The notes below the pieces were generated by a model, which saw nothing but the letters and a program-made list of their open reading frames with translations, had not been told where the DNA came from and searched no databases. A DNA stretch of 64,000 nucleotides from positions 496,001-560,000 of the forward strand of contig OY288107.1 of assembly GCA_958431225.1 (NCBI GenBank). The letters run 5' to 3'. Positions 1-64,000 of this stretch are shown piece after piece. This stretch comes from an uncultured Alphaproteobacteria bacterium. GTDB lineage: Bacteria > Pseudomonadota > Alphaproteobacteria > Puniceispirillales > UBA1172. Position 1 is the stretch's first letter. Each line of letters begins with the position of its first letter. The translations under genes were made by a program, and so were the position numbers.

Positions 1-212
1 TTGGTGCGTTTGAAATCCACCATGCGATAACGGCGTTTATGCCCTCCGCCCTTATGCCATGAGGTCGTATGCCCCGAATTATTGCGCCCCCCGGTTTGGG
101 AAAGCCCTTGGGTGAGTTTCTTCACCGGCTTGCCCTTATAGAGCGCGCTGCGATCAACGGTGACCAAGCCCCTCTGCCCGGGAGAAGTCGGATTATATGT
201 CTTCAATGCCAT
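1..212 (-). CDS. rplB: 50S ribosomal protein L2, N-terminal part (cut by window edge)
   Basis: The first 70 codons of ribosomal protein L2, running off the left edge. The protein starts [15 protein letters not shown], the conserved L2 opening, and continues through a Gly/Arg/His-rich stretch (GGRNNSGR, then [11 protein letters not shown]) typical of the L2 RNA-binding N-terminus. L2 is a primary 23S rRNA-binding protein near the peptidyl transferase centre. The ATG lies 3 bases after the rplW stop, so it is translated as part of the S10 operon. Nothing can be said about the C-terminal two thirds. Confidence 0.95.
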
Positions 213-215
213 CAC

Positions 216-545
216 CTACACCCCTTGCATCATGTCAATGCTTTGTCCCTCAACGAGGGTGACAAAAGCCTTTTTCTGGTCAATGCGCCGTCCCAAAATG
301 CCGCGAAACCGCTTGGTTTTGCCTTTGAGAATTGATGTGTTCACCGATTTCACCTGCACATTGTAAAGTGTTTCTATCGCCGCTTTAATCTCAGGCTTGG
401 TCGCGTGTAGAGGCACGACAAAACCGATTTTATTTTGCTCGGATAGCATGGTTGATTTTTCCGTGATAATCGGGCGCAGAATGGTTGCATACGCCTTATT
501 TTCACTCATGGAAATGGTGGTTTTTTTGCGCGGACGGATGCTCAT
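216..545 (-). CDS. rplW: 50S ribosomal protein L23
   Basis: 109 residues. The conserved L23 fold begins around residue 21 ([12 protein letters not shown]), followed by [14 protein letters not shown] and the basic loop GKTKRFRG near residues 75-82. L23 sits at the peptide exit and docks trigger factor and SRP. The first ATG overlaps the rplD stop as ATGA, favouring this start by translational coupling. An internal Met (MSENKAYA, residue 13) would give a 97-residue protein closer to the E. coli size, so the first 12 residues are uncertain. Confidence 0.95.
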
Positions 546-1159
546 GCTAAACGCTCCTCAAGATGCGCGATGCTGTCCTTGGTTAATACCAAAAGATCGC
601 GCCGCAGAATGTCATAAACATTGATTCCCTGTTGCGGCAACACATCCAGCATGGGAATGTTGCGCGCTGCCCGCGCAAATAGCGCATCAATTTCCGCCCC
701 GCCAATAATCAGCGCGTTATCTATGCCACATTTTTTGAGCCGCGCTTTGAGGCTCGCGGTTTTACCATCGGAGGTCAATTTATCAAGAATCAACAATTTC
801 CCCGCCTGCGCCCGTGCGGAAAGCGCCGATTTCAACCCGAGTTGACGCACTTTCTTTTGCAAAGCATAGCCGTGGTCGCGTAATTGCGGTCCATGCACGA
901 CACCGCCACCACGGAAAATATTGCTTGAAGCCGCGCCATGCCGTGCGCGCCCACTACCTTTTTGCCGTCCGAGTTTCGCGCCTGTTTTGGCGATTTCTGA
1001 ACGAATTTTTACCTTATGCGCACCACTACGACGCTTCGCCAACTGCCAATTGACCACGCGCGCCATAATGTCATCGCGGGGTTCAATGCCAAAAATGGCA
1101 CTATTCATTGACACATCGCCAGCGGTTTTATTATCAAGGGTTTTTACAGCGATTTTCAT
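542..1159 (-). CDS. rplD: 50S ribosomal protein L4
   Basis: 205 residues, the normal L4 length. It carries the long basic loop that reaches into the exit tunnel (residues ~50-85, with [16 protein letters not shown] and [12 protein letters not shown]) and the globular domain ending [20 protein letters not shown]4 binds 23S rRNA domain I; in E. coli it also represses its own S10 operon, which cannot be judged here because the operon leader is different. The ATG overlaps the rplC stop by one base (TAATG), and its own stop overlaps the rplW start. Confidence 0.96.
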
Positions 1160-2058
1160 TATTCCTGCCCCTTCTTGTCATCATCAGCATCGGCTTCTGC
1201 GGGGGCATCCTCTGCGGGAGCGTCCTCTGCGGGTGCTTCGGCTTCCGTCTCGGCGGGTGCTTCCGTCTCGGCAGGTGCTTCGGCTTCTGCCTCTGCGGGT
1301 GCTTCCGCTTCCGCCTCCACAGGCACTTCCGCTTCAACAGGTGCTTCTTCCACTTCCTCGGGGGTTTCTGATGGCGGCACATAATCGGCGAATAATCCTG
1401 CAGGATAAGGCGCATCGGCGGGGCGTTCGGCTTTGATGGCATCGCTAATCATCACATAGCTATTTTTCGCCCCGGGCACCGCGCCTTTGAGCAAAATTAA
1501 GCCATCTTCCACCAGCACCTCAACGACTTCAAGATTCTGCGTGGTGACGCGCGCCGCCCCCATCTGCCCCGCCATTTTTTTGCCCTTCCAGACTTTGCCG
1601 GGGTCTTGATTAGCACCGGTGGAACCATGCGCGCGGTGCGATAGCGACACGCCGTGACTCGCCCGAAGCCCGGCGAAATTGTGGCGTTTCATGGCACCGG
1701 CGAAACCTTTACCATGGCTGATGCCGGCGACATCTACCAACTGCCCGGCGACATAGTGATTCGCGCCAATGACCGCACCTACTTCAAGCATCGCGTCTGC
1801 GCTGACGCGGAATTCGGCTAATTTTGCTTTGGGTTCAACTTTGGCTTTGGCGAATTGACCGCGTGAGGCTTTGCTGATGTTTTTGACTTTGCGCACCCCT
1901 GAGCCCACTTGAATCGCATCATAACCGTCACGCGCCGCCATGCGTGTCTCCGTCACCTGACATGCGTCAAGACTGAGCACCGTCACCGGGATATGCGTGC
2001 CGTCTTTGGCAAATACCCGCGTCATTCCAATTTTGCGTGCTAGTGTTCCGCAGCGCAT
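1159..2058 (-). CDS. rplC: 50S ribosomal protein L3 with long acidic C-terminal tail
   Basis: 299 residues. About 1-215 are a normal L3: the opening [15 protein letters not shown], the central GHSKGKGFAG-like loop (here [15 protein letters not shown]) and [30 protein letters not shown]. Roughly residues 232-299 form a low-complexity Ala/Glu/Pro tail built of repeated [11 protein letters not shown] units and ending [11 protein letters not shown]. coli L3 is 209 residues, so the tail is about 70 residues of extra, strongly acidic sequence on a normally basic protein. The frame is open to a clean TAA that overlaps the rplD ATG, so this is not a frameshift artefact. L3 initiates 50S assembly and contacts the peptidyl transferase region. 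Confidence 0.95.
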
Positions 2059-2073
2059 GGCTCTTACCCTTCC

Positions 2074-2388
2074 TTAGAGTTTAATTTCAACATCAACACC
2101 CGCCGCTAGATCCAGCTTCATCAGCGCATCAACGGTTTGCGGGGTTGGGTCCATAATGTCTAGCAAACGCTTATGCGTCCGCATTTCAAATTGCTCACGG
2201 CTTTTCTTGTCAATATGTGGCGAGCGATTGACGGTGAAACGGCGGATTGAGGTCGGCAGAGGAATCGGCCCACAAACCCGCGCACCAGTGCGCTTGGCGG
2301 TGCTAACAATTTCCGCCGTGGATTGATCGAGAATGCGATGATCAAACGCTTTCAGCCGTATGCGAATATTTTGATTATCTAGCATCAT
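2074..2388 (-). CDS. rpsJ: 30S ribosomal protein S10
   Basis: 104 residues, nearly co-linear with E. coli S10: [17 protein letters not shown] at the N-terminus, then [21 protein letters not shown], and the C-terminal [21 protein letters not shown]10 is a 30S head protein and, with NusB, part of the antitermination complex. There are two adjacent ATGs; the first is used here. GGAAAGG and AAAGG in the upstream 15 bases can serve either. It is the first gene of the S10 cluster, behind a strong hairpin after tuf1. Confidence 0.97.
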
Positions 2389-2399
2389 CCTTTACCTTT

Positions 2400-2440
2400 C
2401 CAAAATAAAATCGGCGAGAATTATGCTCTCGCCGATTTAT
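2400..2440 (-). terminator. Perfect 12-bp hairpin between tuf1 and rpsJ
   Basis: Arms 2408-2419 and 2427-2438 are a perfect inverted repeat with a 7-base loop. On the minus strand the stem is followed by TATTTTGG, a short T-rich tail. This looks like an intrinsic terminator or attenuator ending the str unit (rpsL-rpsG-fusA-tuf1), leaving only about 12 bases between tail and rpsJ start. No separate S10 promoter was seen in the gap, so read-through would be needed for rpsJ. Confidence 0.7.
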
Positions 2441-2448
2441 CCATTCCT

Positions 2449-3639
2449 TTACTCCACAATCCCAGAAACAACACCTGCACCCACGGTGCGCCCGCCTTCA
2501 CGTATAGCGAAACGCAAACCTTCTTCCATGGCAATCGGCGTAATCAGGGTTGCAACCATGGCGATATTATCCCCGGGCATGACCATTTCCGTGCCTTCGG
2601 GTAATTCAATAGACCCGGTCACATCGGTGGTGCGGAAATAGAATTGCGGACGATAATTGCTGAAAAAGGGCGTATGGCGTCCGCCTTCCTCTTTGGTGAG
2701 GATATAGGCTTCTGCCTTGAACTTCTTGAACGGCTTAATGCTACCCGGCGCCGCGAGAACCTGACCGCGTTCCACTTCTTCACGCTTGGTGCCACGCAAT
2801 AGCACCCCAACATTATCCCCCGCCTCGCCTTGGTCGAGCAATTTGCGGAACATTTCAACGCCGGTGCAGGTGGTTTTTGTCGTATCGCGGATGCCGAGGA
2901 TTTCAATTTCCTCACCGACTTTAACGACACCACGTTCAATCCGCCCGGTCACCACAGTGCCACGACCTGAGATGGAAAACACATCTTCAATCGGCATCAA
3001 AAAGGGTTGGTCTTTGGGACGTTCGGGTTGCGGGATATATTCATCCACGGATTTCATCAGCTCAATGATGGCGTTTTTGCCAATCTCATCATCGCGCCCT
3101 TCTAGTGCCGCAAGGGCTGAGCCTTTGATAATCGGAATATCATCCCCGGGGAAATCATACGACGACAGCAACTCACGAATTTCCAATTCAACCAATTCTA
3201 GCAATTCGGCATCATCCACTTGATCGACTTTATTCATAAAAACGACCAGAGCCGGAACGCCAACCTGACGTGCCAACAAAATATGCTCGCGGGTTTGCGG
3301 CATGGGACCATCCGCCGCGCTCACCACCAAAACACCGCCATCCATTTGCGCGGCACCAGTAATCATGTTTTTCACATAATCGGCGTGCCCCGGGCAATCC
3401 ACATGCGCATAGTGGCGATTTTCGGTAGAATATTCCACATGCGCCGTGGAGATAGTAATCCCACGCGCGCGTTCTTCGGGGGCACCGTCAATTTTGTCAT
3501 AGGCTTGGAAATCCGCACGCCCCGCCTCAGCCATCACTTTCGTAATCGCCGCGGTTAGCGTCGTTTTCCCATGATCCACATGCCCTATCGTGCCGATATT
3601 CACATGGGGTTTTGAACGGTCAAATTTTTCTTTTGTCAT
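2449..3639 (-). CDS. tuf: Elongation factor Tu (copy 1)
   Basis: 396 residues, full-length EF-Tu. It delivers aminoacyl-tRNA to the ribosomal A site as a GTP complex. GTPase motifs are intact: GHVDHGKT at ~19-26, the switch I region RGITI, DCPGH at ~81, NKVD at ~136 and SALAA at ~174; domains 2 and 3 follow. The start MTKEKFDR was chosen over an upstream in-frame start because it matches the family and has GGAGAG upstream. It ends the str cluster after fusA. The protein appears identical to the copy at 22631-23821, but the DNA differs at many third positions. Confidence 0.98.
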
Positions 3640-3667
3640 TTTCAACTCTCCTTCACGAGTTTCTAGG

Positions 3668-5806
3668 TTAAGCCATCTTGCTACGCACTTCGTCCGCAAC
3701 CGCTTGCGGCACCTGTTCGTAGTGATCAAATTGCATACTATATTGCGCCCGCCCTTGCGACATGGAACGCAATGTATTGACATAGCCAAACATATTCGCC
3801 AGTGGCACCATTGCCGCAATCACCCGCGCATTTCCGCGCTGATCCATGCCTTCAACATTACCGCGACGGCTATTCAAATCGCCGATAATGTCGCCCATAT
3901 ATTCTTCAGGCGTGATGACCTCAACTTTCATAATGGGTTCAAGCAAGCGTGGGGCTGCTTTCGCATTCGCCTCACGGAACGCGGCACGGGCGGCAATTTC
4001 AAACGCCAGCACCGACGAATCAACATCATGGCTCGCGCCGTCAATCAATTCTACTTCAAAATCAATCACCGGGAATCCAGCGATAACACCGGTATCTTTG
4101 GCAGAAATCAGCCCCTTTTCTACGCCGGGGATGTATTCTTTGGGCACAGAACCGCCAACGACTTTATTGATGAAATTATACCCGCCTTCTGCTAGGGGGC
4201 GGAAGATGACCTTAATGCGCGCGAATTGCCCGGAACCGCCTGATTGTTTTTTATGGGTGTAATCCACCTCAACTTCTTTGGTGATGGTCTCGCGGTATGC
4301 CACTTGCGGTGCGCCGATATTGGCTTCAACTTTGAATTCACGCTTGAGGCGGTCAACCAGAATATCCAAATGCAATTCGCCCATGCCTTTCATAATCGTC
4401 TGCCCCGATTCTTCATCGGTGGAAACGCGGAAAGAGGGGTCTTCCGCCGCTAGACGTTGCAGCCCCAACGACATTTTTTCTTGGTCGTTTTTAGACGCTG
4501 GCTCAACGGCAATTTCAATCACCGGGTCAGGGAAGCTCATCGTTTCCAGCACCACCGGGTCGCCGGAATCGCAAAGCGTATCGCCTGTGGTTGTTTCCTT
4601 CATGCCGGCTAGGGCGACAATATCGCCGGCAAAGGCTTCTTCAATTTCCTCGCGGTTATTGGAGTGCATCATCATCATGCGCCCGATGCGCTCGCGTTTG
4701 CCTTTGGTGGAATTGAGGAGGCTGTCGCCTTTTTTCATCATACCCGAATAAATCCGCACAAAAGTCAGTGAGCCAACAAAAGGGTCATTCATAATTTTGA
4801 ACGCTAACCCCGAAAATGGCGCATTATCATCGGCACTGCGTTCAATATCGCGGGTTTCGGTATCATCGCCCGGGCGGAAACCAACATAGGCTGGCACATC
4901 CAAAGGACCCGGCAGAAAATCAATCACCGCATTGAGCATCGGTTGCACGCCTTTATTTTTGAACGCCGACCCGCATAAAACTGGCACAAACGCCATCGCC
5001 AGAGTGCCTTTGCGAATCAATTCGCGCAAAATTTCTACATCGGGTTCTTGCCCTTCTAAAAAGGCTTCCATTGCGGTGTCGTCTTGTTCTACGGCGATTT
5101 CAATCATTTGCTCGCGCATTTCTTGGGCTTTGGCTTTGAGGTCATCGCGGATGTCTTGGATGACCCATGACGCGCCTAGATCCTCGCCTTTCCATACCCA
5201 TTCCTGCATGGTGATCAAATCCACATGCCCGGCAAAATCGGTTTCAGCACCGATGGGAATTTGAATCGGCAGAGGCGTGGCGCCGGTGCGGTCTTTAATC
5301 ATGGCGACGCAGTTAAAGAAATCCGCGCCGATTTTATCCATCTTATTGACGAAAACAATGCGCGGCACTTGATAGCGGTCGGCTTGACGCCAGACGGTTT
5401 CGGTTTGTGGTTCAACCCCGGCATTCGCATCCAACACACAAACCGCGCCATCTAATACTGCTAGCGAGCGTTCCACCTCAATGGTGAAATCCACGTGTCC
5501 CGGGGTATCAATAATGTTAAAGCGGAACTGCGCCGCGTCAGTATCCGCCCCGTATGCGCCTGATGGTGTTTTGCCGTCCTCGGTGCGATACCACATACAG
5601 GTGGTCGCCGCCGAGGTGATGGTAATCCCGCGTTCTTGTTCTTGTTCCATCCAATCCATAGTGGCGTTGCCGTCATGCACTTCGCCAATTTTGTGGGAAC
5701 GTCCCGTATAATAAAGAATGCGCTCCGTCGTGGTGGTCTTGCCAGCATCAATATGCGCCATGATACCAAAATTGCGATAGCGGTTAAGAGGATATGCACG
5801 AGCCAT
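3668..5806 (-). CDS. fusA: Elongation factor G
   Basis: 712 residues, slightly longer than E. coli EF-G (704). It catalyses GTP-dependent translocation and, with RRF, ribosome recycling. The G domain starts [20 protein letters not shown] with P-loop AHIDAGKTT at ~17, then [14 protein letters not shown] at ~98 and [10 protein letters not shown] at ~152. Domains II-V follow, including [18 protein letters not shown] and the C-terminal [14 protein letters not shown]. It lies between rpsG and tuf1 in normal str order. The short spacing (about 22 bases) from rpsG suggests co-transcription. Confidence 0.98.
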
Positions 5807-5828
5807 GATGATGAGTCCTTACCTAAAA

Positions 5829-6681
<853 letters not shown>

Positions 6682-7015
6682 CAAATGCTTCCCATTACAA
6701 AAACAGCAGACCGAAATCCCAGCCTACTAGCGACTTCCTTAAAAAACCTTTTCAATAAAACACCCCCCCGCAAATGCAAGGGCAAACGCAAGGGAATGCC
6801 TGTGAAAGTAGCTGACGCTACCTCAAAAAACCACTCCAAGATTTGAACCCCGTGTCTGTAAAACCCACACCACCAAAGCCCTTGAAGTGGGCGGAAAATA
6901 AGACGTTCCTGCCAATAGGTCAAGCGGAATATTCGTTTTTTTTCAATTTTTTATGCTAATGCAGGATTGATGCATATTTTTTGCATAAAATCAAGGCATT
7001 AGCGATTCGGCTCCC
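6682..7015 (-). other. rpoC-rpsL intergenic region and str leader
   Basis: 334 bases without a convincing gene. Next to rpoC is a compound dyad: perfect 8-bp arms 6955-6962 and 6996-7003 with a smaller 5-bp hairpin inside, followed by A-rich rather than T-rich sequence on the minus strand, so it is not a canonical terminator. A good minus-strand promoter lies at 6895-6923. The remaining ~200 bases are the predicted 5' leader of rpsL and include a small GTAGC-GTCA-GCTAC hairpin near 6810-6825. An 80-codon reading frame crosses the region but has no recognisable content. Confidence 0.6.
6895..6923 (-). promoter_or_regulatory. Sigma-70-type promoter for rpsL-rpsG-fusA-tuf1
   Basis: Minus-strand TTGACC (6918-6923), 17-base spacer, TATTTT (6895-6900). 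The predicted start is near 6888, giving a 5' leader of about 207 nt before the rpsL ATG. Position, spacing and box quality are all good; no experimental support. Confidence 0.7.
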
Positions 7016-10000
7016 CTATTGTTCTGATGCTTCTGCTGGCGATTCTGCGGGTGGGGATAGGCTTGCCGCCGCTTTTGCCGCTTCTATCGCTTCGGCTTCG
7101 GCTGCTGCCGCCGCTTCGGCGGCTAGGCGGTCGCGTTCGCGTTGCTGTTCTTTTTCTAGTTGTTTATCGCGGCTTTGGGCGATGTTGCGCATTTTTGCCA
7201 TGACGCTACCGGTGCCGGCGGGAATCAACCGCCCGACAATGACATTTTCTTTGAGTCCATTGAGCATATCTTCCTTGCCCGATACCGCCGCTTCGGTGAG
7301 GACGCGGGTGGTTTCTTGGAACGATGCCGCCGAGATAAATGACCGCGTTTGCAAAGATGCTTTGGTGATGCCGAGCAATACCGGCTGTCCGGTTGCTTCT
7401 TCCAAGCCTTCTTTTTGTGCCGCCGCATTAGCGGCTGCGAATTCTTCACGATCAACTTGCTCATTGACCAATAAAGTCGTACCGCCGGCACTGCGTACCT
7501 CAATTTTCTGCAACATCTGGCGGACGATGACTTCAATATGCTTGTCGTTGATTTTCACGCCTTGCAAGCGATAGACATCTTGAATCTCATTGATGAGATA
7601 TTCTGCCAATTTTTCAACCCCCAATACTTTGAGAATATCGTGCGGCACTTGGCTCCCTTCAAGCAATGCCTCGCCTTTGCGGACGCTATCATTATCGCGG
7701 ACGGCTAGGGCTTTGCCTTTTGGCACCATATAATCCACTGGCTCAAGGCTGTCATCGGTGGGGATGATGCGGATTTTTTGTTTGTTTTTATATTCGGCAC
7801 CGAATTCCACGCGCCCATCTACCGCACTGATAATCGCCGCATCTTTGGGCAAGCGTGCTTCAAACAACTCCGCCACCCTTGGCAAGCCCCCGGTAATGTC
7901 GCGGGTCTTGGATGATTCGCGGGGGATTCGGGCTAGCACATCGCCGGCTTTGACTTTCGCACCGTTTTCTGCCGATAGGATGGAGTCTGGCGAGAGGAAA
8001 TAGCGCGCCTCATGCCCATCGGCTAGAATAATGACATTGCCCGCCTCATCGCGCATGGTCAGGCGTGGGCGTAAATATAAATCTTTGTCTTTAGATTGGG
8101 CTTTCGAACCCGCCTTGCGATTCTGATTGCCAATGGAATTATTGACTTTGGGTTGGGGTCGGGCTTGGACTTTCCAATCAATGACTTCACAACTGGTGAT
8201 GCCGGTGGATTCATCGGTGACCTCGCGCATAGACACGCCATCAATCAGATCAACATAATCCACGACACCGGCGACCTCACTGACAATCGGCAATGTGTAG
8301 GGGTCCCATTCAACCATTCTTTGCCCGGCTTCAACTTTCGCGCCGTCTTTGACCAGCAATTTTGCGCCATAGCTGAGGCGGTAATTGGAACGTTCGCGCC
8401 CCTGTGCGTCTAGTAGCAATAATTGCGTGTGGCGATTCATGACGATATACTGCCCTTTGCTGACCTCAATGAGGCTGGCATCTTGCAATTTTACTTTGCC
8501 GTCAATGACCGCTTCAATGCTGGATTGTTCGGCACCCCTTTGTGCCGCCCCGCCTATGTGGAAGGTGCGCATGGTTAATTGTGTGCCCGGCTCGCCGATG
8601 GATTGTGCGGCGATGACGCCTACGGCTTCGCCGACATTGACCGATGTGCCGCGCGCCAAATCGCGCCCATAACACGCCCCGCAAACGCCAATTTTGGTCT
8701 CACAAGTCAGCACCGAACGCACGAGCGCGCTATCAATGCCTTCGTCTTCAATGCGTTCAATATGTTCTTCGTCAATGATATTGCCGGCGCTGACAATGAC
8801 TTTTTTATCGCTCATGGCGACAATATCTTCGGCGGCGGTGCGCCCTAGCACACGTTCGCCTAGCGAATCCACCACCTCACCATCATTGACCACCGGGCGA
8901 ATCGTTAGCCCATTGGTCGTCCCGCAATCATTTTCGGTAATGATGCAATCTTGGGCGACATCTACCAAACGGCGGGTCAGATAGCCCGAATTCGCGGTTT
9001 TGAGTGCGGTATCTGCCAAGCCTTTCCGCGCCCCGTGGGTGGAGTTAAAATATTCAAGCACGTTCAGCCCTTCCTTAAACGAAGAAATAATCGGCGTTTC
9101 AATAATCTCCCCCGAAGGTTTTGCCATCAGCCCGCGCATCCCTGCCAGTTGTTTAATCTGTGCCGCCGAACCACGCGCGCCCGAATGTGCCATCATCCAC
9201 ACCGAATTGACGGGTTGCCCCGGTTTTTCATCGGAAATCACTTTCATCATCTCATCGGCGACCAAATCGGTGCAACGCGACCACACATCCACGACTTTAT
9301 TGTATTTCTCGCCTTGGGTGATGAGTCCGTCTTGGTATTGTTGTTCAAATTCCTTGACCGCGATTTCGGCTTCACCGACAAATTTGGTCTTGGCATCGGG
9401 GGTGTTGAGATCATCAATGCCAAAGGAAATTCCCGCCTCACACGCTTTGCGGAAGCCCATCCCCATGAGATGGTCGCAGAAAATCACCGTATCCTTCTGC
9501 CCACAATAGCGATAGACATGGTCAATCACATTGGAAATTTCTTTTTTCGTCATCAACCTATTGACGATGCTGAACAGCACTGCCGGATTTTCGGGCAGGA
9601 TATTGGCTAGTTGCGCACGTCCCGGGGTGGTTTCTACCACTTCATAGATGCGTTCATCATTTTGCCAATTTGGCACGCGCACTTTTACCTTGGCATGCAG
9701 GCTCACATGTCCGGCATCATGCGCCAATAGCGCCTCGCCGGGATTGGCGAAAATCATGCCCTCGCCCATCTCGCCCTCGCGCATCAGCGTCAGGTAGTAA
9801 AGCCCTAGAATAATATCCTGCGACGGCACGATAATCGGCTTGCCGTTAGCCGGGCTGAGAATGTTATTGGTGGACATCATCAATACCCGCGCTTCTAATT
9901 GCGATTCGAGCGACAACGGCACATGCACCGCCATCTGGTCGCCATCAAAATCGGCATTAAACGCCGTGCAGACTAGGGGATGCAGTTGAATCGCCTTGCC

Positions 10001-11332
10001 TTCTATCAGCACCGGCTCAAAGGCTTGGATGCCCAAGCGGTGCAGGGTTGGGGCGCGGTTGAGCATGACCGGGTGTTCGCGTATCACTTCTTCCAGCATA
10101 TCCCATACTTCCGGGCGTTCTTTATCCACCATGCGTTTGGCGGCTTTGAGGCTGTTGGCGTGGTTATACATTTCCAGTTTGGCGAAAACGAACGGCTTAA
10201 ATAATTCAAGCGCCATCTGTTTCGGCAACCCGCATTGATGCAATTTGAGTTCGGGTCCAACGACAATCACCGACCGCCCCGAATAATCCACGCGCTTACC
10301 GAGCAGATTCTGGCGGAACCGCCCTTGCTTGCCTTTGAGCATATCCGACAGCGATTTCAGGGGACGTTTATTCACCCCAGTAATCACCCGCCCCCGCCGT
10401 CCATTATCAAATAGCGCATCCACGGATTCTTGGAGCATCCGCCTTTCGTTGCGGATAATAATGTCAGGGGCGCGCAATTCTAAAAGCCGTTTCAGACGAT
10501 TATTGCGGTTGATGACACGGCGATAAAGATCGTTCAAATCCGAGGTAGCAAACCGCCCGCCATCAAGGGGCACAAGGGGGCGCAGATCGGGCGGAATCAC
10601 CGGGATGACTTCCAAAATCATCCATTCAGGGCGCGTGCCTGATGCCAAAAACGCATCAATCAATTTGAGGCGATTGACCAATTTTTTGCGCTTGGTTTCG
10701 CTTCCTGTGGCTTTGAGGTCTTCGCGCACATTTTCGCGCTCGGCTTCCAAATCCATATCGGTGAGGATATTGCGGATGGCTTCGGCGCCAATGCCGGCTT
10801 CAAAAGCATCATCGCCATGTTCGTCTAGCGCATCGTAATATTCGCTCTCGGTCAGCAACTGCCCTTTCGTCATTGAGGTCAGCCCGGGTTCGGTCACAAC
10901 AAAATTTTCAAAATAAAGCACCTTTTCCAAATCTTTGAGCATCATATCCGTCAGCAAACCAATGCGCGAAGGAAGCGATTTCAAAAACCAAATATGCGCC
11001 ACCGGCGATGCCAGTTCAATATGCCCCATGCGTTCGCGGCGCACTTTGGATAGCGTCACCTCAACCCCGCATTTCTCGCAGACAATGCCGCGATATTTCA
11101 TGCGTTTATATTTTCCGCAAAGGCATTCATAATCGCGCACGGGCCCGAAAATGCGCGAGCAAAATAGCCCATCGCGCTCAGGTTTGAAGGTGCGGTAGTT
11201 GATGGTTTCGGGCTTTTTAATCTCGCCATACGACCACGAACGGATGCTTTCAGGCGACGCGATGGAAATTTTGATTTTATCAAAACTTTGCGTTGGCTGT
11301 GGCTGGCTAAAATTATGAATCAGATCGTTCAT
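7016..11332 (-). CDS. rpoC: DNA-directed RNA polymerase subunit beta'
   Basis: 1438 residues (E. coli 1407). The catalytic Mg-binding motif [12 protein letters not shown] lies near residue 470. The N-terminal zinc ribbon is [20 protein letters not shown] near 70, and a second zinc site includes [12 protein letters not shown]. The start [12 protein letters not shown] was chosen because it matches alphaproteobacterial RpoC and has GGAG 7-10 bases upstream; the reading frame is open further upstream inside rpoB. The last ~45 residues are a low-complexity Ala/Glu tail after a basic RERDR segment. It follows rpoB by 13 bases, so the two subunits are co-expressed. Confidence 0.98.
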
Positions 11333-11345
11333 CGGGGTTCTCCTT

Positions 11346-14300
11346 TTAGGATTCGGTGCTTTGCAAGTCTGCCGAAAGCCCCAGCGACTGCAATTCTTTA
11401 ACGAGGACATTGAAACTTTCAGGCACACCGGCTTCAAAGGTGTTGTCGCCCCGGGCAATCGAATCATAGACTTTATTGCGCCCGGTAATATCATCGGATT
11501 TGACCGTGAGCATCTCTTGGAGCGTATAAGCAGCGCCATAAGCTTCAAGCGCCCAGACTTCCATTTCACCAAAACGCTGACCGCCTAGCTGTGCCTTGCC
11601 CCCAAGCGGCTGTTGGGTGACGAGCGAATACGGACCAACGGCGCGCGCGTGAATTTTTTCATCCACCAAGTGATGCAGTTTGAGCATATAGATATACCCC
11701 ACAGTCACCGGACGGTCAAAAACCGCACCCGTGCGCCCATCGGTGAGCCATTCCTGTCCGGTTTCATTTAGACCCGCATAGGTGAGCAAATCGCGGACAT
11801 CTTTTTCTTTTGCGCCATCAAAGACCGGCGTTGCCATCGGCACACCCCTTGATAGCAACTGCCCTTGGTCAATCAGCTGTGCGTCGTCCAATTTGCTGAC
11901 CGAATCTTTGAACTGGTCGGGGCTATAGATGTTTTGCAGCTCATCCTTGATGGGTTTGCTATCTTGGTTTTGCTTTGCCGCTTCCACCACCGCACCGATG
12001 CGTTTGCCTAGTCCGGCCGCCGCCCAGCCCAAATGCGTTTCCAGAATCTGCCCGACATTCATACGCGATGGCACGCCCAACGGATTCAGCACAATATCCA
12101 CCGGCGTGCCGTCCTCAAGATAGGGCATATCCTCAACGGGCAGAATGCGCGAAATCACGCCTTTATTGCCGTGGCGTCCTGCCATTTTGTCGCCGGGTTG
12201 CAATTTGCGTTTCACCGCAACAAACACTTTGACCATTTTCATGACGCCGGGGAGCAGCTCATCCCCCCGTTGCAATTTATCCACCTTATCTTCAAAACGT
12301 TCTTCTAGTTTTCTGATGGATTGTTCAAAATCGCTAATCTGGGCTTCAATGGATTTTTGCGCTTTGGCTTCGCTGACGGCGATTTCCACCCATTTATTGC
12401 GGGGCAGTTCTTCAAGCATGGCTTGGGTGATTTTACTGCCTTTTTTGATACCTTCCGAGCCAGATGCCGCCGTTTTGCCCGCCATCAAATCCATCAAACG
12501 GCTATAGAATCCGCGTTCTAGAATCTCGCGTTCGTCATCGCGGTCTTTGGAAAGCCGTTCAATTTCCGCACGTTCAATGGCGCGCGAACGTTCATCCTTA
12601 TCCACCCCGCGTCTTGAAAATACCCGCACCTCAACCACCGTGCCTGACCCGCCTGCCGGCACACGCAATGAAGTATCGCGCACATCCGATGCTTTCTCGC
12701 CAAAAATGGCGCGGAGCAATTTTTCCTCGGGCGTCATAGGTGATTCGCCTTTCGGGGTGACTTTGCCGACCAAAATATCTTTTGATTCAACATCCGCCCC
12801 GACATAGACCATCCCGGCTTCGTCCAGATTTTTGAGCGCGTCCTCGCCGACATTAGGAATATCGCGGGTGATTTCTTCGGTGCCTAATTTGGTATCGCGC
12901 GCCATGATTTCGTATTCCTCAATATGGATTGAGGTAAAGACATCCTCACGCACAACGCGCTCAGAAATGAGAATCGAATCTTCAAAATTATAGCCATTCC
13001 ACGGCATGAATGCCACCAACACATTGCGCCCAAGCGCCAATTCGCCATCTTCGGTAGAAGGTCCGTCGGCTAGCACATCGCCTGCCCTAACCTCATCGCC
13101 GACGCGCACCAAAGGACGTTGGGTGATGCAGGTGTTTTGGTTGGAACGTTGGAATTTCAACAGCGCATAGATATCCACCGGCGATACATCTAGGTCGGAC
13201 ATTTCGGTTGAACGCACGACAATGCGCGTGGCATCAACTTGATCAACAAACCCGGCACGGCGCGCCAATATCGTCACGCCCGAATCTTTGGCGACAATTT
13301 CCTCAATGCCGGTGCCGACTAGGGGGGCTTCGGCTTTCATCAAAGGCACGGCTTGGCGTTGCATGTTTGAGCCCATGAGCGCGCGGTTAGCATCGTCATT
13401 TTCAAGGAACGGAATCAATGACGCCGCCACCGACACGAGCTGTTTGGGCGATACATCCATCAACTCCACTTCTTGGGGGCTGGCAAGGCTGGTTTCGCCG
13501 CCTTGACGCACGGGGATTAACTCGCCGACAAATTGCCCTTTGGCGTCCAATTCGGCATTGGCTTGGGCGATGGCATAGCGTCCCTCATCCATGGCGGAAA
13601 TATAGGTGACTTCATCGGTGACTTTGCCGTTGGACACTTTGCGATACGGCGTTTCAATAAAGCCATAGCGGTTGATTTTGGCAAAAGTCGCTAGCGAATT
13701 GATAAGCCCGATATTCGGACCTTCAGGGGTTTCAATCGGGCAGATGCGCCCATAATGCGTGGGATGCACATCGCGCACCTCAAAGCCAGCACGGTCGCGG
13801 GTTAGCCCACCGGGACCTAGCGCCGATAACCGCCTTTTATGCGTGATTTCCGAAAGCGGATTGGTCTGGTCCATAAATTGCGATAATTGCGATGAGCCAA
13901 AAAATTCTTTCACCGCCGCCGCCGCCGGTTTGGAATTGATTAAATCCGTGGGCATGATGCGGTCAATTTCTGATGAGGACATACGCTCTTTGATAGCGCG
14001 TTCCATGCGCACCAAGCCGACACGATATTGATTTTGCATCAACTCGCCCACCGAACGCACGCGCCGATTGCCTAGATGGTCAATATCATCAATCTCGCCC
14101 TTACCATCGCGCAAACCCAATAGCAGTTTCACAATCGCCAAAATATCATCGCGGCGCAAAATCCGCGTTTGGTCATCGGCATCAACGCCCACTCGCGCAT
14201 TCAATTTCACCCGCCCCACTGACGATAAATCATAGCGGCTAGAATCAAAGAACAATCCCGAAAATAATGCTTCGGCAGATTCTAATGTAGGCGGTTCGCC

Positions 14301-15521
14301 CGGACGCAACACGCGGTAGATATCGGTTAAGGCATCCTCACGCGAATGGTTGCGGTCGGCGGCGAGGGTGTTGCGTAAAAACGCCCCGACATTGACATGG
14401 TCAATCGCCAGCACCCGCAGATCGTTGGTTTTGGTTTCATCCAAAATGGCAAGGGTTTCTTCCCCGAGAATATCCCCCGCTTCCGCCAGCACTAACCCGG
14501 TTTTCTTATCAACAATATCATGGGCGAGATACTGCCCCATCAGCTCCTCGTTGCTGACTAGCACCTCTTTGATGCCGCTTTCTTGTAATTTGCGCAAACT
14601 TCTTGGCGTCAATTTATCGCCTTTCTTTGCCGCCACTTTGCCGGTATCAGCATTGACCAAATCGTGATTCAACCGCGCCCCCCGCATGCTTGCATCAAAT
14701 TTCGTGCGCCAGCCTTTCTTGTCCCGCTTATATGCCACCGCCTCATAAAAATAATTGAGAATCGCCTCACGGCTCAACCCATTGACCTTAGTGCGTTCGG
14801 GTTCAATGCCTTCTTTTTCACATTCGGCGAGATATGCCTCGGAGGTTTCATCAAGCAATGCCATCAAAAACGTCGTCGCCGGCAATTTGCGTTTGCGGTC
14901 AATGCGCACATGGACGATATCTTTGGGGTCAAATTCAAAATCAAGCCACGAGCCACGATAGGGAATCACCCGTGCCGAGAACAATAATTTGCCCGAAGCA
15001 TGCGACTTTCCACGATCATTATCAAAAAACACCCCCGGCGAGCGATGCATCTGTGAGACAATCACCCGTTCGGTGCCGTTAATGACAAAAGTGCCGTTCT
15101 TGGTCATCAGGGGCATATCGCCCATATAGACCTCTTGTTCTTTGGTATCACGCAGGGAACGCATACCGGTAACGTCATCTTCTTCCCACACCACCAAACG
15201 CAAAGTCACTTTGAGGGGCGAGGCGAAATTCAAACCTCTCTGTTGGCATTCCTCAACATCATATTTGGGTTCTTCCAGCGTGTAGGATACGAATTCCAAC
15301 ACCGCTTTATCGTTGAAATCTTTAATCGGGAATACCGAACGAAACACTTCTTGCAAGCCAGAATCTTCGCGTTTTTCTGGGTCTATATCTCTTTGCAAGA
15401 ACAATTCATAGCTCGTGCGTTGAACATCAATCAGATTCGGCATCGCCGCCACTTCGGAAATTGACCCGAAATTGCGGCGAAAGCGACGACGACTATTAAG
15501 TGCGGTGATGGTGGATGCCAT
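11346..15521 (-). CDS. rpoB: DNA-directed RNA polymerase subunit beta
   Basis: 1391 residues, usual for alphaproteobacteria (E. coli 1342). The rifampicin-binding cluster reads [20 protein letters not shown] and then RLSALGPGG, with the resistance-hotspot Asp, His and Ser in the sensitive state. The catalytic/flexible regions [18 protein letters not shown] and [17 protein letters not shown] are intact. The start [19 protein letters not shown] gives a basic N-terminus. It is preceded by a 105-base gap carrying a hairpin after rplL and followed at 13 bases by rpoC. Confidence 0.98.
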
Positions 15522-15557
15522 TTGTTATAACCTTATTTCCTGTTGCATAAAAGCCAT

Positions 15558-15605
15558 CCCCCCATGACGGAAAATCCAGTGTTGGAACAATCCAGCCATG
15601 GGGGG
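15558..15605 (-). terminator. Hairpin in the rplL-rpoB gap (attenuator or processing site)
   Basis: Perfect 9-bp inverted repeat, arms 15558-15566 (CCCCCCATG) and 15597-15605, with a 30-base loop. On the minus strand the stem is followed by ATGGCTTTTATG, which has only a short T-run, so it would be at best a partial terminator. In E. coli the rplL-rpoB gap also holds a partial terminator and an RNase III site that lower rpoBC expression relative to ribosomal proteins; this is the matching position. Confidence 0.5.
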
Positions 15606-15626
15606 GTTGCCCGTTTCATCCCAAGA

Positions 15627-16010
15627 TTACTTGAGTTCCGCCGTTGCGCCAGCTTCCTCGAGGGCAGCCTTTGCCGCGTCGGCATCGTCTTTGGATGCGC
15701 CTTCTTTGACCGGTTTCGGTGCGCCTTCTACGAGGTCTTTGGCTTCTTTGAGCCCCAACCCGGTAATCGTGCGCACCGCTTTGATGACATTGATCTTATT
15801 GTCGCCAACGGCGCTAAGAATCACATCAAATTCGGTCTTTTCTTCTGCGGGACCGGCACCGGCATCGCCGCCGCCAGCTGCCGCTGCCACCGCAACCGGT
15901 GCGGCGGCGGCAGAAACGCCCCATTGCTCCTCAAGAAGTTTCGCCAATTCGGCAGCTTCCATCACCGTGAGCTGGGAAAGGTCTTCTGCAAGTTTTGTAA
16001 TATCAGCCAT
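15627..16010 (-). CDS. rplL: 50S ribosomal protein L7/L12
   Basis: 127 residues. The N-terminal dimerisation helix region [22 protein letters not shown] is followed by an Ala/Gly-rich hinge (~40-55) and the C-terminal factor-binding domain [44 protein letters not shown]7/L12 dimers on the L10 stalk recruit EF-Tu, EF-G and IF2. The start MADIT was chosen; a GTG-free in-frame ATG four codons earlier lies inside the GGAGAG ribosome-binding site. It follows rplJ by 52 bases. Confidence 0.97.
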
Positions 16011-16062
16011 TTTTCTCTCCATTCAGGCTTGAACTAGTGTTGTTAAACTGGGCGAAGCCCTG

Positions 16063-16578
16063 CTACGATTGCAACTGGTCAGCTCTGGCTTGGATAACCC
16101 GTGCCAGCTTGGATGCTGGGGCTTGGGTGACCCGTGCCAATTGTGTCGCTGGGGCTTGCAATATCCCAACGATTTTGGAACGAAGCGCATCAAGGGACGG
16201 CAAGCGGGCTAGTGCTTCCACACCCGCCTTATCCAGCAAACGCCCATCAATCGCCCCGCCAATTACCGACAATTTGTCATTGTCTTTGGCAAAGGCAACG
16301 AGGGTTTTTGCCGCCGCCACTGGATCATTTGAAGTGCCGATGGCAGTGGGTCCCGTGAACTGATCGCTCAGCGCCTCAAATTTCGTTCCGTGCAGTGCGA
16401 TTTTGGCGATGCGGTTTTTGGTGACTTTATACCGAGCCCCGGCTTCCCGCATTTTTTGCCTAATCGCATTGCTTTCGCTGACAGTTAGCCCGACCTGATG
16501 CGTGAGAACAACCGAAGTCGCCTCACCAAAGGTCGCGTGCAGTTCATCAACCAGCTTAGTTTTTTCAGATCTTTTCAC
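16063..16578 (-). CDS. rplJ: 50S ribosomal protein L10
   Basis: 171 residues with a GTG start (the only well-placed start, with GGAGA 5 bases before). L10 anchors the L7/L12 stalk on L11-proximal 23S rRNA and represses its own operon. The globular part runs MKRSEKTKLVDELHATFGEA to FVAFAKD-like helices. The C-terminal stalk helix contains two 11-residue near-repeats (APATQLARVTQ and APASKLARVIQ), consistent with binding several L7/L12 dimers. A structured leader lies upstream. Confidence 0.96.
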   Translation of the reverse strand: MKRSEKTKLVDELHATFGEATSVVLTHQVGLTVSESNAIRQKMREAGARYKVTKNRIAKIALHGTKFEALSDQFTGPTAIGTSNDPVAAAKTLVAFAKDNDKLSVIGGAIDGRLLDKAGVEALARLPSLDALRSKIVGILQAPATQLARVTQAPASKLARVIQARADQLQS

Positions 16579-16689
16579 GATCTTCTCCGCTAGTTATGGA
16601 TAAAACCAAATCATTGATTCCATCCGGTTGCACGTAAGCGATGGTCCAAAAAAAACCACCGCCAAGGCCTGCCCATTTAGTTCAAGCGA

Positions 16690-16765
16690 ATTCACATTCG
16701 CCATCCCCGTCTGAGTAGGATATTAAGCCGAAGCACCTACCTTCTTGGACAGGTGGAGTCCCCCA
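16690..16765 (-). promoter_or_regulatory. Candidate L10 leader (autoregulatory mRNA element)
   Basis: The 272-base rplA-rplJ gap holds a GC-rich structured stretch on the minus strand containing GGTAGGTGCTTCGGC and, after a short loop, CCTAC, then CAGACGGGG. From memory this resembles alphaproteobacterial L10 leaders, where L10 with L7/L12 binds to shut down rplJL. Boundaries are approximate; no covariance check was possible. Confidence 0.55.
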
Positions 16766-16850
16766 AAAATACCCAAAATACCTAGATACCCCGGGCGACC
16801 CCTTCCGCTACCCCGCCATAGACGGCATAGCGAAATTCACATACGAAAGC

Positions 16851-17570
16851 CTAACTTCCCCCTACTGAACTTCCCCCTGCTGAACTTTTGGCTTCCGCCG
16901 CATCCACCATCACCCCGGCACCCATAGTGCTGGAAAGCGCGATTTTGCGAATAAATACCCCTTTCGCCCCCGCAGGACGCAATTTTTGCACCGCATCAAT
17001 AAAGGCGGCGGCGTTTTCTTGTAATTTATCTTCGGAAAAACTTGCCTTGCCGATACCGCCATGGATGACGCCAGCTTTTTCGGCACGGAATTGCACTTCC
17101 CCCGCCTTTGCCAATTCCACCGCTTTTGCCACATCCGCCGTCACCGTGCCGAGTTTCGGATTAGGCATCAAACCTTTCGTCCCCAAAACTTTACCCAAAC
17201 GCCCAACAACCCCCATCATATCAGGGGTGGCAATGACGCGATCAACATCAATTTTGCCCGATTGCATGGTTTCTGCCAAATCTTCCGCACCCACGACATC
17301 GGCACCGGCTTTTTTGGCTTCTTCTGCCTTATCATCGCGCGCAAAAACCGCCACACGCATGGATTTCCCGGTCCCATGCGGGAGCGACACCACCCCCCGC
17401 ACCATTTGGTCTGATTGGCGCGTATCAATGCCGAGATTCATGGCAATCTCAATGGTCTCATCAAATTTCGCGCTGGCGTGTTTTTTGACCATCGCTACCG
17501 CATCCTTGAGCGCGAAACTCGCCTCGCGGTCAAAACTTTCATACGCTGCTTTCAGTTTTTTTCCTGCCAT
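16851..17570 (-). CDS. rplA: 50S ribosomal protein L1
   Basis: 239 residues. Recognised by [24 protein letters not shown] near the N-terminus, then [12 protein letters not shown], the central [21 protein letters not shown]-type segment and [17 protein letters not shown]1 forms the mobile L1 stalk that guides tRNA out of the E site and can repress rplKA. The C-terminus ends in a short Gly/Ser stretch ([10 protein letters not shown]). The start lies 3 bases after the rplK stop, implying coupled translation. Confidence 0.97.
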
Positions 17571-17573
17571 TTT

Positions 17574-18002
17574 CTACTCCACTACCTCATAACCCATTGA
17601 CCGCGCCGAACCTTTGACCATCTGCACCGCACCTTCTTGATCCACGGCGTTGAGGTCGTCCATTTTTTGGTCGGCAATTTCGCGTAGTTGTGCCATCGTC
17701 ACCTTGCCTGCAACTTCACGCCCGGGGGTGCCGCCGCCTTTCGGAAGCCCAGCGGCTTTTTTCAAGAAATAACTCACCGGGGCTTTTTTCATGGTGAAGG
17801 TGAATGATTTATCCGAATAGACGGTGATTTCCACTGGCACTGGCATATTTTTTTCAATGCTCTCGGTGGCGGCGTTAAATGCTTTACAGAATTCCATGAT
17901 ATTGACCCCACGTTGACCCAAGGCTGGGCCCACTGGCGGCGATGGATTCGCTGCCCCTGCTGGAATCTGTAATTTGATATAGCCTTCAATCTTTTTTGCC
18001 AT
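17574..18002 (-). CDS. rplK: 50S ribosomal protein L11
   Basis: 142 residues, the family length. The opening [20 protein letters not shown] is followed by [22 protein letters not shown], the proline-rich segment used for thiostrepton binding and RelA activation, and the RNA-binding C-terminal domain (TVAQL-like segment here [18 protein letters not shown]). L11 is the substrate of PrmA, which is also encoded in this window at 57704-58579. It precedes rplA by 3 bases. Confidence 0.97.
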
Positions 18003-18023
18003 AATCCTTCATCCTTCCACGTG

Positions 18024-18557
18024 TTAAGCCGATTTCTCAACTTGCGAAAATTCCAAATCCACTGGCGTTGACCGCCCGAAAATAGACACCGTTACTTTGA
18101 GGCGCGATTTATCCTCATCCACTTCTTCCACCAGCCCTTTGAAAGACGCAAAAGGCCCTTCAGCAACCCGCACCCATTCGCCAATTTCAAAACTCACATC
18201 GGCATGGGTACGTTCAACGCCCTCGGCAAGTTGTTTGATGAGCCGTTCTGCCTCGGCATCGGAAATCGGCATCGGTTTATTGTCTGCGCCCAAAAACCCG
18301 GTGACGCGATTGTGTGAGTTGACGATATGCCACGCTTGGTCGGTGAGCTCCATCTTAATCAAAATATAGCCCGGGAAAAATTTACGCTCCGTATTGACCC
18401 TTGCCCCTCTACGCACTTCCACCACTTCTTCGGTTGGCACTAATACGTCTTCAATGGCGTCAGCTTGCCCATACGCCGCCGCTTGCTCGCGCACCGCTTG
18501 AGCAACTTTTTTCTCCGAGCCGGAGAAGACATGAACCACATACCAACGTTTAGCCAT
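18024..18557 (-). CDS. nusG: Transcription termination/antitermination protein NusG
   Basis: 177 residues. The N-terminal NGN domain begins MAKRWYVVHVFSGSEKKVAQ and includes RKFFPGYILIKMELTDQAWH; the C-terminal KOW domain has GEWVRVAEGPFASFKGLVEEVD and ends DLEFSQVEKSA. NusG binds RNA polymerase beta', suppresses pausing and connects to Rho or S10. An upstream in-frame start 15 codons earlier was rejected in favour of this family-typical start. It follows secE by about 60 bases. Confidence 0.97.
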   Translation of the reverse strand: MAKRWYVVHVFSGSEKKVAQAVREQAAAYGQADAIEDVLVPTEEVVEVRRGARVNTERKFFPGYILIKMELTDQAWHIVNSHNRVTGFLGADNKPMPISDAEAERLIKQLAEGVERTHADVSFEIGEWVRVAEGPFASFKGLVEEVDEDKSRLKVTVSIFGRSTPVDLEFSQVEKSA

Positions 18558-18617
18558 TTCTAAACAATCCCGAACACCCAGATAAACCCCAAAAGCAGAC
18601 AAAACAGCCTGCCGCTT

Positions 18618-18815
18618 TTATCCACCAAACCCTAACACCATCTGCACTAGATTGCTCAAAACCCAATCTACGAGCATAAAAAAAACCGCCGCGATAAACA
18701 CCATCACCAGAACGGTAATCGTTGCAGTGATAACATCGCGCCTGCTTGGCCAAGTGATACGGCTAATTTCTTGCCGAACTTGGCGAACAAATTGTGTTGG
18801 AGTCACCCTAGCCAT
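18618..18815 (-). CDS. secE: Preprotein translocase subunit SecE
   Basis: 65 residues with a single C-terminal membrane segment (about residues 32-58, TVLVMVFIAAVFFMLVDWVL) after the conserved amphipathic QEISRITWPSRRDV motif. SecE clamps SecY in the translocon. This is the short one-helix form usual outside enterics. First gene of the secE-nusG-rplKAJL-rpoBC series. GAGG precedes the ATG. No clear promoter was identified in the 205-base gap to the divergent gene; TTGCAA-N16-TTAAAC near 18930-18960 is a weak possibility. Confidence 0.93.
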   Translation of the reverse strand: MARVTPTQFVRQVRQEISRITWPSRRDVITATITVLVMVFIAAVFFMLVDWVLSNLVQMVLGFGG

Positions 18816-18985
18816 TTTTCCTCAATCGTGCAAGCACTTATGACAACAAAAATGCAATTTTCTACACCGCACACGCAAATCGCACATTTTCGCCCATAAA
18901 TAAGTCTAAAATCTTCAATGATGGATGGGGGTTTAACCCAATGCGCGCGCGATTGCAAATAGAAATTTTGTTTTTTTTGCGATGC

Positions 18986-19014
18986 TTGAAAATGCGGGGG
19001 CGCATCGCTACAAT
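18986..19014 (+). promoter_or_regulatory. Promoter predicted to make a leaderless mRNA for the D-lactate dehydrogenase-like gene
   Basis: TTGAAA (18986-18991), 17-base spacer, TACAAT (19009-19014). With standard -10 placement the transcript begins at 19021, which is the A of the ATG. No Shine-Dalgarno sequence precedes that ATG, in agreement. Confidence 0.65.
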
Positions 19015-19020
19015 GACGAC

Positions 19021-20409
19021 ATGGCACGCGATAATATCAAAACAGCGATTAGTGAGCTCAAAAATCTTTTTGGCGCGCGGCTTACCACCGCCGCAACAGA
19101 GATTGAAACCCATAGCCACGATGAAACCCACGCGCATAGCCACCCGCCTGATGCGGTGGTCTATCCGCTTGATGCGGGGGAAATCTCGGCACTGATAAAA
19201 ATTTGCGCGCAGAATCGCTGTCCGATTATCCCCTTTGGCGTTGGCACATCGCTTGAAGGTCATGTCGTCCCCTTTCATGGAGGCATCAGCGTTGATATGA
19301 GCCGTATGGCGCGCATCATCACCATCAACCAAGACGATATGGATGCGGTGGTAGAAGCAGGGGTGACGCGCAATCAGCTCAATCACGAATTACGCACCAC
19401 CGGGTTAATGTTCACGGTTGATCCCGGGGCGGATGCGACGATGGGGGGGATGGCTTCCACTAGTGCTTCGGGGACGAACAGCGTGTGCTATGGCACCATC
19501 CGCGACAATATATTGGCGATGGAGGTGGTGGTGCCTGATGGCAAGATAATTGAACTCGGGAGCCGTGCGCGTAAATCGGCTTCGGGGTATGATCTCAAAA
19601 ATCTATTTATCGGGGCGGAGGGCAGTTTGGGCATCATCACCAAATTGACCGTCAAATTGCACGGCGTGCCTGAAAGTATATCGGCGGCGCGATGTGCTTT
19701 TGATGATATTCATGCCGCCGTCCAAGCCGTCATCCTCGCCATCCAAAGCGGTATTCCTATGGCGCGCATTGAATTGCTTGATGAGGTGCAGATGCGCGGG
19801 GTCAATGTCTATAATGCGGATTTCAACGCCCCGGAAAAACCGCATCTATTCCTTGAATTCCATGGCAGTGAAACCGCTATCGCTGAACAGGTGGAGCTGT
19901 TTCAACATATCGCCGAGGAATGTGGCGGGTCGGAATTTGCTTGGGCGCATAGCACCGAAACCCGCAATAAATTATGGTCAGCCCGCCATAATGCCTATTA
20001 CGCCGCCAAAGCCTTAAAGCCCAACGCCGCCACCCTTGTCACCGATTGCTGTGTGCCGATTTCGGCTTTGGCGGAGAGCATTAAAGCCGCCAAAGCATTG
20101 GTGGAAGACGCCGGGCTTATCGCGCCTTTGGTGGGGCATGTTGGTGATGGCAATTTTCATTTGCTGGTATTGCTCGCCCCCGATGATGAAAAAGAATGGG
20201 CGCGCGCCAAAACCCTCGCCGCTAGCCTCAATCAACTAGCCCTAGATGCCGGGGGGACGATTACCGGCGAGCATGGCATCGGTAGCGGTAAAATCAAATA
20301 TATGGAAAGCGAACATGGCGATGCCTATCATCTCATGCGTCAGATTAAAACCACCATTGACCCTAACGGCATTATGAATCCCGGGAAAATTTTTGCCTCA
20401 AACACCTGA
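19021..20409 (+). CDS. FAD-linked oxidase, D-lactate dehydrogenase (cytochrome)/GlcD-like
   Basis: 462 residues of the VAO/GlcD family. The FAD-binding half (~45-220) has PIIPFGVGTSLEGHV, a GATIGG-type loop here reading DPGADATMGGMASTSASGTN, and GAEGSLGIITKLTVKLHGVP. The C-terminal half has HVGDGNFHLLVLLAP (a family metal/substrate site) and GEHGIGSGKIKYM, ending MNPGKIF. The overall look fits eukaryotic-type LDHD/Dld1, oxidising D-lactate or another 2-hydroxyacid to a 2-keto acid with electrons passed to the respiratory chain; glycolate is possible but GlcE/GlcF partners are absent here. The start at 19021 is preferred to an ATG 13 codons upstream because the promoter lies between the two. 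It reads opposite to secE. Confidence 0.85.
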   Translation: MARDNIKTAISELKNLFGARLTTAATEIETHSHDETHAHSHPPDAVVYPLDAGEISALIKICAQNRCPIIPFGVGTSLEGHVVPFHGGISVDMSRMARIITINQDDMDAVVEAGVTRNQLNHELRTTGLMFTVDPGADATMGGMASTSASGTNSVCYGTIRDNILAMEVVVPDGKIIELGSRARKSASGYDLKNLFIGAEGSLGIITKLTVKLHGVPESISAARCAFDDIHAAVQAVILAIQSGIPMARIELLDEVQMRGVNVYNADFNAPEKPHLFLEFHGSETAIAEQVELFQHIAEECGGSEFAWAHSTETRNKLWSARHNAYYAAKALKPNAATLVTDCCVPISALAESIKAAKALVEDAGLIAPLVGHVGDGNFHLLVLLAPDDEKEWARAKTLAASLNQLALDAGGTITGEHGIGSGKIKYMESEHGDAYHLMRQIKTTIDPNGIMNPGKIFASNT

Positions 20410-20425
20410 AAGAAAGCCCCGCAAT

Positions 20426-22546
20426 ATGACTGGATTAACCTCCCTGCCACTAGAAAAATTGCCCCTTGTCTCGCTTGATTTGGAAACGACAGGCTTGCAG
20501 ACCAAAAGCGACCGCGTGGTGCAGATTGGGCTTTATGACCCGCTTGACAAAAGCGATGCCATTGACCAGATGATCAATCCCGGCGTAAAAATCCCCGAAA
20601 AAAGCACGTCTATTCATGGCATCAGCACCGATATGGTGGCGGATGCGCCGCATTTTCCGCAAGTCCTGCCGCAACTGCGCGATGCTGTTAATGCGCGCGT
20701 CATTATCGGCTATAATATCGGCTTTGACCTTGCCATTCTGCTTGCCGAAGCCGCACGGCATGGCTTGGAATGGGAAAGCCCTCCGGCGATTTGCGTACGG
20801 CAGATGGCGAGCGTGGCGTTGGGGCGTGATGCGATGTTGGTGATGGGAACGCTTGAAGCCCTTGCCGAATATCTAGGCGTTGCCACCGCCAAACGCCATA
20901 CGGCTATTGGTGATGCGCGGATGACTAGCGATTTGTTTTTCGCACTCCTGCCGTCCGTGCAGGAAAAAGGCATCCACCGCTTTGGCGATTTGCTCAAAGT
21001 CACCTCCGCCCTTGACGGACAACGCATGGCGGCGGCAAATGCGGGATGGGTGGATGTGTCGGCACTGCCCGATGCGCCATCTATATCGCATGCGCTCAAA
21101 CGCATTGACCCGTTTCCTTATAGCCACCGCATCAATGCCATGATGGTGCCGGAGCCTTTAATTATGCCCCCTGATGCCAAAGTGCTTGAAGCCGCCGCTA
21201 TGATGAAACAGCAAAAGCGCGAATGTGTTTTTGTCGGCACCAGCCCTGATGATGTGGTCGGCATTGTTTCCGAACGCGACATCGTGCATTGCATGGCACA
21301 GCCGATGGAAGAAGTCAGCCGCGCCCGCGAAATGCAGCTGGGTGCGATTATGGCATCGCCCATCATTAGCGTCCATGACCATGATTATATGCATGTTGCG
21401 CTTGGGCGCATGCATAAGCATGATATTCGGCATCTTGCGGTCATCAGTGGCGACGGGCGGTTGCTTGGCTATGTTTCGGGGCGGGAACTCAATCGCTTGC
21501 GCTTGACCGAAGCGATGGTGATTGGCGATGAAATTGCCGCTGCCGATGATGCTAGCCAAATTGCTACCGCCATTAAAGGCTTGCCGCAACTCGCCGCGTC
21601 GCTGATGGATGAGGCGATGAAGGCTTATGATATTGCTTCGGTGATTAGCGGGCAGTATCGGGCGGCACTCGCCCGCGCCGCGATTTTGGCAGAATCTAAA
21701 ATGCGCGGGAAGCCGCCGACAGAATATTGCCTGCTCATTCTCGGGTCAGGCGGGCGTGAGGAAAGCCTGCTCGCCCCGGACCAAGACCACGCTATCATCT
21801 ATGCCGCCCCGCCATCGAGCACCGATGCCGAAAAAACGCAAAAATATTTTGAAACTTTGGGACAGCATATTGCCGATATTCTTGACACGGCGGGGGTGCC
21901 TTATTGTGATGGCGGGGTCATGTCTAATAGTGCCAAATGGTGTAAATCTTTGGACGAGTGGAAAAAAACCATCACGAATTGGATTGAACGTGCCAAAGGT
22001 GAGGATGTGCTTTATGTGGATATTTTCTTTGATTATGCTTCCGTGCATGCTTCTGTGCATGGGGCGGATAGATTGGCGGAACAACTGCAAACCCACATCA
22101 ATAAAACATTAAAAGGGCAGACGGGGTTTTTGAAAATGCTGGCGGGGAATATCCATTCGTATAATGCTGGCAGTAGTTTTTGGGGCGGATTCAATACGGA
22201 AAATGGGCGGTTTAATATCAAACGCTATTTGCTTTTGCCGTTGGTGGAAACTTTGCGCATCCTTGCGGCTTCAAGGGGGGTTAGCGCGCGCAATAGCACC
22301 GAACGCGCCCAACAACTCATGGCAACCGACACCATCCCGCCCGAAATCATCCCCCTTGCCGAAGATTTGCAATTTTCTTTGCGCTTAGTGTTGCGCCAAC
22401 AGATTGCCGACATCAATGAAGGCTTACCGCCAACCACGCAAGTGGAATTGACGCGCCTGACCCCCAATGAGAAACGCACATTGAAATCGGTGCAGAATCG
22501 CGTCAAACAGCTTGACCAATTCCTCACGGATTGTTTGTTCGGCTAG
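20426..22546 (+). CDS. 3'-5' exonuclease / CBS pair / DUF294 nucleotidyltransferase fusion
   Basis: 706 residues with three parts. Residues ~10-185 are a DnaQ-like DEDD exonuclease: SLDLETTG, IGYNIGFDLAI and HTAIGDARMTS carry the acidic residues and His. Residues ~235-370 are a CBS pair, with EAAAMMKQQKREC, GIVSERDIVHCMA and HDIRHLAVIS. Residues ~375-706 are a GlnD-like nucleotidyltransferase (DUF294) with GSGGREESLLAPDQDHAIIY, plus its C-terminal helical domain. Function is not established; the parts suggest a nucleotide-sensing (CBS) enzyme that trims nucleic acid or transfers a nucleotide to a target. The start is after GAAAG and 16 bases past the preceding stop. The stop lies 2 bases from the 3' end of convergent tRNA-Trp. 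Confidence 0.8.
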   Translation: MTGLTSLPLEKLPLVSLDLETTGLQTKSDRVVQIGLYDPLDKSDAIDQMINPGVKIPEKSTSIHGISTDMVADAPHFPQVLPQLRDAVNARVIIGYNIGFDLAILLAEAARHGLEWESPPAICVRQMASVALGRDAMLVMGTLEALAEYLGVATAKRHTAIGDARMTSDLFFALLPSVQEKGIHRFGDLLKVTSALDGQRMAAANAGWVDVSALPDAPSISHALKRIDPFPYSHRINAMMVPEPLIMPPDAKVLEAAAMMKQQKRECVFVGTSPDDVVGIVSERDIVHCMAQPMEEVSRAREMQLGAIMASPIISVHDHDYMHVALGRMHKHDIRHLAVISGDGRLLGYVSGRELNRLRLTEAMVIGDEIAAADDASQIATAIKGLPQLAASLMDEAMKAYDIASVISGQYRAALARAAILAESKMRGKPPTEYCLLILGSGGREESLLAPDQDHAIIYAAPPSSTDAEKTQKYFETLGQHIADILDTAGVPYCDGGVMSNSAKWCKSLDEWKKTITNWIERAKGEDVLYVDIFFDYASVHASVHGADRLAEQLQTHINKTLKGQTGFLKMLAGNIHSYNAGSSFWGGFNTENGRFNIKRYLLLPLVETLRILAASRGVSARNSTERAQQLMATDTIPPEIIPLAEDLQFSLRLVLRQQIADINEGLPPTTQVELTRLTPNEKRTLKSVQNRVKQLDQFLTDCLFG

Positions 22547-22548
22547 GG

Positions 22549-22624
22549 TGGCAGGAGCGAAGGGACTCGAACCCCCAACCCCCGGTTTTGGAGACCGGTG
22601 CTCTACCAATTGAGCTACACTCCT
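22549..22624 (-). tRNA. tRNA-Trp (CCA anticodon)
   Basis: 76-base cloverleaf on the minus strand. The acceptor AGGAGTG pairs with CGCTCCT, and the anticodon stem CCGGT/ACCGG encloses the loop CTCCAAA. The T arm includes GTTCGAGTC, with discriminator G and an encoded CCA. It lies 6 bases downstream of tuf2, the usual tuf-tRNA-Trp linkage. Confidence 0.96.
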
Positions 22625-22630
22625 ATAAGC

Positions 22631-23821
22631 CTACTCCACAATCCCAGACACAACACCTGCGCCCACGGTGCGCCCGCCTTCACGTATGGCAAAGCGCAAA
22701 CCTTCTTCCATGGCTATCGGTGTAATCAGGGTTGCAACCATGGCGATATTATCACCGGGCATGACCATCTCCGTGCCTTCGGGTAATTCAATAGACCCGG
22801 TCACATCGGTGGTGCGGAAGTAAAATTGTGGGCGATAATTGCTGAAGAACGGCGTATGGCGTCCGCCTTCCTCTTTGGTGAGGATATAGGCTTCTGCTTT
22901 GAATTTCTTGAACGGCTTAATGCTGCCCGGTGCGGCGAGAACCTGACCGCGTTCCACTTCTTCACGCTTGGTGCCACGCAATAGCACCCCGACATTATCC
23001 CCCGCCTCGCCTTGGTCGAGCAATTTGCGGAACATCTCAACGCCCGTGCAGGTGGTTTTTGTCGTATCGCGGATGCCGAGGATTTCAATTTCCTCACCGA
23101 CTTTAACGACGCCACGTTCAATCCGCCCGGTCACCACAGTGCCACGACCTGAGATGGAAAACACATCTTCAATCGGCATCAAGAAAGGTTGGTCTTTGGG
23201 GCGTTCGGGTTGCGGGATATATTCATCCACGGATTTCATCAGCTCAATGATGGCGTTTTTGCCAATTTCATCATCGCGTCCTTCCAATGCCGCCAGAGCC
23301 GAGCCTTTGATAATCGGAATATCATCCCCGGGGAAATCATACGACGACAGCAACTCACGGATTTCCAATTCAACCAATTCTAGCAATTCGGCATCATCAA
23401 CCTGATCGACTTTATTCATAAAGACGACCAATGCCGGCACACCAACCTGACGCGCCAACAAAATATGCTCGCGGGTTTGCGGCATCGGTCCATCCGCCGC
23501 GCTCACCACCAAAACACCGCCATCCATTTGTGCGGCACCGGTAATCATGTTTTTCACATAATCGGCGTGACCCGGGCAATCCACGTGGGCGTAGTGGCGG
23601 TTTTCGGTGGAATATTCCACATGCGCGGTGGAAATGGTAATGCCACGCGCGCGTTCTTCGGGGGCGCCGTCAATTTTGTCATAGGCTTGGAAATCGGCGC
23701 GCCCTGCCTCAGCCATCACTTTCGTAATCGCCGCGGTTAGCGTGGTTTTTCCATGATCCACATGTCCTATCGTGCCGATATTCACATGGGGTTTGGAACG
23801 GTCAAATTTTTCTTTTGTCAT
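22631..23821 (-). CDS. tuf: Elongation factor Tu (copy 2)
   Basis: 396 residues; I see no amino-acid difference from the copy at 2449-3639. The GTPase motifs [13 protein letters not shown] and NKVD and all three domains are intact. The DNA differs at scattered synonymous sites (nine differences in the last ~150 bases alone), so the two genes are not recent exact copies. It is framed by tRNA-Tyr upstream and tRNA-Trp downstream, with a near-consensus promoter before tRNA-Tyr, so the three probably form one transcript processed to release the tRNAs. Confidence 0.98.
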
Positions 23822-23845
23822 TGTCTGCTCTCCTGATGCTTCTCG

Positions 23846-23930
23846 TGGTGGTGGGGGTAGGATTCGAACCTACGTACGCTACGCGGGCAGATTTACAGTC
23901 TGCTGCCTTTAACCACTCGGCCACCCCACC
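23846..23930 (-). tRNA. tRNA-Tyr (GTA anticodon)
   Basis: 85 bases on the minus strand with a long variable arm (class II). GGTGGGG pairs with CCCCACC, and the anticodon stem GCAGA/TCTGC (minus-strand order) carries the loop CTGTAAA. Discriminator A and CCA are encoded. It sits 24 bases upstream of tuf2. Confidence 0.95.
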
Positions 23931-23960
23931 AAAATAAATGCTGGTCTTTCGTCATAAAGC

Positions 23961-23989
23961 CGAATAGAAAAACCCAAGGCTCTTGTCAA
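23961..23989 (-). promoter_or_regulatory. Promoter of the tRNA-Tyr/tuf2/tRNA-Trp unit
   Basis: Minus-strand TTGACA (consensus, 23984-23989), 17-base spacer, TATTCG (23961-23966). The predicted start is near 23954, about 24 bases before tRNA-Tyr. The consensus -35 fits a strongly expressed unit. Confidence 0.7.
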
Positions 23990-24007
23990 GATGAAAGTTA
24001 GAAAATC

Positions 24008-24781
24008 ATGCGGAAACCCATGCGGAAACAGGGCGGTGCATCTCATAGTGAGCAGGTGTTGATTTATGGGCGGCATGCGGTGTTGGCGGCGTTGCAGAAC
24101 CGCGGGCGCCGCATCCATAGCCTCAATGCGACCGATGAAGCAATGAAATGGCTAGACGCGCATAGCACATTATGCGCCCAGCATAATATCACGCCAAAAA
24201 GCACCCCGCGCACACAATTAGAAGAATCGCTCCCCCCCCAAGATAAGCATATCCATCAGGGACTCGTCATGCGCGCGGCGCGCCTTGATGCGCCTAATTT
24301 GGATGATTGGCTCGCGCAAAATGCGTCCGCGCCTGCCACATTGCTGATGCTTGACCAGATTACCGATGCGCGCAATATCGGGGCGATGATGCGCTCGGCT
24401 TGGGCGTTCGGGGTTGGTGCTTTAATTGCAACCGACCGCCACACACCGCAGGAAACCGGCACCATGTTGCGCGCGGCATCGGGGGCGGCGGAACATCTGC
24501 CGTTAATCCGCGTGGTCAATCTTGCGCGTGCCATCACGCAGTTGCAACAGCACGGATTTTTGGTGGCAGGGCTAGATGCGGCGGGGGAATATGACATTAC
24601 CAGCCTCGGGGAAGAGCAGCACCGCGCCATCGTGCTAGGGGCGGAGGGCAAAGGTTTGCGCCGTCTCACCCGCGAGAAGATTGACCGCCTCGTGCATATT
24701 CCCATGCAAGCGGGGGTAGAATCGCTCAACGTATCCACCGCCGCCGCCATCGCGCTCTATGCCAATTATCGGGGCAGGTAG
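24008..24781 (+). CDS. rlmB: 23S rRNA (guanosine-2'-O-)-methyltransferase, TrmH/SpoU family
   Basis: 257 residues. The N-terminal SpoU substrate-binding domain (~15-85, LIYGRHAVLAALQNRGR) is followed by the knotted SPOUT domain: motif 1 DARNIGAMMRSAWAFGVGALI, motif 2 IVLGAEGKGLRRLTRE and motif 3 SLNVSTAAAIALYANY. These fit RlmB, which methylates the ribose of a guanosine in 23S rRNA using SAM; a tRNA-directed relative cannot be excluded. A second in-frame ATG four codons later (24020) is an equally good start. Neither has a Shine-Dalgarno sequence. Confidence 0.88.
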   Translation: MRKPMRKQGGASHSEQVLIYGRHAVLAALQNRGRRIHSLNATDEAMKWLDAHSTLCAQHNITPKSTPRTQLEESLPPQDKHIHQGLVMRAARLDAPNLDDWLAQNASAPATLLMLDQITDARNIGAMMRSAWAFGVGALIATDRHTPQETGTMLRAASGAAEHLPLIRVVNLARAITQLQQHGFLVAGLDAAGEYDITSLGEEQHRAIVLGAEGKGLRRLTREKIDRLVHIPMQAGVESLNVSTAAAIALYANYRGR

Positions 24782-24831
24782 ATTTTCACTTGCTTTATGC
24801 TAGCGATTGCTGGTAAAGAAACAGCGATTAT

Positions 24832-24907
24832 GCTGGCGTGGCTCAATTGGTAGAGCACCCGATTTGTAATCGGGCGGTTGGGAGTTCGAGTCTCTCCGCC
24901 AGCACCA
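24832..24907 (+). tRNA. tRNA-Thr (TGT anticodon)
   Basis: 76-base cloverleaf. The acceptor GCTGGCG pairs with CGCCAGC, and the anticodon stem CCCGA/TCGGG holds the loop TTTGTAA. The T arm has GTTCGAGTC; discriminator A and CCA are encoded. It lies between rlmB and the NUDIX gene. Confidence 0.95.
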
Positions 24908-24936
24908 TATTTTCTTAGTAGGTAGTGGAGGCGGTC

Positions 24937-25407
24937 ATGCAACATAAAATCGGGGCGATTCCTTTTGCCGTTAGAGATGGGCGTATCGCGCTCCTCTTTG
25001 TCACCTCTAAACGCAAAGGGCGGTGGATTTTTCCTAAAGGCAACCGCAAGAAAAACGAAAGCGACAACAAAGCCAGCCGCCGTGAAGCCTTTGAAGAAGC
25101 CGGGGTCAAGGGGCGGGTCTTTGCCGATTTCCCCATCACCACCGTCATCGGCAAAGCCTCAAAACCCGCGAGCCAAAAAGCCGCCGTCACCTATTACCCG
25201 CTTTTGGTCAGCACACAATACGACAAATTCCCCGAAGCCAAAAAACGCGAACGCCATTGGATTCTACTGGAAAACGCCGAAAACATTACCGCGCATGAGG
25301 ACTACCTCAATCTAATCAGGCAAATCCGCGCCCTTACCCCATGGCTCCTAAAAACCGTAGCAGATAAAAAATCCCTGCCGCTAGGAAGGCCGAAGCGGGG
25401 ACGGTGA
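24937..25407 (+). CDS. NUDIX hydrolase
   Basis: 156 residues. The Nudix box is complete: G, five residues, E, then seven residues to REAFEEAGV (about residues 36-58), which binds Mg and cleaves a nucleoside diphosphate linked to another moiety. RWIFPKGN just before the box resembles diadenosine/diphosphoinositol polyphosphate-type hydrolases, but the substrate is unknown. The ATG at 24937 has GGAGG at 24927-24931; an in-frame GTG four codons earlier is part of that site. The last 74 bases overlap, tail to tail, the 3' end of the phosphate transporter gene. Confidence 0.85.
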   Translation: MQHKIGAIPFAVRDGRIALLFVTSKRKGRWIFPKGNRKKNESDNKASRREAFEEAGVKGRVFADFPITTVIGKASKPASQKAAVTYYPLLVSTQYDKFPEAKKRERHWILLENAENITAHEDYLNLIRQIRALTPWLLKTVADKKSLPLGRPKRGR

Positions 25408-26830
25408 TAATCCACGCCGCACCGATGGAATAAACGAATTGCCGCCGCACCAAACGCCGCTTCATCCGCGCCGAGACATTATCAAAAGCCTCATCAGAAG
25501 TCGCGTTCAAAACATGCCCGGGCTTTAACTGCCCTTTTTTGGGATGTTCCAGCCATTCGCGCAAAAACCCGACACCAAAAATCGCCCCGATGGCAATATG
25601 CGTGGAACTCACCGGCAAGCCTAACGTGGTAGCAATCAGCACCGTAATCGCCGAAGCCAAAGCCACCGTGTAAGCCCTTGGTGCATTAAGGCGCGTGATT
25701 TTCTGCCCCACTGTGTGAATCAGTTTCGGCCCGAACAGCAACAAGCCTAGCGCGATGCCGCTTGCGCCAATCATCATCACCCATAACGGAATCGCCGCTT
25801 TGGCTTGGACGCTGGTATTGGTGAAGGTGGAGACAATCGCCGCCAGCGGGCCCACCGCATTCGCCACATCATTCGCCCCATGCGCGAAACACAGCAACAT
25901 CACCCCCATAATCAACGGCAGATGGAACAGCGTGTAAATTTCTTTTTTCTTGTTGCCAATCTGGTCGGCTTTTTTAGCGATATACGAAATTGACCCCAGC
26001 CACGTTATCGCCATCATCCCTAGCGAGGCGATAATAATCGTCATCGTATCGGGCTTCCAGATTTTTTTAAGCCCCTTCATCGCCATATATGCGGTGAACG
26101 CCCCCCCCATCAAGCCGATGAGTATAGGCACCCATGTGCGCGCCGCCTGATTGCGGTCCTCTTGGTTGAGGATGCGCCATTTGATGATAAACAGCAACGC
26201 CGCCGCAACGATGCCGCCAAATACCGGCGAGATCACCCAACTCGCGGCGATTTTGGACATGGTTACCCAATTCACTATGCCGAAGCCGGCGGCGGCAATC
26301 CCGCCCCCCATGACCCCGCCAACGATGGAATGTGTCGTAGAAACCGGCGCGTTCAAATAGGTCGCTAGGTTAATCCACAACGCCGCCGCCAATAACGCGC
26401 TCAACATCAAATAGCGAAACACCGCAATATCCACGCCGTCTTCGGTGGAAATGATGCCTTTTGCCACGGTCTTGACAACATCGCCCCCCGCCAGCAATGC
26501 CCCCATGCTTTCAAAAATCGCGGCAATGATAACCGCGGCAACCACCGTCAGCACCTTACCCCCCACGGCAGGTCCCATATTATTGGCAACATCATTCGCC
26601 CCGATATTGAGCGCCATATAACCGCCAATGGCAGAAGCCGCGATAACAATGAAAATATCTTCGGGTGCCACGTGCAGGTTGATATTACCAAAGAACCCCG
26701 CCAGAATTAAAAAGAAAAACGCCAAAGCAATCGGCACCGTTTTACCGCGCGCGCGCTGAACGACGCTATAAGTATAAGTGAAACGGCTTAAATCATTGAC
26801 ATAGCGTTTGGATGGATTTTTGTCAGCCAT
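25334..26830 (-). CDS. Inorganic phosphate transporter, PiT (PHO-4) family
   Basis: 498 residues, polytopic membrane protein. The two inverted family signatures are present: GANDVANNMGPAVGGK near residue 77 and GANDVANAVGPLAAI near residue 320. The paired PVSSTH-type motifs are also present (NAPVSTTHSIVGGVMGG and GLPVSSTHIAIGAIFGVG). These carriers import phosphate with H+ or Na+; some homologues move sulfate. A cytoplasmic N-terminal stretch (KNPSKRYVNDLSRFTY) precedes the first membrane segment. Of two adjacent ATGs the second has better spacing from GGAGGG. Its 3' end overlaps the NUDIX gene. Confidence 0.9.
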   Translation of the reverse strand: MADKNPSKRYVNDLSRFTYTYSVVQRARGKTVPIALAFFFLILAGFFGNINLHVAPEDIFIVIAASAIGGYMALNIGANDVANNMGPAVGGKVLTVVAAVIIAAIFESMGALLAGGDVVKTVAKGIISTEDGVDIAVFRYLMLSALLAAALWINLATYLNAPVSTTHSIVGGVMGGGIAAAGFGIVNWVTMSKIAASWVISPVFGGIVAAALLFIIKWRILNQEDRNQAARTWVPILIGLMGGAFTAYMAMKGLKKIWKPDTMTIIIASLGMMAITWLGSISYIAKKADQIGNKKKEIYTLFHLPLIMGVMLLCFAHGANDVANAVGPLAAIVSTFTNTSVQAKAAIPLWVMMIGASGIALGLLLFGPKLIHTVGQKITRLNAPRAYTVALASAITVLIATTLGLPVSSTHIAIGAIFGVGFLREWLEHPKKGQLKPGHVLNATSDEAFDNVSARMKRRLVRRQFVYSIGAAWIITVPASAFLAAGIFYLLRFLGAMG

Positions 26831-26867
26831 CATAACCCTCCCTCAAGGTGAAATTAACTTGGGGCGA

Positions 26868-26896
26868 CTAATAGCACTAATTTTTTTAAATTTCAG
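26868..26896 (-). promoter_or_regulatory. Possible promoter of the phosphate transporter gene with A/T tracts upstream
   Basis: Minus-strand CTGAAA (26891-26896), 17-base spacer, TATTAG (26868-26873), with a start near 26861 and a ~30-nt leader. Just upstream is an uninterrupted A8T8 tract (about 26902-26917), a possible UP-type element or intrinsically bent DNA. Confidence 0.45.
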
Positions 26897-26977
26897 TCTT
26901 GAAAAAAAATTTTTTTTCCACTATTGTTAGTAGCCTTGTGCAACATAGCCACAAGATATAGGGCAAGGCACAGCGCA

Positions 26978-27032
26978 AGAATCAGGCCAGAATCAGGACC
27001 GAATCAGGCCAGAATCAAGACAAAATCAGGCG
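26978..27032. repeat. Five tandem 11-bp repeats carrying four GANTC sites
   Basis: Units 26978-26988, 26989-26999, 27000-27010, 27011-27021 and 27022-27032, consensus AGAATCAGGCC with one to three changes each. Units 1-4 contain GAATC, a GANTC site, at exactly 11-bp intervals. The array lies in the 266-base gap upstream of the phosphate transporter gene and downstream of the winged-helix gene. There are no spacers or palindromes of CRISPR type. Confidence 0.85.
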
Positions 27033-27096
27033 CAAAACACCCGCGCCCCCGCCAAAAATAGCGGGGGATGGGGATGAATAGATGGGAACGAAACGC

Positions 27097-27396
27097 TTAG
27101 CTAATGCGCTTAAATTTCGGCGAGTAAAGCCCCGAACGTGACGTGCCGGCTTTTTTGATGAGCTTTGCCTTAATCAGATTCTGAAAAGCCCGATAAAGCG
27201 ACGGCTGCGGCATAGATGCAAGCAACGCGTGATCGCGCAACTGGCTAAGATGAATAGGCTTGTCAGTCCCCTCCGATATCAATACCATAGCCGAGATGAC
27301 ATTCCGTTCAATCTCGCTAAGATCTGCGGTGCCCATATCAGCTTCCATCTGTGTAATCAGTTTCCGTAACTGGGCGTAATATTCAATACGTGACAT
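27097..27396 (-). CDS. Small winged-helix DNA-binding-like protein, unknown role
   Basis: 99 residues, not recognised as a named family. The N-terminal helix MSRIEYYAQLRKLITQMEAD is followed by LSEIERNVISAMVLISEG, then a helix-turn-helix-like stretch (HLSQLRDHALLASMPQPSLYRAFQNL) and a wing-like end KLIKKAGTSRSGLYSPKFKRI. This layout resembles MarR-type or replication-initiator winged helices, and the basic C-terminus supports DNA binding. AAGGAA precedes the ATG, and a good promoter lies at 27431-27459. The function is inferred from fold appearance only. Confidence 0.6.
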   Translation of the reverse strand: MSRIEYYAQLRKLITQMEADMGTADLSEIERNVISAMVLISEGTDKPIHLSQLRDHALLASMPQPSLYRAFQNLIKAKLIKKAGTSRSGLYSPKFKRIS

Positions 27397-27430
27397 AGTT
27401 TTTCCTTACTTGGTTAGTCTTGTAGTTATC

Positions 27431-27459
27431 CATATAGATAGAGTATTTCTAAATTTCAA
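27431..27459 (-). promoter_or_regulatory. Promoter of the winged-helix gene
   Basis: Minus-strand TTGAAA (27454-27459), 17-base spacer, TATATG (27431-27436). The predicted start is near 27424, about 28 bases before the ATG. Confidence 0.6.
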
Positions 27460-27543
27460 TAGCAAATATGACATTTTTATTCTTATTTTTACTATTACCT
27501 CGTAAAAATGAGCGTAAAGCTTGATGCCCCGCCCTTAATTTTT

Positions 27544-27571
27544 TTGTCATGGGTTGAATTTTTACTAGATT
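27544..27571 (+). promoter_or_regulatory. Candidate promoter of the cold-shock gene
   Basis: TTGTCA (27544-27549), 16-base spacer, TAGATT (27566-27571). A start near 27578 would give a leader of ~144 nt, in line with cspA-type mRNAs. Confidence 0.5.
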
Positions 27572-27722
27572 TTCTTTTTCATAAATGCAAATATGCGCAC
27601 ACTCTTTCGTGAATTCGTGCGGGGGAGGTGTCAACGCTTTGCTTCTCAATACGCAAAATTTGAAGAAGAATCTGAAGTTGTTTGACAATTTAACAACTTG
27701 CTTCAATTTAAGGAGAAAGCAA

Positions 27723-28019
27723 ATGCCAAACGGAATCGTCAAATGGTTCAACGGAACAAAAGGCTACGGATTCATTGAACCCGAGGACAAATCGCAAGAT
27801 GTCTTCGTTCATATTTCCGCCGTCAAAGAAGCTGGAATGCGGACGCTGATGGAAAATCAGCAAATCAGCTATGAAATTGAAACCGGCAAAAACGGCAAAA
27901 CCGCTGCCATCAATCTACGCGCGGCTGGCGCCGGCGATGCGCCTGATTCGGGCGATGCAGATGACGCGCCTGATGCGTCTGATGCGCCTGATGCGGATGA
28001 TGCGCCTGAAGAAGAATAA
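27723..28019 (+). CDS. Cold-shock domain protein with acidic repeat tail
   Basis: 98 residues. Residues 1-~66 are one cold-shock domain: GIVKWFNGTKGYGFIEPED contains RNP1 and VFVHIS is RNP2, so it should bind single-stranded RNA/DNA as an RNA chaperone. The last ~30 residues are an Asp/Ala/Pro tail of repeated DAPD/DADDAPD units ending EEE, with no basic residue. Most CspA proteins stop near 70 residues. Start chosen from AAGGAG 8 bases upstream and the family start MPNGIVKWFN. A strong terminator follows the gene. Confidence 0.92.
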   Translation: MPNGIVKWFNGTKGYGFIEPEDKSQDVFVHISAVKEAGMRTLMENQQISYEIETGKNGKTAAINLRAAGAGDAPDSGDADDAPDASDAPDADDAPEEE

Positions 28020-28042
28020 GCGGCGTGCTGAAACGAACGAAG

Positions 28043-28075
28043 GGCTGGTCATAGTTTTATGGCCAGCCTTTTTTT
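28043..28075 (+). terminator. Intrinsic terminator of the cold-shock gene
   Basis: Stem 28043-28053 with 28058-28068 (11 pairs, one G-T), a 4-base loop, then seven T (28069-28075). A textbook rho-independent terminator 24 bases after the stop codon. Confidence 0.9.
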
Positions 28076-28105
28076 ATGCCCCCTCTTTTTATGACCCCCT
28101 TTTTT

Positions 28106-28873
28106 TTATGAATTCAGTGCGCCTATGAAAATCAACCGCATCCCCATGAGCAGAAAAAATAACAGAATCAAACGGCGGAAAAGCGCTTGTGAGATATGCT
28201 GACGGATACGCTCGCCGATAAAAAACCCCACCAAACCAAACGCCAGCCCGAACAGCCCCGCCAGCACCAAATCCAAGCGCAACACTTCATTAAGCACCAA
28301 CGCCAACAACAGGGGCAGATAGCCCATAAAAAACAAAAACCCGGTCGCCGCCATAAATTGCTCGCGCTCCACATTGCGCCCCAACAGATACATGACGACC
28401 GGGGGCGAGAATACCGATGACAGCCCGCCTATGACGCCGGCGACCGCACCGCTTAACACCTGCCAGCCCGCCCATGCCGACACATCCACCCGAAACCCTG
28501 CCAAAGATTGCACGGCAAAAAACACCATAACCACGCCCAAAACCGCCAATAAAATTGATTCGGGGAAGGCACGCAAAAAATAGCCGAAAATGAAAATCAC
28601 CACCATCATCACCACCGCTAACACGCGATATTGGCGGATTTGCGCGCTTCGCAACGTTTTATCGGCGCGCAGAAATTGCACTAAATTCGTCAGCATAGTC
28701 GGCAAAGCCGTCAAGGGAATCGCTACCAAAGGCGGGAAAAATAGCGTCAAAAACGCCATACTAATCGCCGGCATACCGATGCCGATGACGCCTTTGACGA
28801 TGCCGCCGACCAAAAAAATGGCTGCAACCGCTATCAGCAGGCTTAAATCTAAAGCCGCGAGCAACCCCATCAT
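28106..28873 (-). CDS. TauE/SafE (TSUP) family membrane permease
   Basis: 255 residues with about eight hydrophobic segments. The family pattern is visible: GGIVKGVIGIGMPAISMAF near residue 22, and a second Gly-rich repeat GAVAGVIGGLSSVFSPPVVMYLL near 140, with the motif FGYFLRAFPE between. TSUP members export or import small sulfur or organic anions (sulfite, sulfoacetate, taurine products); the substrate cannot be told. No sulfur gene cluster adjoins it, though a TusA-type protein lies 1.3 kb away. It ends 30 bases beyond the cold-shock terminator. Confidence 0.82.
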   Translation of the reverse strand: MMGLLAALDLSLLIAVAAIFLVGGIVKGVIGIGMPAISMAFLTLFFPPLVAIPLTALPTMLTNLVQFLRADKTLRSAQIRQYRVLAVVMMVVIFIFGYFLRAFPESILLAVLGVVMVFFAVQSLAGFRVDVSAWAGWQVLSGAVAGVIGGLSSVFSPPVVMYLLGRNVEREQFMAATGFLFFMGYLPLLLALVLNEVLRLDLVLAGLFGLAFGLVGFFIGERIRQHISQALFRRLILLFFLLMGMRLIFIGALNS

Positions 28874-28883
28874 CTGCCCCGCT

Positions 28884-29078
28884 TCATTGGGTTTTCACCA
28901 CGAATTCCATCCCCGATTTATTGCCGATATAGACATGGGGCTTATGGCGGTAAAAGCGAATCACCACCTCCCCCATCATCGCATCAAACCCATCAGGGCG
29001 AATATGGACGATTTTTCCCGTGACCGATTTTTCGGTATCGGTGCAAACGACATTTACTTTTTGGTCTAGTGTGAACAT
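28884..29078 (-). CDS. Unrecognised 64-residue protein
   Basis: 64 residues, not matched to a family I know. MFTLDQKVNVVCTDTEKSVTG through VVIRFYRHKPHVYIG suggests a small beta-rich, soluble domain with basic and aromatic residues; no signal peptide or membrane segment. It sits 6 bases downstream of the acyltransferase gene stop and 10 bases before the permease ATG, on the same strand, so all three are probably co-transcribed. That packing is the main reason to think it is real. Confidence 0.55.
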   Translation of the reverse strand: MFTLDQKVNVVCTDTEKSVTGKIVHIRPDGFDAMMGEVVIRFYRHKPHVYIGNKSGMEFVVKTQ

Positions 29079-29084
29079 GGGTCT

Positions 29085-29804
29085 CTATCCTTTTTGGCTA
29101 GTGGTTGGTGCGAGTTTACGGCTTTCGCCTTCAATGACTTCTTCTAGGCGTCGCATGAGTTCGCGCTTGGACAGACCCGGCGGGATTGGCGGTAGAATTT
29201 TGACAATAATCTCACCGGGATTCTTGGCGGGTGAGATTTTTTGCCAAAAATACCCGGCATTGAGCGCAATCGGCACCACCGCCAGACCTGTGCTCGCATA
29301 GAGCGCATAGACACCGCTATGATACGGCTCTTTGGCATCGGGCGCAAGTCTTGTGCCTTGGGGGAAAATCAAAAAGCCGCGCCCCTGATTCGCCATAGTT
29401 TTGCTGGCTTGCATGAGCCGTTTAATTTCGCGCGCCCCGCGCCCGCGATTGATGCCAACGACCCCATAACGCCACAAATAAAGCCCAAAAAGCGGAATCC
29501 ATAAAAGCGAATGTTTCATCACCGTGATCGGTTTATTGAGCAAATCTAACAGCACAATCGTCTCCCATGCTGATTGATGTTTGACCGCATAAATCACTTG
29601 CGATTTCGGAATGGCGCCGTCAATACGGCTCGTAATCCCGCAAATCACGCGCAATTCTAGCATCATCATCCGCGCCCATAGCCCTTGCCAGAAAAAAATC
29701 CACCGGCGCGGCAATGCCAACAAAGGCAAGCCGACTATTGCCATCACCAATGTGCTAGCGTAGAAAATCAAAGAAAACATCAAACCACGAAGCAACCGCA
29801 TCAT
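29085..29804 (-). CDS. plsC: 1-acyl-sn-glycerol-3-phosphate acyltransferase (PlsC-like)
   Basis: 239 residues. An N-terminal membrane anchor (~8-32) is followed by acyltransferase motifs: KHQSAWET near residue 74 (block I), GINRGRGAREIKRLM near 118 (block II) and FPQGTRLAP near 147 (block III). It would convert lysophosphatidic acid to phosphatidic acid at the inner membrane. Block I reads H-x4-E rather than the textbook H-x4-D; I recall the KHQSAWE form from other alphaproteobacteria, so the enzyme is probably active. AAGGAG lies 7 bases before the first ATG. Confidence 0.86.
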   Translation of the reverse strand: MMRLLRGLMFSLIFYASTLVMAIVGLPLLALPRRWIFFWQGLWARMMMLELRVICGITSRIDGAIPKSQVIYAVKHQSAWETIVLLDLLNKPITVMKHSLLWIPLFGLYLWRYGVVGINRGRGAREIKRLMQASKTMANQGRGFLIFPQGTRLAPDAKEPYHSGVYALYASTGLAVVPIALNAGYFWQKISPAKNPGEIIVKILPPIPPGLSKRELMRRLEEVIEGESRKLAPTTSQKG

Positions 29805-29845
29805 GAAAACACTCCTTATCTTGCAACCTGAATGACCGACTAATT

Positions 29846-30202
29846 ATGCGCCATAATCCCACTAATGCCCCTATTTGGCAACAAAAGACCCACGCGATTC
29901 TAGCCGAATGCGCGCAGGCAAAAACGACCATTACCTACTTGCAACTAGCAGAGCAAGCAGAAATCCCATCCCCCCACCGCATCCATCAACTGACAAGATT
30001 TTTAGAAAGCCTCATCGCCAGTGATGCGGCGGGGGGGCATCCTTTACGCGCGGCGGTGGTGGTGAGCAAGGGGGGCGAGAAAATCCCGGCACAAGGGTTT
30101 TTTGATTGCTGTCAGCATTGCGGGATTCGGCGCGAACATGACGAAAGCGATGGGGCGTTGCATGCGCGCCTGCTTGCCGCCCTTTATGATAAGGCTTTAT
30201 GA
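29846..30202 (+). CDS. Unrecognised 118-residue soluble protein
   Basis: 118 residues, no family recognised. The N-terminal half (WQQKTHAILAECAQAKTTIT, then QLAEQAEIPSPHRIHQLTRF) is helical and looks like a helix-turn-helix domain. The C-terminal half has AAVVVSKGGEKIPAQGFF and a Cys-rich CCQHC, possibly metal- or redox-linked. It is divergent from plsC and ends 8 bases from the convergent TusA-like gene. No Shine-Dalgarno sequence precedes the ATG. Tight spacing and absence of a competing frame support it being a gene. Confidence 0.55.
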   Translation: MRHNPTNAPIWQQKTHAILAECAQAKTTITYLQLAEQAEIPSPHRIHQLTRFLESLIASDAAGGHPLRAAVVVSKGGEKIPAQGFFDCCQHCGIRREHDESDGALHARLLAALYDKAL

Positions 30203-30209
30203 TGGGGCT

Positions 30210-30464
30210 TTATGATGATGCTTTGGCAATGACGAAGCGATAGCATCCGTCCGCATCTTGGCTTTGTTCGCGCAATTCATGTCCGCCGACCTCACAAAAA
30301 TGCGCGAAATCCAAAGGCGCCGCCGCATCATCCGCCAGCACCACCAGCACCGCACCCGCCGCCAGCCCGCCGATTTTCTGGCGCGCCTTTAACACTGGAA
30401 GCGGGCATTTCAGCCCTGTTGCATCCAGAATCTGCGCCTCGGTTTTTTTCGCATCCGCACCCAT
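30210..30464 (-). CDS. TusA-family sulfur carrier/sulfurtransferase
   Basis: 84 residues. The TusA signature DATGLKCPLPVLKARQ is near the N-terminus, with Cys in CPxP as the persulfide carrier; the family alpha/beta fold follows (AGAVLVVLADDAAAPLDFAHFCEVGGHELREQ). TusA relays sulfur to tRNA thiolation (MnmA) or molybdenum-cofactor enzymes. The ATG at 30464 was chosen over an in-frame TTG ten codons upstream. A promoter with its -10 seven bases before this ATG would make an almost leaderless mRNA, and there is no Shine-Dalgarno site. Confidence 0.85.
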   Translation of the reverse strand: MGADAKKTEAQILDATGLKCPLPVLKARQKIGGLAAGAVLVVLADDAAAPLDFAHFCEVGGHELREQSQDADGCYRFVIAKASS

Positions 30465-30471
30465 AATCACA

Positions 30472-30500
30472 AAAATAGCAGATTTATCCCCCAAGGTGAA
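30472..30500 (-). promoter_or_regulatory. Promoter of the TusA-like gene, near-leaderless
   Basis: Minus-strand TTCACC (30495-30500), 17-base spacer, TATTTT (30472-30477). The predicted +1 is 30465, one base before the ATG at 30464. The -35 is only a partial match. Confidence 0.45.
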
Positions 30501-30512
30501 TCGGGTTTTTCT

Positions 30513-30540
30513 TTGCCAAAGCCCGCGTGCTTGCTAAAAC
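30513..30540 (+). promoter_or_regulatory. Promoter of the DjlA-like gene, leaderless
   Basis: TTGCCA (30513-30518), 16-base spacer, TAAAAC (30535-30540). The predicted +1 is 30547, the A of the ATG. The -10 is imperfect. AGGG lies only 2 bases from the ATG, too close for normal ribosome binding. Confidence 0.45.
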
Positions 30541-30546
30541 AGGGTT

Positions 30547-31290
30547 ATGAGCATTTGGGGAACCATCGTTGGCGGGGCGACGGGATTAGCACTTGGCGGG
30601 GCTATTGGCGGCTTAGTCGGTGTGCTGGCAGGGCAAGCCATTGACCAAATCCGCGACAATTACGATGATGAAGACGCGCGCAAAAAGGTAGCGTTTTCGG
30701 TCGCCCTCATCGCGCTTTCGGCAAAGATGGCGAAATCAGGCGGGGCGGTGCATATCAAACAAATCCTCGCTTTCCGCGAAAAAGTGGATATCCCCGAAAA
30801 AGATGTTAGTGCCGTAGGTAAATTATGGGATCTCGCCCGCCAAACCCCCGCCGGTGCCGAAGGCTATGCGCGCCAGTTAAAGCAATTATTCGGTGCGCGC
30901 GCCCCGATTTTCGCACAGCTTTTTGAAGTGCTGTTCCATATCGCCCGTGTTGATGGGGATATTACCCCTGATGCGCAACATTATCTCTATCAGCTGGCGT
31001 TGGAATTGGGGTTTGATGCCAAGGATTTTGAACGCATTCAACTGCGCTATGATGATAGCGCTGGCAACCCCTATCATATTTTGGGGGTTGATGTTGGTGC
31101 TGATATTGAGGTGATTCGCCGGGCGTGGTTGGCACTAGCGCGCGAACATCACCCTGACCGCCTGCAAGCCGCCGGGTTGCCCCTTGAATGTATTCGCACC
31201 GCCAGCGAACGCCTAGCCAGCATCAACGCCGCCTATGAACAAATCAAAAACGCGCAAGACCCTGATGGGCAAGATGGGCAAAAATCTTGA
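30547..31290 (+). CDS. DjlA-like protein: TerB domain plus C-terminal J domain
   Basis: 247 residues. A Gly-rich hydrophobic N-terminus (GGATGLALGGAIGGLVGVLAG) probably touches the membrane. A TerB-like helical domain (~50-165) follows, then a J domain (~175-245) with NPYHILGVDVGADIEVIRRAW and the diagnostic HPD in REHHPDRL. It should stimulate the ATPase of DnaK at the membrane. The layout matches E. coli DjlA. Its stop codon overlaps the -35 box of the rnpB promoter. Confidence 0.85.
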   Translation: MSIWGTIVGGATGLALGGAIGGLVGVLAGQAIDQIRDNYDDEDARKKVAFSVALIALSAKMAKSGGAVHIKQILAFREKVDIPEKDVSAVGKLWDLARQTPAGAEGYARQLKQLFGARAPIFAQLFEVLFHIARVDGDITPDAQHYLYQLALELGFDAKDFERIQLRYDDSAGNPYHILGVDVGADIEVIRRAWLALAREHHPDRLQAAGLPLECIRTASERLASINAAYEQIKNAQDPDGQDGQKS

Positions 31291-31315
31291 CTTTCGCGCC
31301 ATCAACCCATAGATA
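31287..31315 (+). promoter_or_regulatory. Promoter of RNase P RNA
   Basis: TTGACT (31287-31292), 17-base spacer, TAGATA (31310-31315). The predicted +1 is near 31322, matching the 5' end of the P1 stem at 31324. Confidence 0.75.
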
Positions 31316-31323
31316 ATTGGCGG

Positions 31324-31706
31324 AATCAGATGGTTGGATGGCCGCTGTCTTTGCAGATAGAGGAAAGTCCGGGCTCCAGAAACCGACGGTGCCGGATAAC
31401 GTCCGGCGTGGGCAACCGCAGGGAAAGTGCCGCAGAAAATATACCGCCATATCCTATATGGTAAGGGTGAAAAGGTGCGGTAAGAGCGCACCGCGATTTC
31501 GGCAACGAAATTGGCAAGGTAAACCCCACCGGGAGCAAGACCAAACAGAAACATCGCGCCCTTTTTTAGGGCTAGGGGCTGGTTTCCCCCGACTGGTGTT
31601 CGGGTAGGTCGCTTGAGGCGGAAAGTAATTTTCGTCCTAGATGAATGGCCATCAAATCGCCTCTCCTTGGGCGATGAACAGAACCCGGCTTATAGACCAT
31701 CTGATT
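31324..31706 (+). ncRNA. rnpB: RNase P RNA (type A)
   Basis: Catalytic RNA that removes 5' leaders of pre-tRNAs. The terminal P1 helix is a perfect 11-bp pairing of 31324-31334 with 31696-31706. Conserved core segments are present: GAGGAAAGTCCGGGCTCC (CR-I, near 31362) and GGGCAACCGCAGGGAAAGTGC. The 3' core has GAACCCGGCTTATAGACC, and GGTAAACCCCACCGGGAGCA lies near 31519. A long T-rich tract (31710-31730) follows P1 and may end transcription. Confidence 0.95.
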
Positions 31707-32041
31707 CTTTCTCTTTTTTTTATTTTTTTTCGCTGATTCGCTGATAAATCGCTGAAAACCCAAAAAGAACATACAAAGAACATTCAAAATTATACTTATT
31801 TTTCAAATATTAACAACCGCCCCCTCAACCTATTTCTAATGCTATGAAATAATTATGTTTTTTTGTATTTTTTTGCATTTTCCCATTGACAGACCATTTA
31901 TTCCCATGCTATCCCATAAAATCCCATGAGAGCGACTTGTGGAAAATTCGCACCGCAAAATCGCACATCAGGGGGGACGGAATATAAGCATCGGCTAGCG
32001 CCAATAAAGCGACCTTCCGGTGCAGGCATAAGGAGTTGGTG
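31707..32041 (+). other. rnpB-mraZ intergenic region
   Basis: 335 bases without a gene. The first part is the T-rich tail of rnpB, then three CGCTGA copies (31731-31755) and a tandem pair AAAGAACATAC/AAAGAACATTC (about 31773-31794). The second part is AT-rich and carries the mraZ promoter and operator at 31886-31926, followed by a ~115-base leader ending in AGGAG. Confidence 0.6.
31886..31926 (+). promoter_or_regulatory. mraZ promoter overlapped by three MraZ-type repeats
   Basis: TTGACA (31886-31891) with possible -10 TATCCC (31910-31915, 18-base spacer) or the better-looking TAAAAT (31917-31922, but 25 bases away). TCCCA occurs at 31902-31906, 31912-31916 and 31922-31926, i.e. TGGGA on the minus strand with an exact 10-bp period. 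This is the three-repeat TGGGN-N5 arrangement that E. coli MraZ binds. A fourth TCCCA at 31881-31885 is out of phase. Autoregulation of the dcw cluster by its first gene product is the likely meaning. Confidence 0.7.
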
Positions 32042-32521
32042 ATGGAGTTATTCACCTCAACATACGAAAATCGCATTGACCGAAAAGGACGCGTTTCGGT
32101 GCCGGCGAAATATCGCTCCATTCTTGAGCATAGGAATGAGCCGTTGATTCTCACGCGCGCGCTCAATCTGCCCTGTCTTGAAGGTATGTCGGCGGAGCGC
32201 ATGAATCAGATCGCCGATGCCATTGACGCACTAGATGCCTATTCCGAAGACGCGGCGATTTTGCAAATGATTATGGCAAGCGCACAAGAATTCCGCCCCG
32301 ATAGCGAAGGGCGCATCGGGCTACCCGATGAATTCCTCGCGCATGCCAATTTGGACGAAATGGTTTTATTTGTCGGCGTCGGGCGCATTTTTCAACTCTG
32401 GCAACCCAACGCCTATCACGAGCGCGAAAATATCAGCCGCAATGCCGCACGTTCGGGACGCACCCCGCAACTGATTCTCAAGCCCCGTGCTAATGGGGGT
32501 CAAAATGGAGATAGCAAATGA
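32042..32521 (+). CDS. mraZ: Transcriptional regulator MraZ
   Basis: 159 residues with two AbrB-like half domains. Each carries the family motif: DRKGRVSVPAKYR near residue 15 and DSEGRIGLPDEFL near residue 90. MraZ forms a ring-shaped oligomer that binds repeats upstream of its own operon and represses it. Start chosen at ATG 32042, 6 bases after AGGAG; an in-frame TTG two codons earlier was rejected. It overlaps rsmH by ATGA. Confidence 0.95.
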   Translation: MELFTSTYENRIDRKGRVSVPAKYRSILEHRNEPLILTRALNLPCLEGMSAERMNQIADAIDALDAYSEDAAILQMIMASAQEFRPDSEGRIGLPDEFLAHANLDEMVLFVGVGRIFQLWQPNAYHERENISRNAARSGRTPQLILKPRANGGQNGDSK

Positions 32522-33495
32522 CGCATAATCCGGTGTTGATTGTTGAAGTGCTTGATGCGCTATCCCCCCAAGCGGGTGCGGTCTATTTGGATGCCACTTT
32601 CGGGCGGGGCGGGTATAGCCGTGCCATTTTAGAAGCCGCGCCGTGCCGTGTCATCGCCATAGACCGCGACCCCGACGCTATCGCCGCCGCCGCCGCCAAA
32701 GATATGAAAGATGAATTTAAAGATCGTTTAACGCTTATCCACGGAAGATTTTCTGAATTACACGAAATTCTGAGCTCCCTCCAACTACCCGCGGTCAATG
32801 GGATTGTCTTTGATTTTGGGGTCTCCTCCCCTCAGTTAGACAATGCCGACCGCGGGTTCTCTTTTCGCCAAGAGGGACCTTTAGATATGCGTATGGAAAA
32901 ATCTGGCATGCGCGCCGGCGATTTCATCAACACCGCTAGCGAACAAGAAATTGCCAATGTGTTATGGCTATATGGTGAGGAACGCGCTTCGCGGCGTATT
33001 GCGCGCGCCATTATTAGCGCACGCGAAATCGCACCGATTGAAACGACTTTGGCACTAGCCGACATTATCCGCACCGCCCTGCCGCGCCCGAAACATAAAG
33101 GCATTGACCCGGCGACCCGCAGTTTCCAAGCCATCCGCATCTATATCAATGATGAGTTGGGCGAGATTAAATCCGCCCTCCCTGCCGCCACTGCGTGTCT
33201 TTGTGCCGGGGGGCGGTTGGTGGTGGTGTCGTTCCATTCGCTTGAAGACCGCCTAGCAAAAACATTTTTGAAAACCCAAGCCGCGCTCAATCCCCGCCCC
33301 TCACGCCATCTGCCCGATGTGCCGCCTGATGCGTCGGGGGGTGCGCCTGCCTTAACCCTCATCCACCGCAAAGCCATTACCGCTAGCGATGCGGAAATTG
33401 CCTCCAACCCGCGCGCACGTTCGGCAAAACTCCGCGCCGCCATCCGCACCGATGCGCCCCCCCTGCTTGATCCATGGCTTGATGAGGTGGCGTGA
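32518..33495 (+). CDS. rsmH: 16S rRNA (cytosine(1402)-N4)-methyltransferase
   Basis: 325 residues. The family opening HNPVLIVEVLDALSPQAGAV is followed by SAM motif YLDATFGRGGYSRAIL near residue 25, and by FDFGVSSPQLDNADRGFSF near 100, HKGIDPATRSFQAIRIYINDEL near 195 and VVSFHSLEDR near 240. It methylates C1402 in the ribosomal P site. It is the second dcw gene almost everywhere, coupled to mraZ by an ATGA overlap and to ftsL by a TGATG overlap. Confidence 0.97.
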   Translation: MTHNPVLIVEVLDALSPQAGAVYLDATFGRGGYSRAILEAAPCRVIAIDRDPDAIAAAAAKDMKDEFKDRLTLIHGRFSELHEILSSLQLPAVNGIVFDFGVSSPQLDNADRGFSFRQEGPLDMRMEKSGMRAGDFINTASEQEIANVLWLYGEERASRRIARAIISAREIAPIETTLALADIIRTALPRPKHKGIDPATRSFQAIRIYINDELGEIKSALPAATACLCAGGRLVVVSFHSLEDRLAKTFLKTQAALNPRPSRHLPDVPPDASGGAPALTLIHRKAITASDAEIASNPRARSAKLRAAIRTDAPPLLDPWLDEVA

Positions 33496-33839
33496 TGTTC
33501 AAACTCCTTACCCATCCGGCTACATTTCTGTCATTGGTGTTGCTGACGATTATTTCAGGCATCAGCGTCTATGGGGTTGGCATGCAACACGACCACCAAA
33601 CGCAAAAACACGCACAGATTGAACGCAATATCATCGCTACCACCGCGCGCATTGCCATTCTCAAAGCCGAATGGGCGTATCTGTCGCGCCCGGACCGCGT
33701 TCAGCAATTAGCCGAACGGCTATTGGAACTCAAACCTTTAAGCGCGAATCAGATCATCACCGATGCTGATTTAGAACAGCGCAACCAATCGGGGGGTAGT
33801 GCGCTCGCCAATTTCACGCTTGATGGGGGCGGGCAATGA
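33495..33839 (+). CDS. ftsL: Cell division protein FtsL
   Basis: 114 residues. A short cytoplasmic N-terminus is followed by one membrane helix (about residues 10-30, ATFLSLVLLTIISGISVYGV) and a periplasmic heptad-rich region (AQIERNIIATTARIAILKAEW). It ends RPDRVQQLAERLLELKPL, a common FtsL end motif. With FtsQ and FtsB, FtsL activates FtsW/FtsI. Sequence conservation in this family is low, so position between rsmH and ftsI weighs heavily. Start taken at ATG 33495 rather than the overlapping GTG. Confidence 0.85.
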   Translation: MFKLLTHPATFLSLVLLTIISGISVYGVGMQHDHQTQKHAQIERNIIATTARIAILKAEWAYLSRPDRVQQLAERLLELKPLSANQIITDADLEQRNQSGGSALANFTLDGGGQ

Positions 33840-35539
33840 ATATGCTTGCCTATCTCATCCACCTTGCGCGCGATGCCCCGCAAGGCACACCGCAATCAGT
33901 GGCAACCAAGCGCGTATTATTCGCACAATTCCTCGCCGTGCTTTGCTTTGTCTTTATCGGCTATCGCGTGGTGGAAGTCCCGCTTACCGCCGATGACACC
34001 AAAAGAACCTACGCCGCCCATGCGCAACAGGTCCCGCGCGGCGATATTTTAGACCGCAACGGACAGATTATGGCAACGACGCTCCAAGCGTTAGAACTCT
34101 ATGCCAATCCCAAAGAAATCCTTGATCCGATTGAAGCCACCGCCGCCCTCGCCGAGGTGCTGACCGACCTTGATGAGGCACAAATTTTCGCGCGCCTCAC
34201 CCGCAAATCGCGCTATGCTGAATTGGCGTGGCGTCTATCACCGCAAAAATATAATGATGTGTTGCAATTAGGCATCGCCGGCGTTTATGGACGCAGTAAA
34301 TTGGTGCGCGTCTATCCCAATATTGAGGCCGCCGCGCATCTGCTCGGGGGGGTGAATAAGGATGATAAAGGCATCGCTGGCATTGAGCTGAGCATGGATG
34401 AGCGTCTCACCGCTGGCGAAGATGTGATGCTGGCACTTGACCTCAACATACAGGCGGTTTTGCGCCAAGAAATCCGCAACCAAATTGAACGTTTCCAAGC
34501 CATCGGCGGCGCCGGGCTGGTGCAAGATATTACCACCGGCGAGATTCTTGCCATGGTGTCGTTGCCCGATTTTGATGCCAACCACTTACGCAAAGCTTCA
34601 GAAAATCAACGTTTCAATCGCGCCACGTCAGGGGTTTATGAACTCGGCTCCACCTTCAAAATTTTCAACACCGCCATCGCCCTAGAAAGCGGGGTGTTTC
34701 GGGCGCATGATGTGATTGATGTGCAGTCGCCTTTGCACGTGGGGCGGTTTTCCATCCGCGATTTTCACCCGGAAAAAACCCCCCTCAATGTCGCTGAGGT
34801 GCTGATTGTGTCTTCCAATAAAGGCTCGGCGCGCATCGCTGACCGCATCGGGGCAGAACGCCAACAGGACTATTTTGAAAAATTGGGATTCTTCAAACCC
34901 ATGCCGTTAGAAATTCGTGAAGCCGCCGCACCGCTTGTGCCGGCGCATTGGGGACGGGCGGAAATTATGACCATGTCTTACGGGCATGGCATTTCTATCA
35001 CGCCGATGCACCTTATCAATGCGATGGCGACAACGATTGGCAATGGCACGATTATGACCCCGAGTTTAATCAAAAAAACCGCCCCTGATGCGGATATTCG
35101 CCCGCGCTTATTTTCGCCTGAAACCATCACGCAAATCCGTGCCATGATGCGGCGGGTGGTGAGTCATCCGCGCGGCACTGCCAATTTTGCTGATGCCAAA
35201 GGCTATCTGGTGGCGGGGAAAACCGGCACTTCTGAGAAAATCAAAAGCAAAGGCTATAACCGCAAAGCCAATATCACCAGCTTCATTGCCAGTTTTCCCG
35301 CCCACGACCCAAAATATGCCGTCTTTATTATGGTGGATGAACCCAAAGGGCAGAAACATAGTTTTAATTTTTCCACGGCAGGTTGGGTGGCGGCACCTGT
35401 TGGCGGGCGGGTGATTCAACGCATCGCACCGATGTTGGGGGTGCATCCTGTGGATGAAAACGCGCCCAAAATTCGCCAGACTCTCAAGCTCAAATTGCCC
35501 GAACTGGATAAGGTAGAGCCTAGCCATGCGTCTTTCTGA
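33836..35539 (+). CDS. ftsI: Septal peptidoglycan transpeptidase FtsI (PBP3)
   Basis: 567 residues. One N-terminal membrane segment (~24-42) is followed by the pedestal domain (PRGDILDRNGQIMATTL near 65) and the transpeptidase domain. The active-site Ser is in STFK near residue 271, SSN near 326 and KTGTS near 462, so all three penicillin-binding motifs are intact. It cross-links septal peptidoglycan together with FtsW, encoded 6.9 kb downstream. ATGA overlap with ftsL; 14-base overlap with murE. Confidence 0.96.
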   Translation: MNMLAYLIHLARDAPQGTPQSVATKRVLFAQFLAVLCFVFIGYRVVEVPLTADDTKRTYAAHAQQVPRGDILDRNGQIMATTLQALELYANPKEILDPIEATAALAEVLTDLDEAQIFARLTRKSRYAELAWRLSPQKYNDVLQLGIAGVYGRSKLVRVYPNIEAAAHLLGGVNKDDKGIAGIELSMDERLTAGEDVMLALDLNIQAVLRQEIRNQIERFQAIGGAGLVQDITTGEILAMVSLPDFDANHLRKASENQRFNRATSGVYELGSTFKIFNTAIALESGVFRAHDVIDVQSPLHVGRFSIRDFHPEKTPLNVAEVLIVSSNKGSARIADRIGAERQQDYFEKLGFFKPMPLEIREAAAPLVPAHWGRAEIMTMSYGHGISITPMHLINAMATTIGNGTIMTPSLIKKTAPDADIRPRLFSPETITQIRAMMRRVVSHPRGTANFADAKGYLVAGKTGTSEKIKSKGYNRKANITSFIASFPAHDPKYAVFIMVDEPKGQKHSFNFSTAGWVAAPVGGRVIQRIAPMLGVHPVDENAPKIRQTLKLKLPELDKVEPSHASF

Positions 35540-36995
35540 TTTGATAAAACAGCCCCTAACCAACGCCAACAACCCCACCATTAGCGGTGTCAGCCATGAC
35601 ACGCGCAAAATGCAAAAAGGCGATGTGTTTGTGGCGATTTCTGGGGCGGAGGTTGATGGCAATGCCTATATTGACCAAGCCATCACCAAGGGCGCGCGCG
35701 CGATTATTTCGGATAAAAAAACGCCCCAAAAATCGGTGCCGATTATCAAAGTCGCCGATAGCCGTGTGGCTTTGGCGGAGATGGCGGATGCGCTTTATCC
35801 GCACAAAGCCAATCTCATCGCCGCCATCACCGGCACTAATGGCAAGACGTCTATTGCGGAGTTTTTGCGCCAAATCTGGCAACGTGTGGGGTGGAAAGCC
35901 GCGAGCATCGGCACGTTGGGGGCGTGCTATGACCATAGCCAAATCCCGATTGACCTCACCACGCCTGATGTGCTGACCCTGCATAAAACCATGAATGAGC
36001 TGAATCAGCACCATATCAGCCATGTCATTATGGAAGCATCATCCCACGGCATTGAACAACACCGCCTGAGCCATCTGCCCATAGCGGTGGCGGGATTTAC
36101 CAACCTGACCCAAGACCATCTTGACCACCATAAAACCTTGGCGCATTATTTTGCCGCAAAATGTCGGCTTTTTACGGATATTCTGATGGATGGCGGCACG
36201 GCGGTTATCAATATTGACAGCACATACGGCAAAGATATTGTCAAAAAAATCGCCAAACGCCCGGTGCGCATTATCAAAGTCGGGCGCGATAAATCTGCGG
36301 ATTTTTTTATAGAATCTAGCGAAACGCTAGATTGGGGGCAGTTGGCAACCATTAAGGTTGCAGGCAAGCAATACCAAGTCCCCTTGGCGCTTTTAGGCGA
36401 TTTTCAAACCGATAATGCGATTATGGCGGCGGCGATGGCACATGCTTCGGGGCTTGATATTGCCAATGCTTTGTTGAGTCTATCGTATATCACGGCGGCG
36501 CATGGGCGTATGCACAGCATCAATATCCCCAACAGCACCGCCCGCGTGGTGATCGATTACGCGCATACGCCTGATGCGTTGGATAACGCGCTTTTGACGC
36601 TCAAACATTTGACGACGGGACGGCTTGGCGTGGTGTTCGGCTGTGGCGGCGACCGCGACCAAGGCAAACGTGCGGCGATGGGAAAAATTGCCACCACCCA
36701 CGCCGATAAAATTTTTATCACCGATGATAATCCGCGCAATGAAAATCCTGAAAGCATCCGTGCGGAAATTCTAACCACCTGTCCGCAAGCTGAAAATATC
36801 GGCAACCGCGCCCAAGCGATTCATCATGGGGTCAAATGGCTCAAAAATGGCGACACGTTGCTGATTGCTGGCAAGGGGCATGAAGACCGCCAAATTGTCG
36901 GCGATGAAACCCTGCCTTTTAGCGATGAAGGCGTGGTGCGGGCGATTCTGCAAAATGAGGACGTATTGCCAAAAGGGGGGGAGATGCGCCCATGA
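35526..36995 (+). CDS. murE: UDP-MurNAc-L-Ala-D-Glu:meso-diaminopimelate ligase
   Basis: 489 residues. The Mur-ligase P-loop is TGTNGKTSIAEF near 101. The substrate-selecting DNPRNENPE motif near 401 is the meso-DAP signature, so the wall is predicted to be Gram-negative type A1-gamma. YAHTPDALDNAL and GKGHEDRQ are further family motifs. It adds the third amino acid of the stem peptide in the cytoplasm using ATP. The ATG lies inside the last codons of ftsI and its own TGA overlaps the murF ATG. Confidence 0.96.
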   Translation: MRLSDLIKQPLTNANNPTISGVSHDTRKMQKGDVFVAISGAEVDGNAYIDQAITKGARAIISDKKTPQKSVPIIKVADSRVALAEMADALYPHKANLIAAITGTNGKTSIAEFLRQIWQRVGWKAASIGTLGACYDHSQIPIDLTTPDVLTLHKTMNELNQHHISHVIMEASSHGIEQHRLSHLPIAVAGFTNLTQDHLDHHKTLAHYFAAKCRLFTDILMDGGTAVINIDSTYGKDIVKKIAKRPVRIIKVGRDKSADFFIESSETLDWGQLATIKVAGKQYQVPLALLGDFQTDNAIMAAAMAHASGLDIANALLSLSYITAAHGRMHSINIPNSTARVVIDYAHTPDALDNALLTLKHLTTGRLGVVFGCGGDRDQGKRAAMGKIATTHADKIFITDDNPRNENPESIRAEILTTCPQAENIGNRAQAIHHGVKWLKNGDTLLIAGKGHEDRQIVGDETLPFSDEGVVRAILQNEDVLPKGGEMRP

Positions 36996-38446
36996 TTTGG
37001 ACAGCGCAACAAGTCATCACCGCCGTAGGTGGCAAAGCCCTCAACAATAAGGGGGGTAATAAAGGGACGGAGGCGGGGGGCAATACCGCCATCCACGGCA
37101 TCGCCATTGATAGCCGTGCCACGCAAAAGGGCGATTTATTCATTGCCCTCAAAGGCAAAACCCATGACGGCAATCGCTTCACTGGCGATGCGATAAAACA
37201 AGGCGCGGTGGCGATTATGGTGGCAAAAGATAGCGCATCCCCGCCAAAAACGGCGCTCGCCATTGCTGTGGATGAACCGATGGCAGGGCTGGAACGGCTC
37301 GGGCTTGCCGCACGCATGCGCCATCAAGGCACACGTATTGCTATCACCGGCAGTATCGGCAAGACTGGCACACGGATGCTGGTGGCGACGGCGTTAGGGG
37401 CGTATGGCAAAACGCATTTTAGCCATGGCAATCTCAATAATCATATCGGCGTGCCTTTGAGCCTCGCGCGCATGCCCGAAGACGCGCAATTTGGCGTTTT
37501 TGAAGCGGGGATGGACCACGCCGGCGAGTTAGCCCCCATCAGCCATCTCATCGCCCCGCATATCGCCATCATCACCGCCATCGCCGATAGCCATAGCAGT
37601 AATTTTTCGGGACTTGACGCTATCGCTATGGCGAAAGCGGAAATCTTTTCAGCCATCAAGGGCGGTATCGCCTTCATCAATGCCGATGATGATTTTGCCG
37701 AACTATTGGCGGAGGAAGCCGCAAAAGCGGGTGCCGCGCGCATTTTGCGCTTTGGCTATGCCACCGATGCCGATTATCAGATTGTTTCTACCCGCCGCAA
37801 TGCTAGCGGTATTGATATAGAAGCCAAAATTCGCGGCGACACCTATAATTTTTCCTTGGGCATGACGGCGGCGCATTGGGCGTTGTCGGCAATGATGGCG
37901 CTTGGGGTGGTGGATGCGTTGGGCTTGCCTCTACAGCCTGCCCTCGCCGCCCTTGCCAAAGCACAAGACCTGCCCGGGCGGGGGGCGGTGCGCGCTGTGC
38001 GCGTCAAAACCGCCAAAACTGCCATCAACATTACCCTCATTGATGATAGTTATAACGCCAATCCTGCGTCTATGCGGGGGGCGTTGCACCATCTTGCGAG
38101 CATGCCCAATAAAAATCGGCGCGTGGCGATTTTGGGCGATATGCTGGAATTGGACGCACCCGAAGCAAAGCACCAAGCCCTCGCCGATGCGGTGAAAGCA
38201 GCAGGCGTCGCCCTCCTCATCACCACCGGCAAATATATGCGCCATCTCAGCGATGCGCTCAGCGATGCGCCCATTGAGAGTTATCACGCCGATGACCACC
38301 ATGAAGCACTGCGCCTCGCCGAAAGCCACCTAAAAAATGGCGATGTGGTGTTGGTTAAAGCCTCCAACGGCATACATCTCAATCGCCTAGTGGAAGCGTG
38401 GCAAACCCCGCCCCGTGCGCGCAATGGAGACAGCCATGTTGCCTGA
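36992..38446 (+). CDS. murF: UDP-MurNAc-tripeptide:D-Ala-D-Ala ligase
   Basis: 484 residues. MurF adds the D-Ala-D-Ala made by Ddl (encoded at 45437). The P-loop reads [13 protein letters not shown] near 116, and the Mur core motifs [27 protein letters not shown] and [15 protein letters not shown] (near 350) are clear. A Gly/Asn-rich insertion ([14 protein letters not shown], residues ~18-31) interrupts the N-terminal domain and is not a usual feature. ATGA overlap with murE and an 11-base overlap with mraY. Confidence 0.95.
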
Positions 38447-39524
38447 TCTATTAGTGCCTCTGGCGGGGGATTTTCAGATTTTTAATGTGTTCCGCTATAT
38501 CACTTTCCGCACGGGCGGGGCGTTGATGACGGCGTTGATTATCGCGTTTCTGATTGGCAAGCCGATGATTTGCTGGCTCAAACATAGGCAAGGGCAAGGG
38601 CAACCTATCCGCGATGACGGACCCGAAAGCCACCTCGCTAGCAAACAAGGCACACCGACGATGGGGGGGGTATTTATCCTGCTCGCCTTTGCTATATCGG
38701 CATTGTTGTGGATACCTTGGGGCAGTCTTTATCTGTGGCCGATTTTGTTCGTTACGCTTGGTTATGGGGTTGTCGGCTTTGTTGATGATCTGGCTAAATT
38801 GCGCCACCGCACCGCCCAAGGCATCCCCGGACGCTGGAAATTGATGGCACAGATGGCGATTGCGCTGTTGGCGGTGCTTTACCTGATTGAAATTACCCCC
38901 GATGCCCTCCGCTATGTCGTCACCATGCCGTCTTTTAAGGATATTTTGATTCCCCTTGGCGTTTTTTATGTGCCTTTTGCTCTGGTTGTGATTGTTGGGG
39001 CGTCTAATGCGGTGAATCTGACCGATGGGCTGGATGGGTTGGCGATTGGCTCGGTGATTATTTGTGCGGCGTCCTTTGCGTTGATTGCGTATCTGGTGGG
39101 GAATGCGGTTTTTACCGATTATTTGCAGCTGCATTACGTGCCGGGGACCGGGGAATTGGCAGTGATTTGCGGGGCGTTGATTGGCGCCGGGTTAGGGTTT
39201 TTGTGGCATAACGCCCCCCCGGCTAGCGTTTTTATGGGCGATACCGGCTCGCTATCTTTGGGCGGGTGTTTGGGTTCGGTAGCGGTGGCAACCCGCCATG
39301 AATTGGTGCTAGCCATCATCGGCGGGTTATTCGTTTTGGAAACCATTTCGGTCATCGTCCAAGTGTTGTCGTTCCGCCTCACGGGGAAGCGGGTTTTTGC
39401 TATGGCACCCCTCCACCACCATTTTGAAAAAAAAGGCTGGGCGGAATCGACCATTGTGATTCGCTTTTGGATTATTTCCATCATTCTGGCTCTCATCGGG
39501 CTGGCGACGTTGAAATTGAGGTAG
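38436..39524 (+). CDS. mraY: Phospho-MurNAc-pentapeptide translocase
   Basis: 362 residues, about ten membrane segments. It transfers phospho-MurNAc-pentapeptide to undecaprenyl phosphate to make lipid [21 protein letters not shown] near residue 63, GFVDDLAKL with the catalytic Asp pair near 113, [13 protein letters not shown] near 190 and [16 protein letters not shown] near 323 are the family signatures. The start MLPDLLVP gives the same N-terminal length as E. coli MraY and has GGAG 8 bases upstream. Confidence 0.96.
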
Positions 39525-39528
39525 GCGC

Positions 39529-40845
39529 ATGATTATCCCGCATCACATGGCAGGTAAGACTATCGCAATCCTGGGGCTAGGGCGGTCAGGGTTGGCATCG
39601 TGCCACGCTTTGCTGAAAGCGGGGGCGGAGTGTGTTGTCTATGATGATCATGCACCCCTTGAAGCCGTCCCCGAAGGTGCGGTGGCGCGTGCGCCTGATG
39701 ATTGGGATTGGGGGGGGTTGGATGCGCTCATCACTAGCCCGGGCATCCCAACAACCTATCCCGCCCCGCACCCCGCTATCGCTACCGCCCGCCAAAACAA
39801 CGTGCCGATTATGAGCGATATTGCGTTGGCGATGGGGGCGGGGTTAAAGGCGAAAATTATCGGTATTACTGGCACGAATGGTAAATCCACGACCACGAGC
39901 CTTGTGGTGCATTTGCTCAATCATCTGGGTTTTGATGCGGTGGCGGGGGGGAATATCGGCACACCGATTATGGCGCTTGATAATCTAGGGGCGGATGGAT
40001 TTATTGTTTTGGAATTATCGTCATATCAGTTGGATATTACGCCGAATCTTGCGCTTGATGCCGGCGCACTTTTGAATATCACCCCCGACCATTTAGACCG
40101 CCATGGGGGTTGGGAGGGCTATGTTGCTAGCAAGATGCGGATTTTGGATGGGTTGAAGGACGGCGCGACATTGCTTATCGGCACCGATGAAACCTGCCAA
40201 GCCATCGCGCAGAAATTCCCCGAAAAATGCCAACAGATTGACCCCGATATTGCGCCCATGACGCATCTACCACCGGCACTGCAAGGGGCGCATAATCGCA
40301 TCAATATCGCCTGTGCCATAGGGCTTCTCGCGCAATGTGGGATTACTCATAATGATTGGCACGATGCGCTCAAAAATTTCGCGGGATTGCCGCATCGCAT
40401 GGAATGGCTGGGGCAGAAGCACGGGATTGATTTCATCAATGACAGCAAAGCCACGAATGGCGTTGCAACCGCCCATGCGCTTAGAAGTTTCCCGCATATC
40501 TATTGGATTGCTGGCGGACGTATGAAAGCGGACGGTTTAGGCGATGCGCTCCACGCCCTTGACCATGTATGCCGTGCCTTTCTCATCGGCGAGAGCATGG
40601 ATGGGTTTGCCGTAGCCCTCGAAGGCAAAGTGCCTTATGAGCGTTCCGGCGACCTCACGCGCGCGACCCAATCTGCCTATCAAGCGGCGCGCGATGCCGA
40701 TGACCGGGCGGCAACCATTCTGCTGTCCCCTGCCGCCGCGAGTTTTGACCAATTCGCCAGTTTTGAAGCGCGGGGCGAGGCTTTCCGCACCGCTTTCCAC
40801 GCATTGATGCAGGATGAACCGCCACAGGAGGCCGCGCATGTTTAA
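39529..40845 (+). CDS. murD: UDP-MurNAc-L-Ala:D-Glu ligase
   Basis: 438 residues. The N-terminal UDP-binding domain has ILGLGRSGLASCHAL near residue 14. The central P-loop TGTNGKSTTTSLV lies near 114, then GGNIGTP and ELSSYQLD, and the C-terminal domain has LPHRMEWLGQKHGIDFINDS and GGRMKADG. It adds D-glutamate, the second residue of the stem peptide. The ATG is 4 bases after the mraY stop; the 3' end overlaps ftsW by 8 bases. Confidence 0.95.
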   Translation: MIIPHHMAGKTIAILGLGRSGLASCHALLKAGAECVVYDDHAPLEAVPEGAVARAPDDWDWGGLDALITSPGIPTTYPAPHPAIATARQNNVPIMSDIALAMGAGLKAKIIGITGTNGKSTTTSLVVHLLNHLGFDAVAGGNIGTPIMALDNLGADGFIVLELSSYQLDITPNLALDAGALLNITPDHLDRHGGWEGYVASKMRILDGLKDGATLLIGTDETCQAIAQKFPEKCQQIDPDIAPMTHLPPALQGAHNRINIACAIGLLAQCGITHNDWHDALKNFAGLPHRMEWLGQKHGIDFINDSKATNGVATAHALRSFPHIYWIAGGRMKADGLGDALHALDHVCRAFLIGESMDGFAVALEGKVPYERSGDLTRATQSAYQAARDADDRAATILLSPAAASFDQFASFEARGEAFRTAFHALMQDEPPQEAAHV

Positions 40846-42004
40846 CCGCACCGACCGCAGTATGATTAGCATCTGGTGGTGGACAACTGACCGCTGGCTT
40901 TTGGGTTCTGTGGTCATGTTGATGATTGCTGGGGTGTTTATGGTGGCGGCGGCTAGCCCGTCGGTGGCGATGAAAATTGGTGTCGCTGATTGGTTTTTTG
41001 TCAAACGCCATCTGATCTATCTGGCTTTGAGTATTCCGATTATGCTGGTGGCGTCGCTATGTAATGATGGCATGATTCGCGTGATGGGCATTTTGGGCTT
41101 GCTGGTGATGCTGGGGCTGATTGGGGCGACTTTATTATTGGGGGCGGAGGTCAAAGGCGCGCGCCGTTGGGTGTCTATCGCTGGATTTCAACTGCAACCT
41201 TCGGAATTTGCTAAACCTTGCTTCGCTATTACTTGTGCGTGGCTGTTGAGTTCGTGGCGTGAGAACCGCATCATCTGGGGCAAAGCGCTGTCCTTTCTGC
41301 TGTTGGGATTGATGGTGTTTTTATTAGTGTTGCAACCTGATATCGGCATGACGTTTTTATTTTTGATGACGTGGGGGGCGTTGTTTTTCTTGGGCGGCAT
41401 GCCGATTGGACAAGCGGCGGGGTTAGGCGTTGCCGGGATTGCCGCGCCTTTTGTTGCCTATCAATTCCTGCCGCATTTTGCCACGCGCGTGGATAAATTC
41501 CTCACCGGCACCAATTATCAAGCCTCGGTAGCCATGGAAAGTTTTGCCCAAGGCGGATTATTTGGCGTGGGGGCGGCGGAAGGCAAGCTCAAAAAACATC
41601 TCCCCGATGCGCATGCGGATTTCATCTATGCGGTCGTTGCCGAAGAATATGGCGCGCTGATTTGTTTGGTTCTGCTCGGCTGTTATGCGGTGATTGTCTG
41701 GCGGGGGTTTGGGCATGCCGGGCGCGATTATAATCTCTTTCGCGTTTTGGCGATTGCGGGGTTGGTGTTGCAATTTGGTTTGCAAGCCGCCATCCACATG
41801 GCATCATCGCTACAACTCATCCCCACCAAAGGCATTACTTTGCCCTTTATCAGTTATGGCGGCTCGTCCTTGGTGACCTCGGCGCTGACCATGGGGCTGT
41901 TGATGGGGATGATACGGCAACAGAATATCTTGAAACCCGCTATCCCCATTAACACCGGCATCCCAAATACTGCAGGTCCCGCAACAGGAGGGCAATATGG
42001 CTAG
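40838..42004 (+). CDS. ftsW: Septal peptidoglycan glycosyltransferase FtsW
   Basis: 388 residues, SEDS family, about ten membrane helices. Family landmarks are KRHLIYLALS, KGARRWVSIAGFQLQPSEFAK near residue 108, LQPDIGMTFL, ANFDLKSA-type loop here GVGAAEGKLKKHLPDAHADF near 248, and LIPTKGITLPFISYGGSSL near 327. It polymerises lipid II at the septum in partnership with FtsI. The start at MFNRTDRSM was chosen because ACAGGAGG lies 7 bases upstream. It overlaps murG. Confidence 0.95.
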   Translation: MFNRTDRSMISIWWWTTDRWLLGSVVMLMIAGVFMVAAASPSVAMKIGVADWFFVKRHLIYLALSIPIMLVASLCNDGMIRVMGILGLLVMLGLIGATLLLGAEVKGARRWVSIAGFQLQPSEFAKPCFAITCAWLLSSWRENRIIWGKALSFLLLGLMVFLLVLQPDIGMTFLFLMTWGALFFLGGMPIGQAAGLGVAGIAAPFVAYQFLPHFATRVDKFLTGTNYQASVAMESFAQGGLFGVGAAEGKLKKHLPDAHADFIYAVVAEEYGALICLVLLGCYAVIVWRGFGHAGRDYNLFRVLAIAGLVLQFGLQAAIHMASSLQLIPTKGITLPFISYGGSSLVTSALTMGLLMGMIRQQNILKPAIPINTGIPNTAGPATGGQYG

Positions 42005-43100
42005 GCGCGTCATTATGCTTGCGGCGGGTGGCACTGGGGGGCATATTTTCCCTGCCCTTGCGGTGGGTGAATATCTACAAGATGCGGGCTGGCGCGCGGT
42101 GTTTATCACCGATAGGCGCGGCAAGCACATGATCCCAAAACATTTTAGCGCGATTACCATTGCCGCCGCTTCGCCTTTTGCTGAAAATTGGTGGCAGAGA
42201 ATCGCGCGCCTGTCGCGGCTTGGTTGTGGTTTGGTGGCGGCGTTGGGTGCTATCATCATGCGCCGTCCTAAAGCCATTATCGGCTTTGGCGGTTATGCGG
42301 CGGTGCCGCCTTTGGTTGCGGCACGAGGGCTTGGTGTGCCGATTGTTATCCACGAACAAAATGCGTCTATGGGGCGGGCTAATCGTTTCCTTGTGCGTTT
42401 TGCCAAGAAATGCGCGACCTCATGGCAACATACCAAAGGCTACGCCCAAAATAACCATGTCCCCACTATTGTCACGGGAACGCCGGTGCGGGCGGCGTTT
42501 CATCGGCTTGGCGTGGATGGTTATCAGCCCCCTGATGCTGAGGGCATGGTGCGCCTCTTAATTATTGGCGGCAGTCTGGGGGCTAGCGTGTTCGGCGACA
42601 CCGTCCCCGAAGCCATCAGCCGTCTTCCCGCAGCATTAAAAACCCGCCTCCACATCGTCCATCAAGTGCGCCCCGAACAAATCGCCGCCGTTGAAGCACG
42701 CTACAAGCAAAACGGCATCAGTGCCAAAATCACGCCCTTCATCGCCGATATGGCGCACGAGATGGCGGAGGCGCATTTAGTGATTTGCCGTGCCGGGGCA
42801 TCCTCGGTGGCAGAACTCGCCGCCGCCGGCCGTCCAGCCTTATTAGTCCCCTACCCCGATGCCATGGATGACCACCAAACCGCTAACGCTAAAGGCATCC
42901 ACGATATTGGCGGCGGCTGGCTCATCCCTGAAGCCGAGATGAGTGCGGGGTCGCTGGCGGGGAAAATCGCCGCGCTAGTCGCTGACCCATCACGCCTGAC
43001 CATCGCCGCCACCAATGTATTGCAACTGGCAAAACCGCAAGCGGCGGCAGATCTAGCCGAACACGTGCTTGCCCTCACCAAAAAGGGAGGTGCGGCATGA
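41997..43100 (+). CDS. murG: Lipid II synthase (UDP-GlcNAc transferase) MurG
   Basis: 367 residues, GT28 fold. The N-terminal loop AAGGTGGHIFPALAVGE (residues ~8-25) and the UDP-GlcNAc site VICRAGASSVAELAAAGRPAL with PYPDAMDDHQTANA (near 265-295) are intact. HEQNASMGRANRF near 117 is also typical. It adds GlcNAc to lipid I on the inner face of the membrane. GGAGGG precedes the ATG. ATGA overlap with murC. Confidence 0.96.
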   Translation: MARRVIMLAAGGTGGHIFPALAVGEYLQDAGWRAVFITDRRGKHMIPKHFSAITIAAASPFAENWWQRIARLSRLGCGLVAALGAIIMRRPKAIIGFGGYAAVPPLVAARGLGVPIVIHEQNASMGRANRFLVRFAKKCATSWQHTKGYAQNNHVPTIVTGTPVRAAFHRLGVDGYQPPDAEGMVRLLIIGGSLGASVFGDTVPEAISRLPAALKTRLHIVHQVRPEQIAAVEARYKQNGISAKITPFIADMAHEMAEAHLVICRAGASSVAELAAAGRPALLVPYPDAMDDHQTANAKGIHDIGGGWLIPEAEMSAGSLAGKIAALVADPSRLTIAATNVLQLAKPQAAADLAEHVLALTKKGGAA

Positions 43101-44521
43101 GCCAACTACCCTTAAGCATCGGGCGCATCCATTTTGTCGGCATCGGCGGCATCGGCATGAGTGGTATTGCCGAAATTCTGCACGATATGGGCTATCACGT
43201 CACCGGCAGTGATTTGCACGATAATGCCCAAGTCAAACGCCTCATCAAAAAAGGCATTGATATCACCATCAACCACCATGAAGACAATATCAACGGCGCG
43301 GCGATTTGCGTGGTTTCTACCGCTATCCAAGCCGATAATCCTGAAATCATCGCCGCGCGTAAGCAATTTTTGCCGATTGTGCATCGGGCGGAAATGCTGG
43401 GGGAATTGATGCGCCTCAAATGGTCGGTGGCGGTGGCAGGCACGCATGGCAAGACCACCACCACCTCGCTGGTGGCTTCGTTGCTTGATGGCGGGGGGAT
43501 TGACCCCACGGTGATCAATGGCGGTGTCATTACCGCTTGGGGGAGCAATGCCCGCCTCGGCAAAAGCAACTGGATGGTCATTGAAGCCGATGAAAGCGAT
43601 GGTTCGTTTGAACGTTTCAATCCCACCGTGGCGATTGTCACCAATATTGACCCCGAACATTTAGACCATCACGGCAATTTTGATAATCTGCAAAATGCGT
43701 TCCGTGATTTTGTTGCGGCGATTCCTTTTTATGGTTTTGCCAGCCTCTGTATTGACCACCCCCATGTCCAACGCATGATTGCGGAGATTCCTGACCGCCG
43801 TTTAATCACTTATGGGCTTTCGGCGAGTGCCGATGTGCGCGGGGTCAATTTGCGCAATGAAGGCACGACAATGATTTTTGATGCCGTCATCAGCAAGCGC
43901 ATCAATGACCAAAATGAGATCAAAGATTTACGCTTGCCGATGTTGGGGGAACATAATGTGCTGAACGCCCTCGCCGCCATCAGTGTTGCGTTAGAGATGG
44001 GCATTGCTGCCGAACAAATCCGCAACGCCCTGGACCAATTCAAAGGCGTCGGGCGGCGGTTTGACCAAAAAGGCGTGGTTGGCGATATCACCATCATTGA
44101 CGATTACGGGCATCATCCGGTGGAAATTACCGCAGCATTGGCGGCGGCACGCATGCTCAAACCCCATAACCGCATCATTGCCGTTTATCAGCCCCATCGC
44201 TTTACGCGCATGCGTGATTTATTCAATGATTTCTGTGCGTCCTTTAACGATGCCGACCATATCATTGTTGCCGATGTCTATGCCGCCGGCGAGAAGCCTA
44301 TCGCCGGGGCGAGCAAAGAAGATCTAATTCGCGGGCTTATCGCGCATGGGCATCCTTCGGTGAGCGCGCTTGATGATGCCGAATACCTGCCGCAACTGAT
44401 TTTGGATGAGGCAAAAGCCGGGGATGTCGTGATGTGCCTCGGTGCCGGCAGTATCACAAATTGGGCGCACGACCTGCCCGAACAATTAGCCGCCATCACC
44501 GGCAAGGAGGTGCGTCCATGA
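43097..44521 (+). CDS. murC: UDP-MurNAc:L-alanine ligase
   Basis: 474 residues. The Rossmann-like start IHFVGIGGIGMSGIAEIL (~11-28) is followed by the ATP P-loop AGTHGKTTTTSLVASL near 114. EADESDGSF, NIDPEHLDHHG and DDYGHHPVEI near 335 complete the Mur core. It adds the first amino acid, L-alanine, to UDP-MurNAc. ATGA overlaps at both ends (murG before, murB after) predict tight translational coupling. Confidence 0.96.
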   Translation: MSQLPLSIGRIHFVGIGGIGMSGIAEILHDMGYHVTGSDLHDNAQVKRLIKKGIDITINHHEDNINGAAICVVSTAIQADNPEIIAARKQFLPIVHRAEMLGELMRLKWSVAVAGTHGKTTTTSLVASLLDGGGIDPTVINGGVITAWGSNARLGKSNWMVIEADESDGSFERFNPTVAIVTNIDPEHLDHHGNFDNLQNAFRDFVAAIPFYGFASLCIDHPHVQRMIAEIPDRRLITYGLSASADVRGVNLRNEGTTMIFDAVISKRINDQNEIKDLRLPMLGEHNVLNALAAISVALEMGIAAEQIRNALDQFKGVGRRFDQKGVVGDITIIDDYGHHPVEITAALAAARMLKPHNRIIAVYQPHRFTRMRDLFNDFCASFNDADHIIVADVYAAGEKPIAGASKEDLIRGLIAHGHPSVSALDDAEYLPQLILDEAKAGDVVMCLGAGSITNWAHDLPEQLAAITGKEVRP

Positions 44522-45450
44522 GCGCGCTATTACAACGCCTGCCTAAGGTGCGCGGGGAATTGACCGCGCATGCGCGCATGGCGGAACATACTTGGTTCGG
44601 TGTCGGCGGGGCGGCAGAGGTGCTATTCACCCCCGCCGATAGCGATGACCTCAAAGCCTTTCTTACGGCATTGGATGCGGATATTCCGCTTTATCCTTAT
44701 GGGGCGGGGTCCAATCTATTGGTGCGCGATGGCGGGGTAGATGGCGTCATGATTTCCACCAAAGCCATCCGCCACCACCATATAGACGGCGACACCATCA
44801 GCGTGGGGGCTGGTTGGCTTGATGCGGAGGTGGCGCGCCTTGCCGCCCGCCATAGCATTGCCGGATTGGAATTTTTGGTCGGCATCCCCGGCACAATCGG
44901 CGGCGGTTTGCGCATGAATGCCGGGGCGTTCGGCAAAGAGTTCCGCGATGTCGTCATCCACGCCACCGCCATTGACCGCCAAGGGCAAATCCACCAAGCC
45001 ACGCCTAAAGAAATGGGGATGCGCTACCGCCATAGCGATGCACCGCAAGACTGGATTTTCCTCGATGCCACTTTGCAAGGCACGGCAGGGGATGAAGATG
45101 CGATTCGCACCGCTATGAAAGCCATTATCGCGCAACGCACGGACGCCCAACCCCAAGGCGTGCGCACCGGGGGCAGTAGTTTCGCCAATCCTGACGGGCA
45201 TAAGGCTTGGCAGTTGATTGAAGCGGCGGGATGTCGTGGGTTGCGTCAAGGCAATGCCGAAGTATCGCCTAAACATTGCAATTTCTTAATCAATCGCGGC
45301 GGGGCGTCGGCGCACGATATTGAAACTTTGGGCGAGACCATCCGCCGCCGTGTCAAAGCCAATGCTGATATAGATTTACGCTGGGAAATTCGCCGTATCG
45401 GCAATCCCGCCAATACCCGGGCAGGGGGAGGCGCGCATGACCAAGAATAG
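44518..45450 (+). CDS. murB: UDP-N-acetylenolpyruvoylglucosamine reductase
   Basis: 310 residues. FAD-binding motifs are [19 protein letters not shown] near 60 and [20 protein letters not shown] near 122. The C-terminal active-site region is [19 protein letters not shown] near 215, with the type I ending [19 protein letters not shown]. It makes UDP-MurNAc using NADPH. MurA, the preceding enzyme, is not in the window. Start by ATGA overlap with murC, rather than an upstream in-frame ATG. It overlaps ddl by 14 bases. Confidence 0.96.
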
Positions 45451-46345
45451 CGACCTAACCGCCTTCCTCATGGGGGGCTGGAATGATGAAGCCGAAGTAT
45501 CGCGCAACACTGCTCGTGCGTGTTTTGATGCGGCGGTTGAAGCGGGCTGGCAAGGCGAATTGGTGGAAATGGGGCGCGATATTGCCCAAACCCTCATCAA
45601 TTTGCGTCCGGCGCGGGTGTTTAACGCACTCCATGGCGTCATGGGCGAGGATGGCAATATCCAAGGGTTGCTCAATCTGCTTGAAATTCCCTACACCCAT
45701 AGCGGTGTTTTGGCATCGGCGATTGCTATGGATAAATGCGCCACCAAAACGGCTTTGGCGGGGACAGGCATTGTTTTTGCCGAAAATCTGCCCCTTGAAA
45801 TTGCTGATGACGGCACGATTCGTATCCCTGATTCGGGCGATATCGTCATTAAACCCCGCAATACTGGCAGTAGTGTCGGTGTGCGTATCCTCCGTCAAGG
45901 TGATACCTCACCGCATACACAAGATTGGGCGGCAGGCACGCAGCTGATGGCAGAGGCTTATATCCCCGGGCGCGAATTGACCGTGGGCGTGTTGCATGGC
46001 GCCCCCCTCACGGTGACGGAAATCAAACAGCACAATCAATTCTACGACTATGAAGCAAAATACAGCGCTGGTGGGTCAAGCCACCAATTCCCCGCCGACA
46101 TTGACCCCGCCATTTTTGACAAAGCCCTTGATTGGGCGGCAACCGCGCATCAAAGCCTTGAATGTCGCGGGGTTAGCCGTGCGGATTTTCGCTTTGATGA
46201 TGCAACGGGGGCGTTGATTATGCTGGAAATCAACACCCAACCGGGCATGACCGAAACTTCGCTCGTCCCTGAACAAGCCGCGTATAAAGGCATCCCTATG
46301 CCGGCATTGGTGGCATCCCTATTGGAGGCGGCGCGATGCGATTGA
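45437..46345 (+). CDS. ddl: D-alanine--D-alanine ligase
   Basis: 302 residues, ATP-grasp fold. [18 protein letters not shown] is the N-terminal substrate loop, and [38 protein letters not shown] is the classic Ddl run (residues ~60-100, quoted in separate overlapping motifs). [11 protein letters not shown]-like sequence ([14 protein letters not shown]) near 137 and [18 protein letters not shown] near 260 bind ATP and Mg. The product is used by MurF. ATG inside the murB end; 10-base overlap with ftsQ. Confidence 0.95.
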
Positions 46346-47124
46346 TTTTTATTACCATACCTTATTTTTTAGGGCGTCTCATGTTGCGGCTCATGTTGCG
46401 TTTGGGCTTGCTTGGCATCGCTATTTTGGTGCTAGGCGGGGCGGTTTATTGGTGGCAAGCCCCCATCCGCGCTGCCATCACCGACGCCAGCACCAAAGGC
46501 GGGCTTGGCTTTGAACAAGTGGTGGTATTTGGGCGCGTCAATACCCCCCCTGACCAATTATTGGAGGCGATTGCATTGAAGCGTGGTGCGCCCCTCATCA
46601 GTGCCGATATCGTGCGAATTCGCCACAATATTGAAAATCTGGGCTGGGTTAAGACAGCCACGATTGAACGCCGTTTCCCCGAAAAATTGGTCGTGCATCT
46701 CACCGAATATCGGGCTTTGGCAATTTATCAAGATGCCGAAGGGCATCAACTCATCAGCCAAGATGGCGCGCGTATCCATGGCGTTAAAATTGAAGATTTC
46801 CGCCATCTGCCAGTGATTAGCGGCACCGCCGCCCCTGAGCAAGCCCGACACATCCTCAAGATTCTGCAAAGCGAGACCGAACTTTACAATGAAGTTTGGT
46901 CGCTAGCCTATCGTTCGGGGCGGCGTTGGGATGTGTTTCTTGGCAATAATATCCGCGTCATGTTGCCGGAAACTGACCCTTTGGGCGCGTGGCAGAAACT
47001 CGCCAAACATGACCGCCAACATCGGCTCACCCAACGCAATATCGCCAATATAGATTTGCGCGTAGAGGGGCAGATTATCATCAAAGCCGACCAGCCATCT
47101 AAAGCAAAAGGGAGCAAGATATGA
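46336..47124 (+). CDS. ftsQ: Cell division protein FtsQ
   Basis: 262 residues. One membrane segment (~22-42, [20 protein letters not shown]) is followed by a periplasmic POTRA domain (~55-125). That domain has [20 protein letters not shown] and the conserved [23 protein letters not shown]-like end (quoted in part). The C-terminal beta domain includes [18 protein letters not shown]. FtsQ links early and late divisome proteins by binding FtsL/FtsB. Position between ddl and ftsA is standard. ATGA overlap with ftsA. Confidence 0.92.
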
Positions 47125-48398
47125 ACACCGCATCGCTTTCTAATCTGCTCAAACACCGCAGTGGCACTTTTGCCGTGGTGGATATCGGCACCAGCAAAAT
47201 CGCCGCCATGATTGTCCATAGCGATGGCGAGAACCCGCCCGCCATCCTCGGCATCGGGCAACACGCCGCAAGCGGGATGCACCGAGGCGAAGTCACCGAC
47301 ATCAAAACCCTCGGGCTCGCCATCGGCAAAGCCGTTGAAGGCGCAGAACACATGGCAGGCATTTCCATCAAACAAGTCGTCGTCGGCATATCCGGGGCAA
47401 ACCAACGCACCGACATTATCCAACGCGACATTGAAATCACTAGCGGGCAAGTCACCAAACGCGACATTCAACGCCTCAAACGCCTCGTCGCCGACCACCA
47501 AGAGGACGAAGGGCGCATCACCCTGCACCGCCTCCCCATCGCCTTCACCCTAGACCAAGTTTCAGGGATTAGCGACCCCATCAACCTAGCCGGGAAGCGG
47601 TTGAGCCTTGCCATCTGCACCATCACCGCCGCCGCCGCAACGCTCCATAGCATCCAGATGGCGGTGGAATATAACCATCTGCGCGTGGAAAAATATGTAT
47701 CCAATATCTATGCGTCAGGGCTGTCGGCATTGGCGGAAAATGAACGCGAACTCGGCACGACGATTATTGAAATCGGCGGCGGCATGACCAGCATCGGCTA
47801 TTTTGTCCAAGGGCAGATCAGGTACATTGACAGCATCCCCCACGGGGGCGGCAGCATCACCCAAGATATTGCCAAAATGTTCTCCATCCCCATGAACGAA
47901 GCCGAGCGCATCAAAACCCTCAAAGGCAGCGTCCTCGCCGCCGCCGGTGATAGCCATGAGAAAATCACCATGCCAATGGTCGGGCATGATGCTGATGCCT
48001 CACAGCCCATTGAGATCGGTATGCTAGGCGATGTCATCCGCGCGCGCGTTGAGGAAATTTTGGAACAGCTGATCAAACGCCTTGATACTTCCCAATATGC
48101 CAGCGCCGCCAATCAGCGCATCGTCATTGTTGGCGGCGTTGCCGAATTGCAAGGGATGGAAAAATATACCTCAACCATGATTGGACGCTTTGTGCGCGTG
48201 GGGCAACCGCAAGGGGTGCGGGGACTCACCGAAGCCACCAAAGGCGCGGCGTATGCCGCAACGGTGGGGCTGATTCTTTATCGCTGTTATGACCATTTGC
48301 TTGAGCTGACGCGTGACCACGCCAATAGCAACACAAGATGGTCCAGCAACATCAAAGACTGGATCATCAACAACATTTGGGAGACTGGGAGCCGATGA
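47121..48398 (+). CDS. ftsA: Cell division protein FtsA
   Basis: 425 residues, actin-like ATPase. Phosphate-1 motif is VVDIGTSKIAAMIV near 17. The SHS2/1C domain holds GISGANQRTDII, the phosphate-2 region is TIIEIGGGMTSIGYFVQG near 215, and the adenosine motif is IVIVGGVAELQGMEKY near 335. The C-terminus KDWIINNIWETGSR is a plausible amphipathic membrane anchor. FtsA tethers FtsZ to the membrane and recruits later divisome proteins. Confidence 0.95.
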   Translation: MNTASLSNLLKHRSGTFAVVDIGTSKIAAMIVHSDGENPPAILGIGQHAASGMHRGEVTDIKTLGLAIGKAVEGAEHMAGISIKQVVVGISGANQRTDIIQRDIEITSGQVTKRDIQRLKRLVADHQEDEGRITLHRLPIAFTLDQVSGISDPINLAGKRLSLAICTITAAAATLHSIQMAVEYNHLRVEKYVSNIYASGLSALAENERELGTTIIEIGGGMTSIGYFVQGQIRYIDSIPHGGGSITQDIAKMFSIPMNEAERIKTLKGSVLAAAGDSHEKITMPMVGHDADASQPIEIGMLGDVIRARVEEILEQLIKRLDTSQYASAANQRIVIVGGVAELQGMEKYTSTMIGRFVRVGQPQGVRGLTEATKGAAYAATVGLILYRCYDHLLELTRDHANSNTRWSSNIKDWIINNIWETGSR

Positions 48399-48549
48399 GA
48401 AAACAGCTTTTCCATCCTCAGACCATGACTGAGCCAGCCCCGGCATTAGGGGGCATGCGTGTTGCAGACGCTAGCAACCCCCTATGCCACAACAACCCGC
48501 CGCCAATTCATGGCAATGCGGCATCAACCTTAGTATAAGGAGTCATACC

Positions 48550-50274
48550 ATGACACTCGATCTAGCAATTCCGAATGAAACGGAAGAACTACGTCCCAAA
48601 ATCACCGTTATCGGTGTTGGTGGGGCAGGCGGCAATGCCGTCAATAACATGATTGCTGGCAACCTAGAAGGTGTAGATTTCTTGGTCGCCAATACTGATG
48701 GGCAAGCCCTTGCCGCCTCGCTGGCGGAGCGCAAAATTCAGCTCGGTCATCAAAGCACCCAAGGGCTAGGCGCCGGCGCAAAACCCGAAATCGGACACCA
48801 AGCCGCACTAGAAAGCCTTGATGAATTGATGGCAGAAGTCGCCGGAAGCCACATGGTGTTTATCGCCACCGGCATGGGCGGCGGCACCGGCACCGGCGCC
48901 GCACCCGTCATCGCCAAAGCCATCAAAGAACATGGCATCCTTACCATCGGCGTCACCACCAAGCCTTTTGAATTTGAAGGCAGTTATCGCATGGAAGTGG
49001 CAAACCGAGGCGTGGATGAATTGCAGGCTTATGTGGATACGCTCATTGTTATCCCGAATCAGAATCTGTTCCGGCTAATCAATGAACGCACCACCATCAC
49101 CGAGGCGTTTTCCATCGTTGATAGCGTCCTGCATAAAGGCATCGCCGGCATCACCGACCTCATCATCAAGCCCGGGTTAATCAACCTAGATTTTGCCGAT
49201 ATTCGTTCGGTCATGACCGAAATGGGCAAAGCGATGATGGGAACAGGCGAAGCATCTAGCGACAATCGCGCCATTGATGCGGCAGAAGCCGCCATCCGCA
49301 ATCCTTTGTTGGATGAAACCACGCTTAAAGGCGCACAATCTTTGCTCATCAATGTCACCGGCGGGGCGGATATGACGCTCTTTGAAGCCGATGAAGCCGC
49401 CCAGCATATCCGCAAGGAAATTGACCGCAACGCCAAAGTCCTCTTTGGTGCGACCATTGACGAAAAAATGGAGGGCATCATGCGGGTTTCGGTAGTCGTC
49501 ACCGGCATGGAAGCGGTGAGCCAAAGCGGCGATAGCGATATGCCCGCCAACACACCCGCCAGCACAGCCGCGCGCCCACGCACGACGAAAGGGCAAAGCG
49601 ATATTGAAACGCTAATTGCAAGCGCGGAAAAAGCACCTGCGGCATCAGCAACGCCAACGGCGGCACCAATGGCGCCTCATGTCGTGCCTCCTGTCGCACC
49701 TCTTGTCGTGCCAGTGGCAAAGGCACCAGTGCCGGAGACTCCCGAGCCGGAGACACCAGAGCCAGAGACTCCTGAGCCAATAGTCGCTGAAGCACCCGAG
49801 GCGGAAGCACCTGTGGAAGATGCTCCCGAACCTGTGGCATCTGCGCCTGAAACTCCAGAGACTCCTGAGCCTGAGACTCCTGAGACTGCGGATGCGCCTT
49901 TTACGCTTGGGGATACGGCGATGCCGCATGCGCCCGAAGAGGAAGCACCTGCGGAAAGCAACACGCTGATGCGGCATATTACCAATATGTTCCCATCACG
50001 TGCCAAAAACGCAAGCCAAGAGCGCGAAGAACCGCCAATGGCAGAGGTCAAGCCTCTCGTGTCCGAGACGCCCGAAAAGGTGGAGCCTATTCTCAAAGCC
50101 GAGGTGGAAACACCTGCGGTCGAATCATCACCTACTGCAACACCGCCCATGCCACCGGCTCAAAATACGCTGGGGCAAAGCACTAGCGCACAACCCGAGC
50201 CTGAGCTGGAAATGGAAGAACAGAACGATATGGATCTGGAAATTCCAGCATTCTTGCGGCGCCAAGCGAACTAA
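48550..50274 (+). CDS. ftsZ: Cell division GTPase FtsZ with long repetitive linker
   Basis: 574 residues. The tubulin-like core (~1-325) has [16 protein letters not shown] near 20, the signature [13 protein letters not shown] near 110, and the T7 loop [18 protein letters not shown] near 207. The tail is about 250 residues of Pro/Glu/Thr/Ala-rich linker with several PETPEPE repeats, ending in the conserved peptide [11 protein letters not shown] that binds FtsA and other partners. E. coli FtsZ is 383 residues; long linkers are known in alphaproteobacteria. AAGGAG lies 9 bases before the ATG, and a 151-base gap separates it from ftsA. Confidence 0.97.
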
Positions 50275-50318
50275 ATGCGACACAGAGGGGCACGACACGG
50301 AATGGTATGACGCGCAAA

Positions 50319-50359
50319 ACGATTGGTTACCAAAACTGCAACAATTGGTAACCAATCGT
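50319..50359. repeat. 15-bp perfect inverted repeat between ftsZ and lpxC
   Basis: Arms 50319-50333 (ACGATTGGTTACCAA) and 50345-50359 are exact reverse complements with an 11-base loop. Each arm also contains a near-palindrome (TTGGTTACCAA / TTGGTAACCAA), centres 26 bp apart. No T-run follows (GATTTGCTTTACC), so it is not a standard terminator. It may be a paired operator for lpxC or an mRNA-stabilising hairpin. Confidence 0.85.
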
Positions 50360-50433
50360 GATTTGCTTTACCGTGTCAAAACCCCTAATTTTGCCCCAGT
50401 TTTGTGTGGAATTAACGATAGGGGCTAGTATCC

Positions 50434-51291
50434 ATGGGTTTCCAAAATACCATCAAAAATGCCGTGACGCGCAATGGCGTTGGTCTGCATAGCGGGCGCG
50501 GGGTTGAGGTCACCATCCTACCCGCACCAGATAATACAGGCATCGTGTTTCGCCGTGTTGATCTCACGGGCATTGATATCAATATCCCCGCGCATGTCAG
50601 CAATATCAGCAATGTGTCGCTTTGCACCAGCATTTGTAATAGCGATGGTGCGGAAATTAGCACGATTGAACATCTCATGGCGGCATTTTCCGGGATGGGG
50701 GTGGATAATGCCTATGTTGAGGTATTTGGTCCCGAATTACCCGCCTTTGATGGCAGTGCCACCCGCTTTTGTGAGATGATTAGCGAAGCCAAAATCACCC
50801 CACAGAAAAGCCGCCGCCAATATATCAAAGTCCAACGCCCCATCAGCGTGGATTGCGGCGAATCGCGCCTGAGCATCACCCCTGCCGATAGTTTCCAAAT
50901 TTCTGCGGAGATCGTCTTCAACGACCCCATCATCGGTGCATCGCAATATTTTTATGTCCAAGATGATGATAGTTTTTGCAACGAGCTCGCCCTCGCCCGC
51001 ACCTTTTGTTTCAAAAAAGACATCGCCCCCATGCGCGCCAATGGCTTTGCTATCGGCGGGTCAATGGAAAACGCCATTATCATTGATGACGGACAGATTC
51101 TCAACGACCAACCCCTACGCTATACCGATGAATTTGTGCGCCATAAAACCCTTGATTGCCTCGGGGATTTGCGCCTCGCCGGGCATCAAATTATCGGGCA
51201 TATCACCGCCCTACGCCCAGGACACCGCGCCAATTCGGAATTGCTGAAAGCCCTGTTCCGCACCCCTGATAGTATGATGCTCGTCACTTAA
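50434..51291 (+). CDS. lpxC: UDP-3-O-acyl-N-acetylglucosamine deacetylase
   Basis: 285 residues. First committed step of lipid A synthesis, zinc-dependent. GVGLHSGRGVEVTILPAPD is the N-terminal signature. Zinc ligands are His near residue 80 in STIEHLMAAF and the His/Asp of RHKTLDCLGDL near 236; the catalytic His is in GHRANSELLKAL. The presence of LpxC shows an LPS-type outer membrane. The upstream 159-base gap holds the inverted repeat. No clear Shine-Dalgarno precedes the ATG, and TAGTAT 2 bases before it is too close to serve as a -10. Confidence 0.96.
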   Translation: MGFQNTIKNAVTRNGVGLHSGRGVEVTILPAPDNTGIVFRRVDLTGIDINIPAHVSNISNVSLCTSICNSDGAEISTIEHLMAAFSGMGVDNAYVEVFGPELPAFDGSATRFCEMISEAKITPQKSRRQYIKVQRPISVDCGESRLSITPADSFQISAEIVFNDPIIGASQYFYVQDDDSFCNELALARTFCFKKDIAPMRANGFAIGGSMENAIIIDDGQILNDQPLRYTDEFVRHKTLDCLGDLRLAGHQIIGHITALRPGHRANSELLKALFRTPDSMMLVT

Positions 51292-51303
51292 TTTTCGTGC
51301 ATC

Positions 51304-51332
51304 TTGCATCGCCCCGCATCCTCGGCTATATT
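51304..51332 (+). promoter_or_regulatory. Promoter of bamD
   Basis: TTGCAT (51304-51309), 17-base spacer, TATATT (51327-51332). The predicted +1 is near 51339, giving a ~23-nt leader with GGAGA before the ATG at 51362. Confidence 0.65.
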
Positions 51333-51361
51333 CTTTTCGTGGTGAGATTGTGGAGACGCAG

Positions 51362-52177
51362 ATGATGAAATCCCCGATGCGAATTCTTTATGTATTTTGC
51401 GCTATAATTATGCTTGCGGGCTGTGCCGGCGGTGCTGACCCCCTCGCGCAAGTGGAGCGCAGTGTTGAGGAGCTTTACAACGAAGCCCTAGATACCGCCC
51501 TCAATGGCGACCCCCACGATGCCGCCGCGCTTTTTGATGAGGTGGAACGCCAGCATCCCTATTCCGCATGGGCAACGCGCGCGCAACTGATGGCGGCATG
51601 GGCGCTTTATCAGAGCAACGATTATGGCGCCGCCATTGTTGCCCTTGAACGTTTTATTGAACTCAATCCCGCGCATGAAAATGCCGATTACGCCTATTAC
51701 CTGCGCGGGCAAGTCTATTATGAGCAAATCGTTGATGTGGAACGCGATGCCAGCATGACGCTCAATGCCAAAAAAGCCTTTGAAGCCCTCATCAACCGCT
51801 TCCCCGAAAGCCAATATGCCCGCGATGCGCAACTAAAAATTGACCTGACCCAAAGCCATCTTGCCGGCAAGGAAATGGCGGTGGGGCGGTTTTATCTCGC
51901 CGCCGGGCATTACGATGCCGCCTTGCGCCGCTTTGCCAAAGTCATTGAGTTATACGAAACATCAAACCAAGTGCCTGAAGCACTTTATCGCAGTTTTGAA
52001 GCGTATCTCGCCCTCGGGCTTGATGAGGAAGCGCGGCGCAGTTTTGCCGTGTTGAACTATAATTTCCCCGATTCTATCTGGAATCAGCGCGCCCAGCATC
52101 TCATAGAAAACCCCAGCGAAAATTACGCGCCGAGTTTTTTTGATACGCTTTTTGGGCGCGCGGCATCTTGGTTCTAA
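51362..52177 (+). CDS. bamD: Outer-membrane assembly lipoprotein BamD
   Basis: 271 residues. A signal peptide ends in the lipobox LAGC with Cys near residue 20 (MLAGCAGGADP). Tandem TPR-like helices follow: VEELYNEALDTALNGDPHDAA, HPYSAWATRAQLMAAWALYQ, then ENADYAYYLRGQVYYEQI. BamD and BamA are the essential core of the beta-barrel assembly machine, facing the periplasm. The start was chosen as the ATG after GGAGA; an in-frame GTG four codons earlier is part of that site. It follows lpxC, as in many alphaproteobacteria. Confidence 0.93.
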   Translation: MMKSPMRILYVFCAIIMLAGCAGGADPLAQVERSVEELYNEALDTALNGDPHDAAALFDEVERQHPYSAWATRAQLMAAWALYQSNDYGAAIVALERFIELNPAHENADYAYYLRGQVYYEQIVDVERDASMTLNAKKAFEALINRFPESQYARDAQLKIDLTQSHLAGKEMAVGRFYLAAGHYDAALRRFAKVIELYETSNQVPEALYRSFEAYLALGLDEEARRSFAVLNYNFPDSIWNQRAQHLIENPSENYAPSFFDTLFGRAASWF

Positions 52178-52180
52178 ACG

Positions 52181-57703
<5,523 letters not shown>

Positions 57704-57707
<4 letters not shown>

Positions 57708-58579
57708 TGTGCCGCCCCTTTTTCAAAAATTAGTGTCAGCCAATCCTCTATAACTAGGCGTTCCAGCAACGTCAAACCAACATCATCATGCGCCGCCGCC
57801 ACCGCCTCGCCATGCGGTAAATTCAAACCCGACAAAATCAACCTGCCCCCCGCCGTAAGTGCCGCCGCCGCCTCCGCCGCCATCGCAATCAACGGCTTGG
57901 GCAATATATTCGCCGCCACGATATCAAACCCGCCACGCATCATTGCCCCCCTATAACCATCGGACACCCCGCACGATATGGCGACATCATTATCGCGGCA
58001 ATTTTGTGCCATCACTGCCACGGCTATCGGGTCATTATCCACGGCAATAATCGTGCCATTGGGGTTTATTTTGGCGGCGGCGATTGCCAAAATACCGCTC
58101 CCCGCCCCGACATCGGCGAGGCGATAGGGGGTAGATTTTGGCACATATTTTTCAAGCGCAAGGATACAGCCCTGCGTAGTCGCGTGATGCCCCGAGCCGA
58201 ACGCCTGCCCGGCATCAAGGCGGATGCCAATTTTACCCGCAGGCACGGGCGCGCTGATATGGCTCCCATAAATCCAAAACCGCCCCACCGACAAGGGACG
58301 CAAATCGCGCCAATTTTTTTCTAGCCAATCAATATCGGCAAGGGGTTCAATGATGGGCGCGGCGGTTTCAACGCCAACATCCGCCAGCGCATCAAGGGCG
58401 GTGGTTAGGCGCGCCATATTTGGTTTTTGGGCGGTGAGAATTTGCATATCCCACCAATCTTGTTTCTCTGCCCGCAAGACGCTGATGCTCGCACCATCCA
58501 CCGCCGCCATCAGCATCTCACCGGCGAGGTCGTAATTGCCCTTAATTTGAATCGCCATTTGCCACATAGTCGCGCTCAT
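57704..58579 (-). CDS. prmA: Ribosomal protein L11 methyltransferase
   Basis: 291 residues. The SAM-binding domain begins DVGAGSGILAIAAAKINP near residue 148, with the preceding IRLDAGQAFGSGHHATTQGC typical of PrmA and AVDNDPIAVAVMAQNCRDN after it. The product-release motif FDIVAANILPKPL is present. It trimethylates Lys/N-terminus of L11, whose gene rplK is in this window. Start and stop overlap its neighbours as ATGA, so uvrD-prmA-pepP form one unit. Confidence 0.9.
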
Positions 58580-60699
58580 AATTTTGGCACTTTTTTGACG
58601 AAACTTGCTCTCAATGTTTTCTCCCCGGCCTTGTCAAAATCAACCTCTAAATTATCTCCATCAACGGCGATGACATTCCCATTGCCGAATTTTTGATGGA
58701 ATATGCGGTCGCCTATGCGGTAGTCATTTTTGCTATAACTGCTAGCCGCATTAACCGGACGCCGCATACCCCGCATAGTTTGATCGCTTTCCTCAATGAT
58801 ATGTTCGGGTGGCAACTCGCCGATGAAACGCGACACCGCCCCATTTTGCCAAAGCCCATGCACACGGCGGCTAGCGGCGTAGGATATGTAGAGTTTTTGG
58901 CGGGCGCGCGTGATGCCGACATAGGCTAGGCGCCGTTCTTCCTCTAAACCTGCCATACCTTTTTCGTCCAAAGTGCGCGGCGATGGGAACGCGCCTTCTT
59001 CCCAACACGGCAAAAACACCACATCAAATTCCAACCCCTTCGCCGCGTGTAAAGTCATCAGCATCACCTCGCCCCCGGGGCTTGCCGTGTCGCCATCCAT
59101 CACTAGCGCGATATGGTCCAAAAATGCGCGTAAATCGGGGAACGTGCCGAGCGCGGTGATCAATTCATTTAGATTTTCCACGCGCCCTTCGGCATCGGGG
59201 GTTTTTTCATTTTGCCACATTGCCATATAGCCCGATTGTTCCAACACCAATTCTAGTAATGCGGTATGGTGGAGCGTGTCTAATTGTTTCTGCCAGCCTA
59301 GAATCATATCTATAAATGCGGTTAAATACCTATGCGCCGCCGGTTTTAACCCGCCATCAACCAATATTTTTTGCGCGCCAGCAAACATGGATAATTTTGC
59401 CGCACGCGCCACCCGGCGAATCTGCTCTATGGTCTTGGCGCCTAGCCCACGTGCGGGGGTGTTGATGATGCGCTCAAAGGCTAAATCATCCGCCGATTGC
59501 GCGAGCAAGCGCAGATACGCCACCGCGTCTCTTATTTCTAAACGTTCATAAAATTTCGCCCCGACCACGCGATAGGGGATTTTTTCCCGAATAAATGCTT
59601 CTTCAAATTCGCGTGTTTGTGACCCCGCCCGCACTAATACAGCAATTTCTGATAGGGAATGCCCGCCTTGTTGGGTGAGCGCAAGAATCTCTGTCGCTAC
59701 GCCTTGTGCCTCGCGCATCCCATCCCAGAAACCGCAAACATGGATTTTCTCGCCTTGCGCGTCGGCGGTGTAGAGGGTTTTGCCTAAACGGCTATGGTTA
59801 TGCGCTATCAGCCCCGATGCCGCGCCCAAAATATGCCCGGTGGAACGATAATTTTCCTCTAGGCGAATGGTTTTGGCATCGGGGTAGATTTCGGCAAAGC
59901 GCAACATATTTTCCACCTCCGCCCCCCGCCAGCCATAGATGGATTGGTCGTCATCGCCAACACAACAAAGATTACGCGATTTTTGTGCGAGCAATCTAAT
60001 CCATAGATATTGCGCGACATTGCTGTCTTGATATTCATCCACCATAATATGCGTGATGCGCGTTTGATACGATGCCAGAATATCGGCATGCCCCATAAAA
60101 ATCGTCAAATTATGCAACAGCAAATCGCCAAAATCGCATGCATTTAGCGCCAATAGACGTTGCTGATATTGTGCATATAAATCAAGCGCGCGTCCCCCTA
60201 ATAGATGCCCCGCCTCGCCTGAACTCACCTTATCGGGCATGAGCCCTTTATCTTTCCAACGTTCAATAATCGCCGCCACCATGCGGGGGGGAAAACGTTT
60301 CACATCCATATTATTGGCGATGAGGATTTGTTTCACCAAGCGCAGCTGATCATCGGCATCCAGAATCGTGAAATTGGGCGTTAGCCCGACGATTTCGGCA
60401 TGACGGCGCAGAATCCGTGCGGCGAGGGCGTGGAATGTGCCGAACCATACTTTTTCCACATCCGCCCCGATTAAATCGGCGACACGTTCGCGCATTTCGC
60501 GGGCGGCTTTGTTGGTGAAAGTCACTGCCAGAATGTTCCAAGGCTGTGCCGCGCCGGTGAAAATCAGATTGGCTAGGCGGCAGGTCAGCACGCGCGTCTT
60601 CCCCGTCCCCGCCCCCGACAGCACGAGCAAAGGTCCGTCAATATGTTCCACCGCCTCCCTCTGTGGCGGGTTGAGCGCATCTAGCCATTTTGCAGTCAT
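58576..60699 (-). CDS. ATP-dependent DNA helicase UvrD/PcrA/Rep type
   Basis: 707 residues, superfamily 1A. Motif I is LSGAGTGKTRVL near 30, Ia is TFTNKAAREM near 60, II is VDEYQDSN near 220 and III is VGDDDQSIYGWRG near 245. Motif IV is RLEENYRS near 280, V is LMTLHAAKGLEFDVVFL near 550 and VI is YVGITRARQ near 597. It unwinds 3'-5' in excision or mismatch repair. UvrD versus PcrA/Rep cannot be decided by eye. The start follows the family (LNPPQREAV). Its promoter region is shared with divergent mlaA. Confidence 0.93.
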   Translation of the reverse strand: MTAKWLDALNPPQREAVEHIDGPLLVLSGAGTGKTRVLTCRLANLIFTGAAQPWNILAVTFTNKAAREMRERVADLIGADVEKVWFGTFHALAARILRRHAEIVGLTPNFTILDADDQLRLVKQILIANNMDVKRFPPRMVAAIIERWKDKGLMPDKVSSGEAGHLLGGRALDLYAQYQQRLLALNACDFGDLLLHNLTIFMGHADILASYQTRITHIMVDEYQDSNVAQYLWIRLLAQKSRNLCCVGDDDQSIYGWRGAEVENMLRFAEIYPDAKTIRLEENYRSTGHILGAASGLIAHNHSRLGKTLYTADAQGEKIHVCGFWDGMREAQGVATEILALTQQGGHSLSEIAVLVRAGSQTREFEEAFIREKIPYRVVGAKFYERLEIRDAVAYLRLLAQSADDLAFERIINTPARGLGAKTIEQIRRVARAAKLSMFAGAQKILVDGGLKPAAHRYLTAFIDMILGWQKQLDTLHHTALLELVLEQSGYMAMWQNEKTPDAEGRVENLNELITALGTFPDLRAFLDHIALVMDGDTASPGGEVMLMTLHAAKGLEFDVVFLPCWEEGAFPSPRTLDEKGMAGLEEERRLAYVGITRARQKLYISYAASRRVHGLWQNGAVSRFIGELPPEHIIEESDQTMRGMRRPVNAASSYSKNDYRIGDRIFHQKFGNGNVIAVDGDNLEVDFDKAGEKTLRASFVKKVPKL

Positions 60700-60723
60700 T
60701 CGGGCGGATTCCCCCCAAAGAAG

Positions 60724-60749
60724 TTAAAGAGAAGTTAAAGAAAAGTTAA
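60724..60749. promoter_or_regulatory. Tandem CtrA-like boxes in the uvrD-mlaA promoter region
   Basis: TTAA at 60724-60727, 60735-60738 and 60746-60749, each separated by exactly 7 bases. On the minus strand both pairs read TTAAC...TTAAC, the full TTAA-N7-TTAAC CtrA consensus. The same stretch is three 11-bp direct repeats (60721-60753). The last box ends 27 bases before the mlaA -10. Confidence 0.6.
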
Positions 60750-60776
60750 GGCGTTTTCTTATTGCCGATTCTATTG

Positions 60777-60782
60777 TATAAT
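60777..60782 (+). promoter_or_regulatory. Consensus -10 box of mlaA, near-leaderless start
   Basis: TATAAT at 60777-60782 places +1 at 60789, one base before the ATG. No Shine-Dalgarno sequence is present. The expected -35 position (60754-60759, TTTTCT) is poor, which suggests the promoter needs an activator; the CtrA-like boxes lie directly upstream. Confidence 0.6.
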
Positions 60783-60789
60783 CGCCCCT

Positions 60790-61542
60790 ATGCAAGATTT
60801 ACTTTCGCCTATTTTTGCCAAGCGCGTGGTGCCGTTATTTCTAGTGATTCTGCTGGTGGGGGCGTGTGCCAATTCCGACGACGGGCAGGCACGCGGCGAC
60901 CCTTACGAGACATTCAACCGCCAAGCCTTTGGCTTCAATACAAAACTGGATGATGTGGTGTTGGAGCCGGCGGCACGTGCCTATCTCACCACGCCTGCGC
61001 TTGCCCAAACTATGCTCACCAATTTTGCCGATTGGACGACCCTGCCTTCCACCACCGCCAATTCCATATTCCAAGGCGATATCCGTAATGCCGGCTTGGG
61101 GGTTTTGACGTTTCTGGTTAATGGGCTGACGTTAGGGTTGGCGGATTTGACCGAACCCCAAGATGACCCGGTGCCGACCAGTTTTGACGACACTATGCAA
61201 AAGATCAATATCGGTGCGGGCAATTATGTCGTCTTGCCGTTCTTAGGCAGTGGCACCACGCGCAGTCATACGGCTTGGGTGGTGGATGCTATTACTAATC
61301 CTTTGGGTTTTGCGTCAAGTCCGGCGGTTTCAGCCATCCGCGTCGCCGCCCCCCCTGCCCGCGCCATCACCTTTCGCGGAAATAATTATGACTGGATCAA
61401 TGATGTGAAGTATAATGCGCTTGACCCTTATGCGCGCACGCGGTCAATTTATTTTCAAAGCGACGACCAACAAGATAATCAGACCAATCAAGATGAGGAA
61501 AGCACAGATGATTTTGATGACTTTATTGAAGCCGAACAATAG
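60790..61542 (+). CDS. mlaA: MlaA/VacJ outer-membrane lipoprotein
   Basis: 250 residues. A signal peptide with lipobox LVGAC (Cys near residue 27) is followed by the MlaA family core: DPYETFNRQAFGFNTKLDD, RAYLTTPALAQTMLTNFADW, NSIFQGDIRNAGLGVLTFLVN and GAGNYVVLPFLGSGTTRSH. It removes misplaced phospholipid from the outer leaflet of the outer membrane and hands it to MlaC. The C-terminus is a hydrophilic acidic tail (about 25 residues, many D/E/Q). The gene end overlaps mlaC by 35 bases. MlaBDEF genes are not in the window. Confidence 0.92.
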   Translation: MQDLLSPIFAKRVVPLFLVILLVGACANSDDGQARGDPYETFNRQAFGFNTKLDDVVLEPAARAYLTTPALAQTMLTNFADWTTLPSTTANSIFQGDIRNAGLGVLTFLVNGLTLGLADLTEPQDDPVPTSFDDTMQKINIGAGNYVVLPFLGSGTTRSHTAWVVDAITNPLGFASSPAVSAIRVAAPPARAITFRGNNYDWINDVKYNALDPYARTRSIYFQSDDQQDNQTNQDEESTDDFDDFIEAEQ

Positions 61543-62182
61543 ACCGCGAAAATGGCGGGGTTTTTTGGCGGGCATTTTTATGGTTTGTGCCATCACTGCC
61601 CCCATCACCATCACCGCTCCCGCCCAAGCCCAGCGTGTTGAAGAAAGCGTTATGTTGGTGGATGCGCTCGTTGCGGCGATTCAAGATTTGACCGAAAACC
61701 ATGCCTCAGCACAAGAGGCTTATGCTAAAACCGATGCCATCATCAACCAGTTTTTTGATTACGAATCCATCGCCCGATTTTGCGTGGGTCCTTATTGGCG
61801 CAAAGCCTCAGCCGAACAACGCGCGCAATATCTTGCTGCCTTTCGCAAAGTCCTCATCGCCCAGACCATCAATAATTTAGACAATTTCAACAGCATTGAA
61901 TACCGCCACCAATCGGCTAATGCCAAAGGCAAGGAATGGGTGATTGTTAATGGCATCATCATTGACAAAACCGCCACCAACCCGCAAGTCGCGGTGGCTT
62001 GGCGCATCCGTGATAAGGCTGGCGAGCCGCTTTATATTTTTGATTTGAGTATTGAAAATGTGTCCATGCTCATCACCCAGCGCGATGAAAATACTGCCAT
62101 TATCCGCCAAAATGCCGGGGATTTGGACGCGCTCATCGCCCGACTCAACGAACAAAGCCAAGCCATCAGCACCAACAACTAA
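61508..62182 (+). CDS. mlaC: Periplasmic phospholipid carrier MlaC/Ttg2D
   Basis: 224 residues. The signal peptide (~13-40) ends in APAQAQ. The mature MlaC domain has DAIINQFFDYESIARFCVGP, YWRKASAEQRAQYLAAFRK and VAWRIRDKAGEPLYIFDLSI. It shuttles phospholipid between MlaA and the inner-membrane MlaFEDB complex. The start at 61508 was chosen because AGGAAAG lies just upstream; the open frame extends further into mlaA. The stop overlaps the convergent ettA stop by 4 bases. Confidence 0.9.
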   Translation: MILMTLLKPNNRPRKWRGFLAGIFMVCAITAPITITAPAQAQRVEESVMLVDALVAAIQDLTENHASAQEAYAKTDAIINQFFDYESIARFCVGPYWRKASAEQRAQYLAAFRKVLIAQTINNLDNFNSIEYRHQSANAKGKEWVIVNGIIIDKTATNPQVAVAWRIRDKAGEPLYIFDLSIENVSMLITQRDENTAIIRQNAGDLDALIARLNEQSQAISTNN

Positions 62183-63858
62183 CGCACAATCGGTTTATAT
62201 TTTATGCGTGTGGGGCGGTCGGCATCGGCACCTAGACGGCGTTTGCGGTCTTCTTGATAGGCTTGCCAGTTGCCTTCAAACCATTCCACATGGCTATCGC
62301 CTTCAAATGCCAAAATATGCGTAGCGATGCGGTCCAAAAACCAGCGGTCGTGGGTAATAATCACCGCACAGCCGCCGAATTCTAACAGGGCTTCTTCTAA
62401 TGCGCGCAGGGTATCCACGTCTAAATCATTGGTCGGCTCATCCAACAATAAAACATTGCACCCCGAACGCAACATCCGCGCTAGATGCACGCGATTGCGC
62501 TCGCCCCCTGAAAGCTGCCCCACGCGCTTTTGTTGGTCGCTGCCTTTGAAATTGAACTGCCCCACATAAGCCCGCGATGCCACCGCCCGCTTGCCGAGCA
62601 TAATTTCATCCAGCCCATCGCTGATGACTTCCCAGACCGATTTATCATCGGGCAAGGCATCGCGCGATTGATCCACATACGCCATCACCACGCTCTCGCC
62701 GATTTTTAGTGCGCCCGCATCGGGGCTATCTTGTCCGGTAATTATACGGAATAGCGTTGTCTTGCCAGCCCCATTCGCCCCGACAATGCCGACAATGCCC
62801 CCGGGGAGTAGGCGGAAATCTAACCCATCAATGAGCAATTTATCACCAAACGCCTTCGTCAGCCCCTTGGCTTCAAGCACGACATTACCCAAACGCGGGC
62901 CCGGCGGGATGGAAATGCGCGCATTCTCGCCGATGCTTTCGTGTTGTGCGTCAAGTAATTGTTCGTAAGCGGTGAGGCGGGCTTTGGATTTGGCTTGACG
63001 GGCGCGGGGGGCAGAGCGCACCCATTCCAGCTCCCTTGCCAAAGTTTTGATGCGCGCATCTTCGCTCCGCCCTTCTTGTTCAAGGCGTTTTTGTTTTTGT
63101 TCTAGCCAGCCCGAATAGTTGCCCTTAAAGGGAATCCCTGCCCCGCGATCAAGTTCTAAAATCCATCCCGCTACCTCATCCAAAAAATAGCGGTCGTGGG
63201 TGATGGTTACCACAGTGCCGGTGAAATCTTGCAAAAAACGTTGGAGCCACGCCACCGATTCGGCGTCTAAATGATTGGTCGGCTCATCCAAAAGCAACAT
63301 ATCCGGCGCGCTCAATAACAGTTGACAAAGCGCCACCCGCCGTGCCTCGCCCCCTGATAAATTTTCCACGCCAGCATCGGCAGGGGGCAAGCGCAACGCA
63401 TCCATGGCAATCGCCGCATCGCGTTCTAAATCCCATGCACCTGCTGCGTCAATTTGTTCTTGTAACGCGCCTTGTTCTGCCATCAGCGCGTCCATTTCGG
63501 CATCATCCATCGGCTCGGCAAAACGCGCGCTGACTTCATTAAAGCGGTCAATCAACGCCTTTTTCTCGCCCATGCCCAATAAAACATTATCAAGCACATT
63601 GCGCGATTTATCCAATTTCGGCTCTTGGGGCAGATAGCCGATTTTGATGCCCTCCGCCGCCCACGCCTCGCCCTGATAATCGCTTTCCAGCCCCGCCATA
63701 ATCCGCAACAACGTTGATTTCCCGGCCCCATTTATCCCCAACACGCCAATCTTTGCCCCGGGCAGAAATGACAGCGAAATATCTTTCAACACCTCCTTGC
63801 CGCCCGGCCAGGATTTGCATAGGTGACTCATCACATAAACATATTGCGGATTTGCCAT
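62179..63858 (-). CDS. ettA: ABC-F ATPase EttA (energy-dependent translational throttle)
   Basis: 559 residues with two ABC domains and no membrane segments. Walker A motifs are GINGAGKSTLL near 43 and GANGAGKTTLF near 357. Signatures LSGGEARRVALCQLLL and LSGGERNRVHLARML lie before Walker B LLLDEPTNHLDAESV and LLLDEPTNDLDVD. The inter-domain linker and charged arm insert (KRLEQEGRSEDARIKTLARE) fit EttA, which binds the ribosomal E site and gates the first peptide bond according to ATP/ADP. Confidence 0.93.
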   Translation of the reverse strand: MANPQYVYVMSHLCKSWPGGKEVLKDISLSFLPGAKIGVLGINGAGKSTLLRIMAGLESDYQGEAWAAEGIKIGYLPQEPKLDKSRNVLDNVLLGMGEKKALIDRFNEVSARFAEPMDDAEMDALMAEQGALQEQIDAAGAWDLERDAAIAMDALRLPPADAGVENLSGGEARRVALCQLLLSAPDMLLLDEPTNHLDAESVAWLQRFLQDFTGTVVTITHDRYFLDEVAGWILELDRGAGIPFKGNYSGWLEQKQKRLEQEGRSEDARIKTLARELEWVRSAPRARQAKSKARLTAYEQLLDAQHESIGENARISIPPGPRLGNVVLEAKGLTKAFGDKLLIDGLDFRLLPGGIVGIVGANGAGKTTLFRIITGQDSPDAGALKIGESVVMAYVDQSRDALPDDKSVWEVISDGLDEIMLGKRAVASRAYVGQFNFKGSDQQKRVGQLSGGERNRVHLARMLRSGCNVLLLDEPTNDLDVDTLRALEEALLEFGGCAVIITHDRWFLDRIATHILAFEGDSHVEWFEGNWQAYQEDRKRRLGADADRPTRIKYKPIVR

Positions 63859-63873
63859 AACGCCCTCGCCTTT

Positions 63874-64000
63874 CTATTCTAAATTTGGTACTAATTTGAA
63901 CGCATCGCCGCGTTCTTTTAGCACCACCATATTAAGACGCGCCCCATCAGGCGCAAGCCGCACCACGCTCTGCCCCGCATCCCCATCAAACACCAACAGC
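63874..64000 (-). CDS. C-terminal 41 residues of an unrecognised protein
   Basis: Minus-strand open frame entering from the right edge and ending in TAG 15 bases before the ettA ATG. The visible sequence reads VFDGDAGQSVVRLAPDGARL and then VVLKERGDAFKLVPNLE. The short spacing suggests it precedes ettA in one transcript. Too little is visible to name a family. Confidence 0.55.
   Translation of the reverse strand, partial: LLVFDGDAGQSVVRLAPDGARLNMVVLKERGDAFKLVPNLE

Follow-up and report, generated by a model that had tools for sequence, protein, structure and literature searches.

Four GANTC sites follow one another at 11-bp intervals upstream of a phosphate transporter gene in an alphaproteobacterial genome. 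Do these sites form a methylation-sensitive switch or protein-binding platform, or are they part of a repeat that carries methylation sites along? The window, i.e., the whole 64-kb stretch of DNA analyzed here, contains five degenerate head-to-tail copies of an 11-bp unit in the spacer between a gene for a 99-aa protein and a PHO4/Pit transporter gene (pit), both encoded on the minus strand. About 145 bp separate the array from the start codon of pit, which lies downstream. The array copies on the plus strand are, in order, AGAATCAGGCC, AGAATCAGGAC, CGAATCAGGCC, AGAATCAAGAC, and AAAATCAGGCG. GAATC, a form of the GANTC site methylated by CcrM, starts at exactly 26979, 26990, 27001, and 27012 in copies 1–4, as the original prediction had stated. 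The spacing puts the sites about one helical turn apart, and the downstream gene is indeed that of a phosphate transporter, as judged from its Pfam match (Table 1). The A8T8 tract said to lie next to the array is present between the array and pit, too far away to be called adjacent. The assumed frequency of one GANTC per ca. 256 bp was too high for this DNA: the window holds 170 sites vs 211 expected from shuffles, or about one per 376 bp.

Table 1 Features of the pit upstream spacer and its flanking genes.
Feature	Position	Strand	Basis or remark
PHO4-family (Pit-type) phosphate transporter, 499 aa	25334..26833	-	PF01384, E=2.7e-102
A8T8 tract between array and pit	26902..26917	.	About 60 bp from array
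11-bp tandem array	26978..27032	.	GAATC in copies 1-4; TRF
TGATTCG copy on pit-sense strand, fits YGAKTCG	27000..27006	-	Sequence; motif from PMC7987155
Strong G+C-rich hairpin between 99-aa gene and array	27046..27067	-	Without good U tract
99-aa protein gene	27097..27396	-	Ends about 65 bp before array

TRF delimited the array to 26978–27031. At a period of 11 bp, it reported 4.9 copies with 79% matches and a score of 73; a period of 22 bp scored better (2.5 copies, 87% matches, score 87). Copy 1 resembles copy 3 and copy 2 resembles copy 4, which, together with the higher-scoring 22-bp unit, suggests stepwise duplication of the array. On the pit-sense strand, the copies take the form (C/T)TGATT(C/T)-N4 every 11 bp and become degenerate at one edge of the array. 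Three GANTC sites at 11-bp spacing arose in 1e-5 (about 1 in 100,000) of order-1 Markov randomizations of the spacer. As a repeat, therefore, the array is beyond chance, and tandem copies of a short unit in excess of chance characterize an intergenic minisatellite. The four GAATC sites descend from a single ancestral site and thus do not represent four independent events. Such a motif calls for caution, since its repetition by tandem duplication is a single event and any repeat unit brings phasing with it. Nowhere else in the 2.33-Mb genome do three GAATC sites occur at 11-bp spacing. A dispersed repeat family was ruled out, no further copies of the array being present in the genome.

To place the array among other repeats of the same genome, we used sampled stretches of 864 kb including the window, with coding DNA masked by a crude ORF mask. 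Intergenic short direct repeats were far above the randomized control at many periods. The period of 11 bp was the commonest, accounting for seven of the 21 intergenic repeats with periods of 9–16 bp; no motif was shared among the intergenic repeat units. A genome-wide regulatory period of 11 bp was rejected because, although commonest, it came with no shared motif and a small count. GAATC also recurs in a coding repeat (L193, 15381–15444), where it starts at 15381, 15393, 15405, 15417, 15429, and 15444, with a spacing of 12 to 15 bp. The sequence CTGATTC was in excess between genes (15 vs 7.1 expected), about half of which was due to two clusters. The second of these (L161, 10630–10675) consists of four copies of CTGATTCGC at uneven spacings of 16, 10, and 11 bp. 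It sits between reading frames of 451 and 289 aa, and each of its copies contains TGATTCG, which fits YGAKTCG.

We then compared the locus with other species of the genus and the order. A full-length pit orthologue (80% protein identity) was found in two of the six same-genus genomes and a fragment in a third. The DNA upstream of these orthologues is unrelated and has no array. The array is thus present in one lineage and absent upstream of pit in the relatives; the pit gene order differs in these same-genus genomes, so the comparison is one of upstream regions and not of an exact empty site. When the array spacer was used as a DNA query, the same-genus matches fell only inside the 99-aa gene (query positions 190–281). 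The 99-aa gene is kept in four of the six same-genus genomes at 59–61% identity, with other neighbors there. Its product, which has no Pfam, NCBIfam, or PDB match, is also conserved outside the genus, in a few members of the order.

Within the array, changes affected one of 25 positions of the GANTC core vs five of 30 positions outside it. The core was not significantly better preserved than the remaining positions (Fisher p=0.20), and selection on the GANTC sites is accordingly unsupported. Across the order, GANTC triplets at 11-bp spacing occurred in eight of 101 genomes vs about 10 for the reversed motif CTNAG, so that phased triplets were not enriched over this control, an imperfect one given its similar biases in Alphaproteobacteria (PMC3973325). 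An order-wide TGATTC-N5 triplet element was also considered and rejected; outside this array, it was seen in a single other genus, where the gene concerned is unrelated. In the sampled stretches of the own genome, GANTC in coding DNA was below the composition expectation (2.83 vs 3.74 per kb), and between genes it was near the expectation (3.63 vs 3.88 per kb). The direction of this bias agrees with that in CcrM-bearing Alphaproteobacteria (PMC3973325).

These results suggest that the array is probably a lineage-specific, near-neutral intergenic minisatellite that carries GANTC along. This reading rests on its uniqueness in the genome, its absence in relatives, the preferred period of 22 bp, the lack of significant core preservation, and the lack of triplet enrichment, and likewise on the frequency of similar intergenic repeats in the genome and the recurrence of GAATC in a coding repeat. 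The unconserved minisatellite that the original prediction had named as its own counter-case is, by these same observations, largely what was found. An 11-bp stretch with one GAATC would have been duplicated, the resulting 22-bp pair would then have been duplicated again, and the copies would have drifted, in what we take to be the likely order; the phasing of GANTC would be a by-product of the 11-bp unit. The array is like other bacterial intergenic minisatellites in its short head-to-tail unit, higher-order duplication, edge degeneracy, and restriction to one lineage, and differs in the chance presence of a CcrM site in its unit. Three points speak against the minisatellite. The array lies in the pit upstream spacer, where regulatory sites belong. 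The commonness of 11 bp among short intergenic periods could reflect selection for one-turn spacing. There is also the second intergenic CTGATTC cluster (L161, 10630–10673), though it is unevenly spaced.

The methylation machinery required for the proposed switch is encoded. The ccrM gene that the original prediction asked for is present (L024), its product matching Caulobacter CcrM closely along almost the entire length (6pbd, E=2.2e-131), and the adjoining reading frame presumably resembles RNase HII. GcrA is also encoded. Since CcrM is encoded, methylation of the four GANTC sites in the array is probable, as for GANTC sites elsewhere, and would require no special regulatory role. For the N6/N4 DNA methylase family, the 2.33-Mb genome yielded 16 matches, a large number, and some of their neighbors resemble parts of restriction systems. 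In a CcrM/GcrA switch, methylation timed by the cell cycle would alter how GcrA-sigma70 or another protein binds, and hence pit transcription. DNA methylation would then couple phosphate uptake to the cell cycle in an alphaproteobacterium for which searches gave no recognizable CtrA, MucR, or PhoB. Like the CcrM/GcrA promoters of Caulobacter and Brevundimonas, the array places GANTC sites upstream of a gene, and CcrM and GcrA are both encoded in the genome. An extended motif, YGAKTCG, has been proposed for promoters activated by GcrA (PMC7987155); one of the four GAATC sites of the array (TGATTCG) fits it, and the other three are TGATTCT. In further contrast to those promoters, the array shows no conservation, and no promoter was located: the minus strand from the array to pit gave no consensus promoter match, and inspection by eye gave no credible promoter over the array, the one candidate being a weak TATATC that lies 17 nt past the last copy. 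In Caulobacter and Sinorhizobium, GANTC sites are shielded by MucR against CcrM (PMC5172544). Phosphate starvation alters GANTC methylation at one MucR-bound promoter of Caulobacter (PMC5172544), which favors a link of this kind. The array shares clustered intergenic GANTC with such hypomethylated promoters. The genome differs in that no MucR/Ros family protein (PF05443) was found in it, the search being positive in Caulobacter as a control. With an unconserved array, no preserved core, and no triplet enrichment besides, the methylation-sensitive switch did not gain support, and we regard it as quite unlikely.

Somewhat different considerations apply to a direct-repeat binding site for an OmpR/PhoB-type regulator, which when bound would act on the pit promoter. 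Head-to-tail repeats of 11 bp are the layout on which response regulators of this type bind in tandem, and Pho boxes are 11-bp direct repeats of CTGTNAT-type heptamers. The array shares with them the period of its direct repeats and the position upstream of a gene for phosphate transport. Three OmpR-type regulators are encoded in the genome, and the second CTGATTC cluster is also in favor of such a site. Pho-box-like 11-bp repeats were also seen by eye directly upstream of pit in several relatives of the order (L011 and L014–L017), for example TGTCATAAAACTGTAAC in L011 and CTGTAATAAAAACGTAAT in L015, before the pit start codon. In L011 and L014–L016, a phoB- or phoR-like reading frame stands just before these repeats. 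Against a regulator site, the array heptamer CTGATTC differs from CTGTCAT/CTGTAAT, the array is not conserved in same-genus species, and a consensus promoter match is lacking as described above. Only three OmpR-type regulators were found, none of which exceeded the NCBIfam cut-off for PhoB or for CtrA (the CtrA model being of the Rhodobacteraceae type, judged by its name), and PhoU was not found in the genome, its positive control being detected. One of the OmpR-type regulators is odd in having an acidic Asp/Gly/Glu-rich insert within its receiver domain (L022, 1023–1725). A Pho box proper was rejected because of the wrong heptamer and the absence of a recognizable PhoB. A site for another regulator of this type is unlikely. 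What speaks for it, as for the CcrM/GcrA switch, is location and layout.

Alternatively, the array might have no function as DNA and be transcribed as the 3′-terminal part of the 99-aa gene transcript, e.g., as a spacer following a terminator hairpin. On the same strand, the array is preceded by a stable hairpin at which transcription of the 99-aa gene may end. Folding of the region is more stable than that of shuffled sequences (z -3.4), and a weak terminator-like match extends to 27028. On the other hand, the hairpin, which is outside the array, accounts for most of the stability, no U tract follows it, and no Rfam match came near the gathering score. We consider this 3′-end assignment very improbable. 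A structured RNA was likewise rejected, the Rfam matches being sub-threshold and to unrelated families.

A phased GANTC array was also observed in a second genus of the order, where five genomes (L148–L152) have three GANTC sites at 11-bp spacing, GAATCAAATTAGAATCAAATTAGAATC. It lies at about 1501–1527 (17–43 in L149), upstream of a gene for an FhaC/ShlB-like secretion protein. Phased GANTC arrays could in principle be a recurrent promoter element of the order that aligns sites sensitive to methylation along one side of the helix, with the pit and FhaC arrays as two independent examples; we hold this to be highly improbable. In the four of the five genomes that have full flanks, 25 of the 27 positions of the FhaC-upstream array were invariant vs 139 of 200 in the upstream flank and 85 of 200 in the downstream flank, and one of the two changes hits the free N of GANTC. 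This array is the best-conserved phased GANTC array seen in this study and a better functional candidate than the pit array.
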